From Bacteroidaceae bacterium (GTDB lineage Bacteria; Bacteroidota; Bacteroidia; Bacteroidales; Bacteroidaceae), in assembly GCA_017642425.1 (NCBI GenBank), contig JAGCPB010000046.1, positions 1 to 40,700 on the forward strand: a stretch of 40,700 nt of DNA, read 5' to 3'. Shown in pieces: positions 1 through 40,700 of this stretch. The notes under the pieces were generated by a model. It worked only from the letters and a program-made list of their open reading frames with translations, ran no database searches and was not told the DNA's origin. Every line of letters starts with the position of its first letter. Position 1 is the first letter of the stretch. Position numbers and translations under genes: made by a program.

Positions 1-855
1 CATCCAGAACTTTTCATAAACTGTTATCTCTCCTAGGTTTGAAGGAATGACCTTACCCGTTCTGAGTAGGGCATTAGTCGGAATCTTGGTGTACAGTTCA
101 TACTTTTCCGGTATCAGATACCCGTCCAGCTTATATGCACCGCATTCTCCGCCCCAGTTCATACCGTCAGGGAGGATGATGTTTTCCCACTCACGTGCAT
201 TACCTCGCGTAAAAGCATATCGTGAAAGAATCAGTCTGGGTTTAAGCACTTGGTTATATCCCTGTGACCATAAATCCAGTAGTCCGGTAAGATTGGTAAG
301 ATTTCTGCCGTTTGAAGACTCAAAACAGTACTGCGGCGTAAGTGCATCTACCACATTCTTAACTGTACCAACAGAAACACCCGTTGCGGCTTGGATTTCC
401 CTGAATGATTTCCGTATGTTCAGGGGATTCAGCAGCAGATAATACATCACCTTGATACCAGCCGTGCGGAATACCATATTTGATGGTTGCTTGCGATACT
501 CTGATTTTCTCCCTCTGATTGAAAGGTAAGGACCACCTTCAGGAGTTATCTCGCAATTGCCCGAAGCATCCAGGATATTAATTCCATCATTTTTTGCCAC
601 TGATAAAATTTCATAGGGCACCGTACCACAAACAAGCAGTGGAGAATCATCTCTATTTTTTGTCATTTGTTTCAACTGAGCAACTGCATGATTATATACA
701 GTATTATCAACAGTAGTCTTAACTTCATAGACAAAACGCCTACCTAAAATGGTAACACTATCATCTCCAACTAAAGAAACAGCACCATCTTTACCTAGAT
801 AATCATCCAATTGGCGTATAGCCTCATTTAGTATTTCATTCTCTCTTATGTTCAT
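1..855 (-). CDS. AbiEi-type (type IV toxin-antitoxin) antitoxin/transcriptional regulator, 3' end outside window
   Basis: An open frame runs from an ATG at 855 down to the window edge without a stop (285 codons). The N-terminal part (about residues 1-110) looks like a nuclease-fold domain with the stretch FVYEVKTTVDN, and it is followed by a winged-helix segment (IRKSFREIQAATGVSVGTVK, about residues 150-170). This order matches the AbiEi_2 family, which in type IV systems represses and neutralises an AbiEii nucleotidyltransferase toxin. The toxin gene, if present, would lie beyond position 1, so the pairing cannot be confirmed. The start is fixed by a good Bacteroidota promoter at 889-920. 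The promoter-proximal half is visibly more AT-rich than the core genes, which fits recent acquisition. I recognise the family from overall pattern only; function as an antitoxin is inference. Confidence 0.72.
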   Translation of the reverse strand, partial: MNIRENEILNEAIRQLDDYLGKDGAVSLVGDDSVTILGRRFVYEVKTTVDNTVYNHAVAQLKQMTKNRDDSPLLVCGTVPYEILSVAKNDGINILDASGNCEITPEGGPYLSIRGRKSEYRKQPSNMVFRTAGIKVMYYLLLNPLNIRKSFREIQAATGVSVGTVKNVVDALTPQYCFESSNGRNLTNLTGLLDLWSQGYNQVLKPRLILSRYAFTRGNAREWENIILPDGMNWGGECGAYKLDGYLIPEKYELYTKIPTNALLRTGKVIPSNLGEITVYEKFWM

Positions 856-888
856 TGTGTAACTTGTGTTTAAAAATAATGAACACCA

Positions 889-920
889 CAAAGATAATGA
901 ACAAGCGCTGATTAACCAAA
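889..920 (-). promoter_or_regulatory. Bacteroidota promoter for the AbiEi-type gene
   Basis: On the minus strand TTTG (920-917), 20 bases, then TATCTTTG (896-889): a near-perfect match to the Bacteroidales -33/-7 consensus. Transcription would begin near 882, about 27 bases before the ATG at 855. Confidence 0.75.
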
Positions 921-997
921 AACTTTTCAAGTATTTTTATTTATTTGTGTATCCACACATGCATTATCGCATCCATACACATGGGAATATGAAAATG

Positions 998-1029
998 TTT
1001 GCTTGTTTTAAGGGAATGCGCTACCTTTG
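998..1029 (+). promoter_or_regulatory. Orphan Bacteroidota promoter on the plus strand
   Basis: TTTG (998-1001), 20 bases, TACCTTTG (1022-1029). It points rightwards into a region where no plus-strand gene is credible and meets a terminator-like hairpin within about 60 bases. It may drive a very short RNA or be the remnant of a promoter whose gene was lost. Confidence 0.5.
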
Positions 1030-1040
1030 TCCCCACTAGA

Positions 1041-1087
1041 ACCCGCAAAGCCTCTCAAACAATGCTCAAATGGCGGGTCGTTTTTTT
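1041..1087 (+). terminator. Terminator-like hairpin on the plus strand
   Basis: ACCCGC (1041-1046) pairs with GCGGGT (1073-1078), followed by CG and seven T (1081-1087). The stem is only 6 bp with a 26-base loop, so it is weak, but the T-run is good. It overlaps the 3' end of the small minus-strand ORF at 1055-1264. Confidence 0.4.
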
Positions 1088-1264
1088 ACTACGAGCAGAA
1101 AGCCGAGCGGTGACTTGAGCCTGATCCAGCTGGGCTGCGGTACCACGATATTGGGTATAGGGCTTGCGCTTGTAGAAGCACTGGCCGTTACGGTGGTAGA
1201 AGGTGATGTTGCCTATGCTGGACCAGCAGTCCTGGATTATGGGTGTGGGATGGAATTTGGGCAT
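1055..1264 (-). CDS. Small hypothetical protein, possibly a truncated remnant
   Basis: A 69-residue ORF. Its first ~48 residues contain GNITFYHRNGQCFYKRKP and GTAAQLDQAQV, which resemble the N-terminus of short Bacteroidales proteins of the pattern G-x-hydrophobic-Y-x-R-N-G-...-T-A-A-Q. After that point the sequence becomes low in pattern (ARLSARSKKTTRH), suggesting that the normal C-terminus has been replaced or frameshifted. A TACCTTTG -7 box at 1298-1291 sits 27 bases before the ATG, which favours expression. Function unknown. Confidence 0.45.
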   Translation of the reverse strand: MPKFHPTPIIQDCWSSIGNITFYHRNGQCFYKRKPYTQYRGTAAQLDQAQVTARLSARSKKTTRHLSIV

Positions 1265-1290
1265 GGTTTCATGGTGTTAGTGTTACTATA

Positions 1291-1298
1291 CAAAGGTA
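1291..1298 (-). promoter_or_regulatory. Candidate -7 box for the small ORF
   Basis: TACCTTTG on the minus strand (1298-1291). No convincing TTTG lies about 20 bases upstream, because the position is occupied by the hairpin at 1308-1333. Only half of the consensus is met. Confidence 0.4.
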
Positions 1299-1300
1299 CG

Positions 1301-1333
1301 AAAAACCGGTGTAAATACTCACTTGTTTACACC
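1301..1333 (-). terminator. Intrinsic terminator for the ORF at 1319-1693
   Basis: A perfect 8-bp inverted repeat, GGTGTAAA (1308-1315) and TTTACACC (1326-1333) with a 10-base loop, is followed on the minus strand by GGTTTTT (1307-1301). It overlaps the stop codon of the minus-strand ORF. The symmetry would also suit an operator. Confidence 0.5.
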
Positions 1334-1693
1334 AGCATGCCTAGTTATCCTGAATGTGCAGCGGTCTGCCCCTCGGAGTATGGTGTTCACAATCCGGACT
1401 TGGAACTGGCTGGCTGGCTCAAGCTGGGAGAGAATGTAGAGAATACTCTGACGGGAGCACTCGCATTGCTGGGGATTGGTGCGGAGTCCACACTTTACTT
1501 TGGGACACGAACATTCCAGATAACTGAGTTCATATTCCAGACCGGGCCTGATGACCCTTCCCTGATAGGAACGGCTGTTGTATCCTTCGGAGTAAATCCT
1601 GTCAAAATCGCCGTTATACTTGGCATATATCTGCTTGTGTAACGGGAGGACACAATCCTTGACGCATTCTATAGCTTCTTCTTTATAACCCAT
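1319..1693 (-). CDS. Cysteine-rich hypothetical protein, probably N-terminally truncated
   Basis: A 124-residue ORF. The C-terminal half has a striking cysteine pattern, ECSCPKVKCG then QQCECSRQS, and ends ILRGADRCTFRI. This layout (CxCP, CECSRQ, LRGxxxCxFRI) resembles small Bacteroidota/Firmicutes domains of the DUF6144 or ATC-hydrolase-like type; I am not certain which. Full members should be longer, with a helical N-terminal domain. Here an in-frame stop lies seven codons before the ATG at 1693, and the sequence further upstream in the other frames does not look homologous, so the gene may be a 5'-truncated relic. Its 3' end has a plausible terminator. No function is assigned. Confidence 0.5.
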   Translation of the reverse strand: MGYKEEAIECVKDCVLPLHKQIYAKYNGDFDRIYSEGYNSRSYQGRVIRPGLEYELSYLECSCPKVKCGLRTNPQQCECSRQSILYILSQLEPASQFQVRIVNTILRGADRCTFRITRHAGVNK

Positions 1694-1827
1694 ATTGAGG
1701 CGTATGTTGGTTTAACGGAGCCAAATATAGGTATTTGTACTGATACGAGAGATATGTTGAGTACGCAGTTCATGTGATTCAGGTTGATGTCTTGAAATTT
1801 TACTGCTAAGCTTTCCAGTTGCAGTAG

Positions 1828-1920
1828 CAGGACATACGGGTTGGAAACCATCAGTGAAGAGGCGTAAGCGGAGGGGTTCGGAGTAGCCTCGTAACGTTGG
1901 TTTCCAGCCCGTATGTCCTG
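1828..1920. repeat. Long imperfect hairpin (23-bp arms, 47-base loop)
   Basis: The arm at 1828-1850 (beginning CAGGACATACGGG) is the reverse complement of 1898-1920 (ending CCCGTATGTCCTG) except for one position that would still pair as G-U. The loop is 1851-1897. It lies just past the stop of the asparaginase gene, but neither side has a T-run, so it is not a simple terminator. It may be a palindromic repeat, a small non-autonomous element or a structured 3' UTR. The remainder of 1694-1939 shows nothing else. Confidence 0.7.
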
Positions 1921-1939
1921 TGGTGCTTAAAAAGAAAAA

Positions 1940-2968
1940 TCAAGAAATCTCCCCCCGAAGATTAAGAGAGAGTTCACGCTTAACCACGTCATTATTAGCC
2001 GTAGCCCCCATAAGGAAGAAAAGCTTAGCCAAAGCCGCCTCGGTAGTAAGGTCACGCCCCGAAACCACGCCCACATCCCGAAGGGCCCGTCCGGTAGCAT
2101 AAATATCCATGTTGACAGTTCCCGCCAGACACTGAGTGACATTGAGCAGAACCTTACCCATAGCCGATGATTCCCGCACAATATCCACGAACCAGTCCTT
2201 GGAAATGGCATTGCCCGATCCGTAAGTCTCAATAATCACAGCGCGAGTATCGGAGCCCAGAAGAATGTCACGCACAACCTGAGGCGTGATGCCCGGATGC
2301 ACCTTAAGAATTGACACGCGAGTATCAAGAGCGGTATTTATGCTGAACGCTGCCGATGAAGGCCGCATGATATGCTTGTCATTGTACAGGATATCAATTC
2401 CGGCAGTAGCCAAAGGAGGATAGTTGGGCGAGCGGAAAGCGTGGAACGATGTGGAATCAGCCTTGGTGCTGCGGTTGCCGCGCAGAAGCTGCGAGTTGAA
2501 GAAAATGCAGACCTCAGGCACAACGGCGCTGCCATCCGGATTCTTGGCCACGGCAATCTCGACCGATGAAATCAGGTTCTCCTTGCCGTCGGTACGCGGA
2601 CGCCCCACAGGCAGCTGGCTTCCCGTAAAGATTACCGGTTTGGACAGGTTCTCCAGCATAAAGCTCAGTGCCGATGCCGAATAGGCCATAGTGTCTGTAC
2701 CGTGCAGGATGACAAACCCGTCATAATCATCGTAGCGGTCACGGATAATCTCTGCCAGACGCACCCAGAGCGCAGGCTCCACATCGGACGAATCTATGAG
2801 CGGAGAGAATGTGTAATGGTCAATCCTGCAGGTGAACTTGTTCAGTTCAGGAACGGATTCCATAAGCCCGTCAAAGTCAAACGGGGTCAGGGCACCGCGG
2901 CTGTCCTCTTTCATTCCGATGGTGCCGCCGGTGTAAATAAGCAGAACTGCAGAACCTCCATTGTCCAT
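1940..2968 (-). CDS. ansA: Type I L-asparaginase
   Basis: This 342-residue enzyme hydrolyses L-asparagine to aspartate and ammonia. The first catalytic threonine is in IYTGGTIGM (about residues 12-20) and the second is in the HGTDTMAYSASAL motif (about residues 90-102), followed by the conserved KPVIFTGSQLP. No signal peptide is visible, so it is a cytoplasmic type I enzyme, and the length is normal. The start lies four bases after the stop of the upstream Rid-family gene, so the two are almost certainly one transcript. The pairing suggests joint nitrogen or amino-acid catabolism, but that is inference. Confidence 0.93.
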   Translation of the reverse strand: MDNGGSAVLLIYTGGTIGMKEDSRGALTPFDFDGLMESVPELNKFTCRIDHYTFSPLIDSSDVEPALWVRLAEIIRDRYDDYDGFVILHGTDTMAYSASALSFMLENLSKPVIFTGSQLPVGRPRTDGKENLISSVEIAVAKNPDGSAVVPEVCIFFNSQLLRGNRSTKADSTSFHAFRSPNYPPLATAGIDILYNDKHIMRPSSAAFSINTALDTRVSILKVHPGITPQVVRDILLGSDTRAVIIETYGSGNAISKDWFVDIVRESSAMGKVLLNVTQCLAGTVNMDIYATGRALRDVGVVSGRDLTTEAALAKLFFLMGATANNDVVKRELSLNLRGEIS

Positions 2969-2972
2969 AATC

Positions 2973-4076
2973 CTAGTATACAGCTATGCACTCCATCTCC
3001 ACAAGCCAGCCCGGACGGCAGACCGGAGCCTGCACCATAACACGCGGGCAGTCAGGGAAACGGGTGTCAAATATTTTATTAACCACGGCGTAGTCTGCGA
3101 TATCGCGCAGATAGACAATCATGGAGCCCACCTGAGAGAAACCGCAGCCGCCCTCGGCAAGCAGCACTTCAACATTCTCAATCATACGCTCAGTCTGCCG
3201 CACGATATCCCCTTCATACAGAATCTTGCCCTTATTGTCAATGCTGGCCGTGCCTGAGATATAGACATGTCTGCGGTCCGGATACTCAACCACAGTGCCG
3301 CGCTCAAACCGTACGCCATACTGTGAAGTGCGGTTCAAGTGACTCTCACCGTGAAGATATTTTACCAGGACACCGGGGCCTGAAACAGCGACCGCATCAA
3401 GCATCACCTTGTTGTTGTGACTGGCGGTGCGCCCCTCAATTCCGGTACTTGCTATGAAATGGGTATCGGGAGTAAGTCCGTGACGGTCAAAAACGGCGTT
3501 GCGGCCGTCAACCACACCCTTGTAGTTAACGTCAATGTTCTGTACAAAGAGCCATGTGCGCATGCAGTTGGTCTCAAGCGTGAGGCCCTGAGATTCAAGA
3601 CCGGAGCTGAGTTCATCAAGCAAAGAAACCGTCTGGCCGTATGAGCCCTCGCTGTCAGAAAGACCGTTGGTATACCAGTATTCATCGATGCCTCTTTCCG
3701 ATATCCTGTGCATCCTGTCAGATATACGGGACAGCTTGGCCTCCTTTCTGCACCAGACCATAGCTGCAATCTTGGTCCCGTTAAGGGGAGCCTGTCCTAT
3801 GATTGAAACCGGACAGTCCAGACCCATACGTTCGCACAAAACCGCAGTCTGGTTTGCCGGATCGCTCAAGAAGAAACGCACCAGCACAGGAGTACCCTCG
3901 GCATCCACCACTTTGTGCGCATGGGCAAGAATCAAATCCAGCTGATTACGGAAAGGCATTACAGTATCGGTAAGCGTCAGAATGGAGAAAGATTCCAAGA
4001 AACATCCGTCGCTGCCGGCCGTCCATCTGCCGGTCCTTACCAGAATACCTGAATCAGAATATGTAGAGTAAACCAT
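2973..4076 (-). CDS. Two-domain Rid (YjgF/YER057c/UK114) family protein, FkbO/Hyg5-like
   Basis: The last ~120 residues form a clear Rid domain: YISGTASIDNKGKILYEGD, VEVLLAEGG, a YLRD segment and RPGWLVEMECIA, which carries the arginine and glutamate normally used to bind imine or carboxylate substrates. The preceding ~240 residues look like a degenerate second copy, the architecture of chorismatase-like proteins (FkbO/Hyg5), although chorismate hydrolysis cannot be claimed. The frame is open back to 4163, but I chose the ATG at 4076 because the longer start would sit inside the divergent peptidase promoter (4129-4159) and adds 29 residues with no family resemblance. It is the first gene of a pair with ansA. 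Confidence 0.75.
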   Translation of the reverse strand: MVYSTYSDSGILVRTGRWTAGSDGCFLESFSILTLTDTVMPFRNQLDLILAHAHKVVDAEGTPVLVRFFLSDPANQTAVLCERMGLDCPVSIIGQAPLNGTKIAAMVWCRKEAKLSRISDRMHRISERGIDEYWYTNGLSDSEGSYGQTVSLLDELSSGLESQGLTLETNCMRTWLFVQNIDVNYKGVVDGRNAVFDRHGLTPDTHFIASTGIEGRTASHNNKVMLDAVAVSGPGVLVKYLHGESHLNRTSQYGVRFERGTVVEYPDRRHVYISGTASIDNKGKILYEGDIVRQTERMIENVEVLLAEGGCGFSQVGSMIVYLRDIADYAVVNKIFDTRFPDCPRVMVQAPVCRPGWLVEMECIAVY

Positions 4077-4128
4077 CAGTCCATTTGGATAAATATGCCG
4101 CGAATATAGCGTTTTTCGGGCTATAAGC

Positions 4129-4159
4129 TTTGATGAATGGTGCAAAAAGAATAAATTTG
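4129..4159 (+). promoter_or_regulatory. Promoter of the C1 peptidase gene
   Basis: TTTG (4129-4132), 19 bases, TAAATTTG (4152-4159). Transcription would begin near 4166, 28 bases before the ATG at 4194. It occupies what would be the 5' end of the longest possible Rid-family reading frame on the other strand. Confidence 0.72.
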
Positions 4160-4193
4160 GCATCTCTAAACTGCAAATTAATCATTTATAAGT

Positions 4194-5333
4194 ATGAAAA
4201 AGATATTCATCGTCGCTTCATTGGCACTAGTCTGCGCTGGCGTATCCGCACAGAACGAAAAGAAAGAGGAACCCAAGGGTTACCAGTTCACCACAGTTGA
4301 TTCACTGGCCATAACATCAGTCAAGGACCAGGCCAATTCCGGTACCTGCTGGTCATTCTCATCGATAGGATTCTTTGAGTCTGAACTGCTCCGTCTGGGC
4401 AAGGGTGAGCATGACCTGGCCGAGATGTTCGTGGTACACAAGACCATGGAGGACCGCGCCAAGGCGGCCGTACGCCTGCACGGTGACATAGAGTTTGCCC
4501 AGGGCGGCAGCTTCTACGATGTAGTTTACTGCTGGAAGAACTACGGAATGGTTCCGCAGGAGGTTATGCCCGGCATCATGTACAAGAGTGACCGCATCAA
4601 CCACACCGAGCTTACCGCTGTGGCAAAGGCATATGTGGATGCATTGGCCAAGAGCAACATCAAGAAGTTGAGTGATGTATGGCAGAAAGGATTCTCCGGA
4701 ATATACGACGCCTACATTGGCGAGTGCCCCGAGAAATTCACATACAACGGAAAGGAGTACACCCCGCAGTCATACGCCCAGTCACTGGGTCTGAACATGG
4801 ATGACTATGTATCTCTGACTTCATTTACCCATCATCCTTTCTATGAGCAGTTTATCATAGAGATTCAGGATAACTGGCGCTGGGGTCTCTCATACAACCT
4901 GCCGCTTGACGAGTTCATGCAGGTGATGCATAACGCCATCAAGACCGGATACACATTCGCATGGGGTGCCGATGTCTCCGAGACCGGATTCCTGCGCGCC
5001 AAACCCGCCATCTGCGTAATCCCCACCGATGAGGACAAGGAGAACAAGATTCTGCGCGAGCCCGGACAGGAGAAGGAAATCACCCAGGAGATGCGCCAGG
5101 AGGGCTATGACAACTGGGAGACCACCGATGACCACGGCATGCAGATATTCGGTATTGCCAAGGACCAGAACGGCAAAGAGTACTTCATGGTCAAGAACTC
5201 ATGGAACACCACCGCCGGAAACAACGGTATCTGGTATGCAAGCGATGCCTACGTAGCCCTTAAGACCATAAATATCCTGGTTCATAAGGATGCACTGCCC
5301 AAGGATATCAAGAAAAAGCTTGGAATAAAGTAA
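4194..5333 (+). CDS. Exported C1-family cysteine peptidase (aminopeptidase C/bleomycin hydrolase type)
   Basis: The 379-residue product starts with a signal peptide (MKKIFIVASLALVCAGVSAQ) and continues with a papain-fold protease. The catalytic cysteine is Cys52 in SGTCWSFSS, the histidine is His314 in DDHGMQIFG and the asparagine is Asn335 in VKNSWNT. The long insert between them (about residues 90-290) is typical of PepC/bleomycin hydrolase rather than classical papain. It lacks a propeptide of any size. Enzymes of this family trim N-terminal residues from peptides; the signal peptide puts this one in the periplasm or beyond. It is monocistronic: its own promoter lies at 4129-4159 and a strong hairpin follows at 5355. 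Confidence 0.9.
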   Translation: MKKIFIVASLALVCAGVSAQNEKKEEPKGYQFTTVDSLAITSVKDQANSGTCWSFSSIGFFESELLRLGKGEHDLAEMFVVHKTMEDRAKAAVRLHGDIEFAQGGSFYDVVYCWKNYGMVPQEVMPGIMYKSDRINHTELTAVAKAYVDALAKSNIKKLSDVWQKGFSGIYDAYIGECPEKFTYNGKEYTPQSYAQSLGLNMDDYVSLTSFTHHPFYEQFIIEIQDNWRWGLSYNLPLDEFMQVMHNAIKTGYTFAWGADVSETGFLRAKPAICVIPTDEDKENKILREPGQEKEITQEMRQEGYDNWETTDDHGMQIFGIAKDQNGKEYFMVKNSWNTTAGNNGIWYASDAYVALKTINILVHKDALPKDIKKKLGIK

Positions 5334-5354
5334 ACAAGTCTTCATAAAATCTTA

Positions 5355-5393
5355 AACGGCAGGGACGTATTACAGCGTTCCTGCCGTTCTTTA
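5355..5393 (+). terminator. Intrinsic terminator after the C1 peptidase
   Basis: A 13-bp stem (5355-5367 with 5376-5388, core AACGGCAGG/CCTGCCGTT, one G-U pair) with an 8-base loop is followed by CTTTA. The T-run is short, but the stem is strong and correctly placed 22 bases after the stop. Confidence 0.7.
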
Positions 5394-5436
5394 TGCACAT
5401 ACTTTAAAAATACTTACTAATAATTAGCAACTCTTT

Positions 5437-5468
5437 ATTGACAATAATAAAGGGGTTTCTTATCTTTG
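5437..5468 (+). promoter_or_regulatory. Promoter of the recJ operon
   Basis: ATTG (5437-5440), 20 bases, TATCTTTG (5461-5468). It predicts a leader of roughly 100 bases before recJ at 5578. An out-of-frame ATG at 5550 opens a short reading frame overlapping the recJ start; this may be chance in an A-rich leader. Confidence 0.7.
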
Positions 5469-5577
5469 CAGTTTGGAACAAACCGGTCTTGACATTACAC
5501 CGCCCGGAATAGTGGAAGTTGGACAGCAAGACCACATAAACTACTCAAAATGAATAAAATAAAAAATAACATAAATA

Positions 5578-7311
5578 ATGAACTTCAGATGGAACTATGT
5601 GCCCCCCACCCCGGAGATGACAGAGGCAGCCAATGAGTTATCAAAGGCTGTCGGGATAAGTCCCGTTCTCTGCCGCCTTCTGATTGAGAGAGGCATAACC
5701 AGTAAGACCGAAGTACAGAAATTTTTCAACCCGCAACTGAACGAACTGCTTGACCCTTGGCTCATGGATGACATGGACAAGGCAGTAGCACGTATCAACA
5801 GCGCCATTGAGCGCGGCGAGCGCATTCTGGTTTACGGTGATTATGACGTGGACGGCACCACTGCCGTTGCGTTGGTGTACAACTTCCTTAAAAGGGATTA
5901 CGACAATCTGGACTACTACATTCCGGACCGTTACAATGAGGGTTACGGAGTGTCGGAGCAGGGTGTGGATTACGCCTATGAGACAGGCGTAAAACTGGTC
6001 ATAGTGCTTGACTGTGGCATCAAGGCCATTCAGGAGATAGCCTACGCCAAGGAGAAAGGCATTGATTTCATTGTATGTGACCATCATGTACCCGATGACG
6101 AACTGCCCCCCGCAGTGGCCATCCTGAACGCCAAGCGTTTTGACTCCCACTATCCCTTCAAGCACCTTTCCGGCTGCGGTGTGGGATTCAAGCTTATGCA
6201 GGCCTATGCCCTTGACAACGGCATACCGTTCAGCGAACTTCTGCCCAGTCTGGATCTGGTGGCAGTGAGCACTGCATCCGACATAGTACCCATCATGGGC
6301 GAGAACCGTGTGCTTACCCATTACGGTCTGGAACAGCTCAACAGTAATCCATGCACAGGTCTCAAGGCCATCATACAGGTATGCAAGCTTTCTGACAAGA
6401 ACCTGACAATAAACGATATCGTATTCAAGATTGGCCCGCGTCTGAACGCAGCCGGCCGTATGAGCAGCGGCAAGAAGGCCGTTGACCTGATGGTTGAGAA
6501 AGACTTTAACCGTGCCCTTGAACTTGCCGAGAACATAGACAAGGAGAATGATGAGCGCAAGAAAGATGACAAGGAGATGACCGAGGAGGCCAATACCATT
6601 GTCACCAATCTTGAGGACAGCGAGAACCGCCACGCCATCGTGCTCTACAACGCCGAGTGGAAACGCGGTGTGATAGGTATCGTGGCATCACGTCTTACCG
6701 AGGTGTTCTACAAGCCTGCCGTGGTACTTACCAAGACCGGTGAACTGGCCACGGGATCGGCCCGTTCCGTTTCCGGATTTGATGTATATAAGGCTATAGA
6801 GAGCTGCAAGGACCTGCTTGAGAATTTTGGCGGCCACACTTACGCTGCAGGTCTGTCACTTAAGGTTGAGAACGTCGAGGAGTTCAAGCGCCGTTTTGAG
6901 GAGTACGTTACAAACCATATAGAACCCGACCAGATTGAGGCATCGATAGACATCAACGCAGACCTGGACTTCAAGGACATCACGCCCAAGTTCTTCCGTG
7001 ACCTCAAGAAGTTCCAGCCGTTCGGCCCCGACAACAGCAAGCCGGTGTTCCGCACCCGTAACGTCTATGACTACGGCACCAGCAAGGTTGTGGGCCGCGG
7101 ACATGAGCACATCAAGCTGGAGCTGATAGACAGCAAGAGCGGTCATCCGCTCAACGGCATAGCCTTTGGTCAGAGTTCATACGTGAACTACATCAAGACC
7201 AAACGCTCATTCGACATCTGCTATACCATTGAGGAGAACAACTTCAAGCAGGGAGAGGTTCTGCTGCAGATAGAGAGCATCAAACCCAACACACCCGATA
7301 CCAAAGCCTGA
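5578..7311 (+). CDS. recJ: Single-stranded-DNA-specific exonuclease RecJ
   Basis: RecJ degrades single-stranded DNA 5' to 3' in recombination and mismatch or base-excision repair. The 577-residue product has the DHH-family signatures in order: VYGDYDVDGTTA (about residues 85-96), DCGIK (about 141-145), the name-giving DHH in VCDHHVPDDE (about 166) and a glycine-rich GCGVGFKL segment. The C-terminal DHHA1 and OB-like regions follow (GFDVYKAI, NFGGHTYAAGLSL). The length is normal. It is the first gene after the promoter at 5437-5468, and recQ starts eight bases past its stop, so exonuclease and helicase are made together. Confidence 0.97.
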   Translation: MNFRWNYVPPTPEMTEAANELSKAVGISPVLCRLLIERGITSKTEVQKFFNPQLNELLDPWLMDDMDKAVARINSAIERGERILVYGDYDVDGTTAVALVYNFLKRDYDNLDYYIPDRYNEGYGVSEQGVDYAYETGVKLVIVLDCGIKAIQEIAYAKEKGIDFIVCDHHVPDDELPPAVAILNAKRFDSHYPFKHLSGCGVGFKLMQAYALDNGIPFSELLPSLDLVAVSTASDIVPIMGENRVLTHYGLEQLNSNPCTGLKAIIQVCKLSDKNLTINDIVFKIGPRLNAAGRMSSGKKAVDLMVEKDFNRALELAENIDKENDERKKDDKEMTEEANTIVTNLEDSENRHAIVLYNAEWKRGVIGIVASRLTEVFYKPAVVLTKTGELATGSARSVSGFDVYKAIESCKDLLENFGGHTYAAGLSLKVENVEEFKRRFEEYVTNHIEPDQIEASIDINADLDFKDITPKFFRDLKKFQPFGPDNSKPVFRTRNVYDYGTSKVVGRGHEHIKLELIDSKSGHPLNGIAFGQSSYVNYIKTKRSFDICYTIEENNFKQGEVLLQIESIKPNTPDTKA

Positions 7312-7319
7312 CCGGGATT

Positions 7320-9212
7320 ATGACCTATCTGGATATTCTCAAGCAATACTGGGGCTACGACAGTTTCCGCGGCATCCAGGAGCAGATTATTGAGAGTATC
7401 GGGAGCGGTCGTGACACGCTGGGCCTTATGCCCACAGGAGGCGGCAAGAGCATCACGTTCCAGGTGCCGGCACTGGCCATGGACGGTGTATGTCTTGTAA
7501 TCACGCCACTAATAGCCCTCATGAAGGACCAGGTGCGTAACCTGCGCGAGCACGGAATCAAGGCCGCTGCCATCCATACCGGCATGAAGCGTGAGGAGAT
7601 TATAGCCGTGATGGAGAACTGCATTTTCGGCGGCTACAAGTTCCTGTACGTATCACCTGAGCGTTTGCAGTCCGAGCTGTTCAGGACCAAGCTGCGCCAC
7701 CTGAAAATATGCCTGCTCACAGTCGATGAATCACACTGCATATCACAGTGGGGTTATGATTTCCGTCCGTCATACCTATGCATAGCCGATATACGCAAGG
7801 AACTGCCCGGAGTTCCGGTGCTGGCACTCACCGCCACCGCCACGCCGCTGGTGACAGATGACATCCAGGACAAACTTGGGTTCAAGGAGAAGAACGTGAT
7901 ACGCATGAGTTTCTTCCGCGAGAACCTCTCTTACGTAGTCCGCAAGACTGAGAACAAACTGCTGGAACTCAAACATATACTGGAATGTGTGCCCGGCACA
8001 GGCATAGTCTATGTCCGTAACCGCGCCCAGACCAAGGAGATATCGGATTTCCTGAACAATGAGGGCATTCCCGCCACATTCTATCACGCGGGGTTGGAAC
8101 CAACGGTCAAGGATGAGCGCCAGCGTGCCTGGACGCAGGACATTTACCGCGTAGTGGTAGCCACCAACGCATTCGGCATGGGAATTGACAAACCCGATGT
8201 ACGCACCGTCATACACATGGATATTCCCAGCTCCATAGAGGCTTACTTCCAGGAGGCAGGGCGTGCCGGACGAGACGGGCTGCGTTCCTACGCAGTGCTG
8301 CTGCACTCTTCCGGCGATAAACGCATCGTCACCAAACGCATAAGCGACACGTTCCCCAAAGAGGAGTTCATACGGGATGTCTATGAGAAACTGGGTTATT
8401 ATCACGAGATGGCGGTTGGCGACGGCCGCGGCTGCACCTACGCATTCTCGCTCGGAGAGTTCTGCCAGCATTTCTCACTGCCCGTGATCCCCACTGACAG
8501 CGCCCTGCGCATCCTGACGCGAATGGGCTACATAGAATACGTGGATGAGATGGATTACTCCGCCCGCCTGCTCTTTACAGCCGGCCGCGATGACCTATAC
8601 CGTCTGCATCAGGACCACGTCACAGAAGAGGTGATGAACATAATCCTGCGCCTGTACAGCGGAATATTCACGGATTACGCATACATAGACGAGCATCTTA
8701 TCTGCTCCCGCGCAGGTATAGACCGTGAAAAGCTCTATACCACCCTGATGAACCTGCAGAGCCAGGGGGTGGTCCGGTATGTCCCCGAACGCCGCACACC
8801 AATCATAACCTGGACCAGGGAGCGCATTGACACTCATCTGTTACATTTTGACCCTGAGGTATACTGTCAGCGCAAGGAGGAGTTCAAAGAGCGTATAGGC
8901 GCAATGATGGAGTACGTAACGCGTGAGACCGGATGCCGCAGCGCCATACTGCTCAAATATTTCGGCGAGCATCAGAAAAAACCTTGCCTATGCTGTGACC
9001 TGTGTCAGGAGAAGGTGCAGGGCGATCTTTCACGCGGGGAGCGCGATGCCATAATGGATGATATACTGGACACTTTCCATAATAACCCGGACAATCCGCA
9101 GAAGGTTTACACCCTGCGCTATGACCGTAAAAAGATAGACCAGGTCCTGCACTATATGGTTGATGAAGGCCATATACTGATGAGGGACGGAAAAGTATTT
9201 GCACAGAAATGA
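7320..9212 (+). CDS. recQ: ATP-dependent DNA helicase RecQ
   Basis: A 630-residue 3'-5' superfamily 2 helicase. Visible motifs: motif 0 (YWGYDSFRGIQEQII), Walker A (MPTGGGKS, about residues 37-45), the DESH box with aromatic-rich loop (TVDESHCISQWGYDFRPSY), motif III (LTATATP), motif V (VVATNAFGMGIDKPDVR) and motif VI (QEAGRAGRDG). The RQC zinc site is present (GCRSA...CLCCDLC near residues 540-560). There is no recognisable HRDC domain, so this is a short-tail RecQ. It lies between recJ (8-base gap) and the DAHP synthase (ATGA overlap). RecQ unwinding feeding RecJ resection is an established partnership in other bacteria. Confidence 0.96.
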   Translation: MTYLDILKQYWGYDSFRGIQEQIIESIGSGRDTLGLMPTGGGKSITFQVPALAMDGVCLVITPLIALMKDQVRNLREHGIKAAAIHTGMKREEIIAVMENCIFGGYKFLYVSPERLQSELFRTKLRHLKICLLTVDESHCISQWGYDFRPSYLCIADIRKELPGVPVLALTATATPLVTDDIQDKLGFKEKNVIRMSFFRENLSYVVRKTENKLLELKHILECVPGTGIVYVRNRAQTKEISDFLNNEGIPATFYHAGLEPTVKDERQRAWTQDIYRVVVATNAFGMGIDKPDVRTVIHMDIPSSIEAYFQEAGRAGRDGLRSYAVLLHSSGDKRIVTKRISDTFPKEEFIRDVYEKLGYYHEMAVGDGRGCTYAFSLGEFCQHFSLPVIPTDSALRILTRMGYIEYVDEMDYSARLLFTAGRDDLYRLHQDHVTEEVMNIILRLYSGIFTDYAYIDEHLICSRAGIDREKLYTTLMNLQSQGVVRYVPERRTPIITWTRERIDTHLLHFDPEVYCQRKEEFKERIGAMMEYVTRETGCRSAILLKYFGEHQKKPCLCCDLCQEKVQGDLSRGERDAIMDDILDTFHNNPDNPQKVYTLRYDRKKIDQVLHYMVDEGHILMRDGKVFAQK

Positions 9213-10288
9213 TACAAACAGAAAAGATAGAATTGCTTGATGCCCAGCCGGGCCGATGCGCCCTGATAGCGGGCCCGTGCAGTGCCGAGTCAGAGACTCA
9301 GCTGCTGGAATGCGCCCGCAGTCTGGCGCAACAGGGAGTAAAGGTGTTCCGCGCCGGAGTCTGGAAACCACGCACCCGTCCGGGCAACTTTGAGGGTGCA
9401 GGAGATCAGGCTCTTGAATGGTTGCGCCGTGTCAGGAAAGAGACCGGGATGGCCGTCACTACCGAGGTTGCCAACACCCGTCATGTTGAAGCCGCACTTA
9501 AAGCCGGCATCGACATACTCTGGATAGGCGCACGCACCACCACCAGCCCATTCGCAGTACAGGAGATTGCCGATGCACTGCGCGGCACGGACATACCGGT
9601 ACTCGTTAAGAACCCCATCAACGCCGAGCTGGAACTCTGGATCGGGGCATTTGAGCGTCTTGCTGCAGCCGGAATCAAACGTATGGCTGCCATACACCGC
9701 GGATTCAGTTCATACAACGAGCGTATTTACCGTTACTCGCCGGAGTGGCAGATTCCCATTGAACTGCGCCGCCGCATCCCCGGGCTGCCGGTCATCTGCG
9801 ATCCCAGCCACATGGCAGGACGCGCTGACCTTGTGCCGCACCTGGCACAGATGGCACTGGACATGAAAGCCGAAGGACTGTTCATAGAGGTACACCCCAA
9901 CCCCGAGCAGGCTTTGAGCGACAAGGCACAGCAACTCACCCCGGCTCAATTCATGGAACTGGAAAGCCGTCTCATTCTACACCGTGAGCCGTTACAGGCA
10001 GACCTGGAGTATATGGAGCCTCTCCGCGCCAGGCTTGAAGAGACAGACCTCAAGCTGATTCAGGACCTTGCCGAACGTTTCCGTATCACAGGCAGCATAG
10101 GTGAATACAAGAACCTGCACAACCTGGCCATACTGCAACCCGACCGTTACAATGCCATATCGGACATACTTACAGGCCGCGGACAGGAGTTGGGTCTTGA
10201 CGACAGTTTCATCCGTCTGCTTTTTGAGACCATCCATGCAGAGAGCATAAGATGTCAGATTGAAAACAACAAGAAACAGAATAAATGA
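9209..10288 (+). CDS. Bifunctional DAHP synthase / chorismate mutase
   Basis: The N-terminal ~255 residues are a KDPG/DAHP synthase barrel of the Bacillus/Bacteroidetes type: LIAGPCSAES, KVFRAGVWKPRTRPGNFEG, TEVA, LVKNPIN, CDPSHMAGR and EVHPNPEQALSD. The C-terminal ~95 residues form an all-helical AroQ-type chorismate mutase (MEPLRARLEETDLKLIQDLAERF...IGEYK). The protein thus joins the first step of the shikimate pathway with the step leading to phenylalanine and tyrosine, as in other Bacteroidota. It overlaps recQ and the following lipoprotein gene by four bases each (ATGA), indicating translational coupling, and is unusually placed away from other aromatic genes. Confidence 0.93.
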   Translation: MIQTEKIELLDAQPGRCALIAGPCSAESETQLLECARSLAQQGVKVFRAGVWKPRTRPGNFEGAGDQALEWLRRVRKETGMAVTTEVANTRHVEAALKAGIDILWIGARTTTSPFAVQEIADALRGTDIPVLVKNPINAELELWIGAFERLAAAGIKRMAAIHRGFSSYNERIYRYSPEWQIPIELRRRIPGLPVICDPSHMAGRADLVPHLAQMALDMKAEGLFIEVHPNPEQALSDKAQQLTPAQFMELESRLILHREPLQADLEYMEPLRARLEETDLKLIQDLAERFRITGSIGEYKNLHNLAILQPDRYNAISDILTGRGQELGLDDSFIRLLFETIHAESIRCQIENNKKQNK

Positions 10289-10938
10289 AAAAGAGAGCAT
10301 TAATCATCCTGTCAGTATTACTGATAGCATTCACCGCCTGCCAGAAGGAGCCTGTACGTGTGGCTTGCGTAGGCGACAGCATTACCTACGGTCACGGCAT
10401 CAAGGACCGCCTGCACGATGCATATCCCGGCGTGCTCAGCACCATGCTTGGAGAGAAATATGATGTACGTAACTTTGGCGTGAGCGGCACTACCACGATG
10501 ATGGGAACCGATATGCCTTACATGAACGAGCAGGCTTACAAGGACGCCCTGGCGTTTAACCCGAATATAGTGACCATCAAGTTGGGTACCAATGACAGCA
10601 AACCCTACAACTGGGATGGCAATGACCATTTCAAGAAGGACCTCAAGACCCTGATTGAGTCATTCCGTGCCCTTCCGTCCAAACCCCAGATCTGGCTCTG
10701 CCTGCCCGTACCGGCATACGGTCACGCCTGGAGTATAAACGACAGCGTGATCTACAACGGTGTGATACCCTTCATAAAGGAGGTGGCACAGGAGGAGAAC
10801 CTGCCGCTTATTGACCTCAACACTCCGTTCCAGGGCAAGCGCCAGTATTTCCCGGATACCATCCATCCCAACGAGGAGGGCGAGAAGATGATAGCCGAAA
10901 TCATTTTTGACTACGTATTCAACAAAAAGAAAAAATAA
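10285..10938 (+). CDS. SGNH/GDSL-family esterase lipoprotein
   Basis: A 217-residue product with a lipoprotein signal peptide (lipobox AFTAC, Cys19), so it should be anchored to a membrane. The SGNH blocks are intact: nucleophile serine in CVGDSITYG, the oxyanion glycine in NFGVSGTT, the asparagine in IKLGTNDSK and the catalytic Asp/His in DTIHPNE. Relatives deacetylate carbohydrates such as sialic acid or xylan, but the substrate here cannot be told. It overlaps the DAHP synthase stop by four bases and precedes the ABC ATPase by 24 bases. Confidence 0.88.
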   Translation: MKKRALIILSVLLIAFTACQKEPVRVACVGDSITYGHGIKDRLHDAYPGVLSTMLGEKYDVRNFGVSGTTTMMGTDMPYMNEQAYKDALAFNPNIVTIKLGTNDSKPYNWDGNDHFKKDLKTLIESFRALPSKPQIWLCLPVPAYGHAWSINDSVIYNGVIPFIKEVAQEENLPLIDLNTPFQGKRQYFPDTIHPNEEGEKMIAEIIFDYVFNKKKK

Positions 10939-10962
10939 TCAATAGAACCTTATCAGAAGAAA

Positions 10963-11889
10963 ATGGATCCAATTCTAAGAATCGAGCACGTGTCCAAGAC
11001 ATACACCGGACACAAGGCTCTTGACGATGTTTCGATGGAGGTCCCCCGCGGCTCCATCTACGGTTTGCTCGGCCCCAACGGTGCCGGTAAAACAACGCTT
11101 ATACGCGTAGTGAATCACATGACCATCCCTGACTGCGGAAAGGTCTGGTTTGAGAACCATGAGATTACCGCCGATGACATTTACCAGATTGGTTATATGC
11201 CCGAGGAGCGTGGTCTCTACAAGAAGATGAAGGTGGGTGATCAGGCCGTCTTTTTTGCCCGTATGCGCGGCATGTCACGTGTTGACGCCACCCGCAAGCT
11301 GCATGAGTGGTTTGACCGTCTGGGACTATCCGAGTGGTGGGACAAGAAGGTCGAGGACCTCTCCAAGGGTATGGCACAGAAGGTGCAGTTCATAACCACG
11401 GTGGTGCATGAGCCCAAACTGCTCATATTTGACGAGCCGTTCTCAGGTTTTGACCCCATAAACCAGAACCTGCTCAAGGAAGAGATCCTTGGTCTGCGTG
11501 ACCGTGGAGCCACAGTGATATTCTCCACTCACAACATGGAATCAGTCGAGGAGATATGCGATGACATAACCCTCATTAACAAATCGCACAACATCCTGTC
11601 CGGTCCTGTTGATGAGATCCGCCGCAAAGCTGGTGGAAACACCTTCCTGGTGGTCTACAGCGGGGACACAGAGCAGTTCAACACTTCCATCGACGGCAAA
11701 GCCACCCTGATTGGTGACAGCGAGGGCCTGATAGGCGGCTACACCCAGCAGAAGATACACATTGCCGATGATTCCGATGTCCGCCCTGTCATAGGAGCGC
11801 TTAACGAGAATGTAAACCTGCGTTCATTCCAGGAGATCATCCCCAGCATGAACGATATATTCATCCGTGCCGTGAACGGTGCACTTTAA
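10963..11889 (+). CDS. ABC transporter ATP-binding protein (NatA-like)
   Basis: A 308-residue ATPase with Walker A (GPNGAGKTT), signature (LSKGMAQKVQF), Walker B (LLIFDEPFSGFDP), and the switch histidine (FSTHNM). The C-terminal ~85 residues after the nucleotide-binding domain fit the DUF4162-type tail of NatA/drug-export ATPases. It is followed 11 bases later by its cognate membrane partner. Family knowledge suggests export of sodium or a drug; the actual substrate is not determined by sequence. Confidence 0.92.
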   Translation: MDPILRIEHVSKTYTGHKALDDVSMEVPRGSIYGLLGPNGAGKTTLIRVVNHMTIPDCGKVWFENHEITADDIYQIGYMPEERGLYKKMKVGDQAVFFARMRGMSRVDATRKLHEWFDRLGLSEWWDKKVEDLSKGMAQKVQFITTVVHEPKLLIFDEPFSGFDPINQNLLKEEILGLRDRGATVIFSTHNMESVEEICDDITLINKSHNILSGPVDEIRRKAGGNTFLVVYSGDTEQFNTSIDGKATLIGDSEGLIGGYTQQKIHIADDSDVRPVIGALNENVNLRSFQEIIPSMNDIFIRAVNGAL

Positions 11890-11900
11890 ACTTTACAGCC

Positions 11901-13220
11901 ATGAGTAATAAGATAGGTCTTATAGTAGAACGTGAGTTCTCAGAAAGAGTACGCAAAAAATCATTCATCGTAAGTACTCTGCTCACACCGTTGTTTATGA
12001 TAGCCATGATGGTTCTGCCCAGTGTACTGATGCTCAAGGGCAATTCAGACACCAAAAACGTAGTGGTCATTGACAATTCACCCAATCAGTTTGTAGGCAA
12101 GCAGCTTACATCGGGCAAGACGGTATCATTCAACCTGCTTCCTGAGGGCGAGGCCCTGGGCAAGGCACGTATGCAGTATAAGTCAGAATACGGAATCCTG
12201 GTTATCGGAAGTGATATTCTTGACAATCCCCAGAACCTCCAGCTGATACTGAATGACGCATCATCCATGAGCGTTGAGGAGAACATCCAGAGTCAGATTC
12301 AGGGTATTCTGCGCACAGAGCGTCTAAAACGCTATGACCTGGATAACATGGACCAGATTCTGGCCGATGCAAACGTCCGCGTAAACAGTCTCCAGACACT
12401 CAAGAACAATGAGCAGGAGGATGACAGCGGCATGGAGCGTACATCCACCACCGCCTCATGGGCAATGGGCCTTATCCTGGGCATGCTGCTCTATTTCATC
12501 CTGATTGTATACGGACAGCAGGTACTGCAGTCAGTCATTGATGAGAAGCAGACCCGCGTGCTTGACGTTATGGTTACATCATGCACCCCGTTTGAACTTA
12601 TGATGGGTAAGATTCTGGGTATTGCCGTAGTTGCTGCTCTCCAGATCGTAATCTGGGCCGTTCTGGTAATAGGAGCAAGCGCATTCATAATGCCGCTCAT
12701 AGCCGGTCAGGCAGATATGGAGGCTATGACAGCTGCCGCAACTGCAGCCGCTTCAGGTTCCGAGTTTACGGGAGTATTGGCAAAGTTCACCAGTGTGAGC
12801 TATCTGGCAGGCCTGTTCCTTGAGCTGTTGCTCTATATCGTAGGCGGATTCCTGTTCTACGCATCAATGTACGCAGCCATCGGTTCGGCAGTTGACACTC
12901 CTCAGGATGCAGCCCAGTTCAACGGAATCATAATGATGCCGGTAATTGTAGCCATAATGGTAATGATGAGCGTGATGAATGACCCCAACTCCACTCTGGT
13001 GTTCTGGTGCTCAATGATTCCGTTCACATCGCCTATAGTGATGATGGCCCGCATACCATTCGGAATTCCCGTATGGCAGGTTGCCGTTTCACTTGTGGTT
13101 CTCTACATCTCATTCGTACTGATGACATGGATAGCAGCGCGCATATTCCGCGTAGGCGTATTCATGCACGGTAAGAAACCCACCTGGAAGGACCTGGGTG
13201 CCTGGATTAAGATGAAATAA
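11901..13220 (+). CDS. ABC-2 type permease (NatB-like)
   Basis: A 439-residue membrane protein with the ABC-2_membrane_3/NatB plan: an N-terminal amphipathic segment (LIVEREFSERVRKKSF), a first membrane helix (near residues 28-48), a ~130-residue extracytoplasmic domain and then five or six clustered helices (from LGMLLYFILIVYG onward). The VIDEKQTRVLDVMVTS motif between helices is typical. It pairs with the ATPase immediately upstream. Its TAA stop touches the stop of the convergent antiporter gene with no spacer, leaving no room for a private terminator. Confidence 0.9.
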   Translation: MSNKIGLIVEREFSERVRKKSFIVSTLLTPLFMIAMMVLPSVLMLKGNSDTKNVVVIDNSPNQFVGKQLTSGKTVSFNLLPEGEALGKARMQYKSEYGILVIGSDILDNPQNLQLILNDASSMSVEENIQSQIQGILRTERLKRYDLDNMDQILADANVRVNSLQTLKNNEQEDDSGMERTSTTASWAMGLILGMLLYFILIVYGQQVLQSVIDEKQTRVLDVMVTSCTPFELMMGKILGIAVVAALQIVIWAVLVIGASAFIMPLIAGQADMEAMTAAATAAASGSEFTGVLAKFTSVSYLAGLFLELLLYIVGGFLFYASMYAAIGSAVDTPQDAAQFNGIIMMPVIVAIMVMMSVMNDPNSTLVFWCSMIPFTSPIVMMARIPFGIPVWQVAVSLVVLYISFVLMTWIAARIFRVGVFMHGKKPTWKDLGAWIKMK

Positions 13221-15488
13221 CTATGCCCACCAGTCGCAGGCGGATTTTTCGCCTGCCAGCCAGACTATATCGCCGGACTTGAAGCGATAGTCTGGCTTGG
13301 GATTGGTGGTAACCTGACCGTCACTGACCACGCTTATCACCATGCAGCCGTAAGAGCGCATATCGGTCTCGCGCAGGGTTTTGCCGGTTAGCCACGAGTC
13401 ATCATTAAGCGTGATACTCTCCAGTTCAAATGCCCGCGGGGCAAGCTGGTTGGCATCAGACTGCTCAGGTACGAACACATTCTCAGTCATATCCTTGCGG
13501 AACTCCGCCAACTGTTCCTTTGTACCCACGGCCAGCAGTTTGTCCATCGGGAAAATCATCTCGTCGCCGGTAGGAATCATTATGCTGCGGCTGCCGCGTA
13601 TTATCTTTACTATATTCACCCCAGACTTGTGGCGGAACGGCAGGTCCTTGAGGCTTTTGCCCGCATAAAGTGAATCGGCCGATATGGTAATCATGTCGGT
13701 CTTTACGTTATAGCGTGACATCTTGTCGCTGACCGATGACGTAACGGGAGCCATGCGGCGCTGCTGCTGCTCCTTCTCGTTCAGGTTGGCCATGAAACGG
13801 TCCTCAACAATTGTGAACTTGCTGATGGATCGGCGGCCTATAAAGAAGAACAGCACACCAAACACAAGAATGAGCAGGATGGTCCAGAAAGCCAGGTTGA
13901 AGTGGCTGGCAATCACACTCACCACAAATCCCATTGCAATCAGGATGCGCAGCAGGGCCAGCGATATGACAGGCCATACATTTGATTGCTTCTCCTTTAT
14001 GAGTTTGAGCGACGAGCGGTTTATGTCATCACCCGATATTGCAATACCCACCAGGAAAGGAGACATGACCACAAGCGTTATCACCACACTTATAAGATTA
14101 CGCACAAACGGGGTCAGGCTGTCCAGGCGGCTGTTTATGAACTTGTCCAGGAACAGATGAGAGCCCAGGTCTATGGCAATCAGTATCACTCCATACAGCA
14201 ATACCCTGAGCGCCAGTTCTTTGACAAGACGTTTCCACTCGTTCTGAGCAGCAGCCGAATTCTCCTTGTCCTGCACGGAGAACGAGTTTATCTTCTGTAC
14301 AAACTGCTCCGGCAGCTTCTTTATCAGATACTGGTATGCCGGGGTTCCCGCCTTAATCATATAAGGTGTAGTGAACGTGGTTATGACCGATACGGTGATA
14401 ATGACCGGATATATAAAGTCACGCATCACGCCCAGTGATACGCCCAGACCTGCAATGATGAATGAGAACTCGCCCAACTGTGCCAGACTGAATCCCGCGT
14501 GCACTGCGTTGTCAAGCCCTTGACCGGCCAGGACAGCACCTGATGTAGAGAAAAACAGGATTCCCGCCATGACTGTAATGGTCAGCACCAGTATAGTCCC
14601 CCAATTACCTGCAATCACATGCGGATCTACCATCATACCTACCGATACAAAGAATATGGCACCGAACAGATCCTTGATACCCTTAACAAGATGCATAATA
14701 TGTTCACTCTCAAGAGTCTCGGCAAGAATAGAACCCATCACGAAAGCGCCCAGCGCCTCGGAGAACCCGGCCAGAGTGGCTAATGACACCATCACGAAGC
14801 AAAGGCCCAGACTGACCAGCAGCAGTATCTCATCATTAAGATATTTGTGCGCTTTCTTAAGCAGTGTAGGAATCATGTAAATTCCCACCAGGAACCACAG
14901 TATCAGGAAGAACACCAGCTTACCCAGTCCCATCAGCATCTCACCGCCGGCAAACTTGTTGGATACCGCCATAGTTGACAGCAGCACCATGAGCACCACG
15001 GCAATCAGGTCCTCAAACACCAGTGCGCCGAACACCAGCGGCACAAACGGCCGGTCCTTATATCCCAGATCATCGTACGCCTTTATGATAATGGTGGTGG
15101 ATGACATTGACAGCATACCACCCAGGAATATGGATTCCATATTGCTCCATCCTATAGCCTCGCCTACCAGGAAACCCAGAATGAACATACCCACGCACTG
15201 GGTCATGGCCGTTATGAGCGCACTGCTGCCCACCTTGAGCAGTTTCTTGAAGCTGAACTCCAGACCCAGCGCAAACAGAAGGAATATGATACCTATATCA
15301 GACCATTCGCTAACCTGGACCGTGCTGGTCACGGTTGGAAAGAGACCCATGTGAGGCCCTACCAGAAAGCCTGCTACGATATAGCCCAGAATGAGCGGCT
15401 GCTTCAGTGCTTTTGATATTATGGTGAATACTCCTGCCGATATCAGTATCAGGGCAAGGTCCTTTACAAGATTCGCTTCTTCTGACAT
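13221..15488 (-). CDS. KefB-type monovalent cation:proton antiporter with TrkA-C domains
   Basis: A 755-residue membrane protein. Residues ~1-390 are a CPA2 Na+/H+-exchanger domain with LGYIVAGFLVGPHMG, FALGLEFSFKKL and VFEDLIAVV, which contains the usual paired acidic ion-binding region. Two or three more hydrophobic helices follow (about 420-560). The C-terminus has two TrkA-C-like regulatory lobes (residues ~595-670 and ~685-755: SLYAGKSLKDLPFR, WLTGKTLRETDM). No Rossmann-type TrkA-N domain is seen, unlike E. coli KefB. It likely exchanges K+ or Na+ for H+. The gene is monocistronic and a TAATTTTG -7-like box lies at 15516-15509 on its strand. Confidence 0.88.
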   Translation of the reverse strand: MSEEANLVKDLALILISAGVFTIISKALKQPLILGYIVAGFLVGPHMGLFPTVTSTVQVSEWSDIGIIFLLFALGLEFSFKKLLKVGSSALITAMTQCVGMFILGFLVGEAIGWSNMESIFLGGMLSMSSTTIIIKAYDDLGYKDRPFVPLVFGALVFEDLIAVVLMVLLSTMAVSNKFAGGEMLMGLGKLVFFLILWFLVGIYMIPTLLKKAHKYLNDEILLLVSLGLCFVMVSLATLAGFSEALGAFVMGSILAETLESEHIMHLVKGIKDLFGAIFFVSVGMMVDPHVIAGNWGTILVLTITVMAGILFFSTSGAVLAGQGLDNAVHAGFSLAQLGEFSFIIAGLGVSLGVMRDFIYPVIITVSVITTFTTPYMIKAGTPAYQYLIKKLPEQFVQKINSFSVQDKENSAAAQNEWKRLVKELALRVLLYGVILIAIDLGSHLFLDKFINSRLDSLTPFVRNLISVVITLVVMSPFLVGIAISGDDINRSSLKLIKEKQSNVWPVISLALLRILIAMGFVVSVIASHFNLAFWTILLILVFGVLFFFIGRRSISKFTIVEDRFMANLNEKEQQQRRMAPVTSSVSDKMSRYNVKTDMITISADSLYAGKSLKDLPFRHKSGVNIVKIIRGSRSIMIPTGDEMIFPMDKLLAVGTKEQLAEFRKDMTENVFVPEQSDANQLAPRAFELESITLNDDSWLTGKTLRETDMRSYGCMVISVVSDGQVTTNPKPDYRFKSGDIVWLAGEKSACDWWA

Positions 15489-15562
15489 AATCAGTTGATT
15501 TTGATACGCAAAATTACAAGATAATTGAATACCTGTAAGGAATAAATAACTAATTTTGCGGC

Positions 15563-15737
15563 GTCTTGTTCCGATACTCTTTCAGAGTCAGAGGATTAAA
15601 AGGGAATCAGGTGAGAATCCTGAACAGACCCGCTGCTGTAAGCCCTCAAAACAGGGATGTCCAATACCGCAAGTGCCACTGCCCCGCTGTGGGTGGGAAG
15701 GCGGACAGACCGGGGTGAGTCAGAAGACCTGCAAGAC
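15563..15737 (+). promoter_or_regulatory. Cobalamin (vitamin B12) riboswitch
   Basis: The conserved core is plain: AGGGAATCAGGTGAGAATCC, CAGACCCGCTGCTGTAAGC, the B12 box GCCACTG (15675-15681), GGGAAGGCGG, and GAGTCAGAAGACCTGC. A closing P1 stem pairs GTCTTG (15563-15568) with CAAGAC (15732-15737). A TAATTTTG -7 box at 15551-15558 just upstream gives the likely promoter, although its -33 box is weak. When adenosylcobalamin or another cobalamin is abundant the RNA should shut off the downstream uptake genes. This fills the 325-base gap between the antiporter and the DUF4465 gene. Confidence 0.95.
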
Positions 15738-15813
15738 AACATATAAAAAGCCGGACCGGCATAGCCTGTCCGCATTACTGCCGGGATTCAGTAACTTTTT
15801 AAACTTTATAATT

Positions 15814-16572
15814 ATGAAGAAAGTATTATCATTTGCTTTGATGGCCCTTGCAATGGGGTTTGTATTTGTATCCTGCGATGATGAAAAGGATGATGTAAAA
15901 TCCTACACTCTGACCGTAAGCCTGAGCAAGGCTGATTCCGTTTATATGGGAACAGACAAATCCGCTCCTTATGGCGATCCCCAATATCCGTATTATAAGC
16001 AGGACATCACTATCAATCCCTTTGTTCTGACACATTCATTCGGTCTGTGGGGTTTTGGTGAAGGATTCACCTATTCAAGCTGCACCAATGACACCACACC
16101 CGGATACAGCAACCTCTCAGCAATCACAAAAGCCGGAGTCAAGAGCAACGCATACTTCATAGCCAATGCAGGTGGAGGAAATTATGAGGGTGGTCTTGCC
16201 GCAGAGATTTCATTCAAGGACGGTAAAGCCTACAATGCAAAAGAGTGCTATGTAACCAACAGCGTATATGCATACCTTGCCATTAAAGACACCAATGACG
16301 GTGCCGGTTCTTATTCAATGATCAGACCTTGGACCGAGGATGACGAGTTCACTCTGACAATAACCGGTTACAACGGCAGAGAGAAGACCCAGAGTGTTGA
16401 TTTCCTGCTGGCTGACGGCATGGACATAATCAACACATGGCAGAAGGTTGATTTGAGCAAACTGGGTAAGGTAACCAGGATTGTGTTCAAACTCGCATCA
16501 ACTGACAGCGGCCAGTATGGTATGAACACTCCAGCTTACTTCTGCCTTGACAGACTCACTGTGACAGAGTAA
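15814..16572 (+). CDS. DUF4465 surface lipoprotein, probable cobalamin-binding (BtuH-like)
   Basis: The 252-residue product has a lipoprotein signal (lipobox VFVSC, Cys21) followed by DDEKDD, an acidic stretch of the kind that sends Bacteroidota lipoproteins to the cell surface. The body matches DUF4465: ECYVTNSVYAYLAIKD, DEFTLTITGYNG, VDFLLADG, TWQKVDLSKLGKVT and the closing MNTPAYFCLDRLTV. As I recall, DUF4465-type proteins in gut Bacteroidetes B12 loci were described as a cobalamin-binding class (BtuH); this assignment is from memory. The frame is open upstream to 15556, but that extension lies inside the riboswitch, so the start at 15814 is used. First gene of the B12 operon. Confidence 0.85.
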   Translation: MKKVLSFALMALAMGFVFVSCDDEKDDVKSYTLTVSLSKADSVYMGTDKSAPYGDPQYPYYKQDITINPFVLTHSFGLWGFGEGFTYSSCTNDTTPGYSNLSAITKAGVKSNAYFIANAGGGNYEGGLAAEISFKDGKAYNAKECYVTNSVYAYLAIKDTNDGAGSYSMIRPWTEDDEFTLTITGYNGREKTQSVDFLLADGMDIINTWQKVDLSKLGKVTRIVFKLASTDSGQYGMNTPAYFCLDRLTVTE

Positions 16573-16581
16573 TGAACCGGA

Positions 16582-18576
16582 ATGACTTTTGACGTAAAAT
16601 ACTGTTTGATAGCAATCTGTACCCTGTGCTTCCACCTGGAGGCACAGGGTCAGGTTTTATCTGACACCATGCGTACAAAAGACATTCCTCAGGTCAACGT
16701 CACAAGTGACCGCACCGTAAACCCGCATGCCGTATCCACATCAAAAAAGGCCGATGCAGAGTTGATACAGGCCACCGGAACGCTACAGGTATCGGACGTA
16801 CTAAAGTATTTCAGCGGAGCCACCGTCAAGGATTATGGCGGTGTAGGCGGACTCAAGACCGTATCGGTACGAGGACTTGGAGCATCGCACACCGCCGTTG
16901 CCTATGACGGCATTATCATTACCGATAACCAGACAGGCCAGATAGACCTGGGCAAATTCTCCGCATCACAGGCCGAGTCTGTCAGAATGGTAAGCGGCCC
17001 CGACAACGACCTTCTGCAACCTGCTGCTCTTGCCGCCCAGGCCGCGGTCATAAGCATAAGCACAGGCAGGCCAAGTCTGCAAGACGGCAGGCCCAAATAC
17101 AATGCCCAATACAAATCCGGCAGCTACAAGACTCTATCAATCCAAGCGGGAAGCACATTCAAGGCAGGTCAGCATAATACCTTATCGCTTCAGGGTGAAT
17201 GGCTTAAGACAGAGGGCAACTACCCATATACACAGAACAACGGGACAAACTCCATAGAGATGCGCCGCGACAACTCCGATGTGCGACGTTTTCGTATAGA
17301 AGGTGGTCTTTTCAGCGACATAGGCAATAATACCACACTCACCACGCGTGCATACTGGTTCCAATCGGAGCAGGGACTTCCCGCCAACATACTCTACAAT
17401 GAGAATGCCGCACGCGAGCGGCTCTGGAACCGTAACGGATTCGTCCAATCCACACTCACAACTGCCGTCAGCCAGCGGTTTACACTACGTTTCAATGGCA
17501 AGTACGGCATAACCTACACCCGCTACCTGGACCCCAAGGTCAGCAACACCCAGGGCAAGACCGACAACCGTTACACCGAGCAGGAGGGTTATCTGTCTGC
17601 TGTAGCTCTTTATCGCATAGCAGAATGTCTGTCTGCATCATTCGGAGCAGACGGCCGTATTTCAAATCTTGACGGCAACGGAGCGGAGCAAGCCCAACCC
17701 ACCCGATATACTCTAAACAGCACGGCGGCACTCAAATACGCATCTGAACGGCTGACAGTCACCGGCCGCTTGAACCACGTAATCACAAAAGAGAAAACCA
17801 GACTCCGCCAGGCTGCCCAAAGCTATAACCATCTTTCGCCTACAGCAGGAGTAAACTGGCTTGCATGGCCCGCAGCAGGACTGCATCTCAGGACATCTTT
17901 CTGCAACACATTCCGCCTGCCTACATTCAACGACCTGTACTTTGAGCAGATTGGCCGCCGTGACCTGCGTCCGGAACAGGCATCGGTGACATCGATAGGC
18001 ATTGTCATTGATAATGAGATTGGTAATGTCTCCTACTCAATCTATGCTGATGCCTACAACAGCAACGTAAAGGACCGCATCATGGCAGTTCCCGGCAAGA
18101 ACACCGCCGTATGGATGATGAAGAACATAGGCCTGGTAACCACCCACGGACTTGAAGCCGGCCTTGAGATCCACGCTCATGAAGGATTGGTACGCCCGGC
18201 CCTGCTGGTATCATACACATATCAGCGTTCAATGGACAAGACAGACAGTAACGGAACCACCTGGAACCATCAGCTTCCCTATACCCCCAGGCATTCGACA
18301 TCGGCCGTAACCTGGATAGAGACACCGTATGTAAACGCCAGCTGCAACCTGTTTTACAGCGGAGAATACTTCTGCAACGGCTACAACGGCCCCGAATACC
18401 GCATGCCGTCCTATTACGAGATTGGATGTTCCATATGGAGGACATTCACATCACATTTGTTTGAAGAGACCTTGAAGATCGAATTCATAAACCTTACAGA
18501 TAACCGGTATGAACTGGTACGCAACTATCCCATGCCCGGCATTCAGGTGCGTGGTTCTGTAACGATAACACTATGA
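16582..18576 (+). CDS. btuB: TonB-dependent outer-membrane receptor for cobalamin (BtuB-like)
   Basis: A 664-residue receptor with a signal peptide ending near VLEAQGQ-type residues 20-25, a probable TonB box (DIPQVNVTSD), a plug domain (LKYFSGATVKDYGGVGGLKT, VSVRGLGASHTAVAYDGI) and a C-terminal beta-barrel ending in an aromatic-poor strand (VRGSVTITL). It lacks the carboxypeptidase-like N-terminal domain of SusC proteins, so it is of the smaller BtuB/FepA class. The riboswitch upstream and the BtuG/BtuF-like genes downstream argue for cobalamin as ligand. Nine bases separate it from the DUF4465 gene and it overlaps the next gene by four bases. Confidence 0.9.
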   Translation: MTFDVKYCLIAICTLCFHLEAQGQVLSDTMRTKDIPQVNVTSDRTVNPHAVSTSKKADAELIQATGTLQVSDVLKYFSGATVKDYGGVGGLKTVSVRGLGASHTAVAYDGIIITDNQTGQIDLGKFSASQAESVRMVSGPDNDLLQPAALAAQAAVISISTGRPSLQDGRPKYNAQYKSGSYKTLSIQAGSTFKAGQHNTLSLQGEWLKTEGNYPYTQNNGTNSIEMRRDNSDVRRFRIEGGLFSDIGNNTTLTTRAYWFQSEQGLPANILYNENAARERLWNRNGFVQSTLTTAVSQRFTLRFNGKYGITYTRYLDPKVSNTQGKTDNRYTEQEGYLSAVALYRIAECLSASFGADGRISNLDGNGAEQAQPTRYTLNSTAALKYASERLTVTGRLNHVITKEKTRLRQAAQSYNHLSPTAGVNWLAWPAAGLHLRTSFCNTFRLPTFNDLYFEQIGRRDLRPEQASVTSIGIVIDNEIGNVSYSIYADAYNSNVKDRIMAVPGKNTAVWMMKNIGLVTTHGLEAGLEIHAHEGLVRPALLVSYTYQRSMDKTDSNGTTWNHQLPYTPRHSTSAVTWIETPYVNASCNLFYSGEYFCNGYNGPEYRMPSYYEIGCSIWRTFTSHLFEETLKIEFINLTDNRYELVRNYPMPGIQVRGSVTITL

Positions 18577-20495
18577 GAAAGCCCCTGATGAAAATACTGC
18601 CCCTGATGCTGATCGCGGTTGCATGTGATCCCGAACCGGTGCTGCTGGAGCAGAGCCAAGCCATAGTTGATGCCGGGCATACAGGAGTATATGTATTGTC
18701 CGAAGGTCTTTTCAACCAGAATAACAGCACTCTGGCATGGATAGACTTTACATCGGGACGTCCCGATTCATGGAATTACCAGTCCACCAGGTCTTATGAC
18801 TGTTTCATGAAAGTGAACGGACGGCGCATAGGTGACACCGCCAATGATATGATCCTGTATGGAAGCCGCATTTACATGGCCGTATCAGAATCAAGCACCA
18901 TAGAGATAATAGATGCCGCCTCCTGCCGCTCGCTCAAGCAGATTCCTTTGAGTAACAACGGCATATCATCACAGCCCCGTTATCTTGCAGCCCATGGCAA
19001 TTATGTCTATGTATGTTGTTTTGACGGCACCGTCACCCGCATCGACACCATCTCAATGACACCCGATGCCACTGTACACGTAGGCAGAAACCCCGACGGA
19101 ATATGCTACGCCAACGGTAAGCTGTACGTCTCCAACTCCGGAGGCCTGGATGCTTCCAACCCTGACAGTACGGTTTCAGTGATAGACCTGGAGACATTCA
19201 CCGAGACAAAACGTATCCCGGTGCGGGCCAACCCCTACTCAATCTATTCATGCGGAAATGATGTATATGTGATATCTCGCGGCATATTTGACTACGGTAC
19301 AATGGATTATGACAGCCGCCTGCACCGCATAGACACACAGACCGATATCGTGACCTACACATATGACATTCCCATATTGAGAATGGACGTTTCTGATGAT
19401 ATGGCATGGTTCTACGGGTATGGAGACGGAGGTACCATACAGATTCTGGACCTTAAGACCGGACTTGTCATTGATTCAGCCTTTATATCTGACGGTACCC
19501 GTGTGGAGTGTCCCTACTCCATCAGGGTTGAGCCCACCACCCACAAGGTCTATGTATGTGACGCCCTTGATTATGTAACTCCCGGCTCACTGCTCTGTTT
19601 CAGCCCTGAGGGCCGCCTGCTCTACCGCATTCAGGGCATCGGCATAAACCCCAATACCGTAGTGTTCTGCGACAACAAAGTCAAACTTGAAAAATATCAG
19701 GGAGAACCTGAACCCATAGGTGACATAGACCGTGTGTTTGAGTATATGCCTGCTCCCGGACAGTTCGTAAACCTGCTGCCCAGGTATGAAGAGGGCAATA
19801 ACGCACAAACCATGGCTGCCAAGTGTCTCAAAGAACTTCAGACCGGCAATCTGGTAACACTTGGCGGATTCGGAGGATACATTACTGCCGGATTCAAGAG
19901 TCCGGTCAGGAATCTGGAGGGAATGGATTTCAGGGTTGACGGGAATGCCTACATAGGCAATGCCGAACCAGGAGTGGTCTGGGTAAGCGCCGATGCCAAC
20001 GGCAACGGATTACCGGATGACCCATGGTATGAGATATGGGGCTCCGAACAGAAAGAGGGGCGTGCCACCGCAAACTACACTATAACATACACCAGACCGG
20101 ATGCTCAGGACGATGACACGCCCTGGAGCGGATCGGACGGACAGGCAGGAGCCATTCTCCACAACATCTACCACTCACAATCATACTATCCGCAGTGGTA
20201 TGAGGGCAGTTCTGTGAGTTTTACTGCAACCCTGTTGCCGGGCAACATGTCATATGACGGTACTAACTGGGTAATGCCGGCATTTGACTACGGATATGCG
20301 GACAATCAGCCCAACAGCCTGCAGAACTCGTCATTTGACATAGACTGGGCTGTAAGGCAGGACGGTACTCCCGCGGCGCTTGAGAGCATTGACTTCATAA
20401 AGATTCAGACAGGATCCATTGGATGCAACAGCCTTACAGGAGAACAGTCAACCGAGTTGACCGCCATTTATAACCTAAACCCTAAGACAGAATGA
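18573..20495 (+). CDS. BtuG-like beta-propeller lipoprotein with a second C-terminal domain
   Basis: A 640-residue lipoprotein (lipobox IAVAC, Cys18, then DPEP). Residues ~38-385 form a YncE/DUF5074-type beta-propeller with repeated blades (GVYVLSEGLFNQNNSTLAWI, VYVCCFDGTVTRIDT, GKLYVSNSGG, DVYVISRG), the fold of the B12-capturing protein BtuG, which caps the BtuB receptor. Residues ~388-640 are a distinct domain (YEEGNNAQTMAAK, GGFGGYITAGF, ADANGNGLPDDPWYEIWGSE, FDYGYADNQPN, FDIDWAV) of the kind found in Bacteroidales cell-surface proteins. BtuG proteins are, to my knowledge, about 400 residues, so the extra domain is notable. ATGA overlaps couple it to BtuB and to BtuF. Confidence 0.85.
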   Translation: MRKPLMKILPLMLIAVACDPEPVLLEQSQAIVDAGHTGVYVLSEGLFNQNNSTLAWIDFTSGRPDSWNYQSTRSYDCFMKVNGRRIGDTANDMILYGSRIYMAVSESSTIEIIDAASCRSLKQIPLSNNGISSQPRYLAAHGNYVYVCCFDGTVTRIDTISMTPDATVHVGRNPDGICYANGKLYVSNSGGLDASNPDSTVSVIDLETFTETKRIPVRANPYSIYSCGNDVYVISRGIFDYGTMDYDSRLHRIDTQTDIVTYTYDIPILRMDVSDDMAWFYGYGDGGTIQILDLKTGLVIDSAFISDGTRVECPYSIRVEPTTHKVYVCDALDYVTPGSLLCFSPEGRLLYRIQGIGINPNTVVFCDNKVKLEKYQGEPEPIGDIDRVFEYMPAPGQFVNLLPRYEEGNNAQTMAAKCLKELQTGNLVTLGGFGGYITAGFKSPVRNLEGMDFRVDGNAYIGNAEPGVVWVSADANGNGLPDDPWYEIWGSEQKEGRATANYTITYTRPDAQDDDTPWSGSDGQAGAILHNIYHSQSYYPQWYEGSSVSFTATLLPGNMSYDGTNWVMPAFDYGYADNQPNSLQNSSFDIDWAVRQDGTPAALESIDFIKIQTGSIGCNSLTGEQSTELTAIYNLNPKTE

Positions 20496-21598
20496 GAAAG
20501 CAGACATCTATCTTTATACTGATTGCAGCGCTGCTCTGCTCATGCAACGCAGGCACACAGTTCCAGTCCCAAGGCGGCATTATGGAGCTGGCCAGCCATA
20601 TTACCGTACATGAAACCACGCACAGCTATTTTGTAAGGATTGCCAATCCATGGAAAAAAGGCACGCTCCTGCACACCTATACATTCACGGACTCTCTGCC
20701 CACAGACTATAAGTTCAGCCGTGCGGATAACACAGTTCATGTACCTCTTAAACGTGTTGTGGTAATGACCAACAGCCTGGCACACCTTATGGTTGAACTG
20801 GGTGTGGAAGACTGCATAGCCGGCGTATGTGAACCAGAGTACATATCGGACACTCTCATCCGCACCCGTCTGGCAGACGGCACGATAGCGGACTGCGGCA
20901 ACAGCATGTACCCCACCATAGAGAAGATAATGGAACTCCACCCTGATGCCATTATGGTATCGCCGTTTGAGCAGACCGGTTACGGACAGTTGGAAAAACT
21001 GGGCATTCCGCTGCTGGAATGTGCCGATTATATGGAGACATCGCCATTGGCCCGTGCGGAATGGATACGCTTCTACGGTCGTGTGTTCGGTGCATCAGCA
21101 TGCGCAGACTCACTGTACAATAAGGTAAGTACTGATTACAACAATCTTAAAGATGTTGCATCCAGGACTGTGATGCGCCCCAAGGTTATGCTTGACACGC
21201 GCAGTGGTTCCGCCTGGTATGTGGCCGGGGGCAACAGCACCATAGGCCGCATGATAGCCGATGCCAATGCTGATTATATATTTGCAGACAACGATAACAG
21301 CGGATCGGTACCTCTGTCATTTGAGACCGTGTTTGAACGTGCCGGCAATGCCGATGTCTGGCTGCTCAAGAACAGTAGTTCTGTTCCGCTAACCTACAGC
21401 CTGCTGGAATCTGATTTCAAGTCATACGCGTCATTCCGTCCTTTCAAGGAACGCAACATATGGGTATGTAATGTCAATCAAGTGCCCTACTTTGAGCTCT
21501 CATCGTTCCACCCGGAAATACTGCTGGGTGATTTCATTTCAATATTTCACCCGGAAATGAGCAGCGGACGGTATTTCTACCATCCGCTGGACGAATAA
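20492..21598 (+). CDS. btuF: Cobalamin ABC transporter substrate-binding lipoprotein (BtuF-like)
   Basis: A 368-residue lipoprotein (lipobox LLCSC). After an N-terminal ~85-residue lead it carries the type III periplasmic-binding fold: VPLKRVVVMTNSLAHLMVELG, IAGVCEPEYI, IEKIMELHPDAIMVSPF, LGIPLLECADYMETSPLARAEWI and a long helix joining the lobes. The metal- or vitamin-binding family is clear; B12 is inferred from the riboswitch operon. It overlaps the BtuG-like gene by four bases. The permease and ATPase partners do not follow; a BtuC-like permease appears at 29251 and no BtuD is found in the window. Confidence 0.87.
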   Translation: MRKQTSIFILIAALLCSCNAGTQFQSQGGIMELASHITVHETTHSYFVRIANPWKKGTLLHTYTFTDSLPTDYKFSRADNTVHVPLKRVVVMTNSLAHLMVELGVEDCIAGVCEPEYISDTLIRTRLADGTIADCGNSMYPTIEKIMELHPDAIMVSPFEQTGYGQLEKLGIPLLECADYMETSPLARAEWIRFYGRVFGASACADSLYNKVSTDYNNLKDVASRTVMRPKVMLDTRSGSAWYVAGGNSTIGRMIADANADYIFADNDNSGSVPLSFETVFERAGNADVWLLKNSSSVPLTYSLLESDFKSYASFRPFKERNIWVCNVNQVPYFELSSFHPEILLGDFISIFHPEMSSGRYFYHPLDE

Positions 21599-21626
21599 TA
21601 TTTTAATATGAGGAAAAGCTGGTTTA

Positions 21627-22022
21627 TCAGCAGCCAAGTATAAGGCGGGCGATAGTGCGGTCAACTGATGCCTTGTACTTGCGTGACCATGTTCCGCCTA
21701 TAGACATAAGGTATTCCAGTTCAGTGACAGGAACTATATTCAAACCATCAGCCTGGGCAGTAAACTCAGCATTCAGGTGAGCCAGACTGCAGGCGGCATT
21801 TATAAAAGTCTTCATCTCATCCGTGCAACCGGTAAAGACAAGAGTATCTCCACGACGGAAATCCTTTACCATAAGACCATAAGCAAGCTTGCGCACCTGA
21901 TCTTCAAATACCCTGGCCGAAACGTTAGTCCAGACACCCTCTACAGGAGCAACCGGTTTCTTGTCACCTATCAGTGACTTGAGTGCCGACTGGTTGCAGT
22001 CAAAAGAACAAATGGTAGTCAT
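21627..22022 (-). CDS. Orphan N-terminal fragment of an acyl-CoA synthetase (AMP-binding) protein
   Basis: A 131-residue protein. The stretch GVWTNVSARVFEDQVRKLAYGL...GDTLVFTGCTDEMKTFINAACSLAHLNA resembles the first ~80 residues of long-chain acyl-CoA synthetases, where a tryptophan-threonine turn, an FxxQV helix and a GDxVxFxG strand precede the first alpha/beta unit. The ATP-binding P-loop and the rest of the enzyme are absent, so it cannot form an adenylate by itself. The longest frame starts at 22073, but the promoter -7 box (22065-22058) lies inside it, so the ATG at 22022 is the real start. It could be a regulator, a structural relic or an accessory subunit; unknown. Confidence 0.65.
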   Translation of the reverse strand: MTTICSFDCNQSALKSLIGDKKPVAPVEGVWTNVSARVFEDQVRKLAYGLMVKDFRRGDTLVFTGCTDEMKTFINAACSLAHLNAEFTAQADGLNIVPVTELEYLMSIGGTWSRKYKASVDRTIARLILGC

Positions 22023-22057
22023 ATCGTTTTTGTTTTGATTCCTTATTATTTTCGCCA

Positions 22058-22065
22058 CAAAGATA
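22058..22065 (-). promoter_or_regulatory. -7 box of the AMP-binding fragment gene
   Basis: TATCTTTG on the minus strand. The -33 position (about 22089-22086) reads TTTT, a partial match, and coincides with the first GGGTGAAAA motif described below. Transcription would begin near 22051, 29 bases before the ATG at 22022. Confidence 0.6.
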
Positions 22066-22080
22066 CAGTACATATATGAT

Positions 22081-22214
22081 GGGTGAAAATAAAAGGGATA
22101 TACACCGCCCTGAAGTGACTAAAAGGCATATTTAGGGGTAAAATCAGGAATATGAGGGTAAAAATCAGAGTGAAAAAATTTCGCCCCACTGATACAGGGA
22201 CAGAATTTTACCCC
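22081..22214. promoter_or_regulatory. Repeated GGGTRAAA motifs between divergent genes, candidate LytTR operator
   Basis: Copies: GGGTGAAAAT at 22081-22090, GGGGTAAAATCAG at 22135-22147, GGGTAAAAATCAG at 22156-22168 and an inverted TTTTACCCC at 22206-22214. The middle two begin 20 bases apart, about two helical turns, the spacing usual for LytTR-dimer sites. The last copy abuts the -7 box at 22215 and the first overlaps the -33 region of the leftward gene, so a bound protein could affect both promoters. Confidence 0.5.
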
Positions 22215-22222
22215 TATATTTG
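22215..22222 (+). promoter_or_regulatory. -7 box of the LytTR gene
   Basis: TATATTTG, matching TAnnTTTG, 28 bases before the ATG at 22251. The -33 element is not recognisable, as expected for a promoter that depends on an activator. It rules out the upstream start at 22152. Confidence 0.55.
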
Positions 22223-22250
22223 CATCGGAAAGCAAAAAAGTACAATAAAT

Positions 22251-23105
22251 ATGCACAAAATCCCGGATTCATACTTTAAAGGCAATATGCTGGCATGCTA
22301 CATACTGCTGGTACCCATGTTCGCATTCTTTTTCCTTATATGGGCCAAGCCCTACCATCTGGACACCTTCATGAACATCACCCAGAACCAACTGGCTTTC
22401 AGGTCAGCTATCATGGCATCCATAGAGCTTGTAGTGGTTCTGATAAGCAGGCTGTTTATGCTGCTGGTAAGAAGTAAGCATCACATCAATTATACGGGAT
22501 TCGTAATCTGGGAACTATTGGAAGGAGTTGCCATAACCATGTTCTGCGCCCTCTTCATATGGCTCATGGACCAACGCACCATGGCGTATATTGACCTGCT
22601 GCCCAAGATGTTCCTTATTACCTGCTCCATACTGGTATTCCCATACGTCATAATTGCCCTGGTATCCGAGCTCAAGGACAGAGACATCCGTCTGGCCAAG
22701 AATATGGTTACGATCGAGAAATACGCCTCCGGACAGATAGGACGTGAGGACAGTACTCTGCCGTTCCTGGATGAAAAGAAATCACTTAAGCTGGCCGTGA
22801 CCGCCAACGCCATTCTCTATGTTGAGGCAGCCGACAACTACGTAAACATCTGCTACCTTAACAATGACAAACTGGTACGCTTCCCGTTGCGCAGTTCCAT
22901 GCGTTCCATAGAGCAGATCTGTGAGTCAAACAACATAGTGCGCTGTCACCGCTCTTACTACGTGAACCTGCGTAAAATAAGGGCCATCCAGAAAGGTCCG
23001 GATGGCCTGTTTGCCGAACTCACCTATGCTGCGGCCCCGCACATCCCGGTCTCAACAACCTACTCCGAGACCGTTACCGGCAAGTTCTCAACCCTTACCA
23101 ATTAA
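22251..23105 (+). CDS. Membrane-bound LytTR-family transcriptional regulator
   Basis: The 284-residue product (start chosen at the ATG after the -7 box; the open frame reaches back to 22152) has four hydrophobic helices in residues ~15-140 (ACYILLVPMFAFFFLIW, IELVVVLISRLFMLLV, ISMFCALFIW-type, FLITCSILVFPYVIIALV) and a C-terminal LytTR DNA-binding domain (residues ~180-280: ILYVEAADNYVNICYL, RSSMRSIEQICESNNIVRCH, RSYYVNLRKIRAIQ). No receiver domain is present, so signal input must come through the membrane part or a partner. Its 3' end overlaps the convergent permease gene by four bases. The repeats at 22081-22214 suggest autoregulation. Confidence 0.85.
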   Translation: MHKIPDSYFKGNMLACYILLVPMFAFFFLIWAKPYHLDTFMNITQNQLAFRSAIMASIELVVVLISRLFMLLVRSKHHINYTGFVIWELLEGVAITMFCALFIWLMDQRTMAYIDLLPKMFLITCSILVFPYVIIALVSELKDRDIRLAKNMVTIEKYASGQIGREDSTLPFLDEKKSLKLAVTANAILYVEAADNYVNICYLNNDKLVRFPLRSSMRSIEQICESNNIVRCHRSYYVNLRKIRAIQKGPDGLFAELTYAAAPHIPVSTTYSETVTGKFSTLTN

Positions 23106-24385
23106 TTCTTTTTGCGCTGTTCCAGTTTCTCCTTGAGTTCCTGACGAGCCTCCTTGATATCGCGTGCAGCCACGCGGATGTCACGACGCATACGGGTCCT
23201 CATTGCCATAACGAACTCCACTCCCGGCATCTTCTCGGAACGGTACAGACGCTCGTAGATAAAGAGCGATGTCATGAAATAGACGGCGGTCTGGATCCAC
23301 AATGCTATAGATTCATAGCGCACATCCTGCAGCAATGCGCCTGCGGTACTGATTCGGGCGAATCCGTTTACTGCATGGGTGGACGGGAAAATCTGTGCAA
23401 AGAATTTCCAGAACGTGGGCATATTTGAAGTAGGCCAGGATATGCCGCTCATGAAAATAAGGGGGACCGATACGAACACGAACAGCAGGAAGCACGATTC
23501 CCTGTCTCTTACAAAGAACGAGATACTGATGGCAAAGAAGATGCTTGCCAGCAGGAACGGAACTATGAATGCCACCAGGGTGGGCAGTTGCCACAGTTGC
23601 GGCATGTTGAAGAGCCAGGGTACTACGCATAGCACGTAAGTGGCTGTGAATCCGTAAACCAGCAGATAGGCCAGTGCCTTGCCGCCCAGTACGGTTATGG
23701 GGTTGGAATACTCGTTACCCAGGATAAGTTCACCCCTGCGGCGGCGCTCATGCTCGGTGCCTGCCATCATGGCCACGCCCAGCACCAGTGTCTGCTGCAG
23801 TACCAGAATGAGCACTGCCGGAATAAGGAACGCCTGGAATCCGTTGGCGGGATTGAACATGGTTATGTATTCATTCTCGATGGGCATGGTCATGACCTCT
23901 TTCTCCCAGTCCGACATGCCCGACAGACGTACCATCTGGATATCGCGGTTCATATCGAGCGATACCATGGTGCATCCGCTCAGCATGGCCTTGTAGTAGA
24001 GCAGGCCGCTCATGTCGCAGTACAGGTTTATGGTTGCCTGATGCCCATCGGCCAAAGTCTTGTCCAGTTCACGCGGAACCTGGATTATTCCGTAGGCCTT
24101 ATGGTTGTGGATTACGTTGCGGGCCTCCTCCATATCGGCGCAATAGGATACTATCTTAAGGTCAGGGGTGGCGTCGCACTTGCGCAGGAACTCACGGCTG
24201 GTTGTGCTGCGGCAGTCATCTACGGCCACAACCGGGACCTCGCGCACCGTCTCGCGGCCGTACAGGTAGGCATACAACAGCGGGTATAGCAGAGGCACCA
24301 CTATGAAGAACACCAGCACACCGACATCGGACACTGTCTTGCGGAGTTCCTTACCACACACATCGAGCATATCTTTTATCCACAT
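23102..24385 (-). CDS. ABC-2 type export permease (second of a pair)
   Basis: A 427-residue membrane protein of the YbhR/YbhS type: one N-terminal helix (VGVLVFFIVVPLLYPLLYAYLY), a ~150-residue periplasmic domain (VVAVDDCRSTTSREFLRKCD...), then five helices (LIPAVLILVLQQTLVLGVAM to IALWIQTAVYFMTSLFIYE). The motif GTEHERRRRGELILGNEYSN precedes the helical bundle as in drug-export permeases. A basic cytoplasmic tail of ~45 residues (RTRMRRDIRVAARD) is unusual. It is the last gene of the TolC-HlyD-permease-permease operon. Confidence 0.88.
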   Translation of the reverse strand: MWIKDMLDVCGKELRKTVSDVGVLVFFIVVPLLYPLLYAYLYGRETVREVPVVAVDDCRSTTSREFLRKCDATPDLKIVSYCADMEEARNVIHNHKAYGIIQVPRELDKTLADGHQATINLYCDMSGLLYYKAMLSGCTMVSLDMNRDIQMVRLSGMSDWEKEVMTMPIENEYITMFNPANGFQAFLIPAVLILVLQQTLVLGVAMMAGTEHERRRRGELILGNEYSNPITVLGGKALAYLLVYGFTATYVLCVVPWLFNMPQLWQLPTLVAFIVPFLLASIFFAISISFFVRDRESCFLLFVFVSVPLIFMSGISWPTSNMPTFWKFFAQIFPSTHAVNGFARISTAGALLQDVRYESIALWIQTAVYFMTSLFIYERLYRSEKMPGVEFVMAMRTRMRRDIRVAARDIKEARQELKEKLEQRKKN

Positions 24386-24397
24386 ACAGTCTTGATT

Positions 24398-25570
24398 TTA
24401 AGGTAGATAAGCATATTCATGAGCCGCCTTGCGCAGTAGGCTGATGTCTACCAGCGGCAATATGAGAAACGCCACGAGGGCGGTATAGAACCAGGCCGAA
24501 TAGACCATAGGGATTCCGTTCAGCGCCTGATCCACATAAATGAGGAAATAGTAGCGCAGCGGGAACAGGTAAGACATGGCCTGGAGTGCGGCAGGCATAC
24601 CCATCACCGGGAATGAGAATCCGCTTATAGGTATGGAGAGCACGCCCCACAGGGTGCATAGGCTCAGTGACCAGCGCAGTGAGGGTATGGCCGATGCAAT
24701 GAACACCGCAAATCCCTGCGATGCCAGGATGAGCAGTTCGGCTGCCAGAAACATCGGCCAGAAACCGTTGTGTGCCGGGAATTGCAGATATCCGTAGATA
24801 AGCACCAGATAGATGAGTGCCATCAGTGAGAACAACATGGTCTGCGGGAAAAGTTTGGCGCTCACGGCCTTGAGTATGTTGTCATCGGCCATCTGGAGCC
24901 ATTCACCTGCGGTTCCGTCCTTGAGTTCGGTATGGATGCTGAAACAGGTCACCATAAGTATCATGAGTGCCAGAACGGCAGGCAGCATGGTGTTGCTCAG
25001 ATAGACGTTGTAGTTGAGCCACGGGTTTCCTATGGGGTGCATATCCATCTGGATGGGTTGCAGGAATCCCATAGCCTGGTCCATGTTGGCGCCTTTGGCA
25101 AACAGAACTTCACGTCCCACCGCGGCCGATGCCATTACCGCCATTGTCTTCATGTCGCGGTAAAGCAACGATGAAGGAATCAGATATGTGGCGTTGGTGT
25201 ATATGGATATAACAGGCTGCTGCTGGCTTGAGGCCTTGGATGCGGTACCCTTGGGGATGTAGAAGAATCCGTAAATCTCATTCCTCTGCATAGCCTCGCG
25301 GGCCTCGGCAAAACTGGCGTACTGTTTGATGATTTCTGTCTGCTGGTATGAGTCAAGGTTTCTCAGTATTGACCTTGAAACCGTGGTGTTATCCTCATCC
25401 ACCACACCTGCGGGTAGGCTCTGCGGCAAACCCTCATGCATGAGTGATGTAAAGAATACAAAGCAGAACAGCGGCGCAAAGACCATGCTCAGTCCATACA
25501 GCGGACGTGACTGCATGCGCAGTATCTCACGTCTGACTAAAGCCCAGAATCCTTGCTTCATTTCTGTCAT
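24398..25570 (-). CDS. ABC-2 type export permease (first of a pair)
   Basis: A 390-residue permease homologous in plan to its downstream neighbour: an N-terminal helix (LYGLSMVFAPLFCFVFFTSL), an extracytoplasmic domain with VVDEDNTTVSRSILRNLDSY, and a C-terminal helix cluster starting at LSNTMLPAVLALMILMVTCF. ELKDGTAGEWLQ marks the cytoplasmic coupling helix. The gene starts two bases after the stop of the HlyD gene and ends 12 bases before the second permease, so the two should form a heterodimer. No ATPase gene is in the operon. Confidence 0.88.
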   Translation of the reverse strand: MTEMKQGFWALVRREILRMQSRPLYGLSMVFAPLFCFVFFTSLMHEGLPQSLPAGVVDEDNTTVSRSILRNLDSYQQTEIIKQYASFAEAREAMQRNEIYGFFYIPKGTASKASSQQQPVISIYTNATYLIPSSLLYRDMKTMAVMASAAVGREVLFAKGANMDQAMGFLQPIQMDMHPIGNPWLNYNVYLSNTMLPAVLALMILMVTCFSIHTELKDGTAGEWLQMADDNILKAVSAKLFPQTMLFSLMALIYLVLIYGYLQFPAHNGFWPMFLAAELLILASQGFAVFIASAIPSLRWSLSLCTLWGVLSIPISGFSFPVMGMPAALQAMSYLFPLRYYFLIYVDQALNGIPMVYSAWFYTALVAFLILPLVDISLLRKAAHEYAYLP

Positions 25571-25572
25571 AA

Positions 25573-26565
25573 TTACTTTCTGTCAATGATAACGGTCATA
25601 CCGGGGCGCAGATTCTCAACTTTCTGCTCTGGAACGGCACGGACCTCGAATGTCTTAAGGTCATACTGACCGTTCACCTTGGTGGCCTTCCATGCGGCGT
25701 AAGAACCCAGGTCACGCATATATGTAACCTTGATTGGGACAGTTTTGTCCAATGCCGGGACATATGCGTCACGCACGGCTCCCATGGTAAGGTCCTGCAG
25801 CAGGTCCTCACGCACGTTGAAACTTACCCACACCTGGTCCATAACTGCTATGTTCATTATGGGGGCGCCGGTACCTACCAACTCGCCTACCATGGGAAAT
25901 ATCTCGCTGACCTCGCCGTCAAGTGTTGCAGTCAGGACCGTCTCCTCAATGTATGAGTTGACCTCGGCTACGACGCCCTCGGCCTGACGCATCTGTGCGG
26001 CTGCCATCTCCTTGACCTCCTTCTCGGCTCCGTTAACGGCCATGTCATACTGAGACTTGGCTGCTCTCTCTGTTGCGGCTGCTGCATCATACTGGGCCTT
26101 GGCCTCGTCACGTTTCTGCTCGCTCACAACACCCTCCTTAAAGAGGTTCTCTACACGGCGATAAGATTTTTCATATATATCCAGACCTGCCTTGGCTTTC
26201 TGCCAGATCTCATATGCGCCCTGGATCTGCTCCTCACGGGCACCCTTCTGTGCCTTGGCGTTCTGGGCGGTTGCTGCACTCAGAACAGCCTCTGCCTGGG
26301 CTTGCTTGGCATTGATATCGGGAGTATCAAGAATGGCCAGGGTATCGCCTGCATGTACAAACTGACCCTCCTGAACCAGGATCCTGAGTATACGTCCCGG
26401 AACCTTGCTCGATACACGGTACTCGCTCACCTCGGCCTGTCCCTGAACAATCTCAGGAACACGATGCTTGAAGGTGTAGATACCTACCGCGCACACAATT
26501 ACAACTACAACGAAGAATGCCGTCAATGACAGCGCGATGTTCATTTTTTGTGTCTTGTTGTCCAT
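25573..26565 (-). CDS. HlyD-type membrane fusion (periplasmic adaptor) protein
   Basis: A 330-residue adaptor with one N-terminal membrane helix (LSLTAFFVVVVIVCAVGIYTF), a first lipoyl half (YRVSSKVPGRILRILVQEGQ, VHAGDTLAILDTPD), a long coiled-coil hairpin (residues ~80-215, rich in Ala, Glu and Lys), the second lipoyl half (TVLTATLDGEVSEIFPMVGE) and a beta-barrel (VWVSFNVREDLL). It would bridge the two inner-membrane permeases and the TolC-like channel. Twenty-seven bases separate it from the TolC gene upstream. Confidence 0.92.
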   Translation of the reverse strand: MDNKTQKMNIALSLTAFFVVVVIVCAVGIYTFKHRVPEIVQGQAEVSEYRVSSKVPGRILRILVQEGQFVHAGDTLAILDTPDINAKQAQAEAVLSAATAQNAKAQKGAREEQIQGAYEIWQKAKAGLDIYEKSYRRVENLFKEGVVSEQKRDEAKAQYDAAAATERAAKSQYDMAVNGAEKEVKEMAAAQMRQAEGVVAEVNSYIEETVLTATLDGEVSEIFPMVGELVGTGAPIMNIAVMDQVWVSFNVREDLLQDLTMGAVRDAYVPALDKTVPIKVTYMRDLGSYAAWKATKVNGQYDLKTFEVRAVPEQKVENLRPGMTVIIDRK

Positions 26566-26592
26566 ATCTTTATGTTTTTGTCTTTTCCTACA

Positions 26593-28098
26593 TTACTTAA
26601 GCTGTCCTGTTGCCTGACGCAGATATACGGTTGCCATGATCCGGTCAATGCGGGCATCAATCTCCTCTGAGTGTGCCTTGAGCCATGCAGTCTGTGCAGC
26701 CAGCACAAGTGATGACTCCACCACGCCCTCCTGGAAACCTATGTTTGCTATTCGCAGGTTCTCCTCGGCATTCTCCATATTCTTTAGGGCCATTTCCAGG
26801 CGTGAGTCCGCCTCGGCAATCTTCTTCTCATACTGGTTTACCTGCAGAGAGACCTTGCCTTTGGCATCATCCAACTGATATTGGGTAAGTATCACGTCCG
26901 ATTTTGCCTTGCGGTACTTGTTCACGCCCTCACCAAAGTGGAATACCGGAATCCTGGCCACAACGCCTACGTTCCACATTCCGTGAAAGTCATTGGCAAA
27001 ACCGTCGCTTGCCGACGGGTTGGTTATCAGATAGTTGCCCATCAATGCCACGGTAGGCAGATAATCGGCACGGACAATCTTGGATTTAAGGTCATACATG
27101 TTCACAGCCAGTTGCAGGCTCTTCAGCTCAGGACGGTCCTCATACAGGTCCTCCTGAGTATATGTAACCTCATCGGCCGGGATATCCAGATTCTCATTCA
27201 TCTCATCCTTGAGCATTATATCGCTGTCCAGAGGCATTCCGCAAAGCTGGCAGAGCAGCATCTTGGAGAGTGCAAGACCGTTCCTGGCTTTTATCTGGCT
27301 CATCTCAGCCTCATTAAGCTTTACTCTTACTGAAAGCTGGTCAGATGCAGTAGCCACGCCCTCGTTCTTCATTATCTCCACGTTCTTGTCCATCTGCTGC
27401 AGCAGCTCCACATACTGGTCGGTAAGACGCAGCTTGTTGGCCACCGATACAATCTGCCAGTAAGCTTCATCAACCGTAACCAGCACTTTCTGGTCCTCAC
27501 CGCTCAGCTGTGTCTCGGCCAGCTCCTTGGCGTATGCAGCCACCTTATTATATGCGCGTATCTTGCCGCCCACATAGATAGGCTCCTCTACCGTAATTGC
27601 TCCCACATAGACATTCTGTATATCCAGAGTCAGGTCATCGGCAAAATCCTGTCCCATCTGGTTAAGGGTACCGGCCACATCGGCTGTTGACATCTTGTTT
27701 ATCATGTAATTCACGGTATTCTTTACCGTGGCGTCACTCATGTACAATGATAGGAAATTGGGGTCACTCATGAGTGAAGTCTGTATGCCCGATGTCAAAG
27801 ATGTACCCATATTTGAAAGGGTGTTGCGTTGGTCCTCACTGGCCAGATTGATGTTCTCGCTGTTGTGCAGATACATGGCTGTTGCCGACACCTTGGGCAG
27901 ATAGTTTGCAAAAGCGGTTTTGGTGTCATATTCGGCAGCCGCAACCTTCTCCTTTGCCATCTTGGACTGGCCGTTGTTCTCAAGCGCCATTTCCCTGCAC
28001 TCCTCAAGTGTCAGGACAGTCTGGGCGCCGCACCTTGCAGAAGGTACGGCAACCAACATCAGGCAGGCCATCAACAGATTTCTACTGGAATGTTTCAT
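26593..28098 (-). CDS. TolC-family outer-membrane efflux protein
   Basis: A 501-residue protein with a signal peptide (MKHSSRNLLMACLMLVAVPS...) and two homologous halves of the outer membrane efflux protein fold: LTLEECREMALENNGQ at the start of the first, then VTVDEAYWQIVSVANKLRLT, and in the second VSLQVNQYEKKIAEADSRLEMALKN with the NLRIANIGFQEG signature. Long amphipathic helices dominate. It is the first gene of a four-gene export operon and is divergent from an AraC regulator, the probable controller. Confidence 0.92.
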   Translation of the reverse strand: MKHSSRNLLMACLMLVAVPSARCGAQTVLTLEECREMALENNGQSKMAKEKVAAAEYDTKTAFANYLPKVSATAMYLHNSENINLASEDQRNTLSNMGTSLTSGIQTSLMSDPNFLSLYMSDATVKNTVNYMINKMSTADVAGTLNQMGQDFADDLTLDIQNVYVGAITVEEPIYVGGKIRAYNKVAAYAKELAETQLSGEDQKVLVTVDEAYWQIVSVANKLRLTDQYVELLQQMDKNVEIMKNEGVATASDQLSVRVKLNEAEMSQIKARNGLALSKMLLCQLCGMPLDSDIMLKDEMNENLDIPADEVTYTQEDLYEDRPELKSLQLAVNMYDLKSKIVRADYLPTVALMGNYLITNPSASDGFANDFHGMWNVGVVARIPVFHFGEGVNKYRKAKSDVILTQYQLDDAKGKVSLQVNQYEKKIAEADSRLEMALKNMENAEENLRIANIGFQEGVVESSLVLAAQTAWLKAHSEEIDARIDRIMATVYLRQATGQLK

Positions 28099-28138
28099 AT
28101 CTTAAATACCTTTTTGTTTTCCGTTTTAATTTCGGGTG

Positions 28139-28252
28139 CAAAATTAATGCCATTGCAATATTCCAAGGGAATCTTTTTAATCACTTATTGTATCTATTGG
28201 TCGAAAATACCAACTAATAGGTATCAAATATCAAATAAACGTATTACTTTTG
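28139..28252. promoter_or_regulatory. Divergent promoter region between tolC-like and araC-like genes
   Basis: For the leftward operon a TAATTTTG box lies at 28146-28139, 41 bases before its ATG. For the rightward regulator TACTTTTG lies at 28245-28252, 24 bases before the ATG at 28276. Neither has a clear -33 element. Between them is the small inverted repeat TTGGT-N7-ACCAA (28197-28213), a possible operator. Regulation is inferred. Confidence 0.45.
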
Positions 28253-28275
28253 GCATAAAATCAAAGCAAATAGAG

Positions 28276-29187
28276 ATGGAATCGTATTCAGAGACGCTCA
28301 TCACACCCTCCAAAATCAAGCTGATGGTACCCTCCGGTATATCACTGGGAATAGGTGATGACTTCTTTATTTCACGCCTGCAGGAGAAACCTCAGTACAA
28401 GTATCTGCGCTATCCTTTCCGCGTGGACTGCTATCTGGCCGCATACTGTGTGGAGGGATCTGTTGACTGTTCTGTCAATCTTAATGATTATCATCTTACC
28501 ACAGGTACTCTGCTGCTCATCACACCCGGCAATATAGTCAAGATTACACAGCCTGACGAGTTGGAAGAGGGTCTGCGATTCACCCTGATTTGCGCCTCCA
28601 CCTCTTTTATATCAGGAATAGGCATCAATCCCAGCAAGTTCCTGGTTGAGGCTGTAGAGGTTCTGCGTGATCCATGCATCCATCTTTCGACCGATGAGGC
28701 TGAGATGCTGCACAAATATGTCAATCTGGCACTTGACATAACAAAGGCAAATCCCCAGTTCTTACAGGAGAGCATAGCAGGACTGGTATCATCGGTATTC
28801 TACCAGTTCGCCGGATTCCTGGCAGACTCCAAGCGCCGTCAGGATATGGAAAAGCCGGCACGCACCACCCGCCAGCGCCAGATGCTGGAGCAGTTCATAA
28901 AACTGGCCATTACAGACCATGCAAAAGAGCACCTGGTGGGCTATTATGCCGATAAGATGTGCGTCACGCCCAAATACCTCTCCAAGATAGTGAAGGAGAC
29001 CAGCGGCCGTTCCGTACCTGACTGGCTCAGCGAACTGCTCATCCTTGACGCAAAGAACATGCTGCGTCACACTGACATGACAATAAAGGAAATCTCAGCC
29101 AACCTGAATTTCCCCAGCCAGTCATTCTTCTTCCGATTTTTCAAGAATCACACCGGCCAGACTCCTACCCAATACCGGGAGGAATAG
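28276..29187 (+). CDS. AraC-family transcriptional regulator
   Basis: A 303-residue protein. The N-terminal ~170 residues look like a cupin-type sensing domain (YPFRVDCYLAAYCVEG, LTTGTLLLITPGNIVKIT). The C-terminal ~100 residues hold the two helix-turn-helix units (HLVGYYADKMCVTPKYLSKI, then MTIKEISANLNFPSQSFFFR) ending with the conserved FKNHTGQTPTQYRE. The frame is open to 27829, but that extension is antisense to the tolC-like gene and lies before the promoter, so the ATG at 28276 was chosen. Being divergent, it probably regulates the export operon. Confidence 0.9.
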   Translation: MESYSETLITPSKIKLMVPSGISLGIGDDFFISRLQEKPQYKYLRYPFRVDCYLAAYCVEGSVDCSVNLNDYHLTTGTLLLITPGNIVKITQPDELEEGLRFTLICASTSFISGIGINPSKFLVEAVEVLRDPCIHLSTDEAEMLHKYVNLALDITKANPQFLQESIAGLVSSVFYQFAGFLADSKRRQDMEKPARTTRQRQMLEQFIKLAITDHAKEHLVGYYADKMCVTPKYLSKIVKETSGRSVPDWLSELLILDAKNMLRHTDMTIKEISANLNFPSQSFFFRFFKNHTGQTPTQYREE

Positions 29188-29217
29188 GTGACAAAGGGGA
29201 CGGTTCTGTTTGTCATC
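29187..29217. repeat. REP-like palindrome with GGGGACGGTTCTG core
   Basis: GGTGACAAA (29187-29195) and TTTGTCATC (29209-29217) form an inverted repeat with one mismatch around the core GGGGACGGTTCTG. It begins on the last base of the araC-like stop codon. Very similar elements are, from memory, scattered in many bacterial genomes alongside REP-associated tyrosine (Y1) transposases. No such transposase is in this window. Confidence 0.5.
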
Positions 29218-29224
29218 TTTTCAT

Positions 29225-29232
29225 TACATTTG
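29225..29232 (+). promoter_or_regulatory. -7 box before the btuC-like operon
   Basis: TACATTTG, 19 bases before the ATG at 29251. The only TTTG nearby (29209-29212) is too close (12 bases), so the promoter is incomplete. No cobalamin riboswitch lies between the araC-like gene and this operon: the whole spacer is 63 bases. Confidence 0.45.
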
Positions 29233-29250
29233 TAGTCTCAATCAACAAAA

Positions 29251-30291
29251 ATGAAGGGAGAGAAAAGAAAAACCGGCTATTTGATAGCGGCACTGGTCAT
29301 TGCTGTGCTGGTGCTGTTTTTCCTGAACCTGTGCTGGGGTACTGTGCATATTCCGCTTAGGGATGTGGTTGCATCGCTTACTGGCGGCGGGGCCAGCCGT
29401 GAGAGCTGGGATTTCATTATCCGTGAGTCTCGACTGCCGTCGGCTGTCACAGCCTTGCTGGCAGGTGCATCGCTTGCTGCATCCGGTTTGATGCTGCAGA
29501 CCGCTTTCCGCAATCCCTTGGCCGGTCCTGACATACTGGGCATAAACGGCGGTGCAGGACTGGGTGTAGCACTGGTTATGCTGCTGTTTGGCGGTAATCT
29601 CACTATGGGCAATCTGACGCTGGGTGGATCTGTATCGGTAATAATAGGTGCTTTTGTGGGTGCTATTGCCGTGACTGCGCTGATTCTTTACCTCTCTACC
29701 AGGCTCAAGAATCCGGTCATGCTGCTGATTGTGGGTATCATGGTGAGTTATCTGGCATCGGCTATCATATCCCTGCTCAATTTCTTCTCTACGGCCGAGG
29801 GCGTTCACTCTTACACCATGTGGGGTATGGGTAACTTTGGCGGAGTATCTATGGGACAACTTCCGGTGTATTGTGTGGTTTCGGCGGCAGGATTGCTGAT
29901 AGCGGTTTCACTGATAAAACCGCTCAATGCGCTGCTACTGGGCGATATGTATGCCGAGAACCTGGGTGTGAACATTATCCGGACCCGTAACTGGCTGCTG
30001 CTGTCAACCAGTCTGCTGGTGGCTATCATAACCGCATACTGCGGTCCCGTTTCATTTATCGGACTGGCTGTGCCGCATATAGGAAGGCTGATGCTGCAGT
30101 CCAGCAACCATCGCAGCCTGATGCCGGTAACCATACTGACAGGTGCTGTAGTTGCGCTGCTGTGCAACGTGCTCAGCTCCATTCCCGGAAACCGCGGCCT
30201 GATTCCGCTCAATGCCATCACGCCCGCCATCGGCGCGCCGGTAATTCTTTACGTGCTATTAAAAAACAGACATAACCAATTGCAATTATGA
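29251..30291 (+). CDS. btuC: FecCD-family ABC permease, probably cobalamin (BtuC-like)
   Basis: A 346-residue permease with about ten helices and the FecCD hallmarks: RLPSAVTALLAGASLAASGL, MLQTAFRNPLAGPDILGING, GIMVSYLASAIISLL, MWGMGNFGG, VNIIRTRNWLLLS and CGPVSFIGLAVPHIGRLM, the last being the ATPase-coupling loop. Members import ferric siderophores, heme or B12. B12 is inferred from the riboswitch operon with a permease-less BtuF 8 kb away; iron cannot be excluded. It overlaps the esterase gene by four bases. No BtuD-type ATPase is adjacent. Confidence 0.85.
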   Translation: MKGEKRKTGYLIAALVIAVLVLFFLNLCWGTVHIPLRDVVASLTGGGASRESWDFIIRESRLPSAVTALLAGASLAASGLMLQTAFRNPLAGPDILGINGGAGLGVALVMLLFGGNLTMGNLTLGGSVSVIIGAFVGAIAVTALILYLSTRLKNPVMLLIVGIMVSYLASAIISLLNFFSTAEGVHSYTMWGMGNFGGVSMGQLPVYCVVSAAGLLIAVSLIKPLNALLLGDMYAENLGVNIIRTRNWLLLSTSLLVAIITAYCGPVSFIGLAVPHIGRLMLQSSNHRSLMPVTILTGAVVALLCNVLSSIPGNRGLIPLNAITPAIGAPVILYVLLKNRHNQLQL

Positions 30292-31457
30292 GGACTTCAA
30301 AGATTTTGGCCGTCATGCTTACGGCAGTTATGTGCAGCTATGCTGCCGCTCAGAGACCACGAATGGAGAGTTTTCCCGAGGGCTCGTACTCTCCCGTCAC
30401 CAACATAAACCGCAACAGTTATCCGCGTGTTTTGGCCGATAACAGTGTGATGTTCCGCGTTCAGGCCCCGCAGGCCCAGAACGTGCAGATTGATTTGGGT
30501 GGTACCAAATATGATATGACCAAGGGCGAGAACGGCGCATGGACCGTTACCACAAAGCCGCAGGTGCCGGGTTTCCACTACTACAACCTGTTCATAGACA
30601 ATGTATCCGTGTCCGATCCCGCCAGCCAGCCGTTTTACGGTTGCAGCCGATGGACAAGCGCCATTGAGATAAAGGAGGATGGCATGGATGTGTTTGAGGT
30701 ACAGGATGTGCCTCACGGCGAGGTCAATACAGTTTACTACTACTCAAAGGTTGAGGAGGCATGGCGTCCGCTTATGGTCTATACTCCTGCCGGTTACAAT
30801 GAGGGTAAGCAGGAGTATCCGGTAGTCTATATCCAGCACGGTGGCGGTGAAGATCATCGCGGTTGGATGGAGCAGGGCCGTACTGCCATGATTATGGATA
30901 ACCTTATTGCCGCAGGAAAGGCTGTGCCTATGATCGTGGTTAGCGCTAACAGCAACGTAACATCCAGGAGCGGTGGCATGGGCGGCGGTTACAGCTGGCA
31001 GGGTATGCAGACATTCCGCAGTGAGCTGATTGATAATGTAATTCCTTTCGTGGAGAAGACATACCGTGCCAAGAAGGACCGCAAGAGCCGTGCAATGTGC
31101 GGATTGTCAATGGGTGGCGGTCAGGCATTCTATATTGGCCTGCGTGACCCGGAGGTATTTGCAAATGTGGGCGTATTCTCTACCGGAATGTTCGGCGGAA
31201 TATCGGGTGCCGCAAACTTTGATCTTGAGGCTGAATGTCCGGGCATGCTGTCAGATACCAAGAACTTCAACAAGCAGTTTGACGTGTTCTTCCTTAGCTG
31301 CGGCGAGCAGGATCCCCGTATTGAATATACACGCAACATAGTAAAGAAGATGCGTGACGGCGGTGTGGAGGTCAAGTTCAACTCATACCCCGGCGACCAT
31401 GAGTGGCAGGTTTGGCGCAAGTCACTGCATGAATTCGCACAATACTTGTTCAAGTAG
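30288..31457 (+). CDS. Secreted CE1-type esterase with N-terminal E-set domain
   Basis: A 389-residue exported protein (signal MRTSKILAVMLTAVMCSYAAAQ). Residues ~45-125 form an early-set (CBM48-like) beta-sandwich (SVMFRVQAPQAQNVQIDLGG). Residues ~140-389 are an alpha/beta-hydrolase of the feruloyl/acetyl-xylan esterase D group: YNEGKQEYPVVYIQHGGGED, nucleophile serine in CGLSMGGGQAF, and the catalytic histidine in YPGDHEWQVW. Such enzymes remove acyl groups from plant polysaccharides. The start overlaps the btuC-like stop (ATGA), which is an odd partnership for a glycan esterase. Confidence 0.9.
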   Translation: MRTSKILAVMLTAVMCSYAAAQRPRMESFPEGSYSPVTNINRNSYPRVLADNSVMFRVQAPQAQNVQIDLGGTKYDMTKGENGAWTVTTKPQVPGFHYYNLFIDNVSVSDPASQPFYGCSRWTSAIEIKEDGMDVFEVQDVPHGEVNTVYYYSKVEEAWRPLMVYTPAGYNEGKQEYPVVYIQHGGGEDHRGWMEQGRTAMIMDNLIAAGKAVPMIVVSANSNVTSRSGGMGGGYSWQGMQTFRSELIDNVIPFVEKTYRAKKDRKSRAMCGLSMGGGQAFYIGLRDPEVFANVGVFSTGMFGGISGAANFDLEAECPGMLSDTKNFNKQFDVFFLSCGEQDPRIEYTRNIVKKMRDGGVEVKFNSYPGDHEWQVWRKSLHEFAQYLFK

Positions 31458-31466
31458 TTTTTATTG

Positions 31467-32507
31467 ATGATTATTGAGATTCTGACGGAGTCGTTGCGCA
31501 CCGCAGTTCTGGTAACGGGACTGGTGGTGATCATGATGATGCTCATTGAGGTGTTCAACGTGCGCTCCGACGGACGTATGTTCAGCGGCCTCAAGAACCG
31601 CCGTGTGGGGCAGGTACTGCTGTCGGCGGCACTGGGTGCCATTCCCGGATGCATGGGCGGATTCGCGTCAGTATCTCTTTATACTCACGGCCTTATAAGT
31701 TTTGGTGCGCTGATAGCCATGATGATTGCATCATCGGGTGATGAGGCGTTCGTGATGCTGGCTATGTTTCCAGGTCGTTCAGCCTGGATATTCCTGATAT
31801 TGTTCGTTGTTGCGGTTGTAATAGGTCTGCTGGTGGACCTGTTCCACAGCAAATATGATGGCTGCCACTCCATGAACGTGCATGATGAGGACCGTGAGCC
31901 GGGACATGAGCATAAGCACGAGCGTCATTACGGCTGGCAGCGCATTGTCATGTTCCTGGGCGTGCTGGTGTTTCTGGGCGCATTGCTGGCCGGCTGGCTG
32001 GAAGCTGATGAGCCCGATGCTGTATCGGGCAGTTTCAATCTTCTCTCAGAGGAGTGGATGTATTGGCTGTTCGCAGCTTTGAGCCTTGCCGTGCTGGGTA
32101 TGCTCCTGTTTGCAGGTGACCACTTTGTTGAGGAGCACCTGTGGGAGCACATAGTATGTAATCATCTGCCAAGTATCTTTCTGTGGACATTCGGTACAAT
32201 CGTGGTAATCGGAGTGCTGATGTCATATTTTGATATTACGACATGGGTCAGTGACAACACAATCCTGATGATACTGTTGGCAGCCGCAATAGGAATCATT
32301 CCTGAGTCTGGACCACATTTGGTGTTCATATCATTATACGCTGCCGGAGTTGTGCCACTGCCGGTATTGCTGGCCAGCTGCATAAGTCAGGACGGTCACG
32401 CATCATTACCGCTTCTGGCACAAAGCCGCGGCGCATTCCTCAAGGCCAAACTAATCAACGTTTGCGTTAGCATTGGAGTTGGCTTGTTCTGCATTTTGCT
32501 GGTCTGA
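31467..32507 (+). CDS. Putative metal exporter (ArsP_2/putative manganese transporter family)
   Basis: A 346-residue polytopic protein with an internal duplication: GAIPGCMGGFASVSLYTHG in the first half matches GIIPESGPHLVFISLYAAG in the second, each followed by a helix and SSGDEAF or SQDGHAS. A histidine-rich cytoplasmic or periplasmic loop (HSMNVHDEDREPGHEHKHER, about residues 135-155) would bind divalent metal. The family is described as putative 10-helix heavy-metal exporters; manganese is a database name rather than proof. A TTG one codon upstream extends the frame, but the ATG at 31467 is preferred. It follows the esterase by nine bases, so it likely shares the transcript. Confidence 0.75.
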   Translation: MIIEILTESLRTAVLVTGLVVIMMMLIEVFNVRSDGRMFSGLKNRRVGQVLLSAALGAIPGCMGGFASVSLYTHGLISFGALIAMMIASSGDEAFVMLAMFPGRSAWIFLILFVVAVVIGLLVDLFHSKYDGCHSMNVHDEDREPGHEHKHERHYGWQRIVMFLGVLVFLGALLAGWLEADEPDAVSGSFNLLSEEWMYWLFAALSLAVLGMLLFAGDHFVEEHLWEHIVCNHLPSIFLWTFGTIVVIGVLMSYFDITTWVSDNTILMILLAAAIGIIPESGPHLVFISLYAAGVVPLPVLLASCISQDGHASLPLLAQSRGAFLKAKLINVCVSIGVGLFCILLV

Positions 32508-32582
32508 TCATAGAGTTATTACAGACTTTATTTCTATCTTTAGGTCCGTTTTGGACAACATCAACAAATAAAAAATATAACA

Positions 32583-33104
32583 ATGAAGAAATTATTTTTT
32601 GCAGCAGCCGTAATGGCTCTCTTTACAGTGAATGCAAACGCTCAGTTCGGATTCGGTGCTCCCCAGCAGCAGGGTGGCGAGCCCAAGGCTCCCGAACTTG
32701 AGTATGTGGTACGTCTTAACGTTACCCTTGGCCAGGCCTATTCATCGGGCGACAACGGCAAGGGTACCCGCACCATAATTCCTATCACCGGCGGTACTTT
32801 TGAGGGTCCCAATATCAAGGGCGAGGTTCTGCCCGGCGGTGCAGACTATCAGCTGGCTGTTGACGGCCGCAATGAGGTTGAGGCAATCTACTGCATCCGT
32901 ACCGATGACGGCGTAAACATCCATGTCCGCAACAACGGCATCATCAAGATGGGTGGCCAGGGTGGCATGTATTTCCGTTGCGCCCCCAAGTTTGAGGCTC
33001 CCAAGGACAGCAAGTACGCCTGGATGAATGAGTGCCTGTTCCTGTGTCAGCCCGGCTTCGGCGCAGGTGGAGGCATCACACTCGACGTCTGGAAAGTCAA
33101 GTAA
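32583..33104 (+). CDS. Exported DUF3237 domain protein
   Basis: A 173-residue protein with a signal peptide ([21 protein letters not shown]) and a DUF3237 domain: [55 protein letters not shown] and [13 protein letters not shown]. The fold is a small beta-barrel of unknown activity in the family. A TATCTTTA -7-like box lies at 32535-32542, so it is probably transcribed alone. Its last eight bases overlap the convergent leuB gene. Confidence 0.85.
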
Positions 33105-34155
33105 GCATATAATCCACAATCCACTGACCTACTTCGCGGGTGCCGTATTTTGCGGTGCCCGCGATTTGTATTTCGGGGGTGCGGACGTTGGCGTCCAGCG
33201 AGGCTTGGACGGCTTTGCGGATCAGGGCGCCTTCCTCATTCAGGCCGAAATACTCGAACATCATGGCGGCGCTCAGAATCTGGGCGATAGGATTGGCTAT
33301 GTTGAGGCCTTTACCCTGGGGCCATGAGCCATGAACCGGTTCAAATACGGGAGTATGCTCTCCTGTTGATGCGCTGGGCAGCAGGCCCATGGATCCTGTT
33401 ATACACGACGCCTCATCGGTAAGGATATCTCCAAAGGTATTCTCGGTTACTATCACATCAAAGAAACGCGGCTCCTGGATCATGCGCATGGAGGCGTTGT
33501 CCACGAACATGAAATCGGTGGTCACGTCGGGATAATCCCTCATCATCTCCATGGCAACATTGCGCCACAGGCGGGAGCTGGCCAGCACGTTGGCCTTATC
33601 AACCACGGTCAGATGTTTCTTACGGGCCAGGGCGTATTTGTAGCCCACGCGTAGGATGCGCTCCACCTCGGCACGGCTGTACAGGTTGGTGTCAAATGCC
33701 TCATCGGTGCCCTCTTTCTTGGGGCCGAAATACATGCCGCCGGTAAGCTCGCGGATGCATATGAAATCGGCACCGCTCACAATCTCATCCTTAAGAGGTG
33801 ACTTGTGCACCAGGCAGTCAAATGTCTCTATGGGGCGTATGTTGGCGTACAGACCAAGTTTCTTGCGCATGGCCAGCAGACCCTGCTCCGGACGAACTTT
33901 TGATGTGGGGTCGTTGTCATACTTGGGGTCACCAACGGCTGCAAACAGTACGGCGTCACACTCCATGCAGGTTTGGAAAGTCTCATCGGGGAACGGGTCT
34001 CCCACCAGGTCTATGGCATGCGCGCCGCAAATCGCCTCGCGGTACTCAACCTCATGTCCAAACTTTTGGGCTACGGCATTAACTACAGCCACACCCTGCT
34101 CCATTATCTCGGGACCTATGCCGTCGCCGGCCAGGACTGCAATCTTAAGTTTCAT
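33097..34155 (-). CDS. leuB: 3-isopropylmalate dehydrogenase
   Basis: A 352-residue NAD-dependent beta-decarboxylating dehydrogenase: [19 protein letters not shown] at the N-terminus, [13 protein letters not shown] with the catalytic region, the [16 protein letters not shown] signature, [11 protein letters not shown], and [14 protein letters not shown]. It oxidises 3-isopropylmalate to 2-oxoisocaproate and in many bacteria also accepts methylmalate derived from citramalate, giving 2-oxobutyrate. It is the last gene of the leu operon and overlaps the fusion gene by four bases (ATGA). Confidence 0.96.
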
Positions 34156-36290
34156 ATCATTGTCTCAATCTTGTTCAACATCTTGACGGTTGCCTTGATG
34201 GCAGCCTCGGTCTGGTCGGCATCCAGGCCGCGGGTCTTGAATTCGGTGCCTTTAAAGTTCCATGTAATAATGGTCTGTACAAAGGCATCGGTGCGGCCGC
34301 CGGGCGGGATTGACACGGTATAGTTGGTCAGTATCGGGAACGGTTTGTCCAGCCCGGCGTATATCTTGCGCAGCGCACGCACAAAGGCATCATACTGACC
34401 GTCACCGGTGGCGGCCTCCTGATAGGGCTGTCCGTCTATTTCAATCTTGACGGTTGCCTGCGGACGCAGTCCCTGGGTAAGGCTGAGCGAATAGTTCAGC
34501 ACCCGGATGCGCTGCTCCTCCTGTTCGTGGTGCAGAACGTCATGTACAATGTACGGCAGGTCATCCTGAGTAACCTGCTCCTTCTTAACGCCCAGTTCAA
34601 TTATGCGGTCGGTCACCTTGCGCATGGACTCCTCATCAAGTTCTATGCCCATGGCCATAAGGTTCATCTGGATATTGGCCTTGCCGCTGTTCTTACCCAG
34701 GGCATATTCACGCACGCGGCCAAACCGCTCCGGCAGCAGGGCGTTGAAATAGAGGTTATCCTTCTTATCGCCATCGGCATGAACGCCGGCGCACTGCGTA
34801 AACACAAACTCGCCCACCACGGGCATATTGTGCGGAATATGTATGCCGCTGTCCAGCTCCACCTGACGGCTCACCTTGAACAGGCGACTCTCATTCAGCC
34901 CAGTCTCCACGCCCATCTGGTCATTGAGCATAGCCATTACGCTGCCCAGCGGAGCGTTACCAGCCCTCTCGCCCAGACCGTTCACTGTCACATGGACACC
35001 CTTTACGCCGGCCTTGACAGCCGCATAGACATTGGCCACAGCCAGGTCATAGTCATTGTGTGCATGGAAATCAAAATGTATCATAGGATAGCGCTCCACC
35101 ATACGGCGGCAGTACTCCAGAGTGGTATCGGGATTGAGAATACCCAGTGTATCGGGAAGCATCACACGCTTTACCGGCATTGCAGCAAGGGCATCCATCA
35201 GGTCAAACACGTATTTGGACGAGCGTTTCATGCCGTTACTCCAGTCTTCCAGATAGACGTTCACCTCCATACCGCGACTTACCGCATACTCAACGGTGCT
35301 CCGTATATCAGCTATATGCTGGTCGGCAGTCTTGCCCAACTGTGCGGTAACGTGCTTGAGACTGCCCTTGCAGAGCAGGTTCATAACCCGGCAACCGGCC
35401 TCCATTATCCAATCGGCCGAGCGGTTCCGGTCAACAAATCCCAGCACCTCGACGCGCCCCAGCAGACCGTTTCGATGCGCCCAATCGGCAATCCCCTTCA
35501 CGCAATCCTGCTCGCGGTCCGATACCATGGCCGATGCAATCTCCACGCGATCCACATTCAGGTCCGACAGCAAAGACTGGACAATGCTCAGTTTCTCCTG
35601 GTTAGAGAAACTCACACCCGATGTCTGCTCGCCGTCACGCAGCGTGGTGTCCAGAATCTCTATGTAACGCCCGCGGGATGCACGGCCCTCATACGCCTCG
35701 ATATCGGCCTTACGGCTAAGCAGATAGTCAATGTCATCATAGCCGTTAAGCAGGCAGAGTTTCTTGTAGCTGTCAATCTCAAACTTCTCGTAGTGTCCGG
35801 TGCCCAGATTGGTAACTGTCTGCTCCTGCAGATCTACACGTACCACAGCCTTTGGGTTTGAAGTCACAGTCCGCGCCAGTTCATCGCGGAAAGCGGTGCT
35901 CACGGTAACCGGCAGCACAAAGCAGTTCAGCAGGTTGCCGCGGTGTATATCGGCAAAACGGTCCGATATCACCACCCTGATGCCGTAACCCGCAATTGCC
36001 CATGCGGCATGCTCGCGGCTGGAGCCCGATCCCCAGTTGGTGCCGGCAATAACTATCTCGTGACAGCCTTTGTGCGGACGCTCGCTGTAATCGGGGTTAT
36101 TTAGCACAAACTCCTGCACCGGCTTGCCGTCTGCCCCGTAACGCAGGTCATGCATGAACGCATCGCCAAAATAGCCCAGGTCACGGGTGGTAGCTGCCAT
36201 ATAACGGGCCGGTATTATAAGGTCCGTATTGCAGTTGTCTATATTTATGGGAATGCAGGTTGATTCCACTATATTCATTTTCCTTTCCAT
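34152..36290 (-). CDS. Fused isopropylmalate dehydratase small subunit and citramalate/isopropylmalate synthase-like enzyme (LeuD-CimA)
   Basis: One uninterrupted frame encodes two enzymes. Residues ~5-200 are Leu[49 protein letters not shown]. After a ~10-residue linker ([10 protein letters not shown], near 35680) residues ~208-712 are an HMGL-like synthase: [35 protein letters not shown] (metal-binding HxHN), [26 protein letters not shown], and a C-terminal LeuA-type allosteric domain. The HAHNDYD form is closer to citramalate synthase (CimA) than the HCHND of the LeuA encoded upstream. In other Bacteroides, leuD and this second synthase are separate neighbouring genes. The frame can start at GTG 36296, ATG 36290 or ATG 36278; the middle is used. 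It starts two bases after leuC. Confidence 0.88.
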
Positions 36291-36292
36291 AG

Positions 36293-37690
36293 TCACAAGA
36301 GTTTACGGGGGTCAGTTATCACACCGGTTATAGCGCTGGCTGCCACAGTGAGCGGACTGGCCAGAACGGTTCTGGAGCCGGGCCCCTGACGGCCCACAAA
36401 GTTGCGGTTTGAGGTGGATATGCACAGCTTACCTGCCGGAACCTTATCGGGGTTCATGGCCAGACAGGCCGAGCATGACGGCAGACGCAGTTCAAAACCG
36501 GCCTCCTCAAGTATCTTGTCTATACACTCCTCTATTATCTGACGGCGTACTGCCCATGATCCGGGCACCAGCCAGGCGGTTACCCCTGGAGCCTTGTGCT
36601 GTCCCTGCACCACGCTTGCAAACGCGCGGAAATCCTCTATACGGCCGTTGGTGCATGCGCCCAGGAAACACCAATCTACAGGTGTGCCCTCCAGTTTCTG
36701 CCCTGGCTTGAACTGCATGTAGTCCAGCTGAACTTTCAGCTGCTCACGCTCCGCATCAGACAATCCTTCATATACAGGAACGGTGCCGTCAATTGCGATT
36801 CCCGCACCGGGATTGGTTCCGTAGGTAATGCGCGGTGCAATGTCATCGGCATAGAATGTTACCTCGCGGTCAAAACGGGCGTCGTCATCAGTGCGCAGAT
36901 TTCGCCAGACAGCTACCGCACGGTCCCAATCGGCACCCTTGGGCGCATACTCGCGCCCGCGCAGCCAGCTGAACGTGGTCTCATCGGGAGCAATCAGACC
37001 GGCACGGCTGCCCATCTCTATGGACAGGTTGGACAGCGTGAGCCTGCCCTCCATAGACATCTCGCGCACTACCTGTCCTGCATACTCCACTGCATATCCC
37101 GTTGCACCCGATGTGGTCATCTGGGCCATTATGTACAATGCCACATCCTTGGCGGTAACACCCTTGCCCAGCTTACCTTCAATATTTATGCGCATGGTCT
37201 TGGGCTTGAACTGAAGTATGCACTCTGATGCCAGTATCTGCGCCACCTGTGATGTGCCTATACCCATTGCCACAGCACCCAGAGCACCGTGTGTTGAGGT
37301 GTGCGAGTCGCCGCACATGATGGTCATTCCGGGCAGCGACAGGCCTTTCTCCGGGCCCACCACATGGATTATTCCGTTATCGGGAGTACCCATACCGAAA
37401 CATTTTATCCCAAACTCGCGGCAGTTACTCTCCAGCGTCTCAACCTGCTTGCGACCCACAGGGTCTTCTATGCTGTCCTGACAGTTTGACGGCGTATTGT
37501 GGTCAGGCATAGCAAACACCTTATCGGGGCGCAGCACGCCGCAGCCCTTGTCGCGGATAGCATCAAACGCCTGCGGGGTGGTAACCTCATGGCAGTACAA
37601 ACGGTCTATATAAAGTACGTCAGGTCCGTCGGGGACTGACTGCACCACATGGGCGCTCCATATCTTGTCAAACAGCGTCTTTCCCATCAC
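36293..37690 (-). CDS. leuC: 3-isopropylmalate dehydratase large subunit
   Basis: A 465-residue aconitase-family protein that isomerises 2- to 3-isopropylmalate with the LeuD part of the downstream fusion. The [4Fe-4S] cysteines are visible in [11 protein letters not shown] (first) and [14 protein letters not shown] (CxxC). Also present are the family signatures [20 protein letters not shown] and [14 protein letters not shown]. Its start overlaps the end of leuA by about 20 bases; two adjacent ATGs (37690, 37687) are possible. Homologues in the citramalate route also dehydrate citramalate. Confidence 0.96.
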
Positions 37691-39194
37691 TCTCAGGTTT
37701 GAATTTGTTTATACAGTCTATATAAGCCTCCACGCTGGCGGTAACTATATCGGTGTCCGACCCGAATCCGTAGTACAGATGCCCGTCATTCTCCACCTGC
37801 ATGTGTACCTTACACATATCGTCCGATCCCTTGGACAGCGCCTGGATTGTCATCTCCTTAAGCGTCATGGTGCGGCGGATTATCTGCTTGAGTGCCTTGA
37901 TCGATGCATCAAGCGGTCCGTTTCCGGTTGACTGGGCACTGAATGAACGGCCATCAACGTTCAGACGTATGGTGGCATCGGGTACCACACCTTTTCCGGT
38001 AGTCACCTCCAGCGCCTCCAGTTTTACATGACGCTTGGCGGCTACATCGGCCCCGGCCAGCATCAGTATGTCATCGTCGGTAAGCTCCTTCTTCTTATCG
38101 GCCAGCTTCAGGAAGGCCTCATATATGCGGTTCATGGCTATAGCATCCACCTTAACACCCAGAGCAGTAAGGCGGTGCTTGAGTGCGGCTCGGCCGGACC
38201 GGGCAGTCATAACTATATTAGCTTCTTCCAGGCCCACATCCTTTGGGTCTATTATCTCATACGTACTGGTGTTCTTGAGCACGCCGTCCTGGTGTATGCC
38301 GCTGGAGTGCGCAAACGCGTTGCGTCCCACTATTGCCTTGTTGAACTGAACCGGCATGCTCATTAGTGATGATACCAGACGGCTTGCGGCGGTAATTCTC
38401 TGGGTGTTGATTCCGCACTCCAGAGGTATGCTGTGATGGCACTTAAGGATCATAGCAATCTCCTCGAGCGATGTGTTTCCGGCCCTCTCGCCCACACCGT
38501 TTACGGTCACCTCCACCTGGCGCGCTCCGTTCAGCACGCCGCTCATGGTGTTGGCCGTAGCCATTCCCAGGTCATTGTGACAGTGGGTGGAAAGGATTGC
38601 CTTACCGTTGGCCAGACCATCCACATGCTCCATCAGATAGCGTATTTTGGCTCCGTATTCATCGGGCAGACAGTAACCCGTAGTATCAGGTATATTTATT
38701 ATGGTGGCGCCGGCCTTGATTACAGCATCGGCCACACGTGCCAGATATTCGTTATCGGTGCGGCCGGCATCCTCGGCATAGAACTCCACTTCATCAACCC
38801 TTTTTGACACGGCATATTTCACTGCGGCTACGGCACGCTCCAGAATCTCATCGCGGGTGCTGTTGAACTTATATAGAATATGCTCATCGCTTGTGCCTAT
38901 CCCGGTGTGTATGCGCTTCAGCTTGGCATACTGCAACGCCTGGGCCGCAGCATCAATATCGGCCTCAATGGAACGGGTAAGAGCACATATAACGGGTCTG
39001 GATACCGCACGCGATATCTCCACCACCGAATTGAAATCGCCCGGGCTGCTCACGGGAAAGCCAGCCTCAATCACATCCACACCAAGCGCTTCAAGCTGAC
39101 GCGCAACCTCAATCTTCTCAATCGTATTGAGCTGGCATCCGGGGACCTGTTCGCCGTCCCTGAGAGTCGTGTCAAAGAAAATCAGTCTGTCCAT
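37668..39194 (-). CDS. leuA: 2-isopropylmalate synthase
   Basis: A 508-residue enzyme condensing acetyl-CoA with 2-oxoisovalerate. Motifs: [52 protein letters not shown] (metal-binding HxHN), [27 protein letters not shown] and a C-terminal leucine-binding LeuA dimer domain (about residues 390-500). It is the first structural gene of the operon; its ATG at 39194 lies only nine bases after the T-run of the attenuator, so ribosome access and terminator formation are closely linked. Confidence 0.96.
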
Positions 39195-39203
39195 TGTATC
39201 ATT

Positions 39204-39237
39204 AAAAAAGCCTCTCTCACTTCTGTGAGAAAGGCTT
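39204..39237 (-). terminator. leuA: Attenuator terminator of the leu operon
   Basis: On the minus strand AAGCCTTTCTCAC (39237-39225), loop AGAA, GTGAGAGAGGCTT (39220-39208) and six T (39209-39204): a 13-bp stem with one G-U pair and a T-run. It stands between the leader peptide and leuA. The 5' arm can instead pair with the end of the leader-peptide coding region (TGTGAGGAAG, 39286-39277, with CTTTCTCACA, 39233-39224), an antiterminator of 10 bp. Confidence 0.9.
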
Positions 39238-39271
39238 TAGCATTTATTTTGACTCAGATCAGATATATGCG

Positions 39272-39337
39272 TCAGGCTTCCTCACACCGGCAGTCCGGAA
39301 TGATAATGGAAATGATAATCAAGCCCTGCAGTCGCAT
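39272..39337 (-). CDS. Isoleucine-rich leader peptide of the leu operon
   Basis: A 21-codon ORF, beginning MRLQG and containing LIIISIIIP, ending with EEA and TGA. Six of 21 codons are isoleucine (ATT/ATC), in two runs of three, and two are leucine (CTG, TTG). The peptide begins about 25 bases after the predicted transcript start and ends just before the antiterminator arm, the classical arrangement for ribosome-stalling attenuation. Scarcity of charged isoleucyl-tRNA would stall the ribosome at residues 7-13, leaving codons 17-20 free to pair and block the terminator. Confidence 0.88.
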   Translation of the reverse strand: MRLQGLIIISIIIPDCRCEEA

Positions 39338-39368
39338 AAATCTTCTCAGTTTTTGTCTTTATTTGCCG

Positions 39369-39399
39369 CAAAGGTAAACACACTATTTAAAAACGCCAA
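39369..39399 (-). promoter_or_regulatory. Promoter of the leu operon
   Basis: TTGG (39399-39396), 19 bases, TACCTTTG (39376-39369) on the minus strand, with an expected start near 39362 and a leader of about 170 bases. It lies immediately after the stop of the MetH activation gene. The rest of 39195-39404 is the leader peptide and attenuator. Confidence 0.75.
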
Positions 39400-39404
39400 T
39401 ATTC

Positions 39405-40106
39405 TTACCCGTTTTTTCTCTTATAGCAGTCCTTCATATCGCAGATACCGCATGTATACGGCAAGTAACGCACATCAGGTCCGATGCCAATAACGCCGCT
39501 CACCGATTTCATGGGCAGCATAAGGCAGGATTCCGTGAGTTCAATGCCGCATGGGTTCTGCTCCGGGAACAGACTAAACAGCGCCGGTTGTGCCGATACA
39601 TGCCAGCCGCAGTAACCCGGGCTGAAACGGTTAGTGCGCTTGTATCCCGCCGGATCAATCTCTTTCTGCAGCACAATCTCCATATAATCAGCCACACTTT
39701 CCACAATCTGGCTGCCCACGCAGTCCATAGCGTAGGTCTGGAACATATCATCGCGGCGCTTTACCGCATCGGTCCACTGAAAATAACCGGAGCCCACGGT
39801 TGCAACGAACACGGCATACTTCTGTGCTCCGCGCAGCTGGCGGCAGATAATCTTGCCTGCATCAAAAGTCACAGGACCCTTCTCCCCTATTAATGTAAAC
39901 TGATTGGCATCCAAATCAAGGCTGCCGTCTACAATCACATACTTGAACTGAGGGCGCAGAAACTGGGCGGACTCTCGCAGCAGATACTCGGTGGTACGCA
40001 CGGTTTGAGCATCGGGCTCACCGTCCTTGTACCCCATGAAGGAATAAACCTCTTTCAGAGGGATTTCCAATCTGTTCAAATCAACCTGCTCCCAAGCCAT
40101 AAACAT
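39405..40106 (-). CDS. Free-standing vitamin B12-dependent methionine synthase activation domain protein
   Basis: The 233-residue protein matches the MetH activation (reactivation) domain, which binds S-adenosylmethionine during reductive methylation of oxidised cobalamin: KIICRQLRGAQKYAVFVATV, DCVGSQIVESVADYMEIVL, and the strongly conserved TNRFSPGYCGWHVSAQPALF. A C-terminal cysteine motif (TCGICDMKDCYKRK) is an addition not found in E. coli MetH. In E. coli this domain is the C-terminus of MetH; here it is a separate gene, so the main MetH is presumably encoded elsewhere in a shorter form. It follows thrC by three bases. A start at the second ATG (third codon) is also possible. Confidence 0.88.
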   Translation of the reverse strand: MFMAWEQVDLNRLEIPLKEVYSFMGYKDGEPDAQTVRTTEYLLRESAQFLRPQFKYVIVDGSLDLDANQFTLIGEKGPVTFDAGKIICRQLRGAQKYAVFVATVGSGYFQWTDAVKRRDDMFQTYAMDCVGSQIVESVADYMEIVLQKEIDPAGYKRTNRFSPGYCGWHVSAQPALFSLFPEQNPCGIELTESCLMLPMKSVSGVIGIGPDVRYLPYTCGICDMKDCYKRKNG

Positions 40107-40109
40107 CGT

Positions 40110-40700
40110 TTACTTTGATTCCTCAAAAAGGAATTTGCGAAAATCCGCGTAGTCCTTACTTATCTCCACACTCTGCTTGGTGCCCTTCATGAAGGCCTGC
40201 AGGCGGGCTGGAATCTCCACGTCACCGCCGGTGATGGCATCCACCTTCTCCTTGAACTTGGCGGGATGTGCGGTCTCCAGAAATACGCCGTACTCACCGG
40301 GCTGCAACTGCTCCCTGAGGGCTCGATAACCGCATGTTCCGTGCGGGTCAAGCAGATAACCGGTACGCTGGTAGCACTCCTTAAGGGTCTCCTTAATCTG
40401 CTCGTCAGTGTAAGTTGAACCGCTGATGTGACCTGCAATATCCTTGTGTGAGCCGCCGTACAGGGCAAGAACACGTGCAAAGTTGCTGGGATCGCCCACA
40501 TCCATTGCGTTGGCCAGTGTCTGAACCGATGGCTTGGGGCTATATACTCCGGTCTGGAGGTAGTTGTAGAATATGTCGTTGGCGTTGTTGGCGGCAATGA
40601 ATCGCTTTACGGGCAGTCCCATGAACCAGCCGATCAGTCCAGCTGTGATATTGCCAAAATTACCGCTGGGCACGCAGATTACCAGATTATCGGCCTTGCC
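40110..40700 (-). CDS. thrC: Threonine synthase, C-terminal part (5' end outside window)
   Basis: The frame is open at the right edge (KADNLVICVPSGNFG) and ends at 40110, giving 196 residues. VPSGNFGNITAGLIGWFMGL is the phosphate-cup region that holds the pyridoxal phosphate, and LDPHGTCGYRAL, FLETAHPAKF and the C-terminal tail fit the family. Threonine synthase converts phosphohomoserine to threonine, the precursor of isoleucine by the ordinary deaminase route. The N-terminal half with the lysine that binds the cofactor lies outside the window. Confidence 0.95.
   Translation of the reverse strand, partial: GKADNLVICVPSGNFGNITAGLIGWFMGLPVKRFIAANNANDIFYNYLQTGVYSPKPSVQTLANAMDVGDPSNFARVLALYGGSHKDIAGHISGSTYTDEQIKETLKECYQRTGYLLDPHGTCGYRALREQLQPGEYGVFLETAHPAKFKEKVDAITGGDVEIPARLQAFMKGTKQSVEISKDYADFRKFLFEESK

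Follow-up and report, generated by a model that had tools for sequence, protein, structure and literature searches.

A leuD-cimA fusion predicted to serve leucine and isoleucine synthesis in a genus of herbivore-gut Bacteroidaceae

The leucine operon in the 40,700-nucleotide stretch of DNA analysed here (hereafter the window) contains one open frame that joins the small subunit of 3-isopropylmalate dehydratase (LeuD) to a synthase of its own, and this raises the question whether the frame specifies a genuine bifunctional protein and, if so, what that protein does and how it arose. The frame (34152..36296, minus strand) is open for 714 codons from a GTG at 36296 and for 712 codons from an ATG at 36290; the comparison with unfused LeuD proteins makes the ATG the more likely start. 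From there the predicted product has 712 amino acids and a computed mass of 79.6 kDa, close to the product of about 79 kDa that the initial annotation of this DNA had anticipated. Pfam recognises Aconitase_C at residues 10-133, HMGL-like at 212-479, HCS_D2 at 493-572 and LeuA_dimer at 574-710. The LeuD domain (residues 3-196; 35709..36290, minus strand), which is delimited by Aconitase_C, PRK01641/TIGR00171 and the structures with PDB codes 2hcu and 3q3w, is followed by a junction (residues 197-211; 35664..35708, minus strand) where the C-terminal helix of LeuD passes into a short hinge; the window copy lacks an in-frame start codon here. The citramalate synthase (CimA) domain (residues 212-714; 34155..35663, minus strand) comprises a catalytic barrel, a linker and the LeuA_dimer allosteric domain, as judged from Pfam, NCBIfam and an alignment to the Leptospira interrogans enzyme (LiCMS). 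The linker between LeuD and CimA amounts to a few residues only. The earlier view that a complete LeuD and a complete synthase share one frame, with a short linker and no frameshift, is borne out by the Pfam and NCBIfam matches and by the related Bacteroidales genomes, the same fusion being found in 21 of the 37 genomes of the genus.

The order of the operon is leuA-leuC-leuD/cimA-leuB, with all genes on the minus strand. Upstream lies leuA, encoding 2-isopropylmalate synthase (37668..39194), the product of which scores 625 bits with TIGR00973, above the cut-off, and also passes PRK00915.1-3. It is followed by leuC, the large subunit of the isomerase (36293..37690), and the fused gene is followed by leuB, encoding 3-isopropylmalate dehydrogenase (33097..34155). 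There is an overlap of 23 nt between leuA and leuC, one of 4 nt between leuC and the fusion as started from GTG, and another of 4 nt between the stop of the fusion and the start of leuB.

By its alignments, the synthase half is a citramalate synthase of the Leptospira type and not a second LeuA. This assignment is based on the bit scores against proteins of known structure (388 for LiCMS, compared to 189 for a homocitrate synthase, while the best isopropylmalate synthase reached 146) and on the residues lining two pockets. Among the curated models NF042433 (CimA, Leptospira type) was the best synthase model, although its 628 bits lie below the cut-off of 950; TIGR00977 (182.5, cut-off 450) and the LeuA models (at best 334.6 of 517, for PRK00915.1-2) were below their cut-offs as well. 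The metal and catalytic residues of LiCMS, which we take to be R16, D17, E146, T179, H207 and H209, are all present in the fused CimA, but as the LeuA rows of the alignment have them too, they do not discriminate. The pyruvate pocket of LiCMS is presumably formed by L81, L104 and Y144, to which L285, L308 and Y348 correspond in the fused protein. L/L/Y occurs in 13 of 13 CimA rows, whereas 9 of 9 LeuA rows depart from it at two of the three positions (a gap and G), the Y being common to both. For the isoleucine pocket we assume Y430, L451, Y454, I458 and V468 in LiCMS, and this pocket is kept in the window copy as Y635, L656, Y659, I663 and V673; F replaces Y430 in three of the 13 CimA rows. 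All nine LeuA rows differ from the CimA pockets in the alignment. The fused protein is therefore predicted, from its pocket residues, to use pyruvate and to make (R)-citramalate. The comparison with CimA and LeuA, in alignment, bit scores and pockets, thus upholds the initial annotation in seeing a CimA-like synthase with a separate LeuA next door. Its choice of the HAHND(YD) motif as a mark of CimA did not hold, because Leptospira CimA has HGHNDYD and homocitrate synthase has HAHND; HAHNDYD itself is present in the synthase half.

The LeuD half exceeds the cut-offs of both LeuD models (PRK01641, 182.4 against 167; TIGR00171, 133.1 against 116.25) and retains the SSREHAAWA stretch. In the window's own genome (G000) it is the only small subunit of the isomerase that was found, and LeuC is the only large subunit of the aconitase family; a PF00330 search of G000 returned LeuC only and no aconitase. 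As this genome is 87% complete, it should be noted that absences in it are provisional. A threonine ammonia-lyase (IlvA) above the TIGR02079 cut-off was found in none of 13 genomes (best match 76 of 440.55 bits), while the same cut-off was passed in 3 of 14 control genomes. The best match in G000 falls in trpB. The matches to PALP, five of five in G000 and four of four in a second genome (G024), represent CysK, TrpB or TrpB-like proteins, ThrC, or a threonine-synthase-like protein under the cut-off. Since all of them are proteins other than IlvA, citramalate is the only route to 2-oxobutyrate that was recognised in these two genomes. A human gut genome survey likewise scored CimA as an alternative to IlvA (PMC9026213). 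With a sole LeuD, a sole LeuC and no IlvA found, the fused protein probably has a role in the synthesis of leucine as well as of isoleucine.

Two observations concern other genes of these genomes. L137 (contig C55 of G000) and L138 (contig C70 of G024) encode a threonine-synthase- or cysteate-synthase-like protein below all curated cut-offs shown, and a weak HMGL-type match lies on C55 near L137. At the contig end, positions 40110-40673 of the window (minus strand) represent the 3' part of thrC, and a 5' part of thrC is located at the end of contig C69; the thrC gene of G000 has probably been split by the assembly.

None of the 21 fused genes of the main clade contains a stop. Among these genes, LeuD had a median dN/dS of 0.13, the junction (residues 197-211) one of 0.15 and CimA one of 0.058, at a median dS of 0.8 to 1.0 (200, 157 and 210 of 210 pairs, respectively, with saturated pairs and pairs with zero synonymous changes left out). 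By this measure of sequence divergence, the junction is under purifying selection in the main fused clade. The junction might be suspected to be an artefact of sequencing or assembly, as the named relatives are MAG or isolate assemblies of uncultured bacteria and as L041 has an undetermined base at this very site. However, the identical frame is present in 21 separately assembled genomes that have diverged to the extent given above, and we judge this explanation to be refuted, its residual probability being negligible. It is also conceivable that two proteins are still made, either by proteolysis or by a restart inside the frame. Indeed, an ATG or GTG occurs at residues 190-216 in 7 of the 21 fused genes, and the fused L015 retains the ATG at the site of the would-be cimA start. 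Yet the other 14, including the window copy, have no in-frame ATG, GTG or TTG at these residues, and in those the CimA part is therefore probably made only within the fusion. An internal start in the window copy was rejected for the same reason, and the production of two proteins appears very improbable. The unfused loci with the junction most like that of the fusion, L017 and L018, read ...EEYENR-TAG-ATG-ERYIEIL..., with D for that E in L018, and most fused copies share a similar junction reading of 16 residues (letters not shown).

Within the genus, 21 of the 37 genomes carry an intact main-clade fusion with 74-100% identity, the window's own included. One genome (G307) has a different uninterrupted fusion with 60% identity, and in three others (G301, G311 and G297) fused-type halves are interrupted, be it by an N gap, by a shift of frame within CimA or by the ends of contigs. 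leuD and cimA are neighbours but separate in G306 and G278. In G119, G310, G203, G267 and G309, leuA and cimA lie side by side and no leuC or leuD was found in assemblies that are 79-90% complete; a CimA match was not found in G304, G308, G070, G050 and G088. Several of these genomes deserve a remark of their own. The frameshift of G311 (L042/L063), near fusion residues 497-505, may be real or an assembly artefact. At the loci of the five leuA-cimA genomes (L044-L048, L078, L081 and L082) the two genes are adjacent or overlap, and neither LeuC, LeuD nor any PF00330 protein was found; a PF00330 protein was not found in G050, G070 and G088 either, which are 96-98% complete.

Beyond the genus, overlapping samples of the family, order, class and phylum were searched, in which fusions with long linkers could show up as two separate matches. 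For the family, with 301 genomes including those of the genus itself, 31 of the matches listed cover both halves; 13 of them are free of stops, all in the genus, and 18 contain at least one stop. For the order (393 genomes), 14 of the matches listed span both halves and two are stop-free, namely those of G000 and G492. Among the 12 genomes of the family to which G492 belongs, G492 alone is stop-free over both halves, the match in G1086 having two stops. Seven matches over both halves were listed for the class (395 genomes) and seven were obtained for the phylum (395 genomes, E at most 1e-60), and in both samples every one except that of G000 has a stop. The fusion is unusual, as initially supposed: apart from G492, the genomes sampled from other genera have leuD and cimA as separate genes. 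Long open frames (e.g. 879 aa) for matches over residues 211-711 had raised the suspicion of cimA-leuB or leuC fusions. These were rejected, as 30 of 30 suspicious loci examined (12 from the family, 18 from the order or class) have an in-frame stop no more than about 50 codons ahead of cimA; in the phylum sample, long values of this kind also occurred in G1222 and G1209. The assemblies of the relatives include Red_deer, Reindeer, Yak_Omasum, Sheep_Reticulum and Horse_feces in addition to UBA and RUG, the latter of which we take to denote rumen; the fusion-bearing group is one of herbivore-gut bacteria.

The two halves of the main-clade fusion differ in ancestry. This was examined with trees of a quick kind that carry SH-aLRT support only, from which rows with less than 80% of the gene matched were left out, as were L083, L078, L081 and L082 in the case of CimA and LeuD, these being repeats of other loci. 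In the LeuD (80 rows), LeuC (73), LeuA (37) and LeuB (66) trees the fused clade stands among the usual forms of the family, but in the CimA tree (90 rows) it groups with the five leuA-cimA genomes and then with G420 from a different family, apart from the CimA typical of its own family. The fused gene therefore looks like a chimera. Holding the fused CimA together with nine loci of its LeuD relatives was rejected (AU p-value of 6e-55), where it should be noted that the groups for all AU tests were named after the trees had been seen. When CimA was split at residue 360, both the first 155 residues and the rest grouped with the leuA-cimA genomes (support of 99.5 and 100) and both rejected the grouping with the LeuD relatives (p-values of 0.0017 and 3e-6). 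The change of ancestry therefore lies at or near the junction, and the idea that a breakpoint within cimA fully accounts for the chimera signal is not supported. Two small length differences separate the halves as well: a 7-residue insert in LeuD is common to the fused clade, L017, L019 and L068, and a one-residue gap in CimA is common to the fused clade, the leuA-cimA genomes and G492 but absent from L017, L019 and L068. On these sequence comparisons, the likeliest origin of the main-clade fusion is that the cimA of another lineage replaced the resident cimA, in frame with leuD. Alternatively, the foreign-looking CimA could be an old paralogue that underwent differential loss. The sliding identity at columns 241-280 and 321-360 speaks against replacement in that it is no higher to the sister CimA of the leuA-cimA genomes than to the resident CimA. 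The operon at L110 of G420 looks mosaic in its own right, since its LeuC and LeuD nest in Bacteroidaceae forms and its CimA, LeuA and LeuB do not.

The fusions of G307 and G492 are likely, but not certain, to have arisen separately from that of the main clade, which would give three independent origins. For the whole CimA half, AU tests rejected a main clade held with G307 (p-value of 2.5e-4), with G492 (4e-5) or with both (2e-117), and so did the part of CimA after residue 360 (5e-6 with G307 and 1.4e-4 with G492). The first 155 residues of CimA allow a single origin (0.16 and 0.42, respectively), and LeuD alone gave p-values of 0.07 with G307, 0.14 with G492 and 0.024 for all three together. 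A single origin of all fusions is thus rejected by the whole CimA half, though not by the first 155 residues or by every LeuD test. Both G307 and G492 are without the 7-residue LeuD insert. G307 is 77% complete with 3% contamination, and its LeuB is sister to that of its congener G306; G492 is 99% complete and the sole species of its genus in the sample.

Taken together, we consider it highly probable that the frame encodes a real bifunctional LeuD-CimA protein of chimeric origin that acts in both pathways. Its N-terminal LeuD would pair with the separately made LeuC, which should bind the LeuD half as usual, to form the sole isopropylmalate/citramalate isomerase found, and its C-terminal half would convert pyruvate and acetyl-CoA into citramalate in the first step of a threonine-independent isoleucine synthesis, subject to inhibition by isoleucine via the LeuA_dimer domain. 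The operon leuA-leuC-leuD/cimA-leuB could then supply leucine as well as 2-oxobutyrate for isoleucine. By the fusion, LeuD and CimA would be set at a ratio of 1:1 and the synthase of the isoleucine branch would be tethered to the isomerase, possibly with a kinetic benefit. In an AlphaFold (AF2) model of the fusion (mean pLDDT 77.8, pTM 0.49), the last LeuD helix (196-206) is connected to a strand at 213 by a hinge of low confidence (203-208).

What the fusion contributes beyond its two activities is a separate matter. It may be a near-neutral by-product of operon compaction, in which the stop was lost without any functional gain, and we regard this as a serious possibility with somewhat less than an even chance. 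The genes of the operon are packed unusually tightly in the fused clade, which supports this explanation: with gene starts projected from the window's genes, the median gaps for leuA-leuC, leuC-leuD and cimA-leuB are -23 (n=13), -4 (n=20) and -4 nt (n=21), compared to 56.5 (n=26), 17 (n=49) and 51 (n=41) in unfused loci, where the median leuD-cimA gap is 72 (n=50). The abutting TAG and ATG of L017/L018 and the brevity of the linker point in the same direction. On the other hand, the same gene pair has apparently been fused repeatedly according to the CimA tree (recurrence having been counted at the leuD-cimA pair alone), and the junction is both open and constrained across 21 species. The same apparent recurrence, and the fact that consecutive enzymes of a pathway are joined, would suit true channelling as proposed in the initial annotation, in which citramalate would be handed on by CimA to the LeuC-LeuD site and kept out of the bulk solvent. 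Complexes of isopropylmalate isomerase and dehydrogenase (IPMI and IPMDH) in Arabidopsis, for which channelling has been suggested (PMC7876033), offer a parallel. Nevertheless, we consider channelling unlikely, because the isomerase depends on a separate LeuC, the low-confidence hinge of the AF2 model leaves the two sites unfixed relative to each other, and LeuD must also process isopropylmalate from the unfused LeuA; moreover, no interaction was reported for the synthases MAM1 and MAM3 in that Arabidopsis screen (PMC7876033). Slightly more doubtful still is the idea that isoleucine bound to the CimA domain alters the fused LeuD and hence the activity of LeuC-LeuD, so that the isoleucine level would set the leucine flux and three lineages would have acquired the same wiring independently.

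If the bifunctional reading is correct, the fusion represents a naturally occurring and apparently recurrent case of a single protein that links the initial two steps of the citramalate route, with an isomerase shared with leucine synthesis, and it looks like a foreign gene that has become part of a resident protein. Channelling, fixed stoichiometry and cross-pathway control could be tested on it directly against mere operon compaction, and a ready-made LeuD-CimA could be of interest to makers of citramalate or 2-oxobutyrate products. No description of a LeuD-CimA fusion was found in the literature searched, although the architecture may stand unremarked in domain-architecture databases.

Among known systems, the synthase half is most readily compared with the citramalate synthase of L. 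interrogans (PDB 3BLE for the catalytic and 3F6G for the regulatory part; NF042433), with which it forms a gap-free alignment of 318 residues and shares all of the pyruvate- and isoleucine-pocket residues assumed above; it differs in bearing an N-terminal LeuD and in scoring below the NF042433 cut-off. The LeuD half resembles bacterial LeuD over the whole domain, including SSREHAAWA, but runs on into the synthase instead of ending. In most of the unfused Bacteroidales loci compared, the same genes occur in the same order, leuA-leuC-leuD-cimA-leuB, but there a stop parts leuD from cimA, and the CimA of the fused clade is of other ancestry. The Arabidopsis complex likewise joins consecutive enzymes of the pathway physically (PMC7876033); it is non-covalent and combines isomerase with dehydrogenase, whereas the fusion described here would join synthase and isomerase subunit in one chain.
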